A program made the position numbers and the translations under genes. A stretch of DNA of 64,000 bases, taken from positions 167,346 through 231,345 of the forward strand of contig NZ_JMIY01000002.1 of the NCBI RefSeq assembly GCF_000685155.1. The letters run 5' to 3'. The DNA is from Candidatus Methanoperedens nitratireducens (lineage in GTDB: Archaea > Halobacteriota > Methanosarcinia > Methanosarcinales > Methanoperedenaceae). The notes beneath the pieces are model-generated. The model worked only from the letters and a program-made list of their open reading frames with translations, had not been told where the DNA came from and did no database searches. Shown here one piece after another: positions 1 to 64,000 of the stretch (positions within the stretch are counted from its first letter, which is position 1; every line of letters starts with the position of its first letter).

Positions 1-182
1 GGATTATCTATCAAATATCAGTAGGATTATCTATCAAATATCAGTAGGATTATCTATCAAATTATTATCTTGATTTTATCACGTAACGGATTATCAGTAG
101 GATTATCTATCAAATTATTATCTTGATTTTATCACGTAACGGATTATCAGTAGGATTATCTATCAAATTATTATCTTGATTT
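1..182. repeat. AT-rich tandem repeat array upstream of orc1
   Basis: Two 23-bp copies (1-23 and 24-46) beginning GGATTATCTATCAAAT are followed by a 53-bp unit at 47-99 and 100-152, and by a partial third copy from 153 that diverges after about 182. The 53-bp unit starts with the same 16 bases and ends with the same ATCAGTA as the short unit, so the two are related. The array is very AT-rich and sits before ORB-like boxes and an orc1/cdc6 gene. This fits an iteron-like or duplex-unwinding part of an origin (inference). The array may continue left of the window. Confidence 0.85.
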
Positions 183-302
183 GTTTATTAATATGTCTCA
201 TATTTAAATAAAGAATGGAAAAGAATATATACAATCAACTGATGAGTAGTACCCACTGGTTTATATTTTAATATCAATAATCACTTTAAAACTGGTTTTA
301 TG

Positions 303-327
303 TTTTCCAATTGAAATAAAGGGGTTG
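303..327 (+). promoter_or_regulatory. ORB-like origin recognition box 1
   Basis: The core TTTCCAATTGAAATAAAGGG is followed by a further G and T. It keeps the archaeal ORB layout: TCCA, GAAA, then a G-run about ten bases on. It has the same orientation as the box at 471. Confidence 0.68.
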
Positions 328-470
328 GTCTTGCTGGTAACTCTCCAGTGGAAATAATACTACCATCACACAGATAATGAAATACAGATTCTGGCCTTTA
401 AGAACACAACATTAAAAATTGATAGCTAGCGATCAGGAACACAGTGATATTATTTAACATCTCTCTACAG

Positions 471-494
471 GTTCCAGTTGAAATAAAGGGGTCA
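471..494 (+). promoter_or_regulatory. ORB-like origin recognition box 2
   Basis: The box reads GTTCCAGTTGAAATAAAGGG followed by GTCA. It matches the box at 303-327 at nearly every position and resembles the ORB consensus bound by Orc1/Cdc6 winged-helix domains. It lies about 100 bases before the preferred orc1 start, so it could also allow autoregulation of orc1. Confidence 0.7.
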
Positions 495-596
495 TAACCA
501 AAAGTCTTAATACCTATCCTTCTATTGCATCAATGGCATAGGAGAGTCGAATCGTTGGAGAAAGGAACAATAACTATTAGGGGAATCTTCGAAGAC

Positions 597-1790
597 ATGC
601 TTACGATATTGAATATCTTCGAGAACAGAGATGTTCTCCGTTCAACATACACACCGGATTACCTTCCACATAGAAGCGATCAGGTGAGGGCACTTGCCAC
701 AGTTCTGGTATCTGCACTGAGAGGTGAAACTCCATCTAATGTTCTGATATATGGAAAAACAGGCACTGGCAAGACAGCAGTCGCAAAGCATGTAGGACAG
801 GAGCTTGAAAGAACAGGTGAGCTCTATGGAATTCCCTGTGTTGTGATTTATATAAACTGCGAGGTCGTAGATACCCAGTACCGACTTCTGGCATCTCTTG
901 CCAGGCATTTTGATAGGGAAGTCCCCATGACCGGATGGCCGACAGATCAGGTGTATTCAGAGTTTAAAAATGCACTTGATTCCGATAAGCGCATTGCGAT
1001 AATAATGCTCGATGAGGTGGATAAGCTTACAGACAAAGGTGATGGTGTACTCTACAACCTTACACGGATAAACTCGGATCTTAAGAAAGCCAAGGTCAGC
1101 CTGATCGGTATTACCAATGATCTGAAATTCACGGAGTTCCTTGACCCGAGAGTAAGGAGCTCTCTTGGTGAAGAAGAGATAATATTCCCCCCATACGATG
1201 CCAATCAGCTAAGGGACATTCTGCAGGAGAGAGCTAAAATGGCCTTCAAACAGGGAATACTTGAAGAGACTGTAATTCCGCTGTGCGCTGCATACGCTGC
1301 GCAGGAGCATGGCGATGCAAGGAGGGCTCTTGATCTACTGCGCGTATCGGGTGAGATCGCAGAGCGTGCTAAATCTGCAAAGGTTCTTGAGGCCCATGTG
1401 AAGCAGGCACAGGAAAAAATCGAAATCGATAGGGTAGTAGAGGTGGTGAAGACACTTCCCACCCAGTCGAAACTTGTTCTGTTAAGCGCAGTGCTTCTGT
1501 GCTACGATGGCAACATAACTACAGGAGAAGCGTACAATATCTACAAGCAGATGTGCAGGATTATAGGGATTGAGGTACTGACGCAGCGCAGGGTGACAGA
1601 TCTGATATCTGAACTTGATATGATGGGAATCCTGAACGCAACGGTGGTGAGCAAGGGCAGATATGGCAGAACCAAGGAGATCTCGCTGAGCGTTCCGATT
1701 GACAGCACGAGAAAAGTACTTTTTGAGGATTACAGATTAAAGCCGCTTGAGGAGTACAGACCGTCTAGCCAGACAAAATTATATGCCTGA
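597..1790 (+). CDS. orc1: Orc1/Cdc6 family replication initiator
   Basis: This is an origin-recognition AAA+ ATPase of about 397 residues. The N-terminus carries the typical ENRDVLRSTYTPDYLPHR segment. Walker A is YGKTGTGKTA, Walker B is IIMLDEVDKL, a sensor-1 asparagine lies in GITND, and the C-terminal third is a winged helix. The start is set at the ATG at 597, which puts the conserved NIFENRDVLR segment near the N-terminus as in relatives; an in-frame TTG at 525 would add 24 residues. The protein should bind the upstream ORB boxes and load MCM helicase. Its last codons overlap the convergent signal peptidase gene by 26 bases. The family call is secure; the exact start is not. Confidence 0.95.
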   Translation: MLTILNIFENRDVLRSTYTPDYLPHRSDQVRALATVLVSALRGETPSNVLIYGKTGTGKTAVAKHVGQELERTGELYGIPCVVIYINCEVVDTQYRLLASLARHFDREVPMTGWPTDQVYSEFKNALDSDKRIAIIMLDEVDKLTDKGDGVLYNLTRINSDLKKAKVSLIGITNDLKFTEFLDPRVRSSLGEEEIIFPPYDANQLRDILQERAKMAFKQGILEETVIPLCAAYAAQEHGDARRALDLLRVSGEIAERAKSAKVLEAHVKQAQEKIEIDRVVEVVKTLPTQSKLVLLSAVLLCYDGNITTGEAYNIYKQMCRIIGIEVLTQRRVTDLISELDMMGILNATVVSKGRYGRTKEISLSVPIDSTRKVLFEDYRLKPLEEYRPSSQTKLYA

Positions 1791-2364
1791 TATCCTCTAA
1801 TATCTTTCTTGGAATAAGTGAAACATAGCCCAGTACAGGTACACGGTAAAAGCGTGCCACACCGATTACCCAGTCCTTTTTTACCGGATGCTGATAACTT
1901 ATGCTTCCCTGCTGATCGTACGAGGGATTAGTCACTGCATTATCTCCCTTTGTGATATAACCTGCATGGGGTGCCTCAGGTCCGTCTTCCCACATGGGCT
2001 CACCCTCCTCAACATAGTACATGGCCCGGTGTATTATTGGTGTAGCGCCATCCTTTCCATATGGCTTATACAGAATTACATCACCATAATAATCGAAGGA
2101 TGTGTAACCACTCTCTTTTCCTGCTTCATATGTGATAATTTCAGTGCGGTCGATGCTTTCAACAAAGATGATATCCCCTATCTGGATATGGGGAAGCATG
2201 CTTCCGCTCTCCACCGCAACCATGGGTGTCCATAGCCCGAGCGCTGTATGTGATATGGAAGCAAAGATAGCTACAACTACGATCACAAAAATAAAATCAC
2301 GCAAAAGCCCTACCCAGAGATTATCACTCTGATTAAATTTCTTTATTGTCTCCCTTAAAGGCAT
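1765..2364 (-). CDS. Archaeal signal peptidase I (S26B)
   Basis: This 199-residue protein has one strong membrane segment (about residues 23-42) followed by the catalytic domain. The nucleophile is Ser55 in ESGSMLP. The archaeal-type general base is a histidine (His112 in PIIHRAM) in place of the bacterial lysine, and the acidic partner is Asp141 in TKGDNA. This Ser-His-Asp set is known from archaeal and ER signal peptidases, which cut signal peptides outside the membrane. A second hydrophobic stretch lies near the C-terminus. The gene is divergent from the PolD subunit and convergent with orc1. Likely clients in this window include the secreted proteins at 17510 and 56581. Confidence 0.93.
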   Translation of the reverse strand: MPLRETIKKFNQSDNLWVGLLRDFIFVIVVVAIFASISHTALGLWTPMVAVESGSMLPHIQIGDIIFVESIDRTEIITYEAGKESGYTSFDYYGDVILYKPYGKDGATPIIHRAMYYVEEGEPMWEDGPEAPHAGYITKGDNAVTNPSYDQQGSISYQHPVKKDWVIGVARFYRVPVLGYVSLIPRKILEDIRHIILSG

Positions 2365-2389
2365 GTGATAATATAATCAATCAGGGGAA

Positions 2390-2420
2390 GTATAAAGGTT
2401 TCTACAGTACTGAAGAATTT
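2390..2420 (+). promoter_or_regulatory. TATA promoter of the PolD small subunit gene
   Basis: GTATAAAGG at about 2390-2398 lies roughly 25-30 bases before the ATG at 2423. The spacing fits an archaeal TATA box and a leaderless transcript beginning at or close to the start codon. No Shine-Dalgarno sequence precedes that ATG. Confidence 0.5.
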
Positions 2421-2422
2421 GG

Positions 2423-3964
2423 ATGTGTATCCAGGGAAAAATCTTATCCCGTTTCAAGGTATATGCTCTGGACATGGAGGCAGGCAAGATTATCCAGGTT
2501 TTTGCTGAATCCGGATTCCAGATAGACCCGGATGCGCTTGATATCTTAAGGATGAGTGCCTCGCCTGAACTGATACAGGATGTACTAAGATCAATCGATA
2601 ATTCAGTACTGGTGGTAGGAACAGAGCACATCAAAACCCTAAATATCATCAATAAGGCAATTGTTCTTGACCATACAATAGCGCAGACAGGGGAGTTCAT
2701 AAAAAATGCAAAGGAAGTGGAACCTGCAGGGAAAACAATCACAGCGAGCAGCACGGTCACGGTACTCTCGGATATCACAAACCAGTCAACATGTATAGGG
2801 GAATACACGGATTTTGTCCAGTATTTCAAGCACCGCCATAGTCTGCTCGGGGATATGCTGAGAAAAAGAATAAGCGGAAGACCTATTGAGAGCATAAAGA
2901 AAAGAAACCTGGATACAAGAGAACAGCTATCCCTTATCGGTATGGTGATGGATATAAGGACTACGGCAAACGGACATAAGCTGATCGAGATCGAGGATAC
3001 TACGGGAACGATATCTATTTTGATTCACAAAGAGAAGGATAAAGAGCTGTTTGAACTTGCAAACACTATCCTCCTTGATGAGGTAATAGGGGTTACAGGA
3101 ACGCTCTCCAGCGACGGCAATCTTATGTTTGTAAATAAGATAATCAGGCCGGATATACCCAATACACAGAGAACCATGCTTGATAGGACGAGGGCAAAAG
3201 GAAAAGCAGTATTTATCTCAGATATCCATGTTGGTAGCAAGACCTTTCTTGAGGATGCCTGGCTTGATTTTGTTGAATGGCTTGGTGATGATGTTAATGG
3301 TATTAACTACCTTGTCATCGCAGGGGACGTGGTTGATGGAATCGGGGTGTTTCCCAATCAGGATAAGGAGCTTGCGATTCTGGATATCTATGAGCAGTAT
3401 GAGAGAGCAGCAGCGTATCTTGAGGCTGTGCCAAAGCATATTAAAATTATTATCTCACCAGGAAACCACGATGCTGTAAGGCAGGCTGAACCTCAGCCCC
3501 GCTTTCCTGAGAGAATAACCAGGGTGTTCAGGAGCGATATAACGTTTGTTGGAAACCCGGCGATGGTGGATATAGGGGGCGCAAAGGTCTTGATATACCA
3601 CGGAAGGTCGATGGATGATATTATTGCAAGCATTCCGGGTCTGTCTTATTCAGACCCCACAAAACCAATGAGTGAAATGCTTAAACTGCGGCATCTCTCA
3701 CCCATATACGGTGGCAGGGTATCCATTGCACCTGAAAAAGAGGATCATTTCGTGATCGATCTTGTACCAGATATACTTCACTGCGGGCATGTACATACGG
3801 TTGGAGTTTCACGATACAGGGATGTATTGACAGTGAATAGCGGTACCTGGCAGAGCCAGACAGAGTTCCAGAAGAGAATGAACCTTGAGCCCATGCCTGC
3901 CCGGGCTACGATAGTTGATCTTGCAAGCATGGATTACAGAGTCCTGTCTTTTCTTCCAGCTTGA
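2423..3964 (+). CDS. polB: DNA polymerase D small subunit (DP1)
   Basis: This is the small subunit of archaeal replicative DNA polymerase D, carrying the Mre11-like 3'-5' proofreading exonuclease. An N-terminal helical part is followed by an OB-fold (about residues 170-250) and a calcineurin-like phosphoesterase domain. Its metal-binding motifs are all visible: ISDIHVGS, AGDVVDG, SPGNHDA, IYHGRSMDD and HCGHVHTVG. The length (513 residues) suits the shorter DP1 forms of methanogens. The first ATG is preferred because a TATA box sits a leaderless distance upstream; an ATG at 2474 is the alternative. The 3' end overlaps the convergent glycosyltransferase by 59 bases. The large subunit DP2 is not in the window. 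Confidence 0.95.
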   Translation: MCIQGKILSRFKVYALDMEAGKIIQVFAESGFQIDPDALDILRMSASPELIQDVLRSIDNSVLVVGTEHIKTLNIINKAIVLDHTIAQTGEFIKNAKEVEPAGKTITASSTVTVLSDITNQSTCIGEYTDFVQYFKHRHSLLGDMLRKRISGRPIESIKKRNLDTREQLSLIGMVMDIRTTANGHKLIEIEDTTGTISILIHKEKDKELFELANTILLDEVIGVTGTLSSDGNLMFVNKIIRPDIPNTQRTMLDRTRAKGKAVFISDIHVGSKTFLEDAWLDFVEWLGDDVNGINYLVIAGDVVDGIGVFPNQDKELAILDIYEQYERAAAYLEAVPKHIKIIISPGNHDAVRQAEPQPRFPERITRVFRSDITFVGNPAMVDIGGAKVLIYHGRSMDDIIASIPGLSYSDPTKPMSEMLKLRHLSPIYGGRVSIAPEKEDHFVIDLVPDILHCGHVHTVGVSRYRDVLTVNSGTWQSQTEFQKRMNLEPMPARATIVDLASMDYRVLSFLPA

Positions 3965-5453
3965 ACGCATCTCTTCCTGCAGCGTTCTTAACGGTAAGCA
4001 GCAGCACATTCTGCCCGGACTGTGATATATGCTCAGGCTCTGATATACGCTCAAGCAGCAATAGCCTGCCCCTCAGGTCGCACGATGAGGGGTTGCACTG
4101 GATGATTTTTCCATAGTCTCCTTTCTGTACGAGCTCGGGCTCAATACCAAGATAGAAAGCGGCGTAGATCCACGCTTTATCAAGCCGCGGCGTCAAAACC
4201 ACATAATCGTACTCGCCCTGTCTTTGTCCCACGAACTTAAAAGCATCACCAAGACCACTCTCAAACCAGACTGACGATTGGGCAGGGTATTTCGAGAAAT
4301 AGTCGCCTGTGAAGATAAAAGCGTTAGCACCAGCAAGCAGCAGAAACAAGAACCCGGACATTATCGCAATCCTATGGCCGGCCAGCCTCCTGGTGAGATC
4401 AAAGAGCCAGGCTGCCCCTGCAACCGCGAACAACTCGAAAAGACCAATGCCGACGATTGAGCGTATAGCATGCGGTGAACCTTCAAAGGTAAGGGCCGCA
4501 GTTACAGGGAACAGTATGAGCCAGGCGAACAAAAGCTTGCTTCTCTTATCAAATGAAAGCAAACAGGCAGCAATGCCGGCAAGCAAAAGCGGTGCTGAGA
4601 ACCACAGCAACTGCCCATACCCGGGGGGCGAGTGGCGCAGGTTGGCATCGCCTCTGTAGAACAAGAACTCTGCTGAGAGGTACTGCACGTAGTTATCCAG
4701 AAACTCAAACGGCGAGTGACCCAGAGCAAAGATGCTGATTCTATTCATTCGGCTAAACATAACTTCAGGCGAAAACAGTACCGTAATTATCAATGGCAAG
4801 GATAACAGCAAGAAAATTACTGCTGGAATCACCAACTGTTTCTTCGCAGCAATCAGCTCCACTCTAAAAATCAAGAGAAGTGCAACCAGAAACAAGGGCA
4901 CGAAGAGACGGCCAGTGCCATAGCTATACAAACATAAGGCGAAAAGTGCTGAAGCAGCGATCCATAATCGTGGATCACGAAGTCCCATCAGGAAGAACCA
5001 GAGCGCGAACAAGAATAGTGCAGGCAGCACGGCGGCCTCAAAAGCCACTCTTGAGAACTGCAAAGCCCAGGGAGAAACAGCCAAAAAAGCACTTGCAAGC
5101 AGTGCTAATTCCTCGCTGAAGAGCTCTCTGGCAACAAGGAAAAGCGCAAGGACAGTGAGCAATCCAGAAAGTGCAGCAGGAAGCCGGGTAGCGAACTCGT
5201 TCAGACCAAAAAGCGCGATACCCGGCACGGATGCATAGATATAGATCGGGTCCTTCCACTCGCCAATACTCTCAAAAAACAGTGGCCAGGAATTACCGTG
5301 AAAATCCCTGCCAGTGTGAAGGATGGAGAATGCATCATAACCAATGCTTGCCTCATCACTGTAAAAACCGGCAGGCACATCATCCAATCTCCAAATGCGC
5401 AAGAAGAGCGCTAATACGAGCACTACTATCAGCAGGATTTTGTTTAGTTGCAT
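3906..5453 (-). CDS. GT39/PMT-like membrane glycosyltransferase
   Basis: This 515-residue integral membrane protein has about ten hydrophobic segments. The first extracytoplasmic loop holds FYSDEASIGYDAF, the acidic motif typical of dolichyl-phosphate-sugar-dependent mannosyltransferases and ArnT relatives (GT39, GT83). Such enzymes take a sugar from a lipid-phosphate donor outside the membrane and add it to protein or lipid. The C-terminal ~110 residues are soluble and contain cysteine pairs (NPSSCDLRG, GLCNPCL), which is less usual. No glycan operon surrounds it, so the acceptor is unknown; protein glycosylation, for example of S-layer protein, is a guess. Its 3' end overlaps that of the PolD subunit. 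Confidence 0.8.
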   Translation of the reverse strand: MQLNKILLIVVLVLALFLRIWRLDDVPAGFYSDEASIGYDAFSILHTGRDFHGNSWPLFFESIGEWKDPIYIYASVPGIALFGLNEFATRLPAALSGLLTVLALFLVARELFSEELALLASAFLAVSPWALQFSRVAFEAAVLPALFLFALWFFLMGLRDPRLWIAASALFALCLYSYGTGRLFVPLFLVALLLIFRVELIAAKKQLVIPAVIFLLLSLPLIITVLFSPEVMFSRMNRISIFALGHSPFEFLDNYVQYLSAEFLFYRGDANLRHSPPGYGQLLWFSAPLLLAGIAACLLSFDKRSKLLFAWLILFPVTAALTFEGSPHAIRSIVGIGLFELFAVAGAAWLFDLTRRLAGHRIAIMSGFLFLLLAGANAFIFTGDYFSKYPAQSSVWFESGLGDAFKFVGQRQGEYDYVVLTPRLDKAWIYAAFYLGIEPELVQKGDYGKIIQCNPSSCDLRGRLLLLERISEPEHISQSGQNVLLLTVKNAAGRDAFKLEEKTGLCNPCLQDQLS

Positions 5454-5544
5454 TCGTCTTTGAGATCTTAAGAATTAGTCCTCAAGCTGTCTTTCATTCA
5501 TCTGGCAGATCTCCTGGCCGGACGAGTGGATGAACATATCTTAT

Positions 5545-5934
5545 TCAAGATGGATAATATATTATATTTATATTATTAATAATAATTAAGAAATAATAAA
5601 AATTGAGAAAGGTTATTATAAACATTACGTTCAGATTTAATACAACTACCATTGAATTCATCCAACCGCATGTATTGAGTAATAAAAATTCGGTCTTTTT
5701 CCAGATACTTCGTATAGTATATCCTAATATTATAACTATTAAAATTTTTAGACCCGATGGTAATAATATTCCAAACAGATCAAACAGATAAGCAGCTTTT
5801 TCATTCGCCTCATAGGCATTGAAATATTTGATGCCGATATATGTACTGATTATATCCAGTATATTTAATAAAATAAGCACATAGATACTATACTTCAAAA
5901 TCTTCTTATAACCTGATAATGCCTCCTTGAACAT
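5545..5934 (-). CDS. Small four-helix membrane protein, DUF5658-like
   Basis: This is a predicted integral membrane protein of 129 residues with four hydrophobic segments. The motif LDIISTYIGIKYFNAYEANE in the first helix and loop resembles DUF5658-type proteins, where a D-x-x-[ST]-T-x-x-G motif is followed by an acidic E-x-N segment. The ATG at 5934 is chosen because GGGGGT lies about ten bases upstream; the frame extends 26 residues further but without membrane character. It is AT-rich and stands alone between larger genes. Function unknown. Confidence 0.6.
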   Translation of the reverse strand: MFKEALSGYKKILKYSIYVLILLNILDIISTYIGIKYFNAYEANEKAAYLFDLFGILLPSGLKILIVIILGYTIRSIWKKTEFLLLNTCGWMNSMVVVLNLNVMFIITFLNFYYFLIIINNINIIYYPS

Positions 5935-6183
5935 TGTTATTAACCCCCTATTATAAATATCTGGAATAGCGGCTGTGCTTCTAACTGCGTTCCCAACTAC
6001 GTTCCCGATCAACTGCTCTATGTAAAAATGTCTTCTATCTATTTAAAGCTTTGTAAAGTATTTGCTACTGTTGATTATGATTATGATCATTAAATGGATT
6101 AATAAATGAATTAATACTGCTATATTATTTCGTAGTGCCAAAATCAAAAATTATATTAGCCTGTCCTCTAATTTCAGTGTTCA

Positions 6184-7449
6184 ATGAACACCGAAAGATC
6201 AAAAAAATTATTCGAGGAAGCAAATAAGGTACTTCCTGGAGGAGTAAGCAGCCCGGTGCGGGCCATAAAACCGTATCCATTTTATACAGGGTATGCAAAC
6301 GGCTCCAGGATAACGGATATTGACGGCAACGAGTACATAGATTATGTCATGGGTTATGGGCCTCTGCTTCTGGGCCACAACCATCCTGCCATTAAAGAGG
6401 CAGTGATAAAGCAGCTCTCTTCTGGCTGGCTATACGGCACACCCACTGAGCTTGAGGTTGCCCTTGCAAGGGAAATAATAAAACTCTACACAAGCATAGA
6501 GATGGTGCGTTTTGTCTCCACAGGAACAGAGGCCACGATGGGGGCACTGAGGATAGCAAGAGGATTCACAAAAAAGAACAAGTTCATAAAGATCGAGGGA
6601 GGCTTTCACGGGGCCCATGATGCAGCGCTTGTAAAAGCAGGCTCAGGTGCGACCACACTGGGCACTCCAGATTCGGCAGGTGTACCACTGGATTTCACTA
6701 AAAATACACTTCAGGTGCCGTATAATGACATTGAGGCGATGACATCTTCAATTGAGGCTTATAGAGACGATGTAGCTGCCGTCATTATCGAACCTGTGCT
6801 TGGCAATATTGGCCCGATCATACCAAAAAAAGGGTATCTGGAAGATATAAGAGCAGTGACAGAGGAGAACGATGTTGTGCTTATCTTTGATGAGGTTATT
6901 ACAGGTTTCCGTCTCGCTATGGGAGGGGCGCAGGAGTACTACGGGGTAACACCTGATATGACCACGCTTGGAAAGATCCTGGGAGGAGGCTTTCACATAG
7001 GCGTAATAGGAGGAAAGCGCGAGATAATGGAGAACGTCTCACCTGCAGGAGCGGTGTATCAGGCAGGCACATTCAACGGAAGCCCTGTATCAATGGCTTC
7101 AGGGCTTGCGGTCATAGATACGCTTAAGAGAGAAAAGGTGCACGAGAAAGTGAACAGAACCGGTGATCTCATGCGTATCGCACTTACTGATATTGTGGCA
7201 GATCTCGGACTGGCTTACAGCGTAAGCGGGGTATCAAGTATGTTCAAGGTGTTCTTTGGCGATATGCCGTACAATTACCAGGATGCACTAAGATGCGATA
7301 AAGAGAAGTTCAATTCATTCTTTAAAAGAATGCTCTCAGACGGCATTTTCCTTCCTCCGTCACAGTACGAGACAAACTTTTTATCACTCGCACACTCACA
7401 GGACGATATAGATAAGACCATTAAGGCTTATCAGCGGAACTTAAAATGA
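6184..7449 (+). CDS. hemL: Glutamate-1-semialdehyde 2,1-aminomutase
   Basis: This PLP enzyme of 421 residues converts glutamate-1-semialdehyde to 5-aminolevulinate in the C5 route to tetrapyrroles. Landmarks are the N-terminal [11 protein letters not shown], the acidic FDEVITGFR, and the Schiff-base lysine in [10 protein letters not shown]. Length and motifs match class-III aminotransferase HemL. It opens a tetrapyrrole operon with hemC, cobA and hemD; its stop overlaps the hemC ATG as ATGA. In a methanogen relative the products feed siroheme, F430, cobamides and heme. hemA and hemB are not in the window. Confidence 0.97.
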
Positions 7450-8552
7450 AAACTGAGAAATTAGGCCAAAGCCATATGCATATTAGCTCTCAAGAGTCGC
7501 CACCTGATTCTAAATCCACGTATGGCCAAAGCCATATGCGTATGAGCTCTCAAGAGTCGCCACCTGATTCTAAATCCACGTATGGCCAAAGCCATACGTG
7601 TGTGCGCCCTCAAGAGGCGCGACTCTTGATAGGGACAAGGGGCAGCAAACTTGCGCTTGCCCAGGCAAACCTGGTATCTGATCTGCTTGCAAGAAATGGT
7701 GTTAGAACAGAGATAAAGATCATCAAGACAAGCGGTGATACGTTCACTGATCGGCCCCTTCATGAGGTAAAAGGTTTTGGGGTCTTCGTACGCGAGATCG
7801 ATGATACGATGCTGGCAGGTGAGATTGATATCGCTGTGCACAGCATGAAGGATGTACCGACAGAGCGGCCAGGTGAGCTTACAATCGCTGCTGTAATGAA
7901 GCGCGACTCTCCGTATGATTTTCTTCTCACACGCGATGGGATAAAATTAAAAGACCTGCCGGAAGGCGCGGTTATAGGAACTACAAGTCTTCGCAGGCGG
8001 GCGCAGCTTCTTCGGTACAGGCCTGATTTAATGATTAAGGACCTGCGTGGGAACATCGATACGCGCCTCCGGAAGCTAAAAGAGGGACAGTACGACGGCA
8101 TACTGCTGGCCGAAGCAGGGCTTGAGCGGATGAAGTGGGATATCCAGGGAGAGCGCCTGGATCCAGATAATTTCGTTCCATCGGCGAACCAGGGGACTGT
8201 GGTGATAGTCACAAAAAAGGATTCACAGGCAGAGAGAGCAGTAAGAGTGCTGGATGATGAGAATACGTGGATAGAGACGAGGATAGAGCGTATTATTATC
8301 GGAATCCTGGGCGGGGGCTGCCTTGTCCCTATCGGTGCTTTTGCAAAGAGGCAGGGCGATAGGATCCATGTGCGCACAGAGGTTCTGTCAGTGGATGGTA
8401 AGCGCCACGTAAAAATAGATGAGTTTATAAACCCTGATGAATATGAACTTGAAGCAGCACGCATCGGGAGCGAGCTTAAACAAAAAGGCGGAGGCGAGCT
8501 CATTGATGAGGCGGTAAGAATGTTCACAGCAAAACGAGGAAAACATGGTTGA
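7446..8552 (+). CDS. hemC: Hydroxymethylbilane synthase with repeat-bearing N-terminus
   Basis: This enzyme polymerises four porphobilinogens into hydroxymethylbilane on a dipyrromethane cofactor. Recognisable parts are [12 protein letters not shown] at the usual N-terminus, the substrate-binding arginines in [10 protein letters not shown] and [12 protein letters not shown], and the cofactor cysteine in [10 protein letters not shown]. The odd part is upstream: the frame from the overlapping ATG at 7446 adds about 60 residues made of a 20-residue unit ([18 protein letters not shown]) repeated twice plus a partial copy. No HemC is known to me with this extension. An in-frame TTG at 7626 with GAGG about nine bases upstream would give a normal-length protein, so the repeats may be untranslated. 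The enzyme call is secure; the start is open. Confidence 0.93.
7464..7619 (+). repeat. 60-bp tandem repeat at the hemL-hemC junction
   Basis: Units begin GGCCAAAGCCATATGC at 7464 and 7524, with a third, partial and diverged unit from 7584. The first two differ at only a few positions. The period (60) is a multiple of three, so the frame stays open. Each unit starts with the near-palindrome GGCCAAAGCCATATGC and contains AGCTCTCAAGAGTCGCC. Confidence 0.88.
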
Positions 8553-9303
8553 TTTGAGAACTCAAAAAGGCAAGGTTTATCTTGTGGGCTCAGGTCCTGG
8601 CGACCCTGAGCTACTGACAATAAAAGCAAAGCGTCTGATCGAGAGTGCAGAGGTCATACTCTATGATCAACTTCCGGGAGAGGCGATTCTCGATATGCTG
8701 CCTGAATCCGCTGAACGTATAGATGTGGGAAAATACGCAGGATGCCACAAGCTTTCCCAGTGGCAGATCAATGAATTGCTGGTCAATAGGGCAAAGGAAG
8801 GCAAGATCGTTGTGCGCCTTAAAGGAGGAGACCCGTATCTCTTCGGCCGCGGTGGAGAGGAGGCGCAGGCTCTTGCAAGGGAAGGCATTGAAGTTGAGAT
8901 CGTACCGGGGATCACATCGGCTATAGCTGTTCCTGCCTACGCTGGAATTCCTGTTACACACCGGGATTACGCTTCCATGGTGACATTTATCACAGGTCAT
9001 GAGGACCCGACAAAAGATGAAACAGCCCTTGACTGGGATCTTCTTGCGCGCTTTGAAGGAACGCTCGTTATCCTGATGGGTGTGAGCATGCTTGAGCGCA
9101 ATGTGAAGGAGTTGCTCAAATACGGAAAATCCATTGATACTCCTGTGGCTGTGATCGAGAGGGGCACGCGTCCTGACCAGAGGGTCACTACAGGGACCCT
9201 GGGGGATATCGTTGGACTCTGCAAACAGAGAAAAATCAGGGCACCTGCAATAACCGTTATAGGTGATGTGGTAAAGCTCCACCAGGAATTAGCCAGAAAT
9301 TGA
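8545..9303 (+). CDS. cobA: Uroporphyrinogen-III C-methyltransferase
   Basis: This is a SAM-dependent methyltransferase of 252 residues that turns uroporphyrinogen III into precorrin-2, the entry to siroheme, F430 and cobamides. The signatures are VGSGPGDPELLT, the cofactor loop RLKGGDPYLFGRGGEE, and VPGITSA followed by GIPVTHR. It is the single-domain form, without a CysG oxidase/chelatase part. The start ATG overlaps the end of hemC by eight bases, so it is translated from the same message. Its place next to hemC and hemD fits their substrate-product order. Confidence 0.97.
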   Translation: MVDLRTQKGKVYLVGSGPGDPELLTIKAKRLIESAEVILYDQLPGEAILDMLPESAERIDVGKYAGCHKLSQWQINELLVNRAKEGKIVVRLKGGDPYLFGRGGEEAQALAREGIEVEIVPGITSAIAVPAYAGIPVTHRDYASMVTFITGHEDPTKDETALDWDLLARFEGTLVILMGVSMLERNVKELLKYGKSIDTPVAVIERGTRPDQRVTTGTLGDIVGLCKQRKIRAPAITVIGDVVKLHQELARN

Positions 9304-9322
9304 AGAGATAATTATTGAAGAG

Positions 9323-10099
9323 ATGATTATGAAAGTAATGGCCATAATGAGACCTGCGGCTTATCTTGCAGAATCTGTAAAGCTTGCAGGTTCCATGGGA
9401 TTCAAGACCATTACAGCACCCATGATCGATGTGGTGGATAAGACCGATGCCAATTTTAAGGGATTTGTTGAGCGCATTATGGGTGGGGTATCGGATTACG
9501 TGATATTCACAAGCGCAAACGGAGTTGAGTTCACACTCCTTAAGCTGGATGAGCCTGATGAGTTTATTGAATACCTCAACAGGACAAAGGTAGTTGCGAT
9601 CGGACCAAAGACCAAAGAAGCGCTTATAAAAAACGGAATCGTGGTCAGTATCGTGCCTGAGTCATACAGCTCTGAGGGGCTGGTTGAGCATCTTGGCGGG
9701 ATCGAGGGGGCAGTTATAGAGATAGCACGAAGCAGCCACGGGGCGCCTGAGCTTGTGAGAGGGCTTCTTGAGAAAGGTGCTGAGGTTCATGAGACGCAGG
9801 TTTACGAGATAATAAGGCCAAGCGATGAGAGGCATAAGAGGCTTGTGGAACTGGCACTTGCCGGAGATATCGATATATTTGCCTTCACAAGCTCGATGAT
9901 GGCAAGGAACCTGATGGCGCTTGCGGATGAGACGGGGGTGAGGGAGGAGCTTATCAGGATGATGAATGAGAAGATCGTTGCTGCTATTGGTAAACCCACT
10001 TCTGATACTCTATCAGGGTTTGGTGTAAAGGTTAAGATTATGCCAGAGCGCTATACTTTTGAGGAGCTGCTTCTGGAGTGCAGGAAGCAGGATTGTTAA
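9323..10099 (+). CDS. hemD: Uroporphyrinogen-III synthase
   Basis: This enzyme closes hydroxymethylbilane with inversion of ring D. The family varies in sequence, but the bilobed pattern is clear: an N-terminal half with YVIFTSANGVEF and VVAIGPKTKEAL, and a C-terminal half with VYEIIRP, FAFTSSMMARNL and IVAAIGKPTSDTL. The length (258 residues) is typical. Two in-frame ATGs (9323 and 9329) lie close together. It follows cobA by 19 bases and ends the hemL-hemC-cobA-hemD cluster. Confidence 0.93.
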   Translation: MIMKVMAIMRPAAYLAESVKLAGSMGFKTITAPMIDVVDKTDANFKGFVERIMGGVSDYVIFTSANGVEFTLLKLDEPDEFIEYLNRTKVVAIGPKTKEALIKNGIVVSIVPESYSSEGLVEHLGGIEGAVIEIARSSHGAPELVRGLLEKGAEVHETQVYEIIRPSDERHKRLVELALAGDIDIFAFTSSMMARNLMALADETGVREELIRMMNEKIVAAIGKPTSDTLSGFGVKVKIMPERYTFEELLLECRKQDC

Positions 10100-10152
10100 C
10101 GAGCTAAAGGTTATAAGTAAAAGGTGCCTTTTAGTATAATAGAGATATAATT

Positions 10153-10362
10153 ATGCAGAGGATAATTAAAGCTGAAATTTATTTCGATGGTGAATCTTAC
10201 TGCGCTAGAACACTGGACATAGATGTGTTCACTCAAGGTAAGACCTTGGATGAGGTAATAAAAAATTTAAAGGAAGCAGTAGCTTTGCACCTGGAAGATG
10301 AGGTTGGTTACGGTTTACAGGGTCAATCATCGATTCTTGCTATGATGGAAGTAGCTGTTTGA
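10153..10362 (+). CDS. HicB-like antitoxin-type protein (orphan)
   Basis: This 69-residue protein has the HicB/UPF0150 fold pattern: an N-terminal beta strand pair (IIKAEIYFDGESYCARTLDIDVFTQG), then TLDEVIKNLKEAVALHLED. HicB antitoxins bind HicA mRNA-cleaving toxins. No hicA is visible on either side; about 100 bases of AT-rich sequence follow before ygiQ. The DNA-binding tail seen in many HicB proteins is missing. It may be a solitary relative or the survivor of a broken pair. A second HicB gene at 12390 sits beside a hicA stub. Confidence 0.75.
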   Translation: MQRIIKAEIYFDGESYCARTLDIDVFTQGKTLDEVIKNLKEAVALHLEDEVGYGLQGQSSILAMMEVAV

Positions 10363-10464
10363 GATCTATTTTCAAGTAATCATATGGAACCAGATATCTA
10401 AAGAAGAGCTTCTGGAGATGCTTAGACAAGTTTGAATTAGACTTATAGTTATCCCTCTGTTTTT

Positions 10465-12255
10465 ATGAAAAACCAACTACCCCTCCCCATGTCCCTGTAT
10501 GAAGCAGAGGCGCAGGGAATCCATGAGTTCGATATTATCCTCGTTACCGGGGATGCCTATGTTGACCATCCCTCATTCGGCACAGCAGTGATCGGGCGGG
10601 TGCTTCAGGACGCAGGCTTTAGCGTGGGCATCATAGCCCAGCCCGACTGGAGAAGCGCATCCGATCTTAATAAGCTCGGAAAACCCGGACTGTTCTTTGG
10701 CGTTACCTCTGGGAATGTGGATTCAATGGTGAACAACTATACGGCAAACCTGAAAAAACGCAGCGATGATGTTTATTCACCCGGCGGCATACCGCGGCGG
10801 CCTGACCGTGCAGCTATAGTCTATGCTGATAAGCTTCATGCTATTTTCCCGCATACTCCAATCGTGCTTGGTGGGATCGAGGCAAGCCTCAGGCGGTTTG
10901 CCCATTATGATTACTGGTCGGATTCGGTGCGCCGATCCATTCTTGCTGATGCGCCTGCGGATATGCTGGTGTTCGGGATGGGAGAGAGGCAGGTGATCGA
11001 GATCGCTAATCGCCTCTCAAAAGGTGAGGATATAAAGAATATCACCGATGTCCCGGGCACGGTCATCAAAATGGAGATAAGCAGATGGCGCTCGATAGGG
11101 CATGAGGATTATGTCGAGATACCGGGCTTTACTGAGATATCGCGCGATAAAACTCTTTACGCAAAGGCATTCAGACTCCACTATCATGAGCAGGACCCTG
11201 TCAGGGGAAGACCTGTTGCACAGCCGCATCCAAAAACTATAATCATACAGAATAAGCCAGCCATGCCTTTAAGCACGCAGGAGCTTGACCATATATATGA
11301 GCTGCCTTACACAAGGATGCCCCATCCCTCTTATAAAGAACCCATACCTGCGCTTGCTCCTGTTAAGTTCTCGGCAATAAGCCATCGCGGGTGCTTTGCT
11401 TCCTGTTCTTTCTGCGCCCTGACGCACCACCAGGGAAGGATAGTGCAGAGCCGAAGCATAGAATCGATCATAAGGGAAGTTAAAAGAATGGCACAGATGC
11501 CTGATTTTAAAGGTATAGTGCATGACGTGGGAGGTCCGACTGCCAATATGTATTCGATGTGCTGCAGTAAGTGGAATACCCGCGGCGCATGTCCTGATAA
11601 AATATGCACACATCCGTTATGCAGTAGCCTTGATACCTCTCATAATCACCAGGTTGAACTCCTGCGCCGCCTGCGAAAGGTACTCGGTGTAAAAAAGGTG
11701 TTCATAGGCTCAGGGATACGCTATGATCTTGTACTGGCCGATTCATCGGATTATCTCTCAGAGCTATGCGCACACCACATAAGCGGGCAGTTAAAAATCG
11801 CACCCGAGCACGTATCACAGCATGTCACGGATATTATGCGCAAGCCCCCAGGAGAGGTGTTTGAGGATTTCAGAAAGAGATTTGAGGCAGAAAATAAAAA
11901 ACTCGGGAAAAAACAATACCTCATCCCATATTTCATGTCAGGACATCCCGGCTGTGCCCTCAGGGATATGGTTGGGCTTGCTGAGTACATACGCGATAAT
12001 AACATGTATACAGAGCAGGTACAGGATTTCACGCCCACGCCAATGACAGCCTCTACATGCATGTATCACACAGGGATCGATCCTTTTACCATGAAAGAAA
12101 TCCACGTTGCGAAAGGGCGGGAGAAGCGGATACAGCGCGCGCTTATGCAGTATAAGGATAAAAGGAATCACGGGCTGGTTTATGAGGGATTGAGGACTGC
12201 CGGGCGGACAGATCTGATCGGGAATGAATGGAACTGTTTGATACGGAGAAGGTAG
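10465..12255 (+). CDS. YgiQ family radical SAM protein
   Basis: This is a 596-residue radical SAM protein of the YgiQ/UPF0313 family. An N-terminal B12-binding-like region ([24 protein letters not shown]) precedes the radical SAM core, whose cluster motif is [19 protein letters not shown]. Downstream, a conserved [10 protein letters not shown] motif and further cysteines ([18 protein letters not shown]) are typical of the family. Its substrate is not established; the family is widespread in anaerobes. The gene stands alone between HicB-type genes. Confidence 0.9.
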
Positions 12256-12275
12256 AGAGGCACGAAATAAAACAT

Positions 12276-12389
12276 TTATACAGTTTTAATTAGCTCAAGC
12301 CATTCCTCTCTTGTAATCTTGGCATCGTTTCCAATCTTTTCAAGTGCTTTGATTACTTTCTTAGCAGGAAGGGAATTGATTTTGTCCAT
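12276..12389 (-). pseudogene. HicA-like N-terminal stub
   Basis: The ATG at 12389 follows the hicB stop codon with no gap. The 37 codons begin MDKINSLPAKKVIKALEKIG, which matches the start of HicA toxins (a lysine-rich leader, then VIKALEKIG). The frame then leaves the family and ends at 12276-12278. The strand and the RNA-binding histidine segment (GSH in HicA) are missing. This looks like a toxin cut off after its first helix, with hicB left intact. It could be a re-used short protein, but a decayed toxin is simpler. Confidence 0.6.
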
Positions 12390-12611
12390 TTAAACTGAGA
12401 CCTCGACCTTCTGGATGCCCACAAATTCCAATGGTACTTCTTTAACAAGGTCTGATTCAACTTCTAAATAAAGCTGTATTGCTTCTTTTATCCTTTCTCT
12501 TAGTTCATCTAAGGTTTTTGCCTGCGTATGGCATCCTTCAAGCTCGGGCACAGATGCTACATAAATGCCATCTTCATCCTGTTCTATGATAATGGTGAAA
12601 TCTCTTTTCAT
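12390..12611 (-). CDS. hicB: HicB family antitoxin
   Basis: This 73-residue HicB has the classical sequence: FTIIIEQDEDGIYVASVPELEGCHTQ, then TLDELRERIKEAIQLYLE. The ATG at 12611 is chosen because GGAG sits seven bases upstream; the frame extends nine residues further without a site. HicB normally neutralises HicA and represses its own promoter. Here hicA is reduced to a stub of 37 codons starting immediately after the hicB stop. Whether the retained HicB has another role or is drifting cannot be told. Confidence 0.85.
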   Translation of the reverse strand: MKRDFTIIIEQDEDGIYVASVPELEGCHTQAKTLDELRERIKEAIQLYLEVESDLVKEVPLEFVGIQKVEVSV

Positions 12612-12859
12612 ATTATTCTCCACGTCTCGAATTTCCATCAGTTATACATACTCTGATTCTTATCTATCTTTTTTTAGTTTAAATAGTTGTGTGAGTTATT
12701 CCAGCCCGGGAGAACTTCACAGGCACAAGGCAAAGACTTTTAAGGATTTACTTGCGTATCTACCCGCATGCTCCAGCTCGCCAGACTCACCGCCCGCCCT
12801 TCATTCTTAAGAGTGGTGACTCATGTTTATAAGGTATCTGCGATTAAAAAGGTGAAAAA

Positions 12860-13474
12860 ATGAAACTATCATCTGTAAACGAAAAAAAGAAGAAGAACCA
12901 GCCTGCGGATATCGATAATGCGAATACCAGGAGCATATTGAAAGTCCTTGAAGAGGCAGGGCTCTCAGAAGAGGTGCTTGTAGCTACTGCCATGGAGCTT
13001 TATGTTCCTCATCCTGGCGTTGAGAACATGGATATAGCGCAGCAGGTATTTAAGAGGGAATTAAAGCTTGCTCTTTCTGACCCCAATCTATGTATATTAT
13101 TGTATGCAGGAATGCTTCTTGAAAGAGAGGGAGAAAAAGGTGAGCTGCCAGGTATAAGCAAAGAGATTTTCGATAAAGACCTGACCTTTCTGATCGTAGA
13201 TGAGGTGATCGGCATGAGCATAGCAAAATATATCAGCGGCGATAAGGGAATATTTGAATACGTGAGGTTTGATAAATTAAAACCAGGAATACTGTCTAAA
13301 CTCGGGCCTTTCATGGATGATGTCATTGCAGGGCTGATAGGCGGGGTATCAGCCAATATGTACACAAGGGGGAAAGACGATGGTGGAAAAGCAGCAAAGA
13401 TTACAGAGGCTACAAAGATTATAGGGGCTACAAAGCCTGTTCCCGGGAAAAGAAAGAGCAGGTTTGCAGGATGA
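12860..13474 (+). CDS. cobZ: Alpha-ribazole phosphatase CobZ
   Basis: This 204-residue protein matches archaeal CobZ, the non-homologous replacement of bacterial CobC, which removes phosphate in the nucleotide-loop assembly of cobamides. Visible features are EAGLSEEVLVATAMELYVPH, an acidic segment FLIVDEVIGMSIAKYISG, and PFMDDVIAGLIGGVSANMY, a pattern shared with phosphatidylglycerophosphatase A-like proteins. The tail is lysine-rich and low in complexity. GGTGA lies six bases before the ATG, and TTTATAAGG at about 12827 is a plausible TATA box. cobS and cobY directly downstream complete the late cobamide steps. Confidence 0.88.
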   Translation: MKLSSVNEKKKKNQPADIDNANTRSILKVLEEAGLSEEVLVATAMELYVPHPGVENMDIAQQVFKRELKLALSDPNLCILLYAGMLLEREGEKGELPGISKEIFDKDLTFLIVDEVIGMSIAKYISGDKGIFEYVRFDKLKPGILSKLGPFMDDVIAGLIGGVSANMYTRGKDDGGKAAKITEATKIIGATKPVPGKRKSRFAG

Positions 13475-13555
13475 GAAACTTTCTTAAAGTTTCATCAAAA
13501 GAAGGGTATGCAAAGCATACCCTATACCTCATAAAGCGAGGTTTCGCTTTATGAG
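13470..13555 (+). promoter_or_regulatory. Three consecutive hairpins between cobZ and cobS
   Basis: Hairpin 1 (13470-13496) overlaps the cobZ stop: GAAACTTT pairs with AAAGTTTC around CTT, extended by GAT/ATC. Hairpin 2 (13504-13522) is a perfect GGGTATGC/GCATACCC with loop AAA. Hairpin 3 (13528-13555) is an 11-bp perfect stem, CTCATAAAGCG/CGCTTTATGAG, with a six-base loop. The cobS ATG (13551) is in the 3' arm of hairpin 3, and the only Shine-Dalgarno-like bases (GAGGT) lie at its loop. The arrangement could mask the cobS start and control translation. No known riboswitch consensus was recognised. Confidence 0.7.
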
Positions 13556-14312
13556 TGAATTTCTCTCTGCCCTGCGCTCTGGTTTTGGTTTCCTTACCAC
13601 CATACCTGTGGGTATAACCATGGAGGGCATCGAGCGGCTCATGAGACATATATATCTTTTCCCGGTTATCGGTGCTGTTCTTGGCATAATACTTGCTGTA
13701 ATAGGTCTCATCTCGTCATTGATACTTCCCCCGATCGTGACAGCGTTTGTGATAATTCTCTCTATCTACTACTTTACAGGATTCAATCATATCGATGGGC
13801 TTGCTGATTTTGGTGATGGTATAGCATCACACGGTACAAGAGAGAAGAAGATAGCAGCTATGCGCGATACTTCTGTAGGTACGGGAGGTCTGATACTATG
13901 TATGGTCGCCATCCTTGGAGTCTTCTCATCGCTCTTCTCCCTTATAGAAACTAATATGCTGCCTCTTCCATTTGTCCTGATCACAGCCGAAACAAGCGCA
14001 AAGCAATCTATGGTCACAGTAGCAGCTTTTGGCAGGAAACTGCATGAGGGCTTCGGGTCAATAACCATAGATAATACAAAGAGATCCGATTTTATCGCGG
14101 GAATGGTTTTTTCAGGAATGGTTTGTTATCTTCTTCTTGGCATCCCTGGTGCTGGTGCGCTAATAATATCTCAACTATCCGGGCTTCTTGTCCTTAATAC
14201 AGCAAACCACCATTTCGGGGGCGCAAGCGGAGATGTTGTAGGGGCATCCAATGAGGTTGGCAGGTTAACTGCCCTGCTTTTTCTGGGAGGGATAGCATGG
14301 ATGCAGTTGTGA
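13551..14312 (+). CDS. cobS: Adenosylcobinamide-GDP ribazoletransferase
   Basis: CobS joins adenosylcobinamide-GDP to alpha-ribazole(-phosphate), the last building step of cobamides, at the membrane. The 253 residues carry the family start FLSALRSGFGFLTTIPVG, the acidic motif NHIDGLADFGDGIASHG, and REKKIAAMRDTSVGTGG, plus several hydrophobic helices. The start codon lies inside a strong hairpin. The 3' end overlaps cobY by 16 bases. The cluster order cobZ-cobS-cobY places the phosphatase, transferase and nucleotidyltransferase of one pathway together. Confidence 0.96.
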   Translation: MSEFLSALRSGFGFLTTIPVGITMEGIERLMRHIYLFPVIGAVLGIILAVIGLISSLILPPIVTAFVIILSIYYFTGFNHIDGLADFGDGIASHGTREKKIAAMRDTSVGTGGLILCMVAILGVFSSLFSLIETNMLPLPFVLITAETSAKQSMVTVAAFGRKLHEGFGSITIDNTKRSDFIAGMVFSGMVCYLLLGIPGAGALIISQLSGLLVLNTANHHFGGASGDVVGASNEVGRLTALLFLGGIAWMQL

Positions 14313-14932
14313 TGGCAGGCGGGATGGGGAGGCGTCTTGGGAAGGATGAAAAACCTCTCACCATGATTCTTAATAGACCGATGATCCATTATGTGCTCTC
14401 TGCCCTAATTGGCTCAAAGAATATCAACCACATCTTTGTTGCAATCTCACCAGGGGTTAAAAAAACAATACAATGGCTCCTGGATTTTATTAAAGAGCAT
14501 GATAATGCCAGTATCGGGATGATCCAGACACCAGGTAAGGGTTTTGTAAATGATATGGTATTAGCAGTGGAGAAAGCCGGAATTACAGGTCGTGTGCTCA
14601 TAATAATGGCAGATCTGCCGCTTGTAACACCTGAGTTGATAGACAGGATAATACAAAAATATGGTGAGGTGAACACACAGGCACTTTCGGTACACATGCG
14701 GCTTGATGTGTGCACAAGGCTTGGTCTTCGCCCGGACACTGTTTTTCACAAGAACAGCGGCTTCATAGTCCCGTGCGGTATAAATATCCTTGATGCCGAC
14801 AGGATACGGGAAGAGCAGGAGGATTTCAATCTTGTTCTGGATGATGAGGAACTGGCGCTGAATGTTAATACACAGGAGGATCTGGCTGTGTGCGAGAGGT
14901 ATCTGAAGGGTAAAGTTTGCGCTGTTATATAA
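14297..14932 (+). CDS. cobY: GTP:adenosylcobinamide-phosphate guanylyltransferase
   Basis: CobY is the archaeal replacement for the nucleotidyltransferase half of CobU; it activates adenosylcobinamide-phosphate with GTP. The N-terminus MDAVVMAGGMGRRLGKDEKP is the nucleotide-binding loop of the MobA/CobY superfamily, followed by a metal-binding aspartate in IIMADLPLVTPE. The length (211 residues) suits the family. Overlap with cobS implies coupled translation. The gene ends just before a repeat-rich, gene-poor stretch. Confidence 0.94.
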   Translation: MDAVVMAGGMGRRLGKDEKPLTMILNRPMIHYVLSALIGSKNINHIFVAISPGVKKTIQWLLDFIKEHDNASIGMIQTPGKGFVNDMVLAVEKAGITGRVLIIMADLPLVTPELIDRIIQKYGEVNTQALSVHMRLDVCTRLGLRPDTVFHKNSGFIVPCGINILDADRIREEQEDFNLVLDDEELALNVNTQEDLAVCERYLKGKVCAVI

Positions 14933-15378
14933 GCTAGCAAAAAATATATATATACTGTAGAGCCTTTCTGAAGGCATGGTCGAAGAGGCGAAATACGAGA
15001 ACCTGCCGATGGCGGCGGTGGTGCAGCGAGCATCTCTGGGCGCCAATCTGCTTTAACGGCTCGGTCGGGAATTGATAGGAGGTTGTTGAGAAGTATATCA
15101 AAACACAAGGATTACACCATGCAAAAAACACTATATGCAGGCCATGTCCTTAAGTACGGGGTTTGTGACTGAAGACGATAGGCGTTTTGTGCATCCTAAG
15201 AATAATTTACACTTGACTTTCAAAGAAACTTATAATTTTTTTTAACAATCCATAATGTTAAGAACCCCTTGCTAATTTAGATGTGTATGGCCTAATATCA
15301 TATCGTGGATCCTCGGGATTTTTACATCCCAATTTTTAAAAAAGAGTTATATAACAGTATTTTCATAAGGTTAGTTCA
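14933..15378. other. Gene-poor stretch with decayed coding traces
   Basis: About 445 bases without a convincing gene. A plus-strand frame ending at 15054-15056 reads SLSEGMVEEAKYENLPMAAV..., which looks like the tail of a lost protein, perhaps a transposase, but I cannot name it. The 50-bp repeat at 15057-15106 follows and recurs at 17315-17364. The remainder, towards 15378, is AT-rich and carries the promoter region of the next gene. Confidence 0.5.
15057..15106 (+). repeat. Interspersed repeat R1, copy 1
   Basis: This 50-bp segment starting CGGCTCGGTCGGGAATTGAT matches 17315-17364 at all but a few positions. Both copies stay open in the frame reading ARSGID..LLRSISKH, which suggests they derive from a coding sequence of a mobile element, though none is identified. 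Confidence 0.75.
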
Positions 15379-16179
15379 ATGTTAGAAATCCAAAAAATAA
15401 ATCTTAAAAATATTATAAAAAATAGTTTTAAGTTTTTAGTTTTTGAATGGAAGCTTTTTGCTCTTGTTCTAGCTTTTTATTTATTTAGACATCTCACATT
15501 TGGTCAGAATCATTACACAAGTAATGATAGAACTCAGCTAACTTATGAAATACTTGCAAATGGAATATCTCAAAATATTATCTATTTATTTTTCTGGGTT
15601 AGCATTATACCACTTATTATATTTGCAGTAAACGAATTCCTGACTAAACGGCAAAGAATAAGCTTCAAGAGAGATATGATTATTGGATACTTTGTACCGC
15701 TTTTTATATATCAATTAATATTTTCAATCCTCGATTTTCTCATATCTTTTGTTCTTACGTTCTTTATGTTCAATTCAACATTAATGCCTGAACTTGTTAT
15801 CAAGATATTTTTAACCTTTTTGTCTCTTTTTAATATTATCCTTCAATTCATCTTGTTCCTGACACCTGTTATAATAGTGCTAGAAAATAAAACATTTTTT
15901 GATGGTACAAAAAAATCCGTCGAGATCATCAGAAATAAGTTAAAGGAATGTGTCACATTCTATCTGATACTAGTAATTGTAATTAGCTTTTTATTTTCTA
16001 TCCCAAATAACATAAATTTTTTATATATACTTATAACAGGTACTGATATTGTAATTCCAGGATATAATTATCTTCAATTAATCCTTACTAGTGGATGGTT
16101 TATTTTCTACATTGCCGCTATCGTTGGATTTTATTTGATCATTTCAGAGGATAGGAAATTCGGATACAAAAAACAATAG
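15379..16179 (+). CDS. Polytopic membrane protein of unknown function
   Basis: This 266-residue, strongly hydrophobic protein has about six membrane segments and a cytoplasmic N-terminus (NLKNIIKNSFKFLV). The layout resembles archaeal DUF4013/DUF7847-type membrane proteins, but I do not see a decisive motif. A conserved-looking amphipathic stretch FFDGTKKSVEIIRNKLKE lies between helices four and five. The gene is much more AT-rich than its neighbours and sits next to intron remnants and repeats, so it may be recently acquired. Function unknown. Confidence 0.6.
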   Translation: MLEIQKINLKNIIKNSFKFLVFEWKLFALVLAFYLFRHLTFGQNHYTSNDRTQLTYEILANGISQNIIYLFFWVSIIPLIIFAVNEFLTKRQRISFKRDMIIGYFVPLFIYQLIFSILDFLISFVLTFFMFNSTLMPELVIKIFLTFLSLFNIILQFILFLTPVIIVLENKTFFDGTKKSVEIIRNKLKECVTFYLILVIVISFLFSIPNNINFLYILITGTDIVIPGYNYLQLILTSGWFIFYIAAIVGFYLIISEDRKFGYKKQ

Positions 16180-16237
16180 AATCACAAAAAGCCAAAAAAC
16201 AAAAAGCGATAGTAAGCCTTATGCATCCATGCTGATG

Positions 16238-16258
16238 CCCCGTTTTTCCAAAACGGGG
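16238..16258. repeat. Perfect inverted repeat (hairpin)
   Basis: CCCCGTTTT and AAAACGGGG form a 9-bp perfect stem around TCC just before the intron-protein remnant. No T-run follows on the plus strand, so it is not a clear terminator. It could be part of a former intron RNA or a terminator for the upstream membrane gene. Confidence 0.55.
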
Positions 16259-16263
16259 TCGGT

Positions 16264-16702
16264 GACGGGCGTGCCTTGAAACACCGGAGGGAAAGACAAA
16301 ACAACCTTTATATCGTAAACCACAGCCCGAAACCGCAAGTTAAGAGGTTCGGGGAAGAGATAAGACAGAGAATCCACGGCGTCAGAAGCCGAAGAACCTT
16401 GAGAGTATGATCCGATCCATTAGCCCTATTATACGGGGTTGAGGAAATTACTTCAAAGGTGGCACAGTAAAGAAACTATTCTCAGAACTCGATGGTTATA
16501 TTAGAGACGTCTGAGGAGTTTTAAGGCTAAAAAGCGTACCTGGAGGACTATTTTATACACACTTCCTGAGCCTGAGTTGAGGAAAATGGGGCTGGTTTCT
16601 CTTTCTTCATTACTGAATGAATCCATCTCCTGCAAAGGGATGCGCCAGACGAAAGCTTCATACGGGAAATCCGTGCAAAATGATCTTTTGGAAGTGAACT
16701 AA
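16264..16702 (+). pseudogene. ltrA: Decayed group II intron reverse transcriptase/maturase (C-terminal part)
   Basis: Three frames in succession give a recognisable maturase. Frame one (from 16264) reads ...NLYIVNHSPKPQVKRFGEEIRQ, then RRTL. After a shift near 16404 the next frame reads SMIRSISPIIRG-stop-GNYFKGG, where the in-frame TGA at 16440-16442 replaces the tryptophan codon of the family's IIRGWGNYF. It continues TVKKLFSELDGYIR. A two-base insertion near 16506 then leads to RLRSFKAKKR and on to a stop at 16700-16702. PIIRGWGNYF, LDGYIRRRLR and the basic tail are hallmarks of intron-encoded maturase domain X. The RT core and the intron RNA domains V/VI are absent. It ends against the TumA-like gene. 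Confidence 0.85.
16268..16305 (+). repeat. Interspersed repeat R2, copy 1
   Basis: GGCGTGCC, then GAAACAC and GGAGGGAAAGACAAAACAAC recur almost exactly at 17274-17311. In this copy the segment is the start of the maturase remnant, so the second copy is probably another fragment of the same intron family. Confidence 0.75.
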
Positions 16703-17082
16703 GCAGTAAGCGGAACCGTAATGTGCAGTGCATCGTAATCAACAACCGGCACTTTCTTGACGTGATTTTTCCCTTTCTTAAGCTCAAGGAGACCTATGCC
16801 TTCCAGGAAAGTGAGGTCATTATGCACATTTGATTCTTTGCGCTTTAGCATCCTTGCCAGCTCGCTAATAGATTCCGGTCTCTTCTCCCTGATAATCTGA
16901 AGCAGGCGCAGGCGCTCGCGAGTTAAAATCTTTCCAATATCCTCTGCTGTGCGCGCCACTATCTTATGGGCTTCTGGCTCATGTATCTCGCTGCGCCTTA
17001 CCTTTTCAAATAGCTGGTTCAGATGCTCCCCATATTCTTCATCACTCATAACTACAATTTCAATATCTTTTAATTTCATCAA
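16699..17082 (-). CDS. HVO_A0114/TumA-like winged-helix regulator (orphan antitoxin?)
   Basis: The 127 residues contain a winged helix-turn-helix in the second half: LTRERLRLLQIIREKRPESISELARMLKRKESNVHNDLTFLEGIGLLEL. This pattern is typical of the HVO_A0114 family, whose members include TumA antitoxins usually preceded by a TumE toxin gene. The upstream 400 bases on this strand hold only repeats and no toxin frame. The helix-turn-helix call is firm; the antitoxin role is inference. It could act as a solitary repressor. Its 3' end meets the intron-protein remnant. Confidence 0.75.
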   Translation of the reverse strand: MMKLKDIEIVVMSDEEYGEHLNQLFEKVRRSEIHEPEAHKIVARTAEDIGKILTRERLRLLQIIREKRPESISELARMLKRKESNVHNDLTFLEGIGLLELKKGKNHVKKVPVVDYDALHITVPLTA

Positions 17083-17273
17083 TCTTCCTCCGATTATGTT
17101 CTATCAATCTCATTAATTCATAAATAGCTATATGCTATTACCATGTAATTACACATCCTACTAATTTGCACCCCCTCGATGCCTATAAAAGCCAAGATAA
17201 CAAATAAGCAATAGAAACTCTCAGGCACCTGCCCCTGGGATGCTCTACACATTCCAGTGTAGAGTCTGTTACA

Positions 17274-17364
17274 GGCGTGCCTCGAAACACAGGAGGGAAA
17301 GACAAAACAACTCACGGCTCGGTCGGGAATTGATGGGAGTTTATTGAGAAGTATATCCAAACAC
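17274..17364 (+). repeat. Composite of repeats R2 and R1, second copies
   Basis: R2 copy 2 (17274-17311) is joined, three bases on, to R1 copy 2 (17315-17364). At their other sites R1 (15057) and R2 (16268) are more than a kilobase apart. The rest of the 17083-17509 gap holds no gene; it carries the promoter region of the secreted-protein gene, including AATAAATAATTTTAAC near 17428. Confidence 0.75.
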
Positions 17365-17509
17365 CACCATTAATACCAGGGTAATATTCGCGTGATACTT
17401 TTGTGATATCTTCGTAATACATTTGTAATAAATAATTTTAACTATGTTATGATTTCATCAATGAATTTGTGCATATTAAAATGCACGCATTAAACTAAGG
17501 AGGTGAAGT

Positions 17510-18085
17510 ATGAAAAAATTGTATGCATTGGTTTTTGCACTAATGCTCTTGCTTTCGACTAGCATCAGTGCAGTAGCATTAGAATCGAAGACAATCTATC
17601 GACAGAATGGTGCGGCTGCGTATGCAGTATGGTCTGAGACAGCCGGTGATGTATATACTGATAAATTCCTGTCTGTAACAAAGACTAATGATGGGACAGA
17701 TATCTACGTATCTATATGTACGTTTAGCACGGAGGGCGACTACTCCTGCAAATGGGGTTACAAGTTCACCCCGGAAGCTGTCTTTGATATAAATAAAAAG
17801 CTTGAGTCAGCAACCCTCTCTACTGTGCAGGTAGATCTCTATGATTGGTATTCTCCTGCTATGGAAACAGTGACAATTCAGGCACAGTGGACCGGTACAG
17901 GTGATGCTACGAAGGGCAGCTACAAAGTAATATCAAAGTACGGTGATTACACAAGCAAGTACAGTGACCGTTCAACCTTCAGGGAGGCTACAGCCACAGG
18001 ATCTATTGATGACCAGGAACTTGGAACCAGCGATTTTGGTGCTATGGTCAATTTCAAGTCAGCCTATATGTTTATGAAGAAGTAG
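17510..18085 (+). CDS. Secreted protein of unknown function
   Basis: A clear signal peptide (KKLYALVFALMLLLSTSISAVA) precedes a soluble region of about 165 residues. The mature part is rich in Ser, Thr, Tyr and Asp, with beta-type alternation (SVTKTNDGTDIYVSICTF, VTIQAQWTGTGDATKG). Two cysteines (STFSTEGDYSC region) could form a disulfide. It resembles no family I can name. AAGGAGGTGAAGT gives a strong ribosome site, and a hairpin with T-run follows the stop, so it is probably a single-gene, well-expressed transcript. Confidence 0.75.
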   Translation: MKKLYALVFALMLLLSTSISAVALESKTIYRQNGAAAYAVWSETAGDVYTDKFLSVTKTNDGTDIYVSICTFSTEGDYSCKWGYKFTPEAVFDINKKLESATLSTVQVDLYDWYSPAMETVTIQAQWTGTGDATKGSYKVISKYGDYTSKYSDRSTFREATATGSIDDQELGTSDFGAMVNFKSAYMFMKK

Positions 18086-18112
18086 GCAAGATGCCCTCTT
18101 CTTCATTTTTTT
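18074..18112 (+). terminator. Intrinsic-type terminator after the secreted protein
   Basis: ATGAAGAAG (18074-18082, the last codons) pairs perfectly with CTTCTTCAT (18098-18106), followed by seven T residues and a further T-rich run. The stem includes the end of the coding sequence. Confidence 0.7.
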
Positions 18113-18217
18113 ATTTTTCGTGAACAGGAAATTCCCGCAATGGCTGAGGGGGCAGATAATGCAATAATTTTTACGAATGGAAACCATTAACATTGATAAT
18201 AATTAACAGGTGCTATC

Positions 18218-19039
18218 ATGGTTAACCATACAAAAGTAAAGGACTATATGACACAGGAAGTAGATACAGTCTCTCCTGATGATACTGTCAGGGATGTCAT
18301 ACAGTTGATACGGAGGACAGGACATGATGGTTTTCCTGTAGTGCGGGATAGGGATAGCAAGGTCATGGGGTATATATCAGCCGCGGATATGCTTGAGAAA
18401 GGTTTTGATGAGAAGGTCTCCAAAATCATGAGCCGGGATGTGCTTGTCGCTGATACAGAGATGGATATGAGCGATGTTGCACGCGTTATATTCAGATCAG
18501 GCAAATCAAAATTGCCTGTCGTGGATTCAAATAAACATCTGCGCGGTATTATTACGAATTCTGATGTCATACGCTCGCATATAGAGAGGACAAGCCCTCA
18601 GAAGGTCTGGACACTCAAGAAAACACTTGAAGCTATCCATAATATTCATGTTGATGTCATCCGCGAGCCTGTCAATATAGATGAACTTGTGCCAACGCAG
18701 CCCAAGATCTATGCAGACGAGCTCGATGGAAGGATATACGAACTTAAGAAAGGACTGGCTGAGCCGATCGTTGTAATAAAAAAGCCTAATAAACTTATAC
18801 TCGTGGATGGTCACCACAGGGTTGTAGCAGCAAAGAAACTCGGGATAAAAAGTATGGATGCCTATGTTATCCCGCTAGGCGATGAGGTGCATCTTGGCAT
18901 GGAAAAAACGGCAACATCAGCAGGTCTCCATACACTCTCGGATATTAAGATACTTGATTATGCCAAACATCCTCTCATTGAGGTAACAAAAAGATTAAAA
19001 AAGAATGATGAGAACGGTTTAGCTGATATAAATCAATAA
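18218..19039 (+). CDS. Two CBS domains fused to a ParB/sulfiredoxin-like domain
   Basis: Residues 1-125 hold a CBS pair (VKDYMTQEVDTVSPDDTVRD, GFPVVRD, ILVADT-like strands, GIITNSDVIRSHI). Residues 150-225 form a ParB N-terminal-like nuclease domain with the motif VDGHHRVVAAKKLGI. CBS pairs bind adenine nucleotides, so the ParB-like part may be switched by energy state. This CBS-ParB fusion is known from archaea, but its reaction is not established. The 3' end overlaps the convergent HTH-CBS regulator by seven bases, so the two CBS genes may be a functional pair. Confidence 0.85.
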   Translation: MVNHTKVKDYMTQEVDTVSPDDTVRDVIQLIRRTGHDGFPVVRDRDSKVMGYISAADMLEKGFDEKVSKIMSRDVLVADTEMDMSDVARVIFRSGKSKLPVVDSNKHLRGIITNSDVIRSHIERTSPQKVWTLKKTLEAIHNIHVDVIREPVNIDELVPTQPKIYADELDGRIYELKKGLAEPIVVIKKPNKLILVDGHHRVVAAKKLGIKSMDAYVIPLGDEVHLGMEKTATSAGLHTLSDIKILDYAKHPLIEVTKRLKKNDENGLADINQ

Positions 19040-19908
19040 AGGACAATTTTATCTAAGACATCCGTTTTTGAGATAAGCCCAACAAATTCGCCGTTTACCC
19101 GAACAAGCAGCCTTCCCACCTTTTCTTTATTAAAGACCCTTATTACCTCATAAAGGGGCAGTTCGCCATCAACCGATATGATCCTTTTTGTCATTATATC
19201 CTTTATCTTAAGGCTGGTCTTACCCTCAGCAAGTGTCTTTCCAATATCTGTGAGGGTTACGATACCCACGATAGCACTTTTATCCCGCACAGGTGCGCCA
19301 TGGATCTTATTCTCAACAAGAATCCTTGAGGCTTCCTGTATTGTGGCAGTAGCAGGGATTGTTATAGGGAATTCTTTGACGTAGTACTTAACTGGCTGCT
19401 TGGGCAGGGATATCATTTCCTGTATAATGAATAATAACGTATTCTCGGTATCATCCCGTCCGATCACTTCTCCACGCATTATAAGTTTATTTACAGGTGT
19501 AGGCCCTATTGTGATAGAATCTCCGATATCAAATTTCTTTATATCTCCGAGGACATGAACTGTGGCATTGCACAGATCAGGGTGCCTGACCGTAGTAAAA
19601 CTGACCTCTGCAGCCGTAGCATTCGGGATCAACTCGTTATTCCGTTTTATCGGTACTATTATTTCTTTATCCATTTCAAATAAGCACAGTGCACGATAGG
19701 TCTCGCCAGTCGCCTTGTATCCGCCTTTTGGCCCGGGTACCCCCTCAACCAGTCCCAGTGCTTTGAGTGACTGCATCTGGTTCCTGACTGTCCCGGGGTT
19801 TCTATTTATAACCTCTGCGATATCTTCTCCTTTAATTGCTTGTTTTCTCTCCCTGTATAGATTAATTAGAGCAGTTAGGATTTCTTTTTGAATAGGCGTA
19901 AGTTCCAT
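19033..19908 (-). CDS. HTH-CBS transcriptional regulator
   Basis: The 291 residues begin with a winged helix (TPIQKEILTALINLYRERK... NRNPGTVRNQMQSLKALGLVEGVPGPKGGY). A middle domain of about 90 residues follows, then a CBS pair (FPITIPATATIQEASRILVENKIHGAPV; IMTKRIISVDGELPLYEVIRV; GLISKTDVLDK). This architecture is known among archaeal regulators in which the CBS pair senses a nucleotide. Short AT-rich imperfect palindromes upstream (ATAGTGAGTATATATAACTAT near 19937) could be its own operator. The target is unknown. Confidence 0.85.
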   Translation of the reverse strand: MELTPIQKEILTALINLYRERKQAIKGEDIAEVINRNPGTVRNQMQSLKALGLVEGVPGPKGGYKATGETYRALCLFEMDKEIIVPIKRNNELIPNATAAEVSFTTVRHPDLCNATVHVLGDIKKFDIGDSITIGPTPVNKLIMRGEVIGRDDTENTLLFIIQEMISLPKQPVKYYVKEFPITIPATATIQEASRILVENKIHGAPVRDKSAIVGIVTLTDIGKTLAEGKTSLKIKDIMTKRIISVDGELPLYEVIRVFNKEKVGRLLVRVNGEFVGLISKTDVLDKIVLY

Positions 19909-20046
19909 ATATTTAGTTCTCCTGAATTCATATTATATAGTGAGTATATATAACTATTGATGATGATATTTTCAATATACCATCTTCGATTAGCTCAATC
20001 TCCTACTATAGTATAAATAATAGTTAAACTAATAATAAATCTTATC

Positions 20047-21321
20047 CTATTTTTTCTCCCATTTTTGAAGATATAGCACCTCAGATAGTGTTTTTCCTCT
20101 CTTTATCTCATCCCGGATTCTACGCTCATTTTTTTCAACCTCGATCGCCCGTCTTGCAACCTCATACCCCCTTTCTTTGGGTATAACCACCACACCGTTA
20201 TCATCTCCCACTATAAAATCACCGGGTCTAACAGTCTGACCTCCGCACTGTATTTCTGCATTGATCTCTCCAAACCCCTTTGGCTCACCTGCATTTGGCG
20301 TTATCGAGGTCGCAAACACCGGGAAGTTAAGGCGCCTGATATCATCCACATCTCTTACTGCCCCGTCGATCACCACACCTGCCACACCGTTATTAATACA
20401 GCTCAATGTAGCTAACTCTCCCCATGGGGCAACATGCGGGCTTCCGTTATAGATTACTATAACATCATCCTTTTTTGCTGCGTCGATAGCCTCTACAGTT
20501 TTTGCCCAGTCGCCAGGGAAGGTCTGGACTGTGATCGCCCTTCCAACAGCTTTGGTACCAGGACAGATAGAGCGGATCTTCCTCATAGCCCCTTTCCTGT
20601 GCATTGCATCAGAGATATTGGGCGTGGATACACGTTTCAGTAGAATAATCGTCTGCTCATCTATTGATCTCTCAGGTTCTTCTGTTATCCCGGGAGCATC
20701 AATGCTCTGGCGGATAGCCCGTGCAGATGCGGTTACACTGGATGAGCGGACGATGTTTCCCCCTACGATAACAATACTTGCGCCTGATAGAACCGCTCTG
20801 GCAGAGCTCTGTGCATCCAGTCCTCCTGCAACGGCTATGGGTATATTGAGCTTGAGTTTCTTCAGGATCCTTATAGGGTCCTCTCCCACCATCTGCTGGT
20901 CAATACCTACATGCACATTGATATAATCGATCCCCATATCTGCTAATTCTACAGCCCTCTGTGCAGGATCGTCTGTAGACAGGATATCAGCCATGAGTTT
21001 TACGCCATATTTACGGGCTGCCCTTATAGCATCCTGGATCGTGGAGTTATCCGCATTTCCAAGGATAATGATAATATCCGCACCTGCTTTGGCTGCCATC
21101 TCAACCTCCATGGCGCCTGTATCTATAGTTTTCATATCTGCCAGAATAACATTATCAGGGAATGCTGCTCTTAGCTGTCTTACTGCGTCCATGCCTTCGC
21201 TTTTAATTAATGGAGTGCCTGCTTCGATCCAGTCCACTCCACCCTCTACAGCTTCTTTTGCGATCTGGATAGCACGGTCTACCTCTAAAACATCGAGCGC
21301 AACCTGAAGTATTGGTCTGAT
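20047..21321 (-). CDS. 3-hexulose-6-phosphate synthase fused to an RraA-like domain
   Basis: An N-terminal HPS domain (OMP decarboxylase fold: [51 protein letters not shown]) is joined to an RraA/dimethylmenaquinone methyltransferase-like domain ([44 protein letters not shown]). In archaea HPS commonly makes ribulose-5-phosphate from fructose-6-phosphate through the reverse RuMP route. No ATG, GTG or TTG in frame precedes the essential first strand; the first GTG (21237) would cut off the conserved LQVALD. The start is set at the ATC (21321), aligned with the family's initiating Met; GGTGAT lies just upstream. A rare start codon or a sequence error are both possible. Confidence 0.85.
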
Positions 21322-21419
21322 AACATCACCATTAAATAAATTAGCTTGTGTGATTAAAGCTTTAATGGTTGGTTACAGGCCAAAACTTATAACCTATCAA
21401 GGATACAACAGGATATTAT

Positions 21420-22058
21420 ATGGTCGAAACAAAAGAGATCCCGGATACTAAATCCGAGGTAATGCGTGTGATCCTGAATGTTTCCAAGAATCTGGCCAAA
21501 GAGAAACAGGGCGCTCTTTTTGTTATAGCAGACCATGAGAATATCACGGGCAACTACCGCCCTCATTATCCTCAGCTTCAGTTTACGGGTAGTCTGCTGA
21601 GTAAGGGAATGGATACAGTTATCGAAAAACTTGCTACCCTTGATGGTGCTATGATTTTTACACCGGAAGGTACATTGATCGCATACGGCTCAAGGATATT
21701 AAAATCCGAGACACTCCTTGGTTTCGGGACAAAGCATGCTGCTGCGAAAGGAATAACATCATTTGATAACTCAGCTACGGCAGTACTGGTCTCAGAAGAG
21801 AGCGGGTGGATAAAGGTTTTTCAGAAAGGAGAGATCGTCCTTGAGACCGATGCCGTGGATATCGAATCATCCATACTTGAGAAGGTTTCCAGCTTTCTTA
21901 CAAACAGAGATATGGCCCTGCTTGCAGGTGCAGGGATAACGGTAGCCGCAGGTGTGGTCACTGCACCAGCATTACTGATCGTGGGCGGGGCATACATGGT
22001 GGTTAAGACAGCGGGATCAGTGATCTCCTCAGCCTTAAAGAAAGAAAAGATCAAGTGA
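21420..22058 (+). CDS. dacZ: DacZ-type diadenylate cyclase
   Basis: This 212-residue protein contains the DisA_N (DAC) domain that makes cyclic di-AMP from two ATP. The catalytic motifs are LDGAMIFTPEGTLIAYG (DGA) and GFGTKHAAAKGIT, the latter in the place of GTRHRAA. Unlike bacterial CdaA, there is no N-terminal membrane part; a hydrophobic C-terminal stretch (LLAGAGITVAAGVVTAPALLIVGGAY) is present. In archaea c-di-AMP controls osmotic and potassium balance, which may be relevant to the osmolyte operon at 41.6-48.6 kb. The stop overlaps the dapF start as GTGA. Confidence 0.88.
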   Translation: MVETKEIPDTKSEVMRVILNVSKNLAKEKQGALFVIADHENITGNYRPHYPQLQFTGSLLSKGMDTVIEKLATLDGAMIFTPEGTLIAYGSRILKSETLLGFGTKHAAAKGITSFDNSATAVLVSEESGWIKVFQKGEIVLETDAVDIESSILEKVSSFLTNRDMALLAGAGITVAAGVVTAPALLIVGGAYMVVKTAGSVISSALKKEKIK

Positions 22059-22873
22059 GCGATATGGTTCATTTCACAAAGCTGCAGGGCAACGGTAATG
22101 ATTTCATCCTGATAGATGAGTATAATGGAGAGGTCATACATGCTGATAAAAAATCAGCCTTTGCGGCGAAGTACTGTGACCGCAATTTCGGGATAGGGGC
22201 TGATGGCGTCTTATACCTTGGAAGCTCGGATAGAGCAGATATCAGAATGAGGATATTCAACTCAGATGGCACAGAAGCGGAGATGTGCGGCAACGGCATT
22301 CGATGTCTGGTGAAATATGCGCTTGATAAGGGTTATATAAAAAAGAACGCAACTGTTGAAACGCTTGCAGGCGTTCTCTCCATAAGTTCACGGATCGAGG
22401 ACAGGACATGGGTAACGGTAAATATGGGCAAACCTGTTTTTATGCGGGAGAGAATCCCTGCAAGAGGAGAGGGTGAGTTCCTTGAGGTGGATATGCACGA
22501 CTACAGTGTGTCGGCAGTCAATACCGGTGTACCTCATGCGGTCATTTTCGTGGATTCACTTGTGCCTCAATTGATGCATACAGCACCCGGAATCCGCTAT
22601 GATCCTGTCTTTCCGAAGGGGATAAACGTGAATTTTGTGCGTGTGGATTCAATTGATGAGATTACCATAAGCACATACGAGCGCGGGGTGGAGGCTGAGA
22701 CCTTAAGCTGCGGTACCGGTTCTGTGGCATGCGTTGCTGTAGCCAGCAGACTTGGAAGGACCGGCAGGAGGGTCAAGGTAAATACAAAAGGTGGAGAATT
22801 GATAATCACTCTTACCGATGAGGCAGCTTTTATGGAAGGCCCGGCTGAGCGTGTATTTGATGGAATTATATAG
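22055..22873 (+). CDS. dapF: Diaminopimelate epimerase
   Basis: DapF converts LL- to meso-diaminopimelate in lysine synthesis. The two catalytic cysteines are in EMCGNGIRC and LSCGTGSVA, and the start KLQGNGNDFILID is typical. The length (272 residues) is normal. The GTG at 22055 overlaps the dacZ stop; an ATG at 22064 is an alternative. Lysine made here would also feed lysine 2,3-aminomutase at 42758. Confidence 0.97.
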   Translation: MSDMVHFTKLQGNGNDFILIDEYNGEVIHADKKSAFAAKYCDRNFGIGADGVLYLGSSDRADIRMRIFNSDGTEAEMCGNGIRCLVKYALDKGYIKKNATVETLAGVLSISSRIEDRTWVTVNMGKPVFMRERIPARGEGEFLEVDMHDYSVSAVNTGVPHAVIFVDSLVPQLMHTAPGIRYDPVFPKGINVNFVRVDSIDEITISTYERGVEAETLSCGTGSVACVAVASRLGRTGRRVKVNTKGGELIITLTDEAAFMEGPAERVFDGII

Positions 22874-22971
22874 TAATCCTGTATCTGCGTTAATTTGCGT
22901 TAATATGTATAGTTTCTATCAATTAGTAGCAAAGCTTTTAATCAGCAGACCCATGTAGAAGGCGAATTAAT

Positions 22972-23844
22972 ATGCTTGATATCGCAATCCCAAAAGGCAG
23001 TCTTGAAGAGCAGACACTTCTCCTGTTCAAACAGGCAGATCTTGAGATAAGAAAAACAGACCGTGAGTATAATCCCACAATAAAAGACCCGAGAATAAAG
23101 AAGATAAAGATACTGCGCCCGCAGGAGATCCCAAAGTACGTTGAAGAGGGCTACTTTGATCTTGGCATCTCTGGAAGGGACTGGGTGATGGAATCAGAAT
23201 CCGATGTGGTCGAAATCGCAGATATGTTCTACAGTAAGATGGGGGAAGGGATTGTTAAAATCGTCGTGGCTGTACCGGATCATCAGGAAATCAAAAGCGC
23301 AAAAGACATAAAATCAGGAAGCAGGGTCTCAACAGAGTACCCCAGGCTTACAAAGAGGTTTTTTGATAATCTGGGCATTTCTGTTGATATTCGATACTCA
23401 TACGGCGCAACCGAGGCCAAAGTCCCGGAGCTTGTGGATGTGATCGTGGACCTTACAGAGACTGGCTCGACCCTGCGAAAGAACGGGTTAAGAATTGTGG
23501 ATACTATACTTGAATCCAATACAAAGCTCATCGCCAATAAGAAGAGCTGGAATGACCCTGCGAAGAGGAGGGAGATAGAGGAGATAAGGATCCTTTTACT
23601 GGCTGTACTTGAGGCGCGCGGCAAGGTGTATATTGTGATGAACGTCCCTGAAGATAGACTGGACGGTATTGTGAGCGCCCTCCCTGCCATGAAAAACCCA
23701 ACGGTATCAAAGCTCTACAAGTCGGATTACTATGCCGTGGGAACGGTTGTGAGCAAGAGCGAGATCAATATCCTTATACCAGAGCTCAAGACCCTGGGTG
23801 CAGAGGATATCCTTGAGATGGACATCACCAAGATCGTACACTGA
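22972..23844 (+). CDS. hisG: ATP phosphoribosyltransferase, long form
   Basis: HisG carries out the first step of histidine synthesis. The 290 residues include the catalytic core (IAIPKGSLEEQTL, GYFDLGISGRDWV, VVDLTETGSTLRKNGLRI) and a C-terminal regulatory ACT-like domain (KVYIVMNVPEDRLDGIVSALPAMKNPT) that binds histidine for feedback control. That domain marks the long, HisZ-independent form. It lies four bases before queH. The end of hisD is at the far edge of the window, so his genes are scattered. Confidence 0.97.
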   Translation: MLDIAIPKGSLEEQTLLLFKQADLEIRKTDREYNPTIKDPRIKKIKILRPQEIPKYVEEGYFDLGISGRDWVMESESDVVEIADMFYSKMGEGIVKIVVAVPDHQEIKSAKDIKSGSRVSTEYPRLTKRFFDNLGISVDIRYSYGATEAKVPELVDVIVDLTETGSTLRKNGLRIVDTILESNTKLIANKKSWNDPAKRREIEEIRILLLAVLEARGKVYIVMNVPEDRLDGIVSALPAMKNPTVSKLYKSDYYAVGTVVSKSEINILIPELKTLGAEDILEMDITKIVH

Positions 23845-23847
23845 ACT

Positions 23848-24396
23848 ATGCGTATCCTTGTCCATATCTGCTGCGCGCCGTGCTTTACATACCCTCATAA
23901 AAAGCTGGTCGGGGAAGGACACGATGTGACGGGTTTTTTCTACAACCCTAATATCCACCCTTATCTGGAATATAAGAACAGGATGGAGTCGCTCAAGAGG
24001 TATGCAGGGCTAAAAGGGGTAAGGGTGATCTACAGGGATGATTATGATCTTGAGGGCTATCTCCGCGGCGCTCTTGGCGCTGAGGACAGGTGCAGGTTCT
24101 GCTATACAAACAGGCTCACCGAGACAGCCAGAACCGCAGGCATGCTCGGGTTCGAGGCTTTCACCACCACGCTGCTGATATCCCCGTACCAGAAGCATGA
24201 GGCGCTTATCGAGGCGGGAGAGAGGGCTGCGGATGAATACAGCATCGAGTTCTATTATGAGGATTTCAGGGAAGGGTACAGGGAGTCGCGCGGGCTTGCG
24301 CGGGAGCTCGGGCTGTACATGCAGAAATACTGCGGGTGCATCTTCAGCGAGAGGGAGAGGTACTCTGGGGGAAAGGTAAAGGTAGATAAAAGATGA
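23848..24396 (+). CDS. queH: QueH-family (DUF208) epoxyqueuosine reductase-like protein
   Basis: The protein has all hallmarks of QueH: HICCAPCFTYP at the N-terminus, RCRFCYTNRL in the middle and KYCGCIFSE at the end. These cysteines bind an iron-sulfur cluster and a second metal. In bacteria QueH reduces epoxyqueuosine to queuosine in tRNA. Archaea use archaeosine instead, so the role here is unclear; a related reduction is possible. The gene is GC-rich and follows hisG by three bases, which suggests co-transcription rather than a shared pathway. Confidence 0.88.
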   Translation: MRILVHICCAPCFTYPHKKLVGEGHDVTGFFYNPNIHPYLEYKNRMESLKRYAGLKGVRVIYRDDYDLEGYLRGALGAEDRCRFCYTNRLTETARTAGMLGFEAFTTTLLISPYQKHEALIEAGERAADEYSIEFYYEDFREGYRESRGLARELGLYMQKYCGCIFSERERYSGGKVKVDKR

Positions 24397-24464
24397 CCCT
24401 TACATCTCGCAGGAAGAGAACTCTTACTGAGCTTCTCGACACTATAGCCAGATTTGCTTTAAAT

Positions 24465-25397
24465 TCAGAACTTTAAATTGTTCTCAAGCAGCGTAAGTGA
24501 GCGTATCCATTCTCCCTTCGGCTCTCTTGTTGTCCCTACAACAAGCCGTTTTATATCTCCTGCAGACTCGACCATCCCTCTTGCCTCGATCCTCTCACCT
24601 TCCAGCGCCTGTCCCGCATAGGTATGGGTATAGGATAGCACGTAGCTTATCTCTGGATGGTCTATTTTATAAATCGCCGGGCTGTCAAATGAAAAATCAG
24701 CACTGTTCACGGTTGCCTCAATAGTCTCAGCACCGATATCAACCCCTCTTGGGCAGGGACCGATATCCTCCCAGTCCCTCACATACAGAAGGTCAAAATA
24801 TGTCCCATCCACCATTCCCCTGTTCCCTTTCCTGAGCTCATGAACAAGGAATTCATCAAAGGATAGCTCAGGCCTGCGTTTTTTATAGATATCACGCCAC
24901 ATCTCATCACTTATCTCTGTAACAACAGATTTTTCTTTTTTTGCATGTTCTATGATATCCCGTGCCACGAACCACGAGTTGCCGTAAACAATAAAATCAA
25001 TATCAGAGGATTCATTATCCAGTCCAGCAAGAAGTGAGCCTGTTACTCCCATCTTCTCAAGCGGTACGCCTTTTTGCAGCGTTCTGACGATATCCCTGAC
25101 CCTCCTGTTATCTCTCATCATAATAGGAAGTCTCTGGTTCGGGGCAAGTACCTGCTTAACAGAATCACGGGGTACGATATGAACATCCTTTACCCACTGT
25201 GGACGGGCTGATTTCATGAACATGAATGCATCATCAAAGTCAAGCTTCCTGTATTTTTTATATACACCTCTTGAGCCTGCAGGATCTGGCACATATCTCA
25301 GGACTGATCGTATGCCCTCGTCATGGCAGTAATCCGCTACAGCAAATATCCAGTCATCATCAGTAATTATGAAATCACGCAGTCGGGTTCTCATCAT
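24465..25397 (-). CDS. MNT/polymerase beta-like nucleotidyltransferase
   Basis: The 310-residue protein contains the nucleotidyltransferase signature VTGSLLAGLDNESSDIDFIVYG (GS...SDID) at about residues 138-159, the metal-binding motif of polymerase beta-type enzymes. N-terminal (HDEGIRSVLRYVPDPAGSRGVYKKYRKL) and C-terminal parts are particular to an archaeal family of predicted nucleotidyltransferases. Substrate unknown: the choice between nucleotidyl transfer to protein, RNA or small molecule is open. It is convergent with queH and divergent from the TRAM gene. Confidence 0.75.
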   Translation of the reverse strand: MMRTRLRDFIITDDDWIFAVADYCHDEGIRSVLRYVPDPAGSRGVYKKYRKLDFDDAFMFMKSARPQWVKDVHIVPRDSVKQVLAPNQRLPIMMRDNRRVRDIVRTLQKGVPLEKMGVTGSLLAGLDNESSDIDFIVYGNSWFVARDIIEHAKKEKSVVTEISDEMWRDIYKKRRPELSFDEFLVHELRKGNRGMVDGTYFDLLYVRDWEDIGPCPRGVDIGAETIEATVNSADFSFDSPAIYKIDHPEISYVLSYTHTYAGQALEGERIEARGMVESAGDIKRLVVGTTREPKGEWIRSLTLLENNLKF

Positions 25398-25595
25398 TGT
25401 TTATTCTACAGGGTCAAATCAATATAAATAATATGCTTCTATCGTATCTTGAATTTTAAATCGCAGCAAAGTTTTATCTATTGTAGGGATATAGTTATAT
25501 ACAATGTAAGGCTGTTTTGTGGTGACATCTACAGCAGTAGAATATGCACTATTTCTGCAGTTCTTGTTTACCAGGATAGCTGATAATAGTTAAGG

Positions 25596-25814
25596 ATGTG
25601 TGTGGCTTTGATGAATAATCAGGAAAAGAGTGCTCCGGTAACAGTCGGAGAAACCTATGATGTATCGATAGACGATATAGCAAAACAGGGAGATGGGATT
25701 GCAAGAGTAAAAGGCTTTGTTATATTTGTGCCCAAGACAAAAGTGGGTGACAAGGTCAGGATCAAGGTTACTAAAGTACTGCGGAAATTTGCGTTTGCTG
25801 AGAAAGTGGAGTAA
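25596..25814 (+). CDS. TRAM domain RNA-binding protein
   Basis: This small protein is almost entirely a TRAM domain: VGETYDVSIDDIAKQGDGIARVKGFVIFVPKTKVGDKVRIKVTKV. Single TRAM proteins in methanogenic archaea bind RNA and act like cold-shock chaperones. Two ATGs are possible (25596 and 25611); the later one drops five residues. AT-rich sequence upstream (25398-25595) separates it from the divergent nucleotidyltransferase. pth2 follows 63 bases on. Confidence 0.92.
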   Translation: MCVALMNNQEKSAPVTVGETYDVSIDDIAKQGDGIARVKGFVIFVPKTKVGDKVRIKVTKVLRKFAFAEKVE

Positions 25815-25877
25815 AAAACAATAAGTGAAATTAATGTCTCTCTTCAATAGAATCTTGGACTAATTCTCAGACTTGAT

Positions 25878-26225
25878 ATGTCCGAGTATAAGCAGTGCAT
25901 CATAGTGCGGGATGACCTGAAACTATCGAAAGGCAAGCTTGCTGTCCAGGTTGCGCACGCCGCAGTCTCAGCTTACGAATTTGCTGACAGGGATATCCGT
26001 GAGGCATGGAAGGAGGGGGGACAGAAGAAGGTTGTATTAAGAGTTCCGAAGTTGCAGGACCTGTTTGAATTGAAAGAAACTGCAAGGAGGCATGGTCTAT
26101 CCACAGCACTGATCACGGATGCAGGACTGACAGAAGTGCCCCCCGGGACGATTACAGTTTTAGGAATCGGACCTGCTGAGGTAAGCATGCTGGATAAAAT
26201 CACGGGTCACCTGAAGCTGCTTTAA
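25878..26225 (+). CDS. pth2: Peptidyl-tRNA hydrolase, archaeal type (Pth2)
   Basis: This enzyme releases tRNA from stalled peptidyl-tRNA. The 115 residues match Pth2: [26 protein letters not shown] at the N-terminus, [15 protein letters not shown] in the middle and [19 protein letters not shown] before the end. The lysine in GKLAVQ and the aspartate in DAGLT are catalytic-site residues of the family. The 3' end overlaps that of the polyferredoxin gene by four bases. Confidence 0.97.
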
Positions 26226-27547
26226 GTCTTTAAGTTTAAGAGCCGCTTCTTTATTTCCTGTGCCGCTACTTCAGGATCTTTTTTCTCCCAGGTGCGTCTT
26301 ACCTGTTTATTACCCAGAAGTGAAGATATTCTGCCGATCCTCTCATCCACGAGCTTTCTGAACTCATGGTTGACATCTGGCCTGGAGTTTGGCGATCCGT
26401 TCTTCCGCTCAGCCTTCTCCATACTCAATGTGCGTGAGAGTTCAGGCCGCCCTCTCTTTTCTGTTGTAAGGCAGGTTATCGCCCGCTTCCAGTCCTGCGC
26501 CCAGGGTGTATCTGCTATGTCGGTATGCCTTACCCCTGTCCTTTTTACCCCGATAGCCCTGATATGGCAGGCTCTCTCACAGGCGCCGCAGTATGTGCAG
26601 AAATCCCGCACCACATCTATCTTCCTGTCCTGCGGTATAATCCATGCTTTTGACGGGCAGACATTGAAGCATCCATGGCAGCCTACAGGATCGCAGCCTT
26701 TAAGTTTTGCGTCTATCAGTTCAATCTCACCATCAAAAGGTTTTGTCACAAAAGCTGCATCATAAGGGCAGACAGCTTCGCACCAGCCACATCTGGTGCA
26801 TCTGTTATTGTCTACCCTTATATTCCCTGTTATCTCCGGGGCGATCTTTTTTATATCCTCGTCATCAAAGTCTCCCCTTACTTTTATGGCATCCTCCGGA
26901 CAGAACGGGACGCAGATACCGCAGTAATCGCACCGCCCGCGATCAACCAGCAGGTCAGAAAAAGGCACAAGGTCATCTGCGGCTGCCTTTTTCTCAACAA
27001 GTACAAAAGCAGGGCAAAGCTCCATGCACAGACCGCACAGGGTGCATTTCTCCACATTGACCTCGATTTCACCTGTCGCTTCAGTCTTAAATGGCGCTAT
27101 GGCCTCCTTTTTCTGGAATGTGAATTCTACATCTATTGCCTCTTCAGGACATGCTTTTTTGCAGAGCATACAGGGCAGGCACTTATCATTGAAGATCACG
27201 CCAGAATCAAGATGAGGAAACTGTGATAATTCAAGAATATCCTTATCGTCCACGGTCATCCTGATAGCCCCTACAGGACAGAAGGCAGCGCACATGCCGC
27301 AGAACGAGCACCTGGTATGATCTATAATAACAGGCGGTGCATCCAGTCCCGTGGCTATTTCGATCAGAGGGCCCGGCTCTATTGCTTTTTTAGGGCAGAC
27401 CTCGATGCATATACCGCAACCACTGCAGCGTTTATAATCATAATCAAGGGTTTTTCTTGATCTATCTGTCCTCTGGTCATACAGGAAATGTGTATCCCTG
27501 ACCTCGCTATCCACAGTGATATCAATTCTCTCATCGCTCATGCTCAC
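26222..27547 (-). CDS. Polyferredoxin with eight cluster motifs
   Basis: This 441-residue iron-sulfur protein has eight cysteine motifs: [81 protein letters not shown] and [12 protein letters not shown]. Most follow CxxCxxCxxxCP for a 4Fe-4S cluster. The C-terminal ~100 residues are charged and cysteine-free. The start lies four bases after the hdrA2 stop, so it is probably an electron wire serving HdrA2. Polyferredoxins of this kind accompany hydrogenases (MvhB) or Hdr complexes in methanogens. The exact partner is inferred from position. Confidence 0.9.
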
Positions 27548-27551
27548 ATTA

Positions 27552-29891
27552 TCACCGCTTAAGCTCGCTGCCTATCGGGCCTATCTCTTTAAGCTGCTTC
27601 ACGAAATCCTTTACTATACAGGCAAACCTCTCGCCTTCACTGGCCGCGATCCATTCGACCCTGAGCCGGCTCTCATTAAGACCCATATCAGCAAGCAGTT
27701 TCCCAAGTACATCCATTCTCTGCCTGGCGCAGTAATTACCTATGGTATAATGGCACTCTCCGAGCCTGCATCCAGCTACCAGTACACCGTCAGCGCCCCT
27801 CTTCAGTGCTTCAAGCACAAAGGATGGATTAATCCTGCCTGTGCACAGCACTCTGATATTCCGCAGGTTTGTAGGGTACTGGATACGCATTGATCCTGCA
27901 AGATCTGCGGCAGCATAACTGCACCAGTGGCACAGAAACCCGATCACAAGCGGATACTCGTTTATATCCCGTGTCGCTTCTTCTATCTGAGCCATGATCT
28001 GCTCATCAGTATAACTTCTAAGCTGGACAGCACCATTCGGGCAGGCAGCAGCGCATGGACCGCATCCACGGCATGCCACTTCATCCACACTGGCTTTACC
28101 GTCTGTTACCCTTATGCGTCCGAATTCGCATACAGCCTCACAGATCCTGCAGCCATCACACAGCTCGGTGATTACGTACGCGCTCATGGGATCAAGCTCT
28201 ATCTCACCCTTATGAAGCAGGCTTTCTGCTTTTGCCGCGGCAGCGCTTCCCTGTTCTATGGATACCTGTATCTCCTTCGGGCCACCTGCACACCCTGCAA
28301 TAAACACGCCTTTTGTATGAGTCTGCACCGGCCGCATCTTGGGATGCGCGCTCTGGAAGAACCGATCAGGCCGTGTGGAGAGATTCAGCATCCTGCCTAT
28401 GTTCCCGGCATCCATGTTCGCCTCCATTCCGATCGCAAGCACGACAAGGTCATATGCTTCATGGCGGGTATCTCCTGAAAGAGTATCCTCATAATGAATG
28501 ATCGTTTTGCCTTCCGACTCTTCAACCTCTGCCACACGCCCTCGCACGAATGAGACGCCCATCTCCTGTGCACGTCTGTAGTATTCCTCGTACATCTCAC
28601 CTGCTGCACGGATATCGATGTAATGTACAGAGACCTTTGCATCCGGGTATTTTTCAGCTATCTTCATCGCGTTCTTTACTGAAGCCATGCAGCAGACCCT
28701 GGAGCAATATGGATTACCCACCTGCTCATCACGCGAGCCAACGCACAGGATGAAGGCAGCGCTTTTAACATCCGCTCCTGTGGAAGGAGAGATCACCCTG
28801 CCGTGGGTTGGGCCTGCAGCACTGAGCATCCGCTCAAGCTCAAGGGTGGTTACAACATTCCTGTACCTGCCGTATCCATATTCTTCCTTGCGCCGTGCAT
28901 CAAAGGGCTGATATCCTGTTGCAAGGATTATTGCACCCACGTTGAACTCAAAACCCTCCGGCCTCTGGGTAAAATCAACAGCTTCAGCAGGGCACGCAAG
29001 CCTGCACATGCCACACCCAACGCAGTGCTCATCAATACATGCCACCAGGGGCACAGCCTGAGCAAAAGGGATGTAGATGGATTTTCGCGCCCCTATGCCG
29101 TAATCGAACTGGTTTGGCACGTCGATTGGACAGACATGGGCGCATAGATCAATACATCCCTTGCATTTTTTCTCATCGACATAGCGCGGCTTTTTTACTC
29201 CTGTTATCTTGAAATTTCCTGCTCTTCCCTCTATCTTTGTTATCTCTGAGTATGTATACAGCTTGATATTGGGATGGCTCTGGACATCAGACATCCTTGG
29301 AGCAAGAGCGCACAGTGAGCAGTCATTCGTCGGGAAAACCTCGTTCATCAGTGCCATCTTCCCTCCTATTGTTGGCTCTTTCTCAACCAGCCGTACCTTG
29401 ATCCCCATATCTGCAAGGTGAAGGGCAGCTTCTATTCCTGCAACGCCAGCACCGATTACAAGAACGTCCTTATTTGCAGGTATGGTCTTCTTATCAAGTG
29501 GTGTTAGCAGTGCTACCCTTGCAACTCCCATTGAAACAAGATCTTTTGCCTTCTGTGTGGCAAGGCCGTCCTCATCCGAGTGAACCCACGAGCCCTGCTC
29601 CCTGATATTAACCATCCCAAGTAGATGGGGATTAAGGCCAGACTGCTCAAGCAAGCGTCTGAATGTTACCTCATGAAGACGGGGTGAGCAGGCAGCCATA
29701 ACAATGCGATCAAGCCTGAACTCCTGGATATCCTTTTTAATCTGCTCCTGCCCTGAATCGCCACATGCAAAAGGTATATCACGTGCAACTGCAACACCTT
29801 TCAGCATCCGTGCATGTTCTCTTACATCTTCTACATCTATTGTTCCTGCTATGTTAGAGCCGCAATGGCAGATATATACACCTGTTGGCAT
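27552..29891 (-). CDS. hdrA: HdrA2-type heterodisulfide reductase subunit A fused to MvhD
   Basis: The 779-residue protein starts with YICHCGSNI and has an FAD-binding domain (DVLVIGAGVAGIEAALHLADMG, about residues 142-163), inserted ferredoxin motifs (CKGCIDLCAHVCP, CVGCGMCRLACP), and later ferredoxin motifs (CDGCRICEAVC, CRGCGPCAAACP). The last ~130 residues are an MvhD domain (FLCHWCSYAAADLAG, VLCTGRINPSFV, GCRLGECHY), which carries electrons to HdrA. Fusion with MvhD is the HdrA2 form of Methanosarcinales, an electron-bifurcating or -confurcating flavoprotein. hdrB and hdrC are absent here, so the catalytic partner must be encoded elsewhere or be another oxidoreductase. Confidence 0.93.
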   Translation of the reverse strand: MPTGVYICHCGSNIAGTIDVEDVREHARMLKGVAVARDIPFACGDSGQEQIKKDIQEFRLDRIVMAACSPRLHEVTFRRLLEQSGLNPHLLGMVNIREQGSWVHSDEDGLATQKAKDLVSMGVARVALLTPLDKKTIPANKDVLVIGAGVAGIEAALHLADMGIKVRLVEKEPTIGGKMALMNEVFPTNDCSLCALAPRMSDVQSHPNIKLYTYSEITKIEGRAGNFKITGVKKPRYVDEKKCKGCIDLCAHVCPIDVPNQFDYGIGARKSIYIPFAQAVPLVACIDEHCVGCGMCRLACPAEAVDFTQRPEGFEFNVGAIILATGYQPFDARRKEEYGYGRYRNVVTTLELERMLSAAGPTHGRVISPSTGADVKSAAFILCVGSRDEQVGNPYCSRVCCMASVKNAMKIAEKYPDAKVSVHYIDIRAAGEMYEEYYRRAQEMGVSFVRGRVAEVEESEGKTIIHYEDTLSGDTRHEAYDLVVLAIGMEANMDAGNIGRMLNLSTRPDRFFQSAHPKMRPVQTHTKGVFIAGCAGGPKEIQVSIEQGSAAAAKAESLLHKGEIELDPMSAYVITELCDGCRICEAVCEFGRIRVTDGKASVDEVACRGCGPCAAACPNGAVQLRSYTDEQIMAQIEEATRDINEYPLVIGFLCHWCSYAAADLAGSMRIQYPTNLRNIRVLCTGRINPSFVLEALKRGADGVLVAGCRLGECHYTIGNYCARQRMDVLGKLLADMGLNESRLRVEWIAASEGERFACIVKDFVKQLKEIGPIGSELKR

Positions 29892-30020
29892 TAGTACTCC
29901 AGATTCTTAATGATTATCAATGATATATTCTTTCTGTTTGTAAAATCGTTATACTACATGTTGTTATGATTATTCACTCTTTCGCGTGATACGAACCCAT
30001 CCAATCATTAGACTGGATGA

Positions 30021-30388
30021 ATGAAATACTTCTTTGATACCTGTGCTCTGTTTGAGATTTTTTTGGAAATGAGAGTTATTTGAAATACCTTGATTCAGAA
30101 GTTGTTACGATCCGCCTGAATCTTATGGAGATGTACTATCATCTACTGCAGGATTATGGGGAAGCAACTGCAGAGAAATATTATGATGAAACCATTGGTT
30201 ATTTCATCGATTACACGGATGAGGATATCAAAGAAGCCATGAAGTTCAGACTAGCAATGAAGGGCAACAAGAAAAAGCTGAGTTATGTCGATGCCCTGGG
30301 ATATACGATTGCTAACAGGATGGATATTCCATTTCTAACAGACGATATTGCGTTTGAGGATATACCGAATGTAGAATATATCAAATGA
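30021..30388 (+). pseudogene. PIN-domain (VapC-like) gene broken by a frameshift in a T run
   Basis: The ATG at 30021 opens MKYFFDTCALFEIF, the first strand and helix of a PIN ribonuclease. The frame breaks at a run of seven T (30058-30064). One more T would continue directly into the frame of LKYLDSEVVTIRLNLMEMYYHLL and then KLSYVDALGYTIANRMDIPFLTDD. Joined, the protein has all four PIN acidic residues: Asp in FDTCA, Glu in NLMEM, Asp in SYVDA and Asp in LTDD. No antitoxin gene precedes it. A run-length sequencing error, real decay or slippage would all produce this picture. Confidence 0.78.
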
Positions 30389-30396
30389 TTGAGAAT

Positions 30397-30612
30397 CTAA
30401 GCCTTTGCCCTTTCACAGGCTGCTATATGTTCAGCAAGTTTGATTTTTAATGATGAAAGCTCTTCTTTAAACTCAAGCCTTTCTAAAATACGCTGCTGGC
30501 CATCCATGAGTTTGAGCATGTTTGCCTGCATCTCTTTCTGATTCTTTTTAATTTCTTCTTGATTTTTTTTAAGTTCCCTTATCTCTTCAGTATTTTCTCT
30601 AACCTTATCCAT
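30397..30612 (-). CDS. Small coiled-coil protein
   Basis: The 71 residues are charged and almost wholly helical, with heptad-like spacing: MDKVRENTEEIRELKKNQEEIKKNQKEM, then LKLMDGQQRILERL. No membrane segment or cysteine pair. Such short coiled coils are common next to toxin or restriction genes, but no partner can be named. Its 3' end lies nine bases past the PIN gene end on the other strand. Confidence 0.5.
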   Translation of the reverse strand: MDKVRENTEEIRELKKNQEEIKKNQKEMQANMLKLMDGQQRILERLEFKEELSSLKIKLAEHIAACERAKA

Positions 30613-30734
30613 AATTATAATCAGTTCTTTGAGTTTTTCATAAACATCGCCAAGTCCGATAGCTATTATACATTCAATTCATGGAATCCTACTTAAAACT
30701 TTTTGTAGCTGTAAAGAGCTATTGTTTGTTTTAA

Positions 30735-32678
30735 TCATAATTCCTCCCTCAACTTCGCTATCCTGTCCCTTATCACCGCAGCTTTCTCAAACTCAAGGTT
30801 CTTGGCAGCCCTGCGCATCTGTGCCTCTAAATCCACTATGTAATTGAATATCTCCTCTTCCTTCGGCAGCGTCTCCTCAACAACTTCCCGCCTCTCAACA
30901 GCCTTCCGGATCGTCTGAGGGATGATATTGTGCTCTTCGTTGTACTTTATCTGCATCTCCCTTCTTCGATTCGTCTCATCTATCGCCCTTCGCATCGAGC
31001 CTGTGATCCTGTCCGCATACATCACGACCCTGCCCTCGATATTCCTCGATGTCCTGCCTGTGGTCTGAAGGAGCGAGCGCTCAGAGCGAAGGTAGCCCTC
31101 CTTGTCAGCATCCAGTATAGCAACCAGCGCTACCTCAGGGATATCAAGTCCTTCCCTCAGAAGGTTAATACCCACAAGCACATCGAACTCGCCCAGGCGC
31201 AGGCTCTGTATTATCTCTATGCGCTCAAGTGTCTCGATCTCAGAGTGCATGTACCTCGTCCTGATCCCGGCGCCGAGAAGATAATCTGTCAGATCCTCGG
31301 CCATCCTCTTTGTCAGGGTCGTGATCAGCACCCTGTGCTTTCTCTCGATCTTTGCATGGATCTCAGCGATAAGGTCATCAATCTGGCCTTTCACAGGTTT
31401 CACCACGATCTCAGGATCAACAAGCCCTGTGGGGCGGATGATCTGCTCAACCACCTGGGCGCTATGTGATATCTCGTATTCAGCAGGCGTGGCAGAGACA
31501 TACAGCACCTGGTTAACATGAGTCTCGAACTCATTGAACATAAAAGGGCGGTTATCAAAAGCTGAAGGAAGCCTGAACCCATAATTTACAAGCGATTCCT
31601 TCCTTGCCCGATCACCCGCGTGCATGCCATGTAACTGCGGAATTGTAACATGCGATTCATCGATCACAATAAGAAAGTCCTCCGGGAAATAATCTAAAAG
31701 TGTGTACGGGGGCTCACCAGGTCTTCGCCCGTCCATATGTCTGCTGTAGTTCTCTATCCCCTGGCAGTACCCGATCTCCCGCATCATCTCGATATCGAAC
31801 TTCGTTCTCTGCTCAAGTCTTGCGGCTTCAAGCACCTTTCCCGCCGATCTTAACTCATGCAGCCTGTCCCTGAGCTCAGCCTCTATTGTAATAATCGCAG
31901 CTTCAAGCTTCTCCTGGGGCATCACGAAATGCTTTGCAGGGTATATCACCACTGCATCGCTTTCCCTGAGTATTTTCCCTGTCAGGATATCAAACTCAGA
32001 GATCCGCTCGATCTCGTCACCGAAGAGCTCTATCCTAGTTCCGCTTGAAGCGTATGATGGGAACACCTCAATCGTATCCCCGCGCACCCTGAACTTTCCT
32101 GTGCTAAAATCAATGTCGTTGCGCTCATACTGCATATCCACAAGCTTTGTGAGTATAACCCTGCGTGAGGATTCCTCTCCTTTTCTCAGGAGAAGCGACA
32201 TCTCATGCCATTCCTGTGGTGAGCCTATGCCGTAGATGCAGGAGACGCTTGCCACGACTATCACATCCCGACGCTCAAACAGAGACCGCGTTGCTGAGAG
32301 CCGCATCCTGTTGATCTCATCGTTTATGGAAGCGTCTTTCTCGATATACGTATCGGTCTGCGGGATGTATGCCTCAGGCTGGTAGTAGTCATAGTAGCTC
32401 ACAAAATACTCAACTGCGTTCTCAGGAAAAAATGCCTTGAACTCGGAGTATAACTGCGCTGCAAGGGTCTTGTTATGAGAGATCACAAGCGTGGGTCTCT
32501 GTACCTTATCTATCACGTTCGCAACCGTGAACGTCTTGCCTGAGCCTGTCACACCAAGCAGGGTCTGGTGCTTCATACCCTGCTCTAACCCGAATGTGAG
32601 CTTTTCAATAGCTTTTATCTGGTCTCCTTTTGGTTCGAATCCTGATACAAGTTTAAATCGTCCCATCGCATATGACAT
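30735..32678 (-). CDS. uvrB: UvrABC excinuclease subunit B
   Basis: UvrB is the damage-verifying helicase-like subunit of bacterial-type nucleotide excision repair. The 647 residues have Walker [14 protein letters not shown], the beta-hairpin region [37 protein letters not shown] (Walker B), [10 protein letters not shown], and the C-terminal UVR motif [22 protein letters not shown]. Size and motif order are normal. UvrABC in archaea is thought to have come from bacteria and is common in Methanosarcinales. uvrA and uvrC are not in the window. Confidence 0.98.
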
Positions 32679-32704
32679 GGAATCATATGACTTATCCTTT
32701 CCTG

Positions 32705-34678
32705 TCAGAGCACAAACAGCGTAAATAATGCATAACCTATCGTCACCATTATCACAGAGTGCTTCAATCCTGAGAGGACGCTGCCTTCTCCCATGACTCC
32801 TGCAATCAACCCTGATGAAAAACCCTGTATCAGAGCGCCGTGGAAGAATATGCGGTTATATGTACCCAGCATCTCGCGGCTGAGGCTGAGAGGAACCGCG
32901 CGTGATCCAGAGGAAGTTATCCTTTCACCTGCTTTTACCATCTCCCCAAGGAACGTTGTAGATATAATGTAGATAATGCCGATAAATACAAGGAATGAGA
33001 TATATATAATCACAATATAAATAAACATGCTTACTCTGCGCTCGTTCTTTAATTCCTGCTCTGCAGCAGCATCACGGGCAGCGACTGTCAGCACCTCGCC
33101 TACGTCGCCGCTTGATTCATTTGCTTTTGTCAGCAGAGTGACAGAGCGCGCCACGATATGTGTTCTGACACGGTTGGCAAACCGCTTGAGTGCCTCATTG
33201 ATGGCAAGCCCCCATTCTATGTCATTCCAGATCTTCTTAATCTCCTTGCTCATTCCGATATCAGACCTGGTCATCAGCTTGATCGAATCCCGCAGCGTCA
33301 TACCTGTTTCATTGGTACTTGCGAGTTTTTTTAGAAAATCAGGTATCTGGGACTGTATTTTATCTTCTCTTCTCTTTTTATACTCATGGAAAATCAGAAG
33401 AGGGATAATTATTATATATACAGTGAAAATTACTTTATCATCTATATAATCTATAAAATTTGGTACTTTCAGGCCATTCACGATTGAGATTACAAGATAG
33501 ATAAGAGCAACAGGCACACTTAAAATGAGTGAATATACAGGCTTCTCTTTAAGCGGTTTTAAAGGATCACGCAGTATCTTTTTTATTTTAATATAGTCCC
33601 TTGATTTGATAAATTTAAAAAATATTGGCTTCTCCCTTGTCTCAGGAATAACTATCTCACCTACAAGGCTCTCAGTAGGCAGGAGAGGCGCCTCACCTGT
33701 TGTACCTGGCGTTATGATGCTGACCATTACCACAAACATAACCGAACCGATCGGTATCACCGCGTATATTATCGCGTATATCATCGCATTACTGCCTGAG
33801 CCCATCACCGACATCATGACACCGAGGATGATGATAAACAGCGGCCCTGCTACGAAGGCAGTGACATAGGATTCTGCGATTAGACCCAATGTTTCAAGAA
33901 AACCTTTCTGCTCAACCTTGGCCCGGTTAAGGTATTGTTCTGATTTATCCCTGAAGTAGGCAGGGATATCTCCACCACTGTCGATTACAGTGAGGAGATT
34001 ATACATAAGATCCCTGAACTTCTCAGAAGGCGTGATCTCGCAGATATTATGAAGGGCAGATCTTAAATCGCTTCCGAAGTAATCCATATCACGCAGAATA
34101 ACATCGACTTCCCTGGCTGCCTCATCATACGTATCGGTACATTTGCTGAGTGAGCGCAGTATCTCAATAACATTCATCCCGCCTCTGCTTAGCGCATACA
34201 TGAAGGTGACTGCATAAGGCAGGTTCTTATCAATCGATCCCTTCCTCTCTCCTGCCCTGAAACTCGGGTAGACAAGAAAGAGCATGTAGGTTATGCCTCC
34301 AAATAAGGCAGTAAGAAAGATAGTAATAAACAATGCGATTGATATATCCCTGTACTGTAGAAGCCATGAGGTCGAAGGAGAGAACGTGAGATGGGTAATC
34401 CGCTCAGGGAGCCCAACGATGGATACTACTATATAAGCAATTATCAGACCTATGAGAGCCCCGGCAATACCGGCGATCATGGAGTAAAATATTGCATTTG
34501 AGATATACATCTCATACGAGATCGGAATACGCGCCTGCCGCATTGCCATCCTCAGATCACGGTATCTATCATGATGCGCCTTCATCCTGTCACCGAGCAG
34601 GACAAACGGCAGTCTCTTTAACTTTAGAATGGATAGTTCTATAGTTCTATTTAAGCTGTGTGAAGACATGTTCATCAT
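32705..34678 (-). CDS. TadC/T2SSF-type inner membrane platform protein
   Basis: This 657-residue membrane protein has two repeats of the type II secretion F domain. Each pairs a cytoplasmic helical part ([49 protein letters not shown]) with membrane helices (for example [19 protein letters not shown] and [21 protein letters not shown]). Tandem forms are typical of archaeal pilus/archaellum-like systems, where this protein anchors the ATPase. The start region overlaps the ATPase gene by 32 bases. It belongs to the operon minD-small protein-ATPase-tadC. Confidence 0.9.
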
Positions 34679-37619
34679 CCATAGTGATATTCAACTTCTT
34701 TAGAACCTTATCAGGTGTCGCCTGATAATCGTGAATGATAGTGGAGATCGCACTGAAATCTGTTATCTTGTTATTTACCATGAACTCGAGTATCTTTTGT
34801 CTGTTCCTCAACTCTTTTTTCAAACCCGAAAGATTCCAGCCTCTTCGAACCATTATCTCATTAAGAGCCTTTGATTCACCCGTCCTGAGGAATCTATCTG
34901 TTAATGGGTCCCAGACAAAAATATCATTCGTGCGTATATTTCTTGTCGTTGGGTCTATATCTGTGATCTCAACGAGTTTCATATTGCGGCGAGCTCTTTT
35001 TCCTTTTACATATGTCTGGGACTGAATACTTATGATATTAAGCGCCTGTATCATGGTCCTGGGTACGCTGATAGGCGGGTTCTCAAGCCTGTGAATTGCG
35101 CTTGCTACCGAATCAGCATGCATGGTAGAGAAGGTGGTATGGCCTGTGCTCATAGCCTGGAAGAGCGTAAGCGCCTCTTTCCCCCTTACCTCTCCAACAA
35201 GCAGGTATTCTGGCCGCTGGCGCAGCGCTGCCCTCAGAAGCTCGTACATATCTATACTTCCTCTTCCATCTGCTGTGAACGAGTCCCTGGTTATGCCAGG
35301 AATCCAGTTTGGATGAGGGAGTTTCAACTCCCGTGTGTCCTCAAGCGTAACTACCTTTGCCTGCGAGGGAATGAACAGAGAAATTGCATTTAGAGAGGAG
35401 GTCTTACCTGACGCTGTACCACCTGCAAAAATCAAACTCTTATTGTTCTCAATGCACAGCCACAGATATGCCATCTCCTCTGCTGAGAATGTATTCCAGT
35501 TGATCAGGTCGATGGGTGTTATCGGGATATCGCTGAACTTCCTGATGGTAAATGTGGCTCCTCTGGAAGTTACCTCTGTTCCAAGGGTCATCTGAATGCG
35601 CGAGCCATCAGGCATAGTGGCATCGACCATGGGTTCTGCTATTGATATATGTTTACCACAGCGCTGTGCAAGCCTGATCACATATGAGTCCAGATCAGTT
35701 TTATTATAGTATATATTTGTAGGTATATTGGTGTATCTCTTATGGTATAAATAGATGGGAACATCATGGCCATTGGCAGAGATATCCTCGATCCTGTCAT
35801 CATTCATAAGAGGATCAATCTTTCCAAATCTTATGAAGTCTCTTCGTGTATAGTATAATACCTTCTCAAGGGTCACAGGGGTTATATTGATTGCGTAATC
35901 CTTTACCAGCTCTCTTACTTTACTTACCAGAATCTTATCCTTCTCATCCTCGCTCCTGACATCCTCAACAAGGAGTACATCCTTGAGCCTGTCCTTTATC
36001 TCTCTCAGGAATAAATCCTCAAATTCTGAGAGTACTGGCTCTGCAGCATAGTAAAGATAAAAATTATTCTCAGGGTTGAACAGTATTACCACAAAGGCAT
36101 ATGGCTCGTTCACCCAGTAGCGTTCGACCTCATTGAACCCCTCAAGCCCATCAAAAGTTACAAGCGGACCGTGTAACTGGGCGTCATATGCTTCTATTGC
36201 TTCAGTTTCTGCTGTAATGAGAGCTTTTATCTTCCCAAAGAAAGTATCGGGCGGCTTATCCTCAGGGCTCAGAGATTGTGCTTCTTTAAGCTTCTTAATG
36301 CGGGTCTCAACATCAGATAACAGTTTCTCTTCAAGAAGTTCAAAGACCGCCTGTTTTTCCGGGCTCAACCGATCTCTTAGTATATCCCTGACCTCATCCT
36401 TATCAAGACGGAGCAGAAGATTTTGTGCTCCATCAAGCGAGGTCCGTGTTCCCTCTGCCTGGGTTTCAACCTCTCCTTTTTCTGCTGATAGGTCATCTGA
36501 TGCCCTTTCGATAATTTCTTCATCTGATGCCCTTTCGATAATTTCTTCATCTGATGCCCTTTCGATAATTTCTTCTTCTGATGCTATTTCATCCTGTACC
36601 AGAGGCGGTTCTATCTCCTCTACAGTACTTTCTCCTTCTTGAGCCTCTTCTATAACCTCCTCTTCTTGAGCCTCTTCTATAACCTCCTCTTCTTGAGCCT
36701 CTTCTATAACCTCCTCTTCTTGAACCTCTTCTATAACCTCCTCTTCTTGAGCTTCTTCTATAACCTCCCCTTCTTGAGCCTCTTCTATAATCTCCTCTTC
36801 TTGAGCTTCTTCTATAACCTCCTCTTCTTGAGCTTCTTCTATAACCTCCTCTTCTTGAGCTTCTTCTATAACCTCTCCTTCTTGAGCTTCTTCTATAACC
36901 TCCTCTTCTTGAGCTTCTTCTATAATCTCCTCTTCTTGAGCTTCTTCTATAATCTCCTCTTCTGCTGCTATTTCATCCTGTACCAGAGACTGTTCTATCT
37001 CATATACAGGATTCTCTCCTTCTTGAGGCTGCTCAGTGATCTCTTCTTTTATTTGAGTTTCATCCTGTGTCTGAGATAATTCTATCTCCTCTAAAGGAAT
37101 TTTCTCCGGAGATTGTTCCGTAATTTCTTCTGTCGTCCTTGTTTCTTCTGGTATTTGTTTCTCCTCTGTTTTCTCAATCTGTACTGTCTCATCTACAGAT
37201 CTTTTTATTTCTCCCTTTTCACTTATTTTACTGGTTTTTGAGAGCCTCTCAGTTTCAGCCTCTTGCACAGGTGCAGGCTCATCTTTATTGTTCTCTTTTA
37301 GTGACGCCAGAAGTTTTTTTGCAGTTCTTAATTCACTTGAGATATTCCTCAGATTCTCATATCCCTCTTTAGCTTCTCTTAAGATGCTCTCAAGCTCATT
37401 ATAGATAGGTGATTCAATGGTCAAAGAAGAAAGCTCATTGTTGCAGGCTTTTAGTTCATCTCTCTGTTCTATAGCCTTGACCAGTTTATTCTTAAATTTC
37501 TCTCTGTCCAGAGAAGGATCCTCAGAAGCTATATAGTTTATAAAGTTCTGTATGTCCTCTTCATCAGGAGATGCGAACCAAGAGAGGAATTCGCATACTC
37601 TGTTATGTATTTTATCCAT
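34647..37619 (-). CDS. Tad/GspE-type secretion ATPase with Glu-rich N-terminal repeats
   Basis: The ATPase core is in residues 560-950: FGKIDPLMNDDRIEDIS, Walker A FAGGTASGKTSS (731-742), the Asp box LEDTRELKLPHPNW, Walker B EYLLVGEVRGKEA (about 804-816) and GHTTFSTMHADS. This is the archaeal VirB11/TadA class that powers pili or secretion. The N-terminal ~400 residues are unusual: residues 8-50 hold a helical module also found in the protein at 40644, residues 221-328 are about 12 copies of a nine-residue acidic unit (EEEVIEEAQ), and 346-375 carry EEIIERASD repeats. The acidic tract may be an extended tether. The operon order places it between a small membrane protein and TadC. Confidence 0.92.
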   Translation of the reverse strand: MDKIHNRVCEFLSWFASPDEEDIQNFINYIASEDPSLDREKFKNKLVKAIEQRDELKACNNELSSLTIESPIYNELESILREAKEGYENLRNISSELRTAKKLLASLKENNKDEPAPVQEAETERLSKTSKISEKGEIKRSVDETVQIEKTEEKQIPEETRTTEEITEQSPEKIPLEEIELSQTQDETQIKEEITEQPQEGENPVYEIEQSLVQDEIAAEEEIIEEAQEEEIIEEAQEEEVIEEAQEGEVIEEAQEEEVIEEAQEEEVIEEAQEEEIIEEAQEGEVIEEAQEEEVIEEVQEEEVIEEAQEEEVIEEAQEEEVIEEAQEGESTVEEIEPPLVQDEIASEEEIIERASDEEIIERASDEEIIERASDDLSAEKGEVETQAEGTRTSLDGAQNLLLRLDKDEVRDILRDRLSPEKQAVFELLEEKLLSDVETRIKKLKEAQSLSPEDKPPDTFFGKIKALITAETEAIEAYDAQLHGPLVTFDGLEGFNEVERYWVNEPYAFVVILFNPENNFYLYYAAEPVLSEFEDLFLREIKDRLKDVLLVEDVRSEDEKDKILVSKVRELVKDYAINITPVTLEKVLYYTRRDFIRFGKIDPLMNDDRIEDISANGHDVPIYLYHKRYTNIPTNIYYNKTDLDSYVIRLAQRCGKHISIAEPMVDATMPDGSRIQMTLGTEVTSRGATFTIRKFSDIPITPIDLINWNTFSAEEMAYLWLCIENNKSLIFAGGTASGKTSSLNAISLFIPSQAKVVTLEDTRELKLPHPNWIPGITRDSFTADGRGSIDMYELLRAALRQRPEYLLVGEVRGKEALTLFQAMSTGHTTFSTMHADSVASAIHRLENPPISVPRTMIQALNIISIQSQTYVKGKRARRNMKLVEITDIDPTTRNIRTNDIFVWDPLTDRFLRTGESKALNEIMVRRGWNLSGLKKELRNRQKILEFMVNNKITDFSAISTIIHDYQATPDKVLKKLNITMDDEHVFTQLK
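36495..36959 (-). repeat. 27-bp coding repeats in the secretion ATPase
   Basis: About twelve 27-bp units (36638-36959) encode EEEVIEEAQ with I/V, E/G and A/V variants, and three more units (36495-36584) encode EEIIERASD. Nucleotide identity between neighbours is high, so copy number is likely to vary between strains. Confidence 0.92.
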
Positions 37620-37625
37620 AATAGG

Positions 37626-37814
37626 TTATATATTTATCTTCTTGAAATCTTCTATATCGCTTGACAGGCGCATTAATTCTTCACCTGTGATGGTTACCCT
37701 GTCTCTTAGATCGTTCAGTTCCTTTCGCAGCTGCTTCATTCTGATGTGCATCAGGTACATCGTAAAGAATGAGATCAACAGTATTGTGATTAGAACTACT
37801 GTTAGCATATCCAT
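37626..37814 (-). CDS. Small membrane-anchored coiled-coil protein
   Basis: The 62 residues begin MDMLTVVLITILLISFFTMYL, one membrane helix, followed by a charged helix HIRMKQLRKELNDLRDRVTITGEELMRLSSDIEDF. The ATG at 37814 has GGAGGG about seven bases upstream, inside the end of minD; the longer frame would run through minD codons out of frame and is unlikely. Size and place recall accessory subunits of pilus machines, but no family is recognised. It is probably part of the Tad-like assembly. Confidence 0.65.
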   Translation of the reverse strand: MDMLTVVLITILLISFFTMYLMHIRMKQLRKELNDLRDRVTITGEELMRLSSDIEDFKKINI

Positions 37815-37815
37815 C

Positions 37816-38604
37816 CTATTTCCCTCCAAAAATTGACCTTGCAAGGCGGTCAACGAAACTTTCCTTTTCTTCCTTTGAATTATTTTCCTGGAACTTCGTG
37901 CCTGCCATCTGGGCTGCAAGTCTGCTAAATGCAATTGCTGCAGGGGATTTCGGAGCCCTTATGACTATCGGTGTCTTAAATGCAGCAGAACGCCTTATAT
38001 TTGCATCCTCAGGTATAATCTCAAGTAATTTTGCCCCTAAAAGCTCTGAGACTTTATTGCTATTGATCTCAGTTTTTTCAAGCTCAGCCCTGTTTAGTAT
38101 AATCCCCTCAACAGACCTGCCCAGCATTTCAGTCAATGCCTTGGTCTTCAGGGCATCTGCCATAGAGGAGAGTTCCGGGTTGACGACAAGAATAACCTTA
38201 TCGGCAACTGCAAGCGGTATTACACCATCCTTGCTTATGCCTGCGGGTGCATCTATTAATAAAAACTCTATACCATCTATAGCCGAAGCCATAACCTCCT
38301 TTAATCTATCAGGATCTGAGTTCTGGAATCCCCGAAGCGATAAACCGCTTGGTATTACCCTGAGGCCAGCAGGACCCTCATAGATAGCTTCATTTATACT
38401 AGCACTGCCGCTTAATACTTCATGCAGTGTTATCTTACTTTTCTCAAGACCAATTAAAAGACCAAGGTTCGCCATACCTATATCAGCGTCAAGCACCATC
38501 GTTTTCTTCCCCAGCATTGCCAGTGCGGTGCCGAGGTTTAGCGTAGCCGTGGTCTTACCTGTTCCTCCTTTTCCTGAGGCTATTGTATATACACGTGCTG
38601 TCAT
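37816..38604 (-). CDS. MinD/ParA-family ATPase (TadZ/FleN-like)
   Basis: The 262 residues start with the deviant Walker A motif ASGKGGTGKTTATLNLG, then VLDADIGMANLGLLIGLE and LLIDAPAGISKDGVI. An amphipathic C-terminal tail (KEEKESFVDRLARSIFGGK) could attach it to the membrane, as in MinD. Being first in the operon with the ATPase and TadC, it likely positions the machine, as TadZ does. Archaeal genomes have many MinD paralogues, so the role comes from context. Confidence 0.9.
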   Translation of the reverse strand: MTARVYTIASGKGGTGKTTATLNLGTALAMLGKKTMVLDADIGMANLGLLIGLEKSKITLHEVLSGSASINEAIYEGPAGLRVIPSGLSLRGFQNSDPDRLKEVMASAIDGIEFLLIDAPAGISKDGVIPLAVADKVILVVNPELSSMADALKTKALTEMLGRSVEGIILNRAELEKTEINSNKVSELLGAKLLEIIPEDANIRRSAAFKTPIVIRAPKSPAAIAFSRLAAQMAGTKFQENNSKEEKESFVDRLARSIFGGK

Positions 38605-38662
38605 ATTTTTTCCTTCGGCTTTATTTATATATATTGCTAGGTGTTTATAATCTTAACCTATG

Positions 38663-38682
38663 ATTAGTATGATAATACTAAT
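38663..38682. promoter_or_regulatory. Palindromic operator between the divergent minD and pstS operons
   Basis: ATTAGTAT and ATACTAAT form a perfect 8-bp inverted repeat around GATA. It lies between a TATA-like stretch facing minD (TTTATATATAT, about 38622) and one facing pstS (GTATTTATAG, about 38684). A regulator bound here could control both operons at once. The bound protein is unknown. Confidence 0.6.
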
Positions 38683-38725
38683 AGTATTTATAGTAGTTGT
38701 AACTTATATTAATCCAAGTGATATA

Positions 38726-39592
38726 ATGGTAGGAAAATCAAAGTATGTGTTACCACTATTCCTGATCCTGGTACTAATGACAGGATGTATAGATAGAACA
38801 ACCGAGCAAGCAGTACAGTCTCAGGAATTAACAGGGGAACTGAAACTGGACGGATCTACGACTGTATTCCCAATAGCAGATAGGGCAGCCAGAACGTTCA
38901 TGAAAAATCACCCCCAGGTTAAAATTACTGTACAGCAGAGTTCAACTGGCGAGGGTTTAGATAGGTTCCTGAGAGGAGAGTCCGATATCTCAGATGCGAC
39001 ACGTCCGCCTAAAGATAGCGAATACAGCACTGCCAGGAGCAGGGGAATGGAACTGTACATGACCCTTATATCTTATGATGCTGTAGCCGTTATAGTCCAT
39101 CCCAAAAACCCGGTCTCGGATTTAACACTCAGTCAGCTTAAGGCAATCTATTTTGATGGAGACATAACAGACTGGAGCCAGCTGACAGATAAAAAAACAG
39201 GAAAGATCAACATATATAATACAGATGCGAAAATATCGGGTACTGCAGAATTATTTAATAAGGTTGTTACAGGCAATGACGAAACACCATATGTGGCTGG
39301 AACCACCTCAATCCATCCAACTCCGCTGATGATACCTGCAATAATGAACGATCCCAATGGCATTGCCTTCACTCCGATGAACTGGATCAACTCAAGTGTG
39401 AAGACTGTTAAGATAGATGGTATAACACCGAAAAAAGAAGCAGTTATTGATACATCCTATCCCCTGGGAAGAAAGATGTACATGATAACTAACGGTGCCC
39501 CTAAAGGGCTTACCAAGGAATACATCAACTTTGTGCTGAGCAGAGATGGTCAGAGAATAGTAGAAGAAGAAGGATTCATATCGATTATTTAG
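38726..39592 (+). CDS. pstS: PstS-like phosphate-binding lipoprotein
   Basis: This is a solute-binding lipoprotein of about 288 residues. The signal LPLFLILVLMTGC is a lipobox with Cys as first mature residue. The binding domain has LDGSTTVFPIADRAARTF, QQSSTGEGLDRFLRGESDISDATR, LTLSQLKAIYFDGDITDW and NDPNGIAFTP, typical of PstS/SphX. The ATG at 38726 is preferred because the longer frame (from 38660) crosses the palindrome and TATA box and adds a second hydrophobic helix. No pstC, pstA or pstB follow; instead come a HAMP receptor and two small novel genes, so sensing rather than uptake is possible. Confidence 0.9.
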   Translation: MVGKSKYVLPLFLILVLMTGCIDRTTEQAVQSQELTGELKLDGSTTVFPIADRAARTFMKNHPQVKITVQQSSTGEGLDRFLRGESDISDATRPPKDSEYSTARSRGMELYMTLISYDAVAVIVHPKNPVSDLTLSQLKAIYFDGDITDWSQLTDKKTGKINIYNTDAKISGTAELFNKVVTGNDETPYVAGTTSIHPTPLMIPAIMNDPNGIAFTPMNWINSSVKTVKIDGITPKKEAVIDTSYPLGRKMYMITNGAPKGLTKEYINFVLSRDGQRIVEEEGFISII

Positions 39593-39602
39593 GAGTCTAT
39601 AT

Positions 39603-40385
39603 ATGAAAATCAAATATAAATTGCTTATTTCGTTTTTTGTGATTGTTGCCGTTTTTTTAATAGCAGGTTTAGCCATTAATTCCAATATCCAGGAGATGTC
39701 ATTCATAGAGAAGGAGATGAGTAAAGACTTCAGTATAAATCAGCAGGCTACGAACTATGAAAAAGGGGCAAGGCAGGTCCAGGTCGGCGTGTTCCTGTAT
39801 GCCCATGGCAGTAAAGAGCTTGGAGGACAGCTTATAAGAGAGGGGTATAATCTCATGACCTCAAGCAGGAATAACCTGAAGAATTCATTAAAAGACCCCG
39901 CCATGTTATCGGATCTATCTGATATCGAACGATTGGAAGAAAAAGTAATACAGGTTTCTGATGAGGTGACCAAGACTGCTGATGTATCTCCGGGTAATAC
40001 TGCTCTTATAGAACAGAATTTACATACCCTTGAAGGAAGGGTCGAAGCACTTAATCTTAAGCTTTCTGGTTTCATTGAAGTAACTGATAGAGCAGTGGCT
40101 AATTCTATTGAGAGATCAAGAATACATGCAGATGACACGATAAAGACAACATACTACGCGGTTATCGGGTCTATGATAGTATCTTTGATCCTTGCGATCT
40201 TCCTGGCTAACCGCCTGACTAACCCTCTCAGATCGCTTACAGATGTTGCCAATAAGGTAAGTAGAGGAGAGATCGATGCTAAGATCTCAGTAGCTTCAAA
40301 AGATGAGATTGGAGAACTGGCTGAATCATTTAAGAGAATGGTAAATGCATTCAAGATCATGGATGCATTAAGCAAGCAAAAATAG
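39603..40385 (+). CDS. HAMP-domain membrane receptor without output domain
   Basis: The 260 residues have one membrane helix near the N-terminus (KLLISFFVIVAVFLIAGLAI), an extracytoplasmic four-helix-type region of about 150 residues, a second helix (TTYYAVIGSMIVSLILAIFLAN, about 181-202) and a HAMP domain (RLTNPLRSLTDVANKVSRGEIDAKISVASKDEIGELAESFKRM). It then stops: there is no kinase, methyl-accepting or cyclase part. It resembles the front half of a chemoreceptor. It starts 11 bases after pstS, so the lipoprotein may be its ligand carrier, and the next two genes may take its signal. Confidence 0.85.
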   Translation: MKIKYKLLISFFVIVAVFLIAGLAINSNIQEMSFIEKEMSKDFSINQQATNYEKGARQVQVGVFLYAHGSKELGGQLIREGYNLMTSSRNNLKNSLKDPAMLSDLSDIERLEEKVIQVSDEVTKTADVSPGNTALIEQNLHTLEGRVEALNLKLSGFIEVTDRAVANSIERSRIHADDTIKTTYYAVIGSMIVSLILAIFLANRLTNPLRSLTDVANKVSRGEIDAKISVASKDEIGELAESFKRMVNAFKIMDALSKQK

Positions 40386-40397
40386 GATGTGTTAACA

Positions 40398-40625
40398 ATG
40401 ACCCTGGATGAAAAAATTGTCGGAATACTTGCAGAAGATCTGGGCCCATCTGCAAAATCCTTTTTAACAAAGCAATGCCAGACATGCTTAAATAAGGATC
40501 CAGCCAGCATTACACATAATGACCTTGATGAACTTGCTAAATCAGTACATACTGGTATAAAACAGATACTGGGTGACGATATTGCTGAAAAAATAAAGCA
40601 AAAGATCCTCCATATCAGGAATTAG
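40398..40625 (+). CDS. Small helical protein of the PstS-HAMP operon
   Basis: The 75-residue all-helical protein reads TLDEKIVGILAEDLGPSAKSFLTKQ..., with DLDELAKSVHTGIKQILGDDIAEKI near the end. The ATG at 40398 is used; a GTG nine bases upstream is possible. It resembles the first ~65 residues of the next gene (LGPSAKSFL versus LGATGEDLF, NDLDELAK versus SSLDEISE), so the two are probably related by duplication. No known family is recognised. Its position after the receptor without output domain suggests a signalling adaptor (inference). Confidence 0.65.
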   Translation: MTLDEKIVGILAEDLGPSAKSFLTKQCQTCLNKDPASITHNDLDELAKSVHTGIKQILGDDIAEKIKQKILHIRN

Positions 40626-40643
40626 TATTGAGGGATGGTTATT

Positions 40644-41489
40644 ATGGCAGATATGTTCGCTGAATTTGCAAAAAAAACCTTAATAGAGAATTTAGGTGCT
40701 ACTGGAGAGGACCTGTTTTTAAGGGTGATGGCTAAAAAGCCTGTAGATGAGAAATCCAGTTTAGATGAGATCTCAGAGTTTATAATGACAATCGAACGCG
40801 TAGGTCTTGTGGTCAGTGATAAGGATAAAGTAAATGAAGTAGATCTTATCCTGAGAAACAGACTGAAAGAAGTGGCAAATTCGATGAGTGAGAGAGAGAA
40901 TATCCATAATCTGAGCGCTGAGATAGAGAAATTCCTGAAAGAGCATGATCTACCCAGCGATAAAGATATACTGGATTATGCAAAATATCTCGCATTAAAA
41001 TATAAAGGCAACGCCGAGAGGATTGAAAGAGACATCACCGAGAGAGTTAAGACCAATATCAAGAGTACGGTAATCAGAGAGCGGATCAGTGAGGAAATAA
41101 AGGGATTCCTTACAAGATACCCGCAGCCGGAAAAAACGGATATTGATGACTTTATTAATTATATACGTCTTTTAAAATTAGGTTATTCCGAGGATGAATT
41201 GCGAGAACAGATTGAGCGAGAGAGGCTATATCGTAAATTCCATGGACCTCGGGACTCTGTGGAGACCTCGGAACTCAATCAGTTCATTAACCTTGTAAAA
41301 ACAAGTGATAATAGAGAAGCAGTCGGCAAGTTAATGCAGAAACAGGGACTAAGCTATCTTATTAAAGACGAGGAAGGAGTCTCTGATAAATCGTTATCTG
41401 AACTCGTTGATCTCATAACCCCAGATGAGAACGATACAAAAGATATGCTGGAAGAGATGGGTCTACAGCATATGATAAAGAGGAAGTGA
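40644..41489 (+). CDS. Modular helical protein linked to the Tad ATPase by a shared motif
   Basis: The 281-residue, charged, all-helical protein has three kinds of part. Residues 1-60 resemble the preceding small protein. Two internal copies of an about 40-residue module follow (roughly residues 95-135 and 152-195): FLKEHDLPSDKDILDYAKYL and FLTRYPQPEKTDIDDFINYI. The same module opens the secretion ATPase (FLSWFASPDEEDIQNFINYI). The end has a third motif twice (LNQFINLVKTSDN...GLSYLIK; LSELVDLITPDEN...GLQHMIK). The ATG at 40644 is used since GAGGG lies nine bases upstream. No known family is recognised; a scaffold joining receptor and secretion machine is a testable guess. Confidence 0.7.
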   Translation: MADMFAEFAKKTLIENLGATGEDLFLRVMAKKPVDEKSSLDEISEFIMTIERVGLVVSDKDKVNEVDLILRNRLKEVANSMSERENIHNLSAEIEKFLKEHDLPSDKDILDYAKYLALKYKGNAERIERDITERVKTNIKSTVIRERISEEIKGFLTRYPQPEKTDIDDFINYIRLLKLGYSEDELREQIERERLYRKFHGPRDSVETSELNQFINLVKTSDNREAVGKLMQKQGLSYLIKDEEGVSDKSLSELVDLITPDENDTKDMLEEMGLQHMIKRK

Positions 41490-41493
41490 ACTA

Positions 41494-41524
41494 CCCGGCC
41501 CCTGCGGACCGGGCTTCCTCTTTC
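41494..41524 (+). terminator. GC-rich hairpin after the PstS-HAMP operon
   Basis: CCCGGCCC and GGACCGGG (41494-41513) form an eight-pair stem with one mismatch, followed by the pyrimidine run CTTCCTCTTTC. It lies just past the last stop codon, in a 160-base gap before mscS. Confidence 0.5.
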
Positions 41525-41651
41525 ATACGGCACACTTCATCAATAATTTCCGCATTCCTGCGTACATATTTCTTTGGTTTTTGGTTACAATTATAATAAT
41601 AATTTGCAGTAACTTTTAAATATAGTTATTCCTTTTAGGTTAATGAGGTAA

Positions 41652-42758
41652 ATGATAACGTTTTCAGATATATTGAATCAGGATATATTTGGTGTTTCCA
41701 TTGAAAAACTTTTGATGTTTTTTATTATAATACTTCTGACTTTCATAATCAGATCTGTTTTTCTGTATATCATAGAGCAAAAATTAACTGCTCTGATAAA
41801 AAAAACCCAGACCGAGTTTGATGACCTGCTTTTAAATTCAATAAAAAATCCGCTCAGTCACCTGATACTGCTTCAGGGTTTCTATATAGCCATAATCTCC
41901 TTGCAACTGCCTGAAACGATAAGCCAGTTCGATATTACTGTATCAGATATAGTGCGCGGTATCTATGTTCTGGCATTCTCATTTATAGTGCTCTATTTCA
42001 TCTTCAGAGTTATCGACATCATAGCGTTTTTCCTCCATAGGGAAGCTAAAAAAAGCAGTAGCACGCTTGATGATCAGCTTGTCCCACTGGTCGTGAAAAG
42101 CCTTCGCATACTCGTCATAATGGTTGGGGTGTTGTTTATTCTTCAGAACTTCGGTTACAACATAACATCCCTTCTTGCCGGGCTTGGCCTTGGTGGCCTT
42201 GCGTTCGCGCTTGCGGCACAGGATACCGTGAGCAACCTCTTTGGCTCAATTACCATACTCTCAGACAAACCTTTCAAGTTAGGCGAATGGATAAGCATTG
42301 GAGATATTGAGGGCACGGTAGAGGATATAGGATTCAGGTCTACCCGTGTACGAAGATTTGACCAGGCTCTGGTCACAGTCCCTAACAGCCAGTTCATCAA
42401 GAGCGGGGTTATAAACTATTCAGCCATGAAAAAGCGCAGGATAAAGTTCGACCTTGGGGTAACCTATGGAACATCAGCAGACAAGATGAAGGAAGTTGTG
42501 GAGGGCATTAAAAAAATTATTGAAGAGGATCACAGGTTTGATCATTCATTCTACATGGTAAAATTCACAGAGTTCGGGGCTTACTCTTTAAACGTATTTA
42601 TATACTGTTTTACAAAGACAACAGTGTGGAATGATTTTCTCACGGTTCATGAAGAATTCAATTTAAAGATCATGCATCTGCTTGAGGATCTGGGTGTTGA
42701 GATCGCCTTCCCGTCGCAGACGCTTTATCTAAATCAAATAAAAAGGAGTGATGGATAA
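41652..42758 (+). CDS. mscS: MscS-family mechanosensitive channel
   Basis: This 368-residue channel protein has four N-terminal membrane helices and the pore helix with the glycine/alanine pattern typical of MscS ([29 protein letters not shown]). The beta domain follows: [43 protein letters not shown]. The channel opens on hypo-osmotic shock and lets solutes out. GAGGT sits six bases before the ATG. Its stop overlaps the ablA ATG, so release valve and osmolyte synthesis genes share a message, which is the strongest sign that the operon is about osmotic balance. Confidence 0.96.
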
Positions 42759-44077
42759 TGTATGGAAAACAGCAAGAAATAATAGAAAAAATAAATCCCA
42801 GAGCATTGATCTCAAACTGGAAAAATTGGAAGTGGCAATTAAAACATTGTATACGGGATATTTCAACTTTTGAGAATTTAACCGGTATTAAGTTTGAGAA
42901 GAGTGAGAGGAAACTTCTTGAAAAAACTATTGCAAAATTTCCTCTTTCCATAACGCCCTATTATCTATCCTTAATTGATACAGATGACTACAGAAACGAT
43001 CCTTTTTTTAAACAGTCTTTTCCTTCGCCGATGGAATTAATCGTCGATAAGTATGAAATGAAAGACCCTTTAGCTGAAGATAAAGATAGTCCTGTTCCCG
43101 GGATCATCCATCGATACCCTGACAGAGTCCTGTTCCATATAAGCAATATCTGCTCCATGTACTGCAGGCACTGTACAAGAAAAAGAAAAGTTGGTGATGT
43201 TGATTCAATTCCTGACAGGGTTGAAATTCTAAAAGGTATTGAATATATCAACAATACTCCTGCAATACGTGATGTCCTGTTATCAGGGGGCGACCCTTTG
43301 ATGTTATCTGATGATTACCTTGACTGGATTCTTACAGAACTGCGGAAGATCCCCCATGTCGAGGTGATCCGCATAGGTACAAGAATGCCGGTTGTTCTGC
43401 CCTATCGTATAACAGATGAACTGGTAGCAGTATTAAAGAAACATCATCCAATATGGGTCAACACACATTTTAATCATCCAAGAGCAATAACAGAATCTTC
43501 AAAAGAAGCTCTGAAAAAGCTTGCTGATGCAGGAATTCCCCTTGGAAATCAATCCGTCCTGCTGGCTGGAGTGAACGACTGCCCCAGGATAATGAAAAAG
43601 CTCGTACATAAACTTGTTCAGAACAGGGTAAGACCGTATTATCTATATCAATGCGATCTGTCAGAGGGATTATCCCACTTCCGCACCCCTGTTGGCAAAG
43701 GTATTGAGATCATGGAGAGCTTGATCGGGCATACCAGTGGTTTTGCAGTCCCGACCTATGTGATAGATGCACCCGGCGGCGGGGGAAAAATCCCTGTAAT
43801 GCCCAACTACCTGATATCATGGTCAACAAATAAAGTAGTTTTAAGGAATTATGAAGGAATTATAACTACATACAAAGAACCAGATAGTTATGAGCCTGTT
43901 TTCTGTGATAGAAACTGCCAGGACTGCAAGCTGCAGTTGAAGCTTAATGAAGCAGAAGAAAAAATCAAAGCTGTTGGTGTTGCCAAACTGCTGGATGATT
44001 TTGATGATACGATCTCTCTTATCCCTGAAAATACTGACAGGATGGAAAGGAGAGCCGATAGAAGAGATGATGAATGA
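42758..44077 (+). CDS. ablA: Lysine 2,3-aminomutase
   Basis: AblA is a radical SAM/PLP enzyme that moves the alpha-amino group of lysine to give beta-lysine. The cluster motif is CSMYCRHC (Cys132, 136, 139). The PLP lysine is Lys344 in APGGGGKIP. The two acids that bind the substrate amino group in clostridial lysine aminomutase are present: Asp300 in YQCDLSEG and Asp337 in VIDAPGG. The length is 439 residues. It overlaps ablB by 11 bases. Together they make N-epsilon-acetyl-beta-lysine, the salt-induced osmolyte of methanogens. Confidence 0.96.
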
Positions 44078-44903
44078 TATCATAACAAATATTGGTAATT
44101 CTACCCTGCAGCACGGGAAATATAATGATCGTATTTATTTAATGAAACTTTCAAGAAATGATTTCCCGGATATCATAGATAAGCTGGATACACTGGCTAT
44201 AGAAAAGGGATACTCCAAGATAATTGCTAAAGTACCTGAATTTGCAAGGGATGAGTTCACAAAGAGCGGCTATTTTATTGAAGCTTTTATCCCTGAATTC
44301 TATGATTGCAATGAGGATGTTTATTTTATGGGGAAATATTTTACTGAATCAAGGCTGCACAGCCGTGAATATGAAAAATTTAGAGAGATATTAAAACTGG
44401 CTGCATTAAAAACAACTGAAGAAAGAACTGCAGAGTGCATCCCCGGATTTAATTGTAGAATCTGTGATAAATCCGATGTTAATCAAATAGCAGGGGTCTA
44501 TAAAACTGTTTTTGAAACCTACCCATTCCCGATACATGAGCCTCAATACATCATTAAAACAATGGATGAAAATTTTATTTATTTTAGCATCTGGAGAAAT
44601 AATAAGATTGTTGCTCTGTCCTCATCTGAAATGGATGCTCGCTCTCAAAATGTAGAAATGACAGATTTTGCCACATTACCCGAGCATAGAGGAAATGGAT
44701 TTGCCGTTTATCTTTTACAGGAGATGGAATACGAGATGCGAAAAAGAAATATGAAAATAGCATACACGATTGCAAGGTCATTATCTTACGGTGTGAACAT
44801 AATTTTTGCAAGAATGGGGTATAGATATAGCGGTACATTATTGAACAATACCAATATTGCCGGAAACCTTGAGAGCATGAATGTGTGGTATAAACCTCTT
44901 TAA
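44067..44903 (+). CDS. ablB: Beta-lysine N6-acetyltransferase
   Basis: AblB acetylates the side-chain nitrogen of beta-lysine. A C-terminal GNAT domain has the CoA-binding turn [23 protein letters not shown], preceded by a family-specific N-terminal half ([26 protein letters not shown] and [12 protein letters not shown]). The start is set at the ATG at 44067, overlapping ablA; the frame is open further upstream but runs through ablA. About 278 residues, as expected. The product is the compatible solute N-epsilon-acetyl-beta-lysine. Confidence 0.94.
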
Positions 44904-44920
44904 AATTACAACCGAGAATA

Positions 44921-46321
44921 ATGAAAGAACTATCTGGATATAATAAAACAAATAAATTATCCGTAAAACGGGTACTGGTCGTTGGTAGCTGGGCTAAGGA
45001 GCAGATCACTATTGAGAATATTCACAGTAACCCTGAGATTGAGATTTTTTCTTATATGGATATCCGAAACCCGGGTATTATGTCACTGGTAGAGGGTTAT
45101 AAGGTAGAAAGCTTTCAGGACATTCATGCTATTGTGAGATATGCCAGGGAACAGAGGATAGACCTTGTCATTATTACGACCGCTTCCCCTCTCTCCAGAG
45201 GTCTTGTTGACGCACTGGAAGCAGACCATATTTTAGCATTTGGACCGGTTCGCCTTGCGGCCCTGTTGGAAGCTGATAAGGAGTTTACCAGAAAACTTCT
45301 TCAAAAATACATGCCATCTGCCATTCCTCGATTTGGGGTCTTTGAAGATCCTCAAAAAGCAACCGACTACGCCGGGAAACTGGACTGGCAGGTTGCGGTA
45401 AAACCCATTGGACTCACAGAAGGACTCGGGGTCAGGGTTTTTGGAGAGCAGTTAAAAGATGAGAACGAGATCAAGGAGTATATACAGCAGGTAATCAACA
45501 GGAGGATTGGCAGAAGTTCAAAGGTAATTATTGAAGAAAAAATTGAGGGGGAGGAGTTCACTGTTCAATGCTTTGTCCACGGAGAGCATGTTCTCCCTAC
45601 CCCTGCTGTCCAGGATTTCAAGAGGTTATTGCCCGGAGAAAAAGGACCGAATACTGCAAGTATGGGATCTTACTCCCAGCAGGGATACCTTCTTCCTTTT
45701 ATGAGAGAGGAGGACTATGAACAAGCACTCAGTATTATTCACAAGACCCTTGATGGTTTTAAGAAAGAGACAGGAAGAATCTGCTCAGGTTTTTTATATG
45801 GTCAGTTCATGGTGACTGCAAAAGGAGTTAAATTAATTGAATATAACTTTCGGCCAGGAGATCCTGAATGGATGAACACGGTCGTTGTATTGAAAAACAA
45901 TCTTTTAGATATCATTCTCAAGCTTTTTCAAGGAGAAGAGCAGGAACTTTATTTTGAAAATAAGGCAACCGTTTGTAAATACATAGTGCCAGTAGATTAT
46001 CCTGAAAAGCTCTATCAGGACTTGGAGGTTGATTTAAACGAGGAGGCTATTTTGCAGATTGATGGTCTTAAGTATTATTACAGCTGCGGCTTGAATGATG
46101 CTGGCAAATTGAATGCTGGGGCAGAGAGGGGAATTGCCTTTGTTGCCAAAGCACCGACTATCGAAGAGGCTAATGAGAAAGTGGAAAAGGCCATTTCCCT
46201 GGTGGATGGGGAATTTTATTACCGTAAAGATATCGGAACCAGGGATCTAATTGATTCAAAGATAGGTCATGTTAACAGACTGAGGGATCAGTATGAGAAT
46301 AAGAAAGGCAACCCAGGATGA
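44921..46321 (+). CDS. PurD-like ATP-grasp ligase of the osmolyte operon
   Basis: The 466 residues follow the plan of phosphoribosylamine-glycine ligase: an N-terminal Rossmann part (RVLVVGSWAKEQI, DLVIITTASPLSRGLVDALEA), AFGPVRLAALLEADKEFTRKLL, the ATP-grasp core (VAVKPIGLTEGLGVRVF, VIIEEKIEGEEFTVQCFVHGEH), QDFKRLLPGEKGPNTASMGSYS and IEYNFRPGDPEWMN. The PurD metal site reads RFGDPE; here it is RPGDPEWMN. ATP-grasp enzymes join a carboxylate to an amine. In an operon of beta-amino-acid genes, an amide- or peptide-forming step on beta-lysine or beta-glutamate is plausible. It could instead be a misplaced purD. The family is sure, the reaction is not. Confidence 0.82.
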   Translation: MKELSGYNKTNKLSVKRVLVVGSWAKEQITIENIHSNPEIEIFSYMDIRNPGIMSLVEGYKVESFQDIHAIVRYAREQRIDLVIITTASPLSRGLVDALEADHILAFGPVRLAALLEADKEFTRKLLQKYMPSAIPRFGVFEDPQKATDYAGKLDWQVAVKPIGLTEGLGVRVFGEQLKDENEIKEYIQQVINRRIGRSSKVIIEEKIEGEEFTVQCFVHGEHVLPTPAVQDFKRLLPGEKGPNTASMGSYSQQGYLLPFMREEDYEQALSIIHKTLDGFKKETGRICSGFLYGQFMVTAKGVKLIEYNFRPGDPEWMNTVVVLKNNLLDIILKLFQGEEQELYFENKATVCKYIVPVDYPEKLYQDLEVDLNEEAILQIDGLKYYYSCGLNDAGKLNAGAERGIAFVAKAPTIEEANEKVEKAISLVDGEFYYRKDIGTRDLIDSKIGHVNRLRDQYENKKGNPG

Positions 46322-46781
46322 TTTCTTGAAAGTACACCAGCTTACCGCTGTATGTCTACCTATGGAGAATTATCCAGAACATGTTTATAAGATTATTTTA
46401 CGTTACTTTGGGGATTATTGTTTTATTGCCGAAGAAAAAGGAAAAATCGTGGGATTCGTTATGGGAATTGTTCCTCCGGGTTTCCTGGGCACCTATTTTT
46501 TATGGCAGATCGGTGTTGATCCCTCTTACCAGGGGCAGGGGATAGGAGAAAAATTGATTAAAGAAGTAGAGGAAGAATTGAGGGAACTGGGTTTTATAAG
46601 AATTGAAGTTACCATTGATCCTGTCAATATTCCTTCTCAGAAACTCTTTGAGAAAATGGGGTATCAGAATATCAGTGAAAGAATAGGAAAGACGATAGAG
46701 GTGCAGGGTAATATAGCTGTTCAGGATTACTACAAACCTGGAAGACATTTTATGGTATATGAAAAACGAATCGAGTTATGA
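46293..46781 (+). CDS. EctA-like GNAT acetyltransferase
   Basis: The 162-residue GNAT protein overlaps the ATP-grasp gene by 29 bases and the next gene by four. The acetyl-CoA loop is VDPSYQGQGIGEKLIKEV. Its core (FLWQIGVDPSYQGQGIG, then VTIDPVNIPSQKLFEKMGY) resembles diaminobutyrate acetyltransferase EctA of ectoine synthesis, which has WQ-V-V at the strand and T-TP-N--S--LF after it. No ectB or ectC is present. In this setting it may acetylate the product of the neighbouring aminomutase or ligase. The substrate is inferred only from context. Confidence 0.75.
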   Translation: MRIRKATQDDFLKVHQLTAVCLPMENYPEHVYKIILRYFGDYCFIAEEKGKIVGFVMGIVPPGFLGTYFLWQIGVDPSYQGQGIGEKLIKEVEEELRELGFIRIEVTIDPVNIPSQKLFEKMGYQNISERIGKTIEVQGNIAVQDYYKPGRHFMVYEKRIEL

Positions 46782-48592
46782 TTAAAAAATTATTCAAATA
46801 TGATAAATCAAGATTAATAGAAACATTATGGGAATGTGACCCTGATATCTATAATATTCTCGTATCAAGTGATGATCTGCAGGATGCCAGAAACAGTATG
46901 TTTGATCATCTAAATGGTATTGAGAGGCATCTTTTTAACATCTATTCAGATAAGCACTTCAAGGATAAGAACCTGCTTGAGAGGAATAACTCCAAGGAAT
47001 GCATCAGGGTATTGAAAAACCTAATAAGGACAGAGAATGAGAAGATCTCAAATTTTTCAGCGCTGAATACGCTGTACAAGATAGCAAATAAAAAGATCAA
47101 TCCCCACAGATTGAATGAGGGTTTTCTTTTTGAATTTATTTTCCTTTTTAGAGGCATTAACTGCGACTCTGGGATATATACAGAGAAGGACGTACCGCTA
47201 TTCCTTAAGTTAAGCGGGCTTGAGGCTGCATTAGAGCGCACAAAATCCCTTGATCGGTACGCTTCAAACATGGAAGATTTTTTAAAACGATATAAGACAG
47301 GAATGGATAAAGATCTGATCAAAAAAAGAAGACAGAACAGGAAGTTCATTCAGGGTCTTTTTAATGCAGACGACCCGGACTGGCTGGATTACAGGTGGCA
47401 TCTTAAAAATATCATCTCTGATATCGACACCCTGCATGAGATCGTCAAGCTAAGTAATGATGAATTAAGGGGACTCAGGTGTGCAAAAAAGTACAAGATC
47501 CCGTTTCAGATAACTCCGTACTATCTTTCACTTTTTGACAGGAAAAACACCGGGAGGTATGACCATACAATAAGAGCACAGGTTTTACCCAGTGAGAATT
47601 ACTGTTTGAACTATATACAGACCAGAAAAAGCGGCTCAAACATGGATTTCATGGATGAGAAATCTACAAGTCCCATAAAAGGAATAACCAGAAGATACCC
47701 GCAGATCCTCATTCTAAAACCTTTTGATTCCTGCCCCCAGATATGCGTATACTGCCAGAGGAACTGGGAAATTACCGACATAAAGGATGCTGCGTTCTCA
47801 AAAGAGACCATGACGAATGCCATAGAATGGATGCGGGATAACCAGTACATAACAGAGGTCCTCATTACAGGAGGAGATCCACTTACCCTGAGCGATATCT
47901 ACATCGAATGGCTGTTGTCAATGATCTCAGGTATAGAGCATATTGAGCGAATAAGGGTTGGTACGAGGATCATTGTAACACTGCCGCAGCGGATTACAGA
48001 GGATCTTGTGGAAGTACTCAGGAGATATAATGAGTTCGGAGTAAGGGAGCTGTGTATTGTTACACACTTTGAGCATCCTACAGAGATTACGCCTGATTCA
48101 TTAGAGGCCATAAAGAGAATTAAGAAAACCGGGATAAATATATACAACCAGCAGGTTTTTACATATTATAACAGTAAAAAATATGAGTCCTCTCTATTGA
48201 GAAAGTTATTGAAAAAATCGGGCATAGACCCCTATTACATCTTCAATACCAAGGGAAAGGATGAGACCATAGATTACCGTGTGCCCATTGCAAGGATTGA
48301 GCAGGAGAGAAAAGAAGAGGCCAGATTCCTGCCAGGGCTTGTCAGGACTGATGAGCCTGTTTTCAATGTACCCAGGCTTGGTAAATCCCATATCCGTTCA
48401 TGGCAGGAACATGAGGTAATAATGATACTGCAGGACGGAAGAAGGGTGTACCGTTTTTATCCGTGGGAATCCAAATATGCGGTTGTTGAGCCGTACAATT
48501 ACATAGATGTATCGATATATGATTACCTTAAGAGATTAAACGATGATAATGAGAATATTGATGATTATTCATCGATATGGTATTATTTCTGA
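46778..48592 (+). CDS. KamA-family aminomutase with glutamate-type substrate site
   Basis: The 604 residues comprise a unique N-terminal domain of about 190 residues and a lysine 2,3-aminomutase-like core. The core has CPQICVYC (Cys319, 323, 326), the SAM motif ITGGDPLTLSD, and the PLP lysine Lys536 in VPRLGKSH. Where the true lysine enzyme has Asp in YQCD and VID, this one has Lys492 (YIFNTK) and Asn530 (VFNVP). Lys and Asn at these places are the signature reported for clostridial glutamate 2,3-aminomutase. Beta-glutamate is a known methanogen osmolyte. A glutamate-type reaction is therefore likely but unproven. Confidence 0.8.
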   Translation: MIKKLFKYDKSRLIETLWECDPDIYNILVSSDDLQDARNSMFDHLNGIERHLFNIYSDKHFKDKNLLERNNSKECIRVLKNLIRTENEKISNFSALNTLYKIANKKINPHRLNEGFLFEFIFLFRGINCDSGIYTEKDVPLFLKLSGLEAALERTKSLDRYASNMEDFLKRYKTGMDKDLIKKRRQNRKFIQGLFNADDPDWLDYRWHLKNIISDIDTLHEIVKLSNDELRGLRCAKKYKIPFQITPYYLSLFDRKNTGRYDHTIRAQVLPSENYCLNYIQTRKSGSNMDFMDEKSTSPIKGITRRYPQILILKPFDSCPQICVYCQRNWEITDIKDAAFSKETMTNAIEWMRDNQYITEVLITGGDPLTLSDIYIEWLLSMISGIEHIERIRVGTRIIVTLPQRITEDLVEVLRRYNEFGVRELCIVTHFEHPTEITPDSLEAIKRIKKTGINIYNQQVFTYYNSKKYESSLLRKLLKKSGIDPYYIFNTKGKDETIDYRVPIARIEQERKEEARFLPGLVRTDEPVFNVPRLGKSHIRSWQEHEVIMILQDGRRVYRFYPWESKYAVVEPYNYIDVSIYDYLKRLNDDNENIDDYSSIWYYF

Positions 48593-48640
48593 TAGATTTT
48601 ATATACTTAAATAGCAAATAATATAACAGGAAGGTATAAA

Positions 48641-48724
48641 ATGTCAGTATCTGAGATTAAAAAGAACACAGTACCTATAACATACAGGCAGATGTATTTT
48701 GACATAAAGGAGGCTTTTGCATGA
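48641..48724 (+). CDS. 27-residue small gene overlapping the next start
   Basis: An ATG at 48641 with AGGAAGG six bases upstream opens 27 codons (MSVSEIKKNTVPITYRQMYF..., ending KEAFA) that stop at 48722-48724, sharing ATGA with the next gene. It also contains that gene's AAAGGAGG ribosome site. Such placing suggests translation coupling, or a leader peptide. No homology is recognised. Confidence 0.55.
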   Translation: MSVSEIKKNTVPITYRQMYFDIKEAFA

Positions 48725-49908
48725 AGTACCTATATGGAGATTCGACAGAATTTCCGGTGCAGAGGGATTTCCTTGGATTGCTGGATGATTTCATAGATAC
48801 CAGTGTTAAGGCAATAACCCTTGAGAATACTGTTTTCGACATGAAAGAAGATATAAGGGACAAGCGCAGGCTCAAGAATTCTGTTATGGATGAGATGAAT
48901 AACTTTCTCCTGACTGTGGAGAACGCCATTTCAGCAGCTGTGTCCAGCAGCAAAGAGCAGGTAACGATTGTCCAGTATGCAGAGAAGAGCAGAGATTTTC
49001 TGAAAAAATATATAGAAGATGGAAAGAAAAAGATTTCTGATGATATATTCCATGAAATCACGCAGTTTGAAGAAAAAGTGAACAGAACCGACGAGGAAAA
49101 TAGAAAAACACTTGAGGCCTTTTTCATCAAGGACCCTGTCCCCATAATTAATAAAAAATATACTCTAAAGGCGACTAAAGAAGCTTATTCATCAAAAGTA
49201 CAGGTTGATTGTGAGGGTGATATTTCCTGTGTATTCGAAATTGCATCCTCGGAACTGCCGCTCTGGGACGGCCATGTTAAAGCCTATGGTTTTGTAAGAG
49301 GCGTTGAAATCCCTGCAAGGATGAAAAAACCTTTTTTAAAGAAAGAACTTGCGCCCGATATCGTCAGCATAGACAATTATCTTCTCAGCGATCTTGTCCT
49401 TTGTGGAAAAGAGCTTGAAGTTGTTTTCAGAAAAAAACTTGAGACCGCAGCCGAGCGGTTCAGATTGAGAATGGATTTCAGTGAGGATTTCACAGTAGAA
49501 ATTTACCATGCTGAAGAGAATGGCGTTGAAAAGAACATCCAGGCAGTTCCGGGATTGAAAGATGCACTTAACGTTCTCAGGCTGCGTGAGCTGGGAGAGA
49601 AAATCATGGAACAGACAGATAGTCTCTATCCCAAAAAACAACGGTTAGAACACCTCTATCTGGGCGGCAAGGATGTGCTTGAGGAGAACCTTGTCTATGA
49701 GCTTATGCAGCGGGTTGCAGAGATCTTCGCCCCTACCTTGGAAGAGATAAAAAAACACAGCCCATCTAAAGAAGAGTTTTCTCTTAAATCAGAAGATGAG
49801 AGCGGGAAAAGACGAGAGATCTATCTCAAAAAATCACAGATTAAAGAAAAGATCGGTGTGATAAAAGAAAAGGGCGGCAGATTGCTACAGATTCTGGATA
49901 TGCTGTAG
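48721..49908 (+). CDS. Conserved protein of unknown function (YLYGDSTEFP family)
   Basis: The 395-residue protein starts MKYLYGDSTEFPVQRDFLGLLDDFID, a motif I associate with uncharacterised bacterial proteins that read YLYGDST-x-FP. A coiled-coil stretch (about residues 30-135) is followed by a beta-rich part (VQVDCEGDISCVFEIASSELPLWDGH) and a C-terminal helical end. No catalytic motif is apparent. AAAGGAGG lies seven bases before the ATG, inside the tiny upstream gene. It follows the aminomutase gene by about 130 bases with its own probable promoter (ATATACTTAAATAG near 48601), so it may not belong to the osmolyte operon. Confidence 0.65.
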   Translation: MKYLYGDSTEFPVQRDFLGLLDDFIDTSVKAITLENTVFDMKEDIRDKRRLKNSVMDEMNNFLLTVENAISAAVSSSKEQVTIVQYAEKSRDFLKKYIEDGKKKISDDIFHEITQFEEKVNRTDEENRKTLEAFFIKDPVPIINKKYTLKATKEAYSSKVQVDCEGDISCVFEIASSELPLWDGHVKAYGFVRGVEIPARMKKPFLKKELAPDIVSIDNYLLSDLVLCGKELEVVFRKKLETAAERFRLRMDFSEDFTVEIYHAEENGVEKNIQAVPGLKDALNVLRLRELGEKIMEQTDSLYPKKQRLEHLYLGGKDVLEENLVYELMQRVAEIFAPTLEEIKKHSPSKEEFSLKSEDESGKRREIYLKKSQIKEKIGVIKEKGGRLLQILDML

Positions 49909-50145
49909 GAATCTATTTCATCTCCCCCTGTTGCGTGGTTCCTCAAGCTCCCTCTGTGCCCTGCGAAGCTTCTTACTCTGCATCACCAAAATACCCTTAT
50001 AGAATGAGATATAGAATATTAACCGGGTATTGTGATTACCCGGGGGATTAGATCAGAGGGGATGGATTTGACCGAAGGGCAGCTTTAGGTTAGCTGAACC
50101 TTAAAATCTGTATAGGAACAAAACTAGAATGGGGAGTGATATTAA
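49909..50145. promoter_or_regulatory. Leader of the KGG gene with two hairpins
   Basis: CCGGGTA and TACCCGG (50023-50043) form a 7-bp perfect hairpin, and TTTAGGTT pairs with AACCTTAAA around 50083-50106. GGGGAGTGAT lies before the KGG start. The two hairpins fall between the probable promoter and the start, so they may structure the 5' leader. No gene was seen. Confidence 0.45.
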
Positions 50146-50691
50146 ATGGCAAAAAGAGAAAAGAAAAGAGAAGCAGAGACTGGCAGGAAAGGTGAAGAAG
50201 AGGGCATACTCGATAAATTAAAGAAGTTTGTTACGCCTGAGACAGAAGAGAGGCCTGGGGCAGAAAAGAGGGTAGAGATGAAAGTCAGGCCTGAGAAAGA
50301 AGAGAGGCCTAAGATGGAGGAGATGGCTGGTGAAGAAAAGAAGCCTTATACCTATGAGTTCTACCATGAGATAGGGAAGAAGGGAGGAGAAGAGAGAAAA
50401 AAAGAATTAGGCCCTGAAGGCTACAAGGAACTTGGACATAAAGGCGGAGAAGCTACCAAAGAAACTCATGGTCATGAGTTCTATCAGGAGATAGGGAAAA
50501 AGGGAGGAGAAGAGAGAAAAAAGGAATTAGGCCCTGAAGGCTACAAGGAACTTGGACATAAGGGCGGAGAAGCTACCAAGGAAACTCATGGTCATGAGTT
50601 CTATCAGGAGATCGGAAAAGCGGGTGGCGAAAAAACCAAGAAAAAACATGGCAGCGAGTCCCTTGAGGAGCATAGAAAAGAACATAAATGA
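50146..50691 (+). CDS. KGG-repeat stress protein
   Basis: The 181 residues end in repeats of a hydrophilic unit, EFYHEIGKKGGEERKKELG and GYKELGHKGGEATKETHG, occurring three to four times, typical of the KGG domain (PF10685) found in GsiB-type general-stress proteins. The first 65 residues are lysine- and glutamate-rich with no repeats. Such glycine-rich, highly charged proteins are thought to behave as desiccation or osmotic protectants. A shorter paralogue is at 57713. The neighbourhood with osmolyte genes fits a stress role (inference). Confidence 0.85.
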   Translation: MAKREKKREAETGRKGEEEGILDKLKKFVTPETEERPGAEKRVEMKVRPEKEERPKMEEMAGEEKKPYTYEFYHEIGKKGGEERKKELGPEGYKELGHKGGEATKETHGHEFYQEIGKKGGEERKKELGPEGYKELGHKGGEATKETHGHEFYQEIGKAGGEKTKKKHGSESLEEHRKEHK

Positions 50692-50821
50692 GGATTGACC
50701 GGATCCCTTTATCCAGACCGAATATGCTCGGTCTTCCTCAAGATCTTCTTTAAGATGCCCTTCACTCTTTTTTTCTTGCGTATTAACCAACCTTTCCAGT
50801 TAGCCTGTAGAACTCTAGAGT

Positions 50822-51373
50822 TTAATAATTTTTTGAATCCACGATCTCACCGGCTGTTGTGAAAAGTGTTCCACCAAGATGCATTATCGGCTTTATCCTG
50901 GATATATCAAGCACTCCGTCTCTAATTGCTTCAACATTACATACTGTTGCCACAACCTTTCCGATAAATAGGGTATGGTCGCCTGCTTCCTTCATATCAA
51001 TAACCTTACATTCCAGATGAGCGGCACACTGCTCCACACCTGGTGTTTTTAGTGCTATTGAGCTAACCGGCGTTAAACCCGTCTCTTTAAACTTATCCAC
51101 ATCTCTTCCAGATATCGAGCCTGCAAGTTGCACTTCTTTTAGAATATCAATAGTCGGAAGGTTCAGGACAAACTCTTTGCTGTGGATTATGCATCCATGC
51201 GTATACCGTGTACTGCCAACCGCAATAGAGACAAGGGGCGGATCTGCAGATACGCTTGTTATCCAGGCAAGGGTAGCAACATTGGGCCTTCCGTTCTTAT
51301 CGATTGATGATACAAGCCCCACAAGCTGGGGCGCAAATAACCTGTTAGGTTTGATATTAGCCTCCATTTTCAT
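50822..51373 (-). CDS. Flavin reductase-like FMN-binding protein
   Basis: This 183-residue split-barrel FMN protein is of the flavoredoxin/flavin reductase type: NRLFAPQLVGLVSSIDKNGRPNVATLAWITSVSADPPLVSIAVG, then VLNLPTIDILKEVQLAGSISGRDVDKF. The ATG at 51373 overlaps the cutA stop codon. In methanogen relatives such proteins transfer electrons from F420 or ferredoxin, but the donor is not evident. It is co-transcribed with cutA. Confidence 0.88.
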   Translation of the reverse strand: MKMEANIKPNRLFAPQLVGLVSSIDKNGRPNVATLAWITSVSADPPLVSIAVGSTRYTHGCIIHSKEFVLNLPTIDILKEVQLAGSISGRDVDKFKETGLTPVSSIALKTPGVEQCAAHLECKVIDMKEAGDHTLFIGKVVATVCNVEAIRDGVLDISRIKPIMHLGGTLFTTAGEIVDSKNY

Positions 51374-51687
51374 TCGACCGACTCCTCTATCCACTTAAGG
51401 TAGTCGGCTGAACCTTCACCTAACTTAAACGATATCACGCATGGAACCTCATAGCTGTGAAGCTGTTTTACCCTTTTCTCGATTTCTTTTATCCTATCGG
51501 TCTTTGTCTTGACTAAGATCCCGAACTCATTTGATTCATCGATATTATCCTTCCACCTGAAGATCGAGGTGATGGGAAAAATATTCACACAGGCTGCAAG
51601 GCGCTCCTCTATAAGTTTTCTTCCAATGTTCCTGGCTTCTTCCATGTCGCCAGCGGTTATATATATGATTGAGAACATATGCACCAA
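51370..51687 (-). CDS. cutA: CutA divalent-cation tolerance protein
   Basis: The 105 residues match CutA1: SIIYITAGDMEEARNIGRKLIEERLAACVNIFPITSIFRWKDNIDESNEFGILVKTK and LHSYEVPCVISF. The protein forms stable trimers similar to PII signalling proteins; its role in metal tolerance is only partly understood. It is first in a two-gene unit with the flavin reductase-like gene and divergent from the M50 protease. Confidence 0.95.
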   Translation of the reverse strand: MVHMFSIIYITAGDMEEARNIGRKLIEERLAACVNIFPITSIFRWKDNIDESNEFGILVKTKTDRIKEIEKRVKQLHSYEVPCVISFKLGEGSADYLKWIEESVE

Positions 51688-51737
51688 AACTTAATATGCG
51701 CTATATGTTTAAATAAAATGCTAAGGGAGACTATCTA

Positions 51738-53408
51738 TTGAGCTATTTCACTATTTTATCTGTATTTTTACTCTACTGGTTACTTGTCATATATCTTGAT
51801 AAGCGCGGGACACTTAGCAAATACAATATTACAGCTTATGGACCGATCCTGATGATCCGAACCCAGAGAGGGCAGAGGTTTCTTGATAAACTCTCAATCC
51901 ATAAGAAATTCTGGAGAATATTTGCAAATATCGGCCTTCCTGCAATGCTTACCGGTATGCTTGTAATGTTCATTCTAATATTGTTCATCGATTACTCTAT
52001 AATTACGTCCTTCCAGACAGAAACAGTTCCTCACCCTGGCAAGTTCAACGAGCCGCGTAATATTTTCCTTATACCGGGTATTAATGAGTACATACCTTTT
52101 GCGTGGGGAATTATTGCATTGGTTGTAACCCTGATGGTGCATGAGTTCTCACATGCCATCCTCTGCAAAGTAGAAGGAATAAGAGTAAAATCCATGGGAA
52201 TATTGCTGGCACTGATCCCAATCGGGGGCTTTGCAGAACCTGATGAGGAGCAGCTTCTTGGAAAAAAAGAGGATACGGGTGAAAAGGATGTAGAGCCCAA
52301 AGCCACACGCAACCAGCGCATCAGGATACTTACATCAGGAGTTATGGCCAATTTTGTCACGGCATTGATTGCATTTATACTGTTCTTTTCACTTCTCGGA
52401 TCTATTTCTCCCGTCGGTGATGTCATGGTAACAGGTGTAACCCCGGGATCTCAGGCAGACCTGGCTGGAGTAAAGCAGAACATGATCCTTACAAAGATAA
52501 ATGATAAACAGATAGATAACGCCCATGATGCCTTTACCTATACCAGTTCACTACAACCCGGAAGTAATGTTACATTAAATTTGATCGATAAGAGTGAAGA
52601 AAAAGAGATCAGCTTCACTATAACAGCAGATACCAGGATTACTGAGGGTGTCAGGGTATCGGATGTAGTTCCAGCTTCACCCGCCGAGGCGGCCGGCATA
52701 AAGCCAGGTATGGTTCTTGTTCGGGTTGATAGCACTGAGATCAGAGGACTTGAGGATTTTGTCAGATTCATGGAATCCACCGAACCAGGACAGAAAATAG
52801 ACGTCTATATGTTGAGTAACAGCTCTGAGAGTGCATCCACCGAGGTCTTCGAGAATATTGAGTTAAGCGCATATCCTTATGACAGGAATGCTAAAAAAGG
52901 ATTCCTGGGGATTTCTTATGGAGGAGGGGCTGAAATTGGTCCTCTGGGTATAGGCATAGGTGAATTTGGGGCAAACGAATTTCTGGGTATGCTAAAGGGT
53001 ATCCCATCATCATTAACCGGGTTTAGAGGCTGGATACTGCTGTTCAGCCTGCCTATTATTGGTCTTGCTGGAGAAGGTTTTCCCGGGTTCAGCGGTTTAA
53101 TCGTTCATTTCTATGAGCCCGTCGGCTGGGCTGCCCTGCTTGGAGATGGAACATTCTGGATATTAAACATCCTTATGTGGATAGGCTGGATGAATTTCTA
53201 TGTCGGGCTTTTTAATTGCCTTCCTGCTGTTCCTCTTGATGGCGGACATGTGTTCCGCGATGTTATGACTTCATCACTGTCAAGGATTATAGGAAATGGT
53301 GAAAAAGTTGAGAGGCTGTCCAATGCAATTGTGATTCTATTTGCATTAACTATCCTCATGTCGTTTATATTCGTGATTATTGCACCGTATGCAGCCCATG
53401 GGTTTTAA
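51738..53408 (+). CDS. M50 site-2 protease family metallopeptidase with PDZ domains
   Basis: This is a 556-residue polytopic membrane protease. The zinc motif is MVHEFSHAILCK within a membrane helix, and the second ligand is in VPLDGGHVFRD near the C-terminus. Two PDZ-like domains lie between them (TGVTPGSQADLAGVKQNMIL; SDVVPASPAEAAGIKPGMVL). Such proteases cut membrane-anchored regulators in regulated intramembrane proteolysis. The start is a TTG at 51738 with AAGGGAGA before it. Targets cannot be inferred. Confidence 0.93.
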   Translation: MSYFTILSVFLLYWLLVIYLDKRGTLSKYNITAYGPILMIRTQRGQRFLDKLSIHKKFWRIFANIGLPAMLTGMLVMFILILFIDYSIITSFQTETVPHPGKFNEPRNIFLIPGINEYIPFAWGIIALVVTLMVHEFSHAILCKVEGIRVKSMGILLALIPIGGFAEPDEEQLLGKKEDTGEKDVEPKATRNQRIRILTSGVMANFVTALIAFILFFSLLGSISPVGDVMVTGVTPGSQADLAGVKQNMILTKINDKQIDNAHDAFTYTSSLQPGSNVTLNLIDKSEEKEISFTITADTRITEGVRVSDVVPASPAEAAGIKPGMVLVRVDSTEIRGLEDFVRFMESTEPGQKIDVYMLSNSSESASTEVFENIELSAYPYDRNAKKGFLGISYGGGAEIGPLGIGIGEFGANEFLGMLKGIPSSLTGFRGWILLFSLPIIGLAGEGFPGFSGLIVHFYEPVGWAALLGDGTFWILNILMWIGWMNFYVGLFNCLPAVPLDGGHVFRDVMTSSLSRIIGNGEKVERLSNAIVILFALTILMSFIFVIIAPYAAHGF

Positions 53409-54296
53409 TCAGGTTACCTTTATTTTTTCAGCAAATCCCATGAATAAAAGACTGACCTCGTACAATACAACAAACGGTAGCGCTACCATAACCTGGCTGA
53501 ACATGGTTGGATCTGGGGTAATGAATGCTGCAATTATCAACAGGATGACATAGGCATGCTTCCTGTAGTGAGCAAGGGTCTGCCGTGAGGTGACACCAAG
53601 GCGAACCAGAAGCGCCATGACAAGAGGTAATTCAAAGGATAGTCCTAATATTATACTCATCATAACGATAAAATAGATGAACTCGTAAATCGAGAAATTC
53701 GCGATTACACCGGTGTTAATGGCATCCTGATATACAAAACGCAGAAAAAGCGGAAGCATATAAAAATATGAATAACCTGCTCCGATTAGAAAAAGTACGA
53801 TGAAAGCCAATATGATCGAGATCATCAAGAGCTTATTCACATGAATGACATTTCTGAATCTTCCCTTTATTCCTCTGTATGCATAGTACAGTATAAGAGG
53901 AGAAGCGATAAGTATCCCGAATATAAGAGACATCTTGAACTTAAGCATCACGACCTCAAGAGGAGCCAGATATACCAGTTCGGAGGTGTTTAAACTTTGA
54001 GATATAGTTAATATCTCACCAGATATGTTTGTCAAGTTCTGTGCAATAGCAGAATTATTGATTGCCAGTTCCTTTGATATCAGATCAAGACTATTGGATA
54101 TATCAACTAACTGTCCAGACGGACCAGATTCATCATATTGTTGCAAACCATAAAATAAATCATGTTTTATTTTATTTATTACTTGATTCATGAGATATGA
54201 AAAAGAGAATACTGCCCCGGCACCAAAGACCGCAGCAATGTAGATCAGTTTTCTTCTCAATTCAGCAAGTATCAGTGTAAATTCTTCTAATGGCAT
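53409..54296 (-). CDS. tatC: Sec-independent translocase TatC
   Basis: This 295-residue protein of six membrane helices is the receptor core of twin-arginine translocation of folded proteins. The family end FITPDPTMFSQVMVALPFVVLYE is clear, as is LAELRRKLIYIAAVF at the N-terminus. The first outer loop is enlarged by about 70 residues, helical and polar (SGQLVDISNSLDLISKELAINN...), an insertion not seen in short TatC. tatA is not adjacent. It follows nadX by seven bases on the same strand and is convergent with the M50 protease gene. Confidence 0.92.
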   Translation of the reverse strand: MPLEEFTLILAELRRKLIYIAAVFGAGAVFSFSYLMNQVINKIKHDLFYGLQQYDESGPSGQLVDISNSLDLISKELAINNSAIAQNLTNISGEILTISQSLNTSELVYLAPLEVVMLKFKMSLIFGILIASPLILYYAYRGIKGRFRNVIHVNKLLMISIILAFIVLFLIGAGYSYFYMLPLFLRFVYQDAINTGVIANFSIYEFIYFIVMMSIILGLSFELPLVMALLVRLGVTSRQTLAHYRKHAYVILLIIAAFITPDPTMFSQVMVALPFVVLYEVSLLFMGFAEKIKVT

Positions 54297-54303
54297 CTTA
54301 ATC

Positions 54304-55128
54304 TTATGTCCCTATCTGGAGCGGCTCTGCTATCTTCTTCAATGTTGCTATTGCTGACAGCGCAGCAAGAAAACTCGTCCTGGGATTATCCGGCGATGGA
54401 ACATTCTCAACACGGCAGGTGAATCTTCCAAAGTCCCCCTCAACTGATATCTCATGTATGTTACTGGTCGCCTGCGGATCTACGAAGACTCTCACCTGTG
54501 TATTTTTTGTACCTGTGCCTGCAATGCCCAATGAGACTGCAACATTGATGTTTGCTGGAAATGCCGCAATTGCATCGTCTGCGCTTCCTTCGAATAGCAG
54601 TGTCTTTTCATGAAAAGACTCAAGATCGATATTGTTCTTTACTATATATGGTGCTCCTTTCAGTCCTTCTGGATTTTTTGTAGTTGTAATCATTACTCTA
54701 TCTATATGAGCAATCGATGCAGATTTTAAGCCGTCAATACCAGCAATGGCTCCTGATGGTATATATATCTTACAACGATTGGCCGCAGCCGCACTAATAA
54801 ACCTCTCCAGTAATCCCGAATCTGCAAAAGCTCCAGCGCTTAATACCATAAGATCTTTTCCGCTCTCAAGTACAGAAAGTCCATATTCACGAACGGCCGC
54901 TGTAGATGCGCATTCAATGACCAGATCTGCCCTGAAGATCAATTCACCAGGAGACAGTATTTCGGGTCTGTTATTGAGCGATCCAAGCAGTCTCTCGCAG
55001 CGCTCTGCGCTCCTGTCGTAAACGGCCACAAGCTGCGCATCTACAAGCTTATTATCGATCGCACTGCAGATCCGGGCACCTATGGCACCGCAGCCGATTA
55101 ATCCGATCTTCATCATATTTTGCTTCAT
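54304..55128 (-). CDS. nadX: L-aspartate dehydrogenase
   Basis: NadX converts aspartate to iminoaspartate for NAD synthesis. The 274 residues show the nucleotide-binding loop KIGLIGCGAIGARI, VYDRSAERCERL, IYIPSGAIAGIDG and FPANINVAVSLGIAG. It replaces the oxygen-dependent NadB, as usual in archaea. The first or fifth/sixth methionine could start it. nadC lies divergently 29 bases away, so quinolinate phosphoribosylation is beside its precursor route; nadA is not in the window. Confidence 0.95.
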   Translation of the reverse strand: MKQNMMKIGLIGCGAIGARICSAIDNKLVDAQLVAVYDRSAERCERLLGSLNNRPEILSPGELIFRADLVIECASTAAVREYGLSVLESGKDLMVLSAGAFADSGLLERFISAAAANRCKIYIPSGAIAGIDGLKSASIAHIDRVMITTTKNPEGLKGAPYIVKNNIDLESFHEKTLLFEGSADDAIAAFPANINVAVSLGIAGTGTKNTQVRVFVDPQATSNIHEISVEGDFGRFTCRVENVPSPDNPRTSFLAALSAIATLKKIAEPLQIGT

Positions 55129-55157
55129 AATACGTTTTTCAGTAGCATATAAGTAAC

Positions 55158-56012
55158 TTGACTATTAATTCAAAGGATATGCTATTGAAAGAGCTTGAGA
55201 GTTTTATCGAGGAGGATATAGGTTACAATGATGTATCATGCAGTATAGTTCCAGATCACAGGGTACAGGCTGAAGTAGTATCAAATGAAGATGGCATAGC
55301 AGCAGGGATCTCTGAAGCAGCGCAGATCTTTGAATATTTTGATATACTGGCAACAACAGATCTTACCGAAGGCTCGGCCATAAAGAAAGATGATACCATA
55401 TTTACTCTTGATGGCGGGGCGAGGTCTATTCTCAGGGCGGAGAGACTGGCATTAAATTTCCTTGGAAGGATGAGCGGGATTGCCACACTGACACGTAGAT
55501 ACGTTGATAGGGCAAACGGCGTAAGGATTGCAGGTACAAGAAAGACCACACCCGGGTTTAGAAAGTTTGAAAAAAAAGCGGTCATAGCTGGAGGGGGAGA
55601 CCCTCACAGGTTTAATCTCTCAGATACGGTCATGATTAAGGATAACCATATCGCAGTTCTCGGGCTTGAGAGGGCAGTGAGTGCTGCAAGAGAGAGAGCA
55701 AGTTTCACCCAGAAAATTGAGGTTGAGGTTGAGGATATGGCCTCAGCTATCCATGCAGCAGAGATGGGAGCGGATATTATCATGTTCGATAATATGGCTG
55801 CAGATGAGATTGAAAAAACCATTAAAACCCTGGCTGATAGGGGCATAAGGGACGGTATCATCCTTGAAGCATCAGGCGGCATATCACTTGAGAACATAGG
55901 TGATTACGCAAGGACAGGTATTGATGTTATCTCACTTGGCGCACTCACGCATTCATCAAGATGGCTTGATATCAGCCTCAGGATTAAACAGATCCAGCGG
56001 ACTGAAAAATAA
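55158..56012 (+). CDS. nadC: Nicotinate-nucleotide pyrophosphorylase (carboxylating)
   Basis: NadC makes nicotinate mononucleotide from quinolinate and PRPP. Motifs are EEDIGYNDVSC, RAERLALNFLGRMSGIATLT, AGTRKTTPGFRKFEKKAVIAGGGDPHRFNLSD, MIKDNH, and LEASGGISLENIG. The frame opens at a TTG (55158); the first ATG (55179) would remove seven residues. Divergent from nadX. Confidence 0.96.
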   Translation: MTINSKDMLLKELESFIEEDIGYNDVSCSIVPDHRVQAEVVSNEDGIAAGISEAAQIFEYFDILATTDLTEGSAIKKDDTIFTLDGGARSILRAERLALNFLGRMSGIATLTRRYVDRANGVRIAGTRKTTPGFRKFEKKAVIAGGGDPHRFNLSDTVMIKDNHIAVLGLERAVSAARERASFTQKIEVEVEDMASAIHAAEMGADIIMFDNMAADEIEKTIKTLADRGIRDGIILEASGGISLENIGDYARTGIDVISLGALTHSSRWLDISLRIKQIQRTEK

Positions 56013-56022
56013 TCGTTTAGTA

Positions 56023-56094
56023 AGCCAAGGTCCGGATTCGAACCGGAATGGAATCGCTCTGCAGGCGATTGCGTAGCCGTTCCGCCACCTTGGC
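56023..56094 (-). tRNA. trnC: tRNA-Cys (anticodon GCA)
   Basis: On the minus strand the sequence folds as a cloverleaf. The 7-bp acceptor is GCCAAGG/CCTTGGC. The anticodon arm ATCGC-CTGCAGA-GCGAT places GCA at 34-36. The T arm is TCCGG-TTCGAAT-CCGGA. The discriminator is U73, a cysteine identity element. CCA is not encoded. The D stem has three pairs. It ends ten bases beyond the nadC stop on the other strand. cysS for this tRNA lies at 62441. Confidence 0.95.
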
Positions 56095-56106
56095 AAATCT
56101 CAGAGC

Positions 56107-56174
56107 ACGGCTACATATACATTATAGGTAATAAGATTATCGCAGGACGGATACATATACATCATAGGTAATAA
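56107..56174. repeat. 28-bp direct repeat
   Basis: ACGGCTACATATACATTATA at 56107 and ACGGATACATATACATCATA at 56147, each extended by GGTAATAA, differ at only two positions. They are 40 bases apart, centre to centre. Confidence 0.8.
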
Positions 56175-56210
56175 CCATCTAAACGACTAGAGCATAAATG
56201 AGCCACAGAG

Positions 56211-56235
56211 GCGCTGAGGTACAGAGCGCTTTTTT
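56211..56235 (+). terminator. Terminator-like hairpin
   Basis: GCGCT and AGCGC surround a nine-base loop and are followed by six T. It points along the plus strand, about 200 bases after nadC, with no other plus gene between, so it may end a longer nadC transcript or a small RNA. Confidence 0.4.
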
Positions 56236-56292
56236 GAAATATTTCTGTGTTTGGTACGAAAACTTAGACTCGGATGCGGTTCAACTGATATA

Positions 56293-56366
56293 AACAACGA
56301 ACTGGTACGAACTCGATACGAACTCGGGCTGATGAGTTCGTTTAAGTTCGTTTTGAGTTCGTTGTT
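56293..56366. repeat. Large triple-paired inverted repeat (GAACT/AGTTC)
   Basis: AACAACGAACT, ACGAACT and ACGAACTC on the left pair in order with GAGTTCGT, AGTTCGT and AGTTCGTTGTT on the right, separated by short unpaired internal loops and an apical loop of about eight bases. The total is about 26 pairs. It could form a cruciform in DNA or a strong RNA hairpin. The ACGAACT motif also occurs as tandem direct repeats within each arm. Confidence 0.85.
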
Positions 56367-56580
56367 AATCGTCTTTTCTGTCTTCCCGTCTAATTAGTGG
56401 ATGGGTTCGCTTGTTTAGTCACATTTTTAAATTCTATATATATTACTGCTACTACCTCAAAAATTAAACAGTTATATAACCCAACCCGAAGGGACGCCTA
56501 AGGCGGCGCTCTCATGATATTAATGCTGTCGGTGCTGAATTTTTCCACTATACGATGTTCATGTGACGTAGTACAGTAAA

Positions 56581-57591
56581 TCACTGAGCGATTAATCGCC
56601 CAGCTCTCCAGCCCTTAAAAATATCCTCGAGGGACAACCACTTTTTCCCTCTCGGTGTTTTTTTCGGTTTGGGTGTCTTTTCAGGAGTAGGCTCTGGAGT
56701 GGGTGTAGGAGTTGGAGTTTCGGTTATAGTCGGCTCTGGAGTCAGGGCAGGAGTCGGTTCTGTAGTCGGAGTCGGTGTAGGAGTTGGACTTGGAAGAGGG
56801 GTAGGAGTTGGTGTTGGAGTAGGTGTTGGTGTTGGAGTTAGTGTTGGTGTTGGAGTTGGTGTCATTTCTGGAGTAGGTTCTGAAGTTGGTGTTGGAGTTG
56901 GGGTTATAGTTATTGTTGGTGCAGGTGCTGGCTCAGGAATGATCTCAAGATGCTGAGCTACCAGCACTATATCAAAAATGTTTACTATTCCGTCCTGGTT
57001 CACGTCATAGGAGGGATACGGTTCTGTGGTGATCTCACCAGAGTGCTGAGTAACTATAATCAGATCCTCGATATCCATTATCCCGTCGCCGTTTAGATCG
57101 TATTTTGGATTTGATAGAACTGTAACTGTCACATTCATGACATCCAGGGGCAGCAAAACCCCACCAGGGGATACGACCTTTACATTTTCAAGGCCAACGC
57201 TGGAATCCCAGGCACCAAGTGCTGTAAAATTAGCTTTTATGAACGTTCCCTGGGACAATGTATTATAATTGCCCAGTATCATACTAATGATCTCTGGCTG
57301 ATCCAATCTGCTGTATGTATCATATTGTGAGAATAGATTGCCCTCGGTTACAGAGTTCAATCTGAGTGCCGCAGGATCATATATTAATCGTGCCTGCATA
57401 CCCGCGACCTCGCTACCTTTTGGATCTACCGATATGTTTATTTCAAAGGTCTGGCCTGCTGTAACGGTTTTATTCTCTGTGCTGATAACAATATTCTCAA
57501 TTGCTGCTCCAGTTAAGGCCTGGCTCAATACAAACAAAAAAACCGATATTGTTCCTATCCGCTTTACGTTTTTTAACATCCTTACCACCAT
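56581..57591 (-). CDS. Secreted cohesin-dockerin protein with Pro-Thr linker
   Basis: A signal peptide ([21 protein letters not shown]) precedes a cohesin domain (about residues 32-160: [41 protein letters not shown], then [15 protein letters not shown]). A dockerin module follows with two calcium-binding repeats ([38 protein letters not shown]). Next come about 85 residues of PTPTP linker and a basic end ([10 protein letters not shown], then [14 protein letters not shown]). Cohesin and dockerin normally bind each other between proteins, so self-assembly at the cell surface is possible. Proteins of this sort occur in methanogen and ANME lineages without cellulosomes. No membrane or sortase anchor is visible. 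Confidence 0.87.
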
Positions 57592-57712
57592 AATGTTGAT
57601 ACTATTCTAATCATCATTATGGCATGGTATTTATTGCTTACTATTTGGTGATTATCAGCTCATAGATTTGCCATTTCAGTTAAAAATTGAACAATAGTGA
57701 TTTCTAATCTTC

Positions 57713-58024
57713 TCAATGTTCTTTCTCATGCTCTTCAAGGGTTTCATGCCCATGTTTTCTCTTGGTAGCTTCTCCGCCCTTGGATCCACCTGCAACTCCA
57801 CCCTTATGTCCTATTTCTGAATAAAATTCGTGACCATGGGTTTCCTTGGTAGCTTCCCCGCCCTTCTTGCCAAGTTCCCTGTAGCCTTCATGACCTAACT
57901 CCTTTTTTCTCTCTTCTCCACCTTTCTTTCCTATCTCGTGGTAGTATTCGTAGGTATAGCCTTTCTCTTTCTCTTCTTCCTTACCAGCTTTCTCCTCTTT
58001 TCTCTTCATTTCTTCTTTTGCCAT
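57713..58024 (-). CDS. KGG-repeat stress protein, short paralogue
   Basis: The 103-residue protein has the same unit as the gene at 50146: YEYYHEIGKKGGEERKKELG, GYRELGKKGGEATKETHGHEFYSEIG, then KGGEATKRKHGHETLEEHEKEH. It has fewer repeats and a shorter lysine-glutamate leader. Two copies 7 kb apart in one window suggest duplication. Likely an osmotic or desiccation protectant, by family resemblance. Confidence 0.85.
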   Translation of the reverse strand: MAKEEMKRKEEKAGKEEEKEKGYTYEYYHEIGKKGGEERKKELGHEGYRELGKKGGEATKETHGHEFYSEIGHKGGVAGGSKGGEATKRKHGHETLEEHEKEH

Positions 58025-58176
58025 ATTGTACCACTCCCTATTTTGAAGTTTACATTACCCCGATTAATACTCTATAGCTCATGCTATAATAATATTTTGG
58101 TGATCTATACTGCGAATCTAACCTTGAGAGAACCAGGTAACATATATATCCCTTATCGACATGCTCAGTCCCTGAA

Positions 58177-58959
58177 ATGGGCATCAAAGAAAGCGCGATA
58201 AGACAGTTCGGAAGACAGGCAGAAGCGTATTCAAAAGGGAATATATTTGTGGACGGGGTTCATCTCTCCGAGATCGTTAATCGAAGCGGGGCCGCAAAGA
58301 ACCATAAAGTCCTTGATATTGCCACAGGCGCAGGGTTTCTTGCTCTTGAGTTTGCAAAAAGGGCAGATGTAGTTATTGGTTCTGATCTTACGCGCAATAT
58401 GCTTCTCCATGCCTGCGAAAAGCAAAAAAATTCAGGGCACAGGAATACAGGATTTCTTCTCTCTGATGTCGAATCACTCCCTTTTCAAGATAAAACATTC
58501 GATATCGTATCCTGCAGGTTTGCGTTCCATCATTTCCCTGACCCAGAGAAGGCCTTGCTTGAGATGAAGCGCGTATGCAAGGCTTATGGCCGCATCGTGC
58601 TCGTAGATGGTGTTTCATCTGAGGATCGTAATAAGAGCCTGTTTCATAATCGTATCGAAAAAATACGAGATCCATCCCATGTCAGGATATATACATTGAG
58701 TGAAATGAAGGATATGTTCAATACTCTGGAGACGGTTATTGCTGATATAGTGCACCAGGATATACATCAGGATTTTAATGATTGGATAGAGCGGGCAGGA
58801 ACTGGTGATAAGGAAGCAAAAGTTATTGAGGAGTTGATGCAGAGTATGGAAGATGATCGTACCGGCCTGCGGGTAAAGATCGAAAATGGCAGGCTTGGAT
58901 TTACTTACGATACTGTTATTCTGATCGCAGATAAAAGAGGAAAAATTAACTTGAAGTGA
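58177..58959 (+). CDS. Class I SAM-dependent methyltransferase
   Basis: The 260-residue enzyme has the SAM-binding motif VLDIATGAGFLALEFAKRA, an acidic motif II GSDLTRNMLLHA and motif LPFQDKTFDIVSCRFAFHHFPDPEKALLEMKRV, close to UbiE/MenG and related small-molecule methyltransferases. Its substrate cannot be told; no quinone or lipid genes are next to it. It stands alone between KGG and MC1 genes. Confidence 0.88.
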   Translation: MGIKESAIRQFGRQAEAYSKGNIFVDGVHLSEIVNRSGAAKNHKVLDIATGAGFLALEFAKRADVVIGSDLTRNMLLHACEKQKNSGHRNTGFLLSDVESLPFQDKTFDIVSCRFAFHHFPDPEKALLEMKRVCKAYGRIVLVDGVSSEDRNKSLFHNRIEKIRDPSHVRIYTLSEMKDMFNTLETVIADIVHQDIHQDFNDWIERAGTGDKEAKVIEELMQSMEDDRTGLRVKIENGRLGFTYDTVILIADKRGKINLK

Positions 58960-58991
58960 TTATATTACCACTTTAGATACTAAAAACCAGG

Positions 58992-59282
58992 TTAAATCTT
59001 TTCAAGTTTCTCAATTCCAACCTTCTTTACAAAGGGCTTGTTAATTTTATCCGGCATCCATGCTGGTTTATTCTTTGGAGCCTCTATTACCTCTTTCCAG
59101 CCCTGGAATATATGCACCTTCTTGGTTCCGCGCTCTCTCAGTTTGATCTCAACTGGATTATTTTTGGTTCCCCCTATTCGATTTGCTACTTTAAGAGCAG
59201 CCTGGCGCGGCTGGCGCCCTGTAAATACACCATCCTCAGTATTATCTTTTTTCCGTAGAATAAAATTCTTGATCTCTGTCAT
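58992..59282 (-). CDS. mc1: Non-histone chromosomal protein MC1
   Basis: The 96-residue basic protein matches MC1 along its length: NFILRKKDNTEDGVFTGRQPRQAALKVANR, VEIKLRERGTKKVHIFQGWKEVIEAP and PAWMPDKINKPFVKKVGIEKLEKI. MC1 bends DNA sharply and is typical of Methanosarcinales and haloarchaea, which supports the lineage call. The ATG at 59282 is used, with GGAG about nine bases upstream; the frame continues eight codons further. Confidence 0.96.
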   Translation of the reverse strand: MTEIKNFILRKKDNTEDGVFTGRQPRQAALKVANRIGGTKNNPVEIKLRERGTKKVHIFQGWKEVIEAPKNKPAWMPDKINKPFVKKVGIEKLEKI

Positions 59283-59395
59283 ATGTATCATTTCTCCTTG
59301 TAGCATTAGATGCTACAGCACTATATATACATCCTACATTAATAAAACTTATTTACATGAAAAAATATGGAGATTGATATACTGTGCTCTCAAGC

Positions 59396-60043
59396 TTAAT
59401 TTATGCGTTCCTCTTCTGCAATATACCTTTCAAGCTCCCTGTGACTGTCTACAATCGCATCTGCTTCCTTCAGCCACTCTCTTCCAAGGTATGTTGATAT
59501 AGCGATGCACCGTAAGCCAGCGTTTTTTGCTGAGCGTATGCCAAGAGGCGCATTCTCGATGACAAGGCAGTGTTCCTTTGGTATACCAAGTTTCTCGACA
59601 GCTTTGAGATAGGGCACCGGGGATGGCTTACCTTCAGGTGTATCATCCCCGTTAATGATTACCTCGAAGGTATCGGGGAAAAAGTTATCGATTATTTCAT
59701 GTACTGTCTTTCTATTGGTTCCAGAAACGACAGCGAGCTTATATTTTGATCTCAGAGTGGCAAGCAGTTCTTTTATGCCATCAAAAGGCCTGACGTGCTC
59801 TATACGATCGAATACCTCTATTTTTTTTCGAACTAGCTCCTGTATAACATCCTCTGCTGGAGTGCGACCAAACCGTCTTAATATTATCTCCACTATCTGC
59901 CTGTGGTTTGAGCCCTCAAGCTCGTAGATGGCTTTTCTGTCTATATTGATATCGACTGTTTCAAATGCGAATATCCATGCATCTGCATGATATGGCATGG
60001 AATCAACAAGCACCCCATCCATGTCAAAAATAATAGCTCTCAT
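59396..60043 (-). CDS. HAD-superfamily phosphatase (beta-phosphoglucomutase-like)
   Basis: This 215-residue HAD hydrolase has motif I IIFDMDGVLVDSMPYHADAW, motif II LAVVSGTNRK, the motif III lysine in EGKPSPVPYLKAVEKLG and motif IV VIENAPLGIRSAKNAGL. The cap is of the small helical (C1) type, as in phosphoglycolate phosphatase and beta-phosphoglucomutase. The substrate is not deducible. It follows the CapA-like gene on the same strand by 18 bases. Confidence 0.9.
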   Translation of the reverse strand: MRAIIFDMDGVLVDSMPYHADAWIFAFETVDINIDRKAIYELEGSNHRQIVEIILRRFGRTPAEDVIQELVRKKIEVFDRIEHVRPFDGIKELLATLRSKYKLAVVSGTNRKTVHEIIDNFFPDTFEVIINGDDTPEGKPSPVPYLKAVEKLGIPKEHCLVIENAPLGIRSAKNAGLRCIAISTYLGREWLKEADAIVDSHRELERYIAEEERIN

Positions 60044-60061
60044 AATTTCCTCTTATCCATC

Positions 60062-61063
60062 TTACTGCTCTATATCTATAACTAATCTGCCATTTCTCTT
60101 TTTAACACTGGTTCCAAACTCAGCAGAGAGCATGGTTATCCTGTCGCTTATCTCCTTATGCACATCTCCCCTGGCCGTATTGACCTGGCACATTGAGATC
60201 TCAACAGGTATCATCTCAAGTCTCTTTATCCTTCCCCCGGACAGGATCACAATAAAAAGCAACTGCTGATCGTTTTTCTCCTCAGGTCCAACGTAGTAGT
60301 CATCGATGAAATCTCCGGTATCATACATAATGAGCCTCTCCCTGTATACTTCTACACCCTGGAAGATATGTGAACTGTGGCCGTGGAATATATCCACACC
60401 CATATCGATCACGGCATGTGCGAACTCCACAAAGCCGGGTGTGGGCCTGAGCCGCATATTTGGTCCCCAGTGGATTGAGAACACAACAATATCCGAAAGT
60501 GAGCGGGCCTCATCAATTGCCGCACGTACCTTCCGCATCACTTTGTCTGCAAGCGTGATTTGAATATAGTTTGTCCCGGGTGAGGTCTCAGTCGCAGCAA
60601 AGGCAGGCTCGTTATCAGTGAAAGAGACAACGCCCACCCGCATATTCCCGACCTTAAGTACTGCTGGTTCTGATGCCTCGCGCAGGTTGTGCCCCGCCCC
60701 TGCATGGGCGATCCCGGCTTCATTCAGCCTGTTGAGCATCTCAAGCATAGCCTCCTCCCCGAAATCAAGGGTATGGTTGTTGGAAAGGGATACGTAGTCT
60801 ATCCCGGCAACCTTTAGAACATCGATTGCATGTGGATCCGCCCTGAAAAAAAACACCTTGGGGGTCTTGTCCCACGGTGCCCCGTCCTTTGCTATAACAC
60901 ATTCAAGGTTTATCAGCCTAAGATCGGCTTTTTTAAAAAGTTCTAATGTATCTCCCCATACATAGTATGGTCCCATATGTCGTATCATTTCGTTCACGAG
61001 CCGTCCCAGCATCACATCCCCTGTGAAGGCAAGAGCTATCTCCCCCTCTCCAGCAGTACTCAT
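60062..61063 (-). CDS. CapA-family protein (poly-gamma-glutamate synthesis-like metallophosphatase)
   Basis: The 333 residues contain the calcineurin-like CapA fold: LAFTGDVMLGRLVNEMI, LSNNHTLDFGEEAMLEML, AHAGAGHNLREA, VFSIHWGPNMRLRPTPGFVEFAHAVID and FHGHSSHIFQGVEVYRERLIMYDTGDF. In bacilli CapA takes part in poly-gamma-glutamate export, but single capA genes are common and capB/capC are absent here. No signal peptide is seen. Role uncertain; phosphatase activity is the safest reading. Confidence 0.88.
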   Translation of the reverse strand: MSTAGEGEIALAFTGDVMLGRLVNEMIRHMGPYYVWGDTLELFKKADLRLINLECVIAKDGAPWDKTPKVFFFRADPHAIDVLKVAGIDYVSLSNNHTLDFGEEAMLEMLNRLNEAGIAHAGAGHNLREASEPAVLKVGNMRVGVVSFTDNEPAFAATETSPGTNYIQITLADKVMRKVRAAIDEARSLSDIVVFSIHWGPNMRLRPTPGFVEFAHAVIDMGVDIFHGHSSHIFQGVEVYRERLIMYDTGDFIDDYYVGPEEKNDQQLLFIVILSGGRIKRLEMIPVEISMCQVNTARGDVHKEISDRITMLSAEFGTSVKKRNGRLVIDIEQ

Positions 61064-61210
61064 AGTAGTAAGATGGATGCAGTTCTTATATATATCTCAC
61101 CATAGTCAGGAAGATTCTACAATCCATAAGCAATAAACTTTTATCATTTTAAATTAATACCACTATGAGAAGCAGCCCATGAATTTTAATGAGATAAAGA
61201 GGGTTAGTTC

Positions 61211-61951
61211 ATGAATCAAACAGAATTGACTGATAGAGATCTTGAGGGATACCTTACAGCACGAAGCTTTGCCAAGTCGCTGGGTAAAGAGATCGTAAAT
61301 AATATCAAAGTCGGAATGACAGAGAGGGATGTGGAGGATGTCGCCTCTGAGGTCTTCCATACCAACGGTGTGAAGCAGCACTGGCATATGCCCATCATCG
61401 GTGTAGGTGAAGGAAGCACCAAGTTGAGAAACATATATGCTCTGGCATCAAGCTATCTGACCAGAGATACGCGTGTACTGCAGGAGAATGATATCATCCT
61501 GATAGATATCGCTCCGATGTATAATGATTATCCATCTGATTACACCATAAATCACGTCGTGGGCCATAACCCCGATCTTGAGGCACTGGCTGCCTATGCG
61601 CATGATGTCTCGTATCAGATTGTCAATTACGTGGACCAGGATATGGTTGTAGCAGATGTGTTCCACTGGACAGAGGAGCTTATAAAGGCAAACTCTGATT
61701 ATACGCTGGTATATCCTACGCTGATCTCTATGGGACACCGATTATGCAGGGTACCTGCCTTCTGGCAAAACTTCCCAGAACCAGGGCTTACATATTTACT
61801 TCTAAAAGTAAGATGGCCGTTCATAACATCAAGCAATCGAACGCTGATGAGTGGGCTCTGGGTTATCGAACCCTATCTGATGCACAAAGAGCGGGCTGCT
61901 AAATTCGAGGCTCTTGTGTTCGTGGGAGAAGAACCTGTGGTTCTGGATTGA
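61211..61951 (+). CDS. M24-family metallopeptidase (Xaa-Pro aminopeptidase-like)
   Basis: The 246-residue protein is a pita-bread fold peptidase without the usual N-terminal domain. The metal ligands are in order: Asp in LIDIAPM, Asp in PSDYTINHVVG, His in SMGHRLCRVP, Glu in VIEPYLM and Glu in KFEALVFV. These belong to the class that includes prolidase and aminopeptidase P. The start at 61211 gives all of them. The gene is alone and divergent from capA. Confidence 0.85.
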   Translation: MNQTELTDRDLEGYLTARSFAKSLGKEIVNNIKVGMTERDVEDVASEVFHTNGVKQHWHMPIIGVGEGSTKLRNIYALASSYLTRDTRVLQENDIILIDIAPMYNDYPSDYTINHVVGHNPDLEALAAYAHDVSYQIVNYVDQDMVVADVFHWTEELIKANSDYTLVYPTLISMGHRLCRVPAFWQNFPEPGLTYLLLKVRWPFITSSNRTLMSGLWVIEPYLMHKERAAKFEALVFVGEEPVVLD

Positions 61952-62024
61952 TTTATCCATAATAATATCGTTTGCGACAGCTATTTAATAATAGACAGCT
62001 TAACTTATTCAGGGGGTAAAAGCT

Positions 62025-62438
62025 TTGATAAGGAAAGGCAAATACAGATTCATAGAGGAAATAATGACTAAAAATATAGTAACAGTCGCATCAACGCTCT
62101 CAGTCAGGGAAATCTCAAGAATCATGGCACGGGAAGAGCTAACCGGACTTGCTGTATTCGATCCAGGGCGCGGAATACTTGGAATAGTCACTGAGTGCGA
62201 TGTGCTGCGCCGCTTCGGGGAGAGGAACTGGGAACTTCTGACAGCAGAGGAGATAATGACCCCGAACGTGGAGGCTGTCAGGCCAGAGACAACCCTTGAG
62301 CAGGCAGCGGAAGTGATGCAGAAAAGGAACATACACAGGCTGCTGGTACTGGGAAGAAACTTAAGTGAACCCGAGATGCCGATTGGAATAATCAACGCAA
62401 GCGATATTGTCTGGGAGATTGGCAGGGATAGTTATTAA
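62025..62438 (+). CDS. CBS-domain protein
   Basis: This 137-residue protein consists of a single CBS pair: IMTKNIVTVASTLSVREISRIMAREELTGLAVFD, GIVTECDVLRRFGER, IMTPNVEAVRPETTLEQAAEVMQKRNIHRLLVL. CBS pairs usually bind AMP or ATP. It starts at a TTG with GGGGG eight bases upstream and lies three bases before cysS, so the two are probably co-transcribed. A regulatory role is likely but the partner is unknown. Confidence 0.92.
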   Translation: MIRKGKYRFIEEIMTKNIVTVASTLSVREISRIMAREELTGLAVFDPGRGILGIVTECDVLRRFGERNWELLTAEEIMTPNVEAVRPETTLEQAAEVMQKRNIHRLLVLGRNLSEPEMPIGIINASDIVWEIGRDSY

Positions 62439-62440
62439 AA

Positions 62441-63835
62441 ATGGTCGTAAAATTCTATAACACGCTATCTGGAGAAAAGGAAGTTTTTGTTCCGCTGAAT
62501 GATAAATTTGTGGGCATGTATTCCTGCGGTCCCACTGTCTATGATTTTGCCCATATTGGTAATTTTCGCGCATACGTTTTTGCGGATCTGCTCAGGCGTT
62601 ATCTTGAATTCAGGGGCTACAGGGTCAGGCAGATAATGAATATCACAGATCTTGATGATAAGACGATCCGGGCCTCAGGGGAGCAGGGGGTGAGCCTTCG
62701 TGAGTATACTGACAGATATATCAAATTTTTCTTTGAGGATATTGATCTCCTCAGGATCAGGAGGGCTGATCTCTACCCCAGGGTCACAGATCATATAGAA
62801 GAGATGGCTGATATGGTCCGGGTACTGCTTGATAAAGGCTATGCTTATCGAAAAAATGGTTCTATTTATTTTAAGGTAGAGCAGTTCAGGGATTATGGGA
62901 GACTTGCCAGGCTTGACCTCTCGAAGATAAAGCCAGGCGCTACTGTTGAAGCTGATGAGTATGAGAAGGAGGATGTGCGCGACTTTGCATTATGGAAAGA
63001 GAAAAAAGAAGGAGAGCCTTTCTGGGTTGCCAGCATCGGGGAGGGAAGGCCTGGATGGCATATCGAATGCTCTGCTATATCGACTGAATACTTCGGGCCG
63101 ACCATCGATATCCATACAGGTGGAGTTGATAATATCTTTCCCCATAATCAGAATGAGCTTGCCCAGAGTGAAGCTGCGACCGGGCAAAAATTTGTAAAGT
63201 ACTGGATGCACTGCGAGCACCTGCTTGTTAATGGTAAGAAGATGTCCAAGAGCCTTGGGAATATTATTGCCCTGAGAGACCTGATTAATAAAGGATATAG
63301 GCCTGAGGCTCTCAGATACCTGTTTGTTTCCTCTCACTACAGGTCAAAGCTTAACTTTACCTGGGAGTCTATCCAGCATGCTGCAAACACACTTGATCGA
63401 TTAAACAAGTTTGTTGAGCGGGTGCGGGATTATGAATCAAATGTCAGAAAGAACGATGAGATCACTATGCTTATCAGCAGGACTGAGGAGAAGTTCGTTG
63501 ATGAGATGGATAATGACCTCAATACGCCTGGAGCATTTGCAGCCATATTCGAATTAGTCGGTAAGGTTAATCCTGCTCTGGATGAGGGGAATCTCAGCAC
63601 TGAGGATGCGAAGATGGTTTATGAGCTTATGCTCAGGTTTGATGATGTTTTAGGTATTCTGACCCCAGGAGAGAGGGAAGAGCTTTCACGGGAGATTGAA
63701 GCCCTTATCGAGGAGAGGGAGAGGGCAAGGAAGATGAAGAACTTTGCGCTGGCCGATGAGATCAGGAACCGGCTTGGAGAGATGGGTATCATACTTGAGG
63801 ATACAAGGGAAGGGGTAAGATGGAGGAGAAAATAG
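62441..63835 (+). CDS. cysS: Cysteinyl-tRNA synthetase
   Basis: CysRS charges tRNA-Cys. The 464 residues have YSCGPTVYDFAHIGNFRAYVFADLL (HIGN version of the HIGH motif), the zinc-binding segment with WHIECSAISTEYFG and HTGGVDNIFPHNQNE, and the KMSKS motif in NGKKMSKSLGN. Some methanogens lack CysRS and use SepRS/SepCysS, so a true CysRS indicates direct charging. The matching tRNA-Cys is 6 kb upstream. Confidence 0.98.
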   Translation: MVVKFYNTLSGEKEVFVPLNDKFVGMYSCGPTVYDFAHIGNFRAYVFADLLRRYLEFRGYRVRQIMNITDLDDKTIRASGEQGVSLREYTDRYIKFFFEDIDLLRIRRADLYPRVTDHIEEMADMVRVLLDKGYAYRKNGSIYFKVEQFRDYGRLARLDLSKIKPGATVEADEYEKEDVRDFALWKEKKEGEPFWVASIGEGRPGWHIECSAISTEYFGPTIDIHTGGVDNIFPHNQNELAQSEAATGQKFVKYWMHCEHLLVNGKKMSKSLGNIIALRDLINKGYRPEALRYLFVSSHYRSKLNFTWESIQHAANTLDRLNKFVERVRDYESNVRKNDEITMLISRTEEKFVDEMDNDLNTPGAFAAIFELVGKVNPALDEGNLSTEDAKMVYELMLRFDDVLGILTPGEREELSREIEALIEERERARKMKNFALADEIRNRLGEMGIILEDTREGVRWRRK

Positions 63836-63844
63836 CAGTGTATT

Positions 63845-64000
63845 TTATCCCTTACTGAACCTTTTCTTTACAGAGGCAGCATGGCCATGAGAGCCTTCAG
63901 CCTCTGCCAGTCGAATAATGGTATCCCTCAAACTCTCAAGCCCTGGTTCGTTTATTATCTGCACACAGACTCTTGTTATAAAATGATTTACATTCAGGCC
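63845..64000 (-). CDS. hisD: Histidinol dehydrogenase, C-terminal end (partial)
   Basis: The minus strand stays open from the window edge to a stop at 63845-63847. The last 51 residues read GLNVNHFITRVCVQIIN, then LESLRDTIIRLAEAEGSHGHAASVKKRF. LAEAEG-x-x-x-HA-x-SV is the end of histidinol dehydrogenase. The rest lies outside the window. hisG is at 22972, so the histidine genes are not in one operon. The match is short, so this is a probable assignment. Confidence 0.75.
   Translation of the reverse strand, partial: GLNVNHFITRVCVQIINEPGLESLRDTIIRLAEAEGSHGHAASVKKRFSKG

Follow-up and report, generated by a model that had tools for sequence, protein, structure and literature searches.

Organization of the locus

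The window analyzed is a stretch of 64,000 nucleotides from 'Candidatus Methanoperedens nitratireducens' (contig NZ_JMIY01000002.1, positions 167,346 to 231,345, forward strand) and carries, on one strand and in this order, genes for an MscS-type mechanosensitive channel, AblA, AblB, a PurD-like ligase, a GNAT acetyltransferase and KAM2, the label used here for the product of the second aminomutase gene. KAM2 is encoded by an open reading frame of 604 aa that starts with ATG; its coordinates are exact, and it shares its first four bases with the end of the GNAT gene before it (ATGA, 46778-46781). It adjoins ablA/ablB and the mechanosensitive channel on the same strand with short gaps, which is the arrangement of an abl-type osmolyte operon, and MscS holds the same place before ablA in other Methanoperedens abl loci. 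A scan with Rfam found no element in the operon of the window. The features are listed below; fractions refer to a conservation set of 44 diverse full-length KAM2 relatives, down to about 47% identity.

41652..42758, + strand: MscS-type mechanosensitive channel (ynaI of PMC11337218), first gene of the operon; PF00924 and other MscS domains
42758..44077, + strand: ablA, lysine 2,3-aminomutase (LAM) with Asp300/Asp337; TIGR03820 793 bits, cut-off 525
44067..44903 (start approximate), + strand: ablB, beta-lysine N-acetyltransferase; TIGR03827 348 bits, cut-off 205
44921..46321, + strand: PurD-like ATP-grasp ligase, paralogue of the genome's own purD; TIGR00877 324 bits
46293..46781, + strand: GNAT acetyltransferase related to EctA; TIGR02406 73.6 bits, below the cut-off of 120.6
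46778..48592, + strand: KAM2, radical-SAM, PLP-type aminomutase of the KamA superfamily with a Lys/Asn pair; TIGR00238 and fold match
46778..47362, + strand: N-terminal helical domain, KAM2 residues 1-195; all helices, family-wide
47732..47755, + strand: radical-SAM CxxxCxxC motif, Cys319/323/326; invariant (44/44)
47759..47761, + strand: Arg328, equivalent of LAM Arg134 by alignment with ablA; invariant (44/44)
48251..48253, + strand: Lys492 codon (LAM Asp293 position); Lys in 43/44, ungapped alignment
48365..48367, + strand: Asn530 codon (LAM Asp330 position); Asn in 44/44, loop one residue shorter than in LAM
48383..48385, + strand: Lys536, presumed PLP lysine; Lys in 44/44, aligned with ablA Lys344
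50146..50691, + strand: KGG/LEA_5-type stress protein, downstream; PF00477 1e-20, PF10685 1e-12

The gene for the KGG/LEA_5-type protein directly follows KAM2 in a sister species (G024, gene order of L197). The host is an anaerobic methane oxidizer and not a methanogen.

The operon in other Methanoperedens genomes

KAM2 lies behind MscS-ablA-(ablB) in six Methanoperedens genomes, the window and five others, with one copy shortened. Gene combinations differ among the other species, so that the parts of the operon appear as separable modules. L193 and L194 show MscS-ablA-ablB-KAM2 without the PurD-like and GNAT genes, whereas in L189 the order is MscS-ablA-PurD-like-GNAT-KAM2 without ablB. MscS-ablA-PurD-like-GNAT, again without ablB, is found in L190 and L191, whose KAM2 gene is at a different site; in L192 ablB and the PurD-like/GNAT pair occur together, and KAM2 is likewise elsewhere.

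The shortened copy, of 130 aa, belongs to L195 (3771-7454), where genes of 1098, 1326 and 870 bp followed by a 41-bp gap correspond to the operon published for 'Ca. Methanoperedens Vercelli Strain 1'. Salt increases kamA and ablB in that strain, which also accumulates acetyl-beta-lysine (PMC11337218). Because these lengths match, the gene annotated without a function downstream of the published Vercelli operon is probably a KAM2 remnant.

The PurD-like ligase is the second PurD copy of the genome, 39% identical to the one at G000:C2:117389, and its signature residues are altered (GGGGREHA to SWAKEQI, GPE to TTA, QDHKR to QDFKR). A search for viral relatives of this gene found none. In the Methanoperedens loci compared, the GNAT gene always adjoins the PurD-like gene, and in three species (L189, L190, L191) the two stand behind ablA in place of ablB, which suggests an undescribed route to a beta-lysine-derived osmolyte. 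As the pair tracks ablA and not KAM2, it seems to be part of the beta-lysine branch; in novelty it may match KAM2. The view of KAM2 as a mere part of a PurD-like/GNAT unit was rejected, since they separate in other species.

Classification and features of KAM2

The score of KAM2 on the KamA family model TIGR00238 (316 bits, cut-off 199), the CxxxCxxC motif, the PLP lysine and a LAM-like fold place the protein in the KamA superfamily; the family model itself is silent on substrate. An AlphaFold model (mean pLDDT 89, below 50 in the PLP loop 536-542) has LAM (PDB 2a5h) as its best fold match, with a Foldseek probability of 1.00, an E-value of 1e-22 and a TM-score of 0.74 by target length.

Alignment with the neighboring ablA product pairs Asp300, Asp337 and the PLP lysine Lys344 with Lys492, Asn530 and Lys536 of KAM2. 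The replacement of both substrate-binding aspartates, as given in the preliminary description, is thus confirmed with exact residue numbers, and so is the retention of the cluster cysteines and the PLP lysine. Lys492 is placed gap-free between two anchors (PYYLYQCD...RTP in ablA, PYYIFNTK...RVP in KAM2). Asn530 was aligned with Asp337 in two MAFFT alignments, with a spacing to the PLP lysine of N+6=K versus D+7=K in ablA; its placement is less secure than that of Lys492 because this loop is shorter by one residue and the structural model has low confidence in the PLP loop. With Lys492 kept in all but one of the 44 relatives, and Asn530, the three cysteines, Arg328 and Lys536 in every one, the Lys/Asn pair is a family-wide feature and not a product of chance. 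Arg328 stands at the position of LAM Arg134, which in the LAM structure binds the substrate alpha-carboxylate. The region 493-545, on the substrate side, is strongly unlike LAM and contains the extra invariant basic residues K494, R506, R516 and R523, which may point to a substrate bigger or more strongly acidic than glutamate.

The N-terminal domain gave no match in Pfam and no fold match in the PDB. Its existence, announced at about 190 residues in the preliminary description, is borne out (about 195 aa, helical), but it is not unique to this protein, since it was found in all full-length relatives examined. Its last 50 or so residues weakly resemble the N-terminal extension of proteins similar to glutamate 2,3-aminomutase (EAM-like proteins): KAM2 residue 150 is where the alignment of the EAM model TIGR04368 starts, and in a set of about 36 sequences an HMM built from residues 140-200 hit the EAM-like L154 with an E-value of 0.0026 and L153 with 0.05, the Bacteroides protein described below ranking above them.

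Comparison with known aminomutases

KAM2 falls well below the cut-offs of the three substrate-specific models: 262 bits on the curated EAM equivalog model TIGR04368 (cut-off 650), 212 bits on the LAM model TIGR03820 (cut-off 525) and 178 bits on the arginine aminomutase equivalog model (cut-off 600). The first of these values does not support counting KAM2 among the known glutamate 2,3-aminomutases. The EAM model gives KAM2 50 bits more than the LAM model does; the neighboring lysine enzyme AblA, with 469 bits, outscores KAM2 on the EAM model. Exchanging single residues of ablA in silico moved D300K from 469.5 to 472.2 on the EAM model (+2.7) and from 793.5 to 790.1 on the LAM model (-3.4), and D337N from 469.5 to 472.4 (+2.9) and from 793.5 to 790.8 (-2.7), respectively. 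As both exchanges gain on EAM and lose on LAM, Lys and Asn are the residues favored by the EAM model at the two columns.

Across the superfamily alignment the two substrate positions are occupied by D/D in lysine enzymes, D/T in arginine enzymes and D/E in EpmB, by K/T in two EAM-like proteins that nearly reach the EAM cut-off, and by K/N in KAM2 and in a Bacteroides protein of 704 aa. The two EAM-like proteins share the first-position Lys in the same YIFN.K setting as KAM2. A further KamA subfamily of 357-370 aa (L205, L206, L211, L212) has Glu/Ala at these positions and occurs in other members of the host's order and in Syntrophaceae.

KAM2 and LAM/AblA (TIGR03820; PDB 2a5h) have in common the fold, the cluster motif, Arg134, the PLP lysine and 34-36% identity in the core, but KAM2 lacks Asp293 and Asp330, carries the additional N-terminal domain of 195 aa, and gave no match to the LAM_C domain (PF12544) in a domain search. 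Clostridial EAM likewise is a radical-SAM and PLP-dependent aminomutase, with an N-terminal extension (the start of the EAM model aligns to KAM2 residue 150) and a proposed osmotic use. Lys and Asn are reportedly present at the same two positions in the verified clostridial enzyme (Ruzicka and Frey 2007, a work cited in PMC7835215). KAM2 differs from it in being about 200 aa longer, in its own long branch, in a different C-terminus and in the PLP loop (NVPRLGK versus APGGGGK). The Bacteroides/Parabacteroides KamA protein of about 704 aa (L152), for which no description was found, shares Lys/Asn (YTFSVKG, LNLPAIGK) and also matches the N- and C-terminal segments of KAM2, yet is only about 26% identical and sits on a very long branch.

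The phylogenetic tree sets KAM2 apart as a fully supported clade at the end of a very long branch. AU tests rejected none of the attachments tried (EAM-like, lysine, arginine and other groups) in a tree that contained no EAM above the cut-off; joining KAM2 to the EAM-like L153/L154 gave a p-AU of 0.64, and joining it to LAM 0.71. The position outside all other groups seen in the first careful tree was dropped, as these tests accept every attachment tried. Nesting in a lysine-specific group, named in advance as contrary to the glutamate assignment, was not seen; neither was a supported join to EAM-like proteins. Since the attachment is left free, no claim of convergence or common descent is made for Lys/Asn. 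Searches of plasmids, of the L104 phylum and of 198 genomes from the G061 phylum turned up no EAM above 650 bits; the best value was 632 bits (L153). The KamA protein of the beta-glutamate maker M. jannaschii matches TIGR00238 and showed no match to the EAM model at 1e-60.

Distribution and genomic context

The nearest named relatives of KAM2 are from 'Candidatus Methanoperedens' and other ANME-2 archaea. A family scan delivered at least 574 relatives, spread over many lineages of bacteria and archaea. Of these, 80 were kept for reading of the lineages; they include Syntrophaceae, Bacteroidetes, Omnitrophota, Spirochaetes, Fibrobacter, Micrarchaeota, Diapherotrites, Woesearchaeota and others. 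KAM2 is present in 15 of the 247 sampled genomes of the host's phylum and, in this sample, absent from all listed genomes of one family of the host's own order (f5). Several genomes, including those of archaea with 1.1-1.2 Mb, have KAM2 as their sole KamA protein, and one bacterium has two KAM2 genes in tandem (L104 491-4358). Among the papers searched, none was found to describe this large and apparently uncharacterized family.

Genes related to osmotic stress recur beside KAM2 outside Methanoperedens, in unrelated bacteria. TreS/OtsAB lies immediately upstream in L058, L066 and L049, and OtsAB at -2 in L072; L101 and L103 have an MscS gene at +1, and L063 has one at +2. By raw count, 9 of 78 KAM2 loci have a gene of the abl, trehalose or MscS kind at most three genes away. 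An nhaA-I (Li+-I class) riboswitch precedes KAM2 on the same strand in L102 (1300-1352, 43.1 bits) and in L068 (2285-2334, 41.0 bits), the only matches in about 0.86 Mb scanned; in L068 a 114-aa open reading frame lies between riboswitch and KAM2, and an AsnB-like gene follows. Na+-I riboswitches, which are related to Li+-I, are reported to control eam genes (PMC9337991), and the description of Li+-I mentions osmotic-stress genes among the tandem cases and possible Na+-sensing variants (PMC9646797). Together with the Methanoperedens operons, these loci point to osmoadaptation.

Other neighborhoods are of a different kind, and many KAM2 genes are solitary or in unrelated contexts. The order gcvPB-KAM2-lipA(-lpd) was found in Syntrophaceae and relatives (L061, L062, L057, L048, L080); this link to glycine cleavage is left unexplained by a role as osmolyte enzyme. 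A DtxR/MntR-type regulator and FeoB lie beside KAM2 in Micrarchaeota on the same strand and in ANME-2 divergently (L067 5561-9797; L043). In a spirochaete (L094 5516-9791) genes for a class-III aminotransferase, BKACE and KAM2 stand in a row, which would fit the breakdown of a beta-amino acid via a beta-keto acid. Among Desulfobacterota, an EAM-like aminomutase is fused to or adjoins an ATP-grasp protein, followed by an M20 peptidase (L159 1891-4659; L158 7573-11707), possibly a pathway for a beta-amino-acid peptide.

Substrate and function

The odds are about even, in our view, that KAM2 stands for a KamA subfamily of its own whose osmolyte product is beta-glutamate or a closely similar acidic beta-amino acid. 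KAM2 would be a radical-SAM, PLP-dependent 2,3-aminomutase for an acidic alpha-amino acid that is most probably L-glutamate. Arg328 would bind the alpha-carboxylate, and Lys492 and Asn530 would bind the carboxylate of the side chain; movement of the amino group from C2 to C3 would give beta-glutamate. In this archaeon the MscS channel, the acetyl-beta-lysine genes and KAM2 are probably expressed together, and an anionic beta-amino-acid osmolyte may thus be added to the zwitterionic one of the cell. The beta-glutamate assignment of the preliminary description keeps the Lys/Asn pair, the preference of the EAM model and the osmotic context on its side and loses family membership. Glutamate as substrate is plausible from the sequence; against it, the EAM-like proteins examined carry Lys/Thr and not Lys/Asn. 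According to a review of 2005, early NMR work excluded a glutamate aminomutase as the methanogen route to beta-glutamate, and a CoA route was sketched (PMC1224877); this verdict concerns other organisms, yet tempers the claim for KAM2. The shortened KAM2 in the strain matching the published salt-stressed enrichment (L195) and the many KAM2 genes that are solitary or in unrelated contexts also count against this reading.

It is rather unlikely that KAM2 acts on another acidic or amide substrate (2-aminoadipate, glutamine, peptide-bound glutamate), Lys/Asn then marking a negative or polar side chain in general. The divergent region 493-545 with its basic residues, the wide margin by which the EAM cut-off is missed, and the AsnB-like gene beside one relative and a saccharopine dehydrogenase pair beside another speak for such a substrate, whereas the same pair is said to occur in the verified glutamate enzyme and cells usually contain more glutamate than any other acidic amino acid. 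Beta-glutamate serving metabolism or nitrogen handling and not osmoprotection appears improbable: the aminotransferase and BKACE genes directly upstream in L094, the gcvPB-KAM2-lipA-lpd order in Syntrophaceae and the occurrence of KAM2 as only KamA in several genomes, including the small archaeal ones, would agree with it, but such a role offers no easy account of the two cation riboswitches or of the osmotic neighborhoods seen in several unrelated lineages.

For a joint role of KAM2, the PurD-like ligase and GNAT in building a conjugated or acetylated beta-amino-acid osmolyte, and not free beta-glutamate, the chances are slim. In the window as well as in G024 and G008 the ends of the three neighboring genes overlap or abut, and EAM-like proteins of Desulfobacterota have an ATP-grasp partner or fusion; the pair, however, stays with ablA where KAM2 is elsewhere (L190, L191, L192), and KAM2 follows ablAB without the pair in L193 and L194. 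A second aminomutase for lysine or another basic amino acid with an altered pocket is scarcely credible, despite the operon shared with ablA and the accepted attachment to LAM, because the whole family lacks both aspartates that bind the epsilon-amine of lysine, one having given way to a Lys that would repel the amine, and ablA already provides beta-lysine.

In the 2005 review the question of which gene makes beta-glutamate in archaea is treated as unsettled (PMC1224877). With its substrate-residue signature, hundreds of members and repeated osmotic-stress neighbors, the KAM2 family is a directly testable candidate for beta-glutamate synthesis, and it would widen the osmolyte set of anaerobic methane oxidizers, which face rising salinity. 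Somewhat short of even odds, we tentatively regard the subfamily as a second, separately branching glutamate 2,3-aminomutase that extends to genome-reduced archaea; if this is true, beta-glutamate would be a widespread and overlooked osmolyte well beyond the methanogens.
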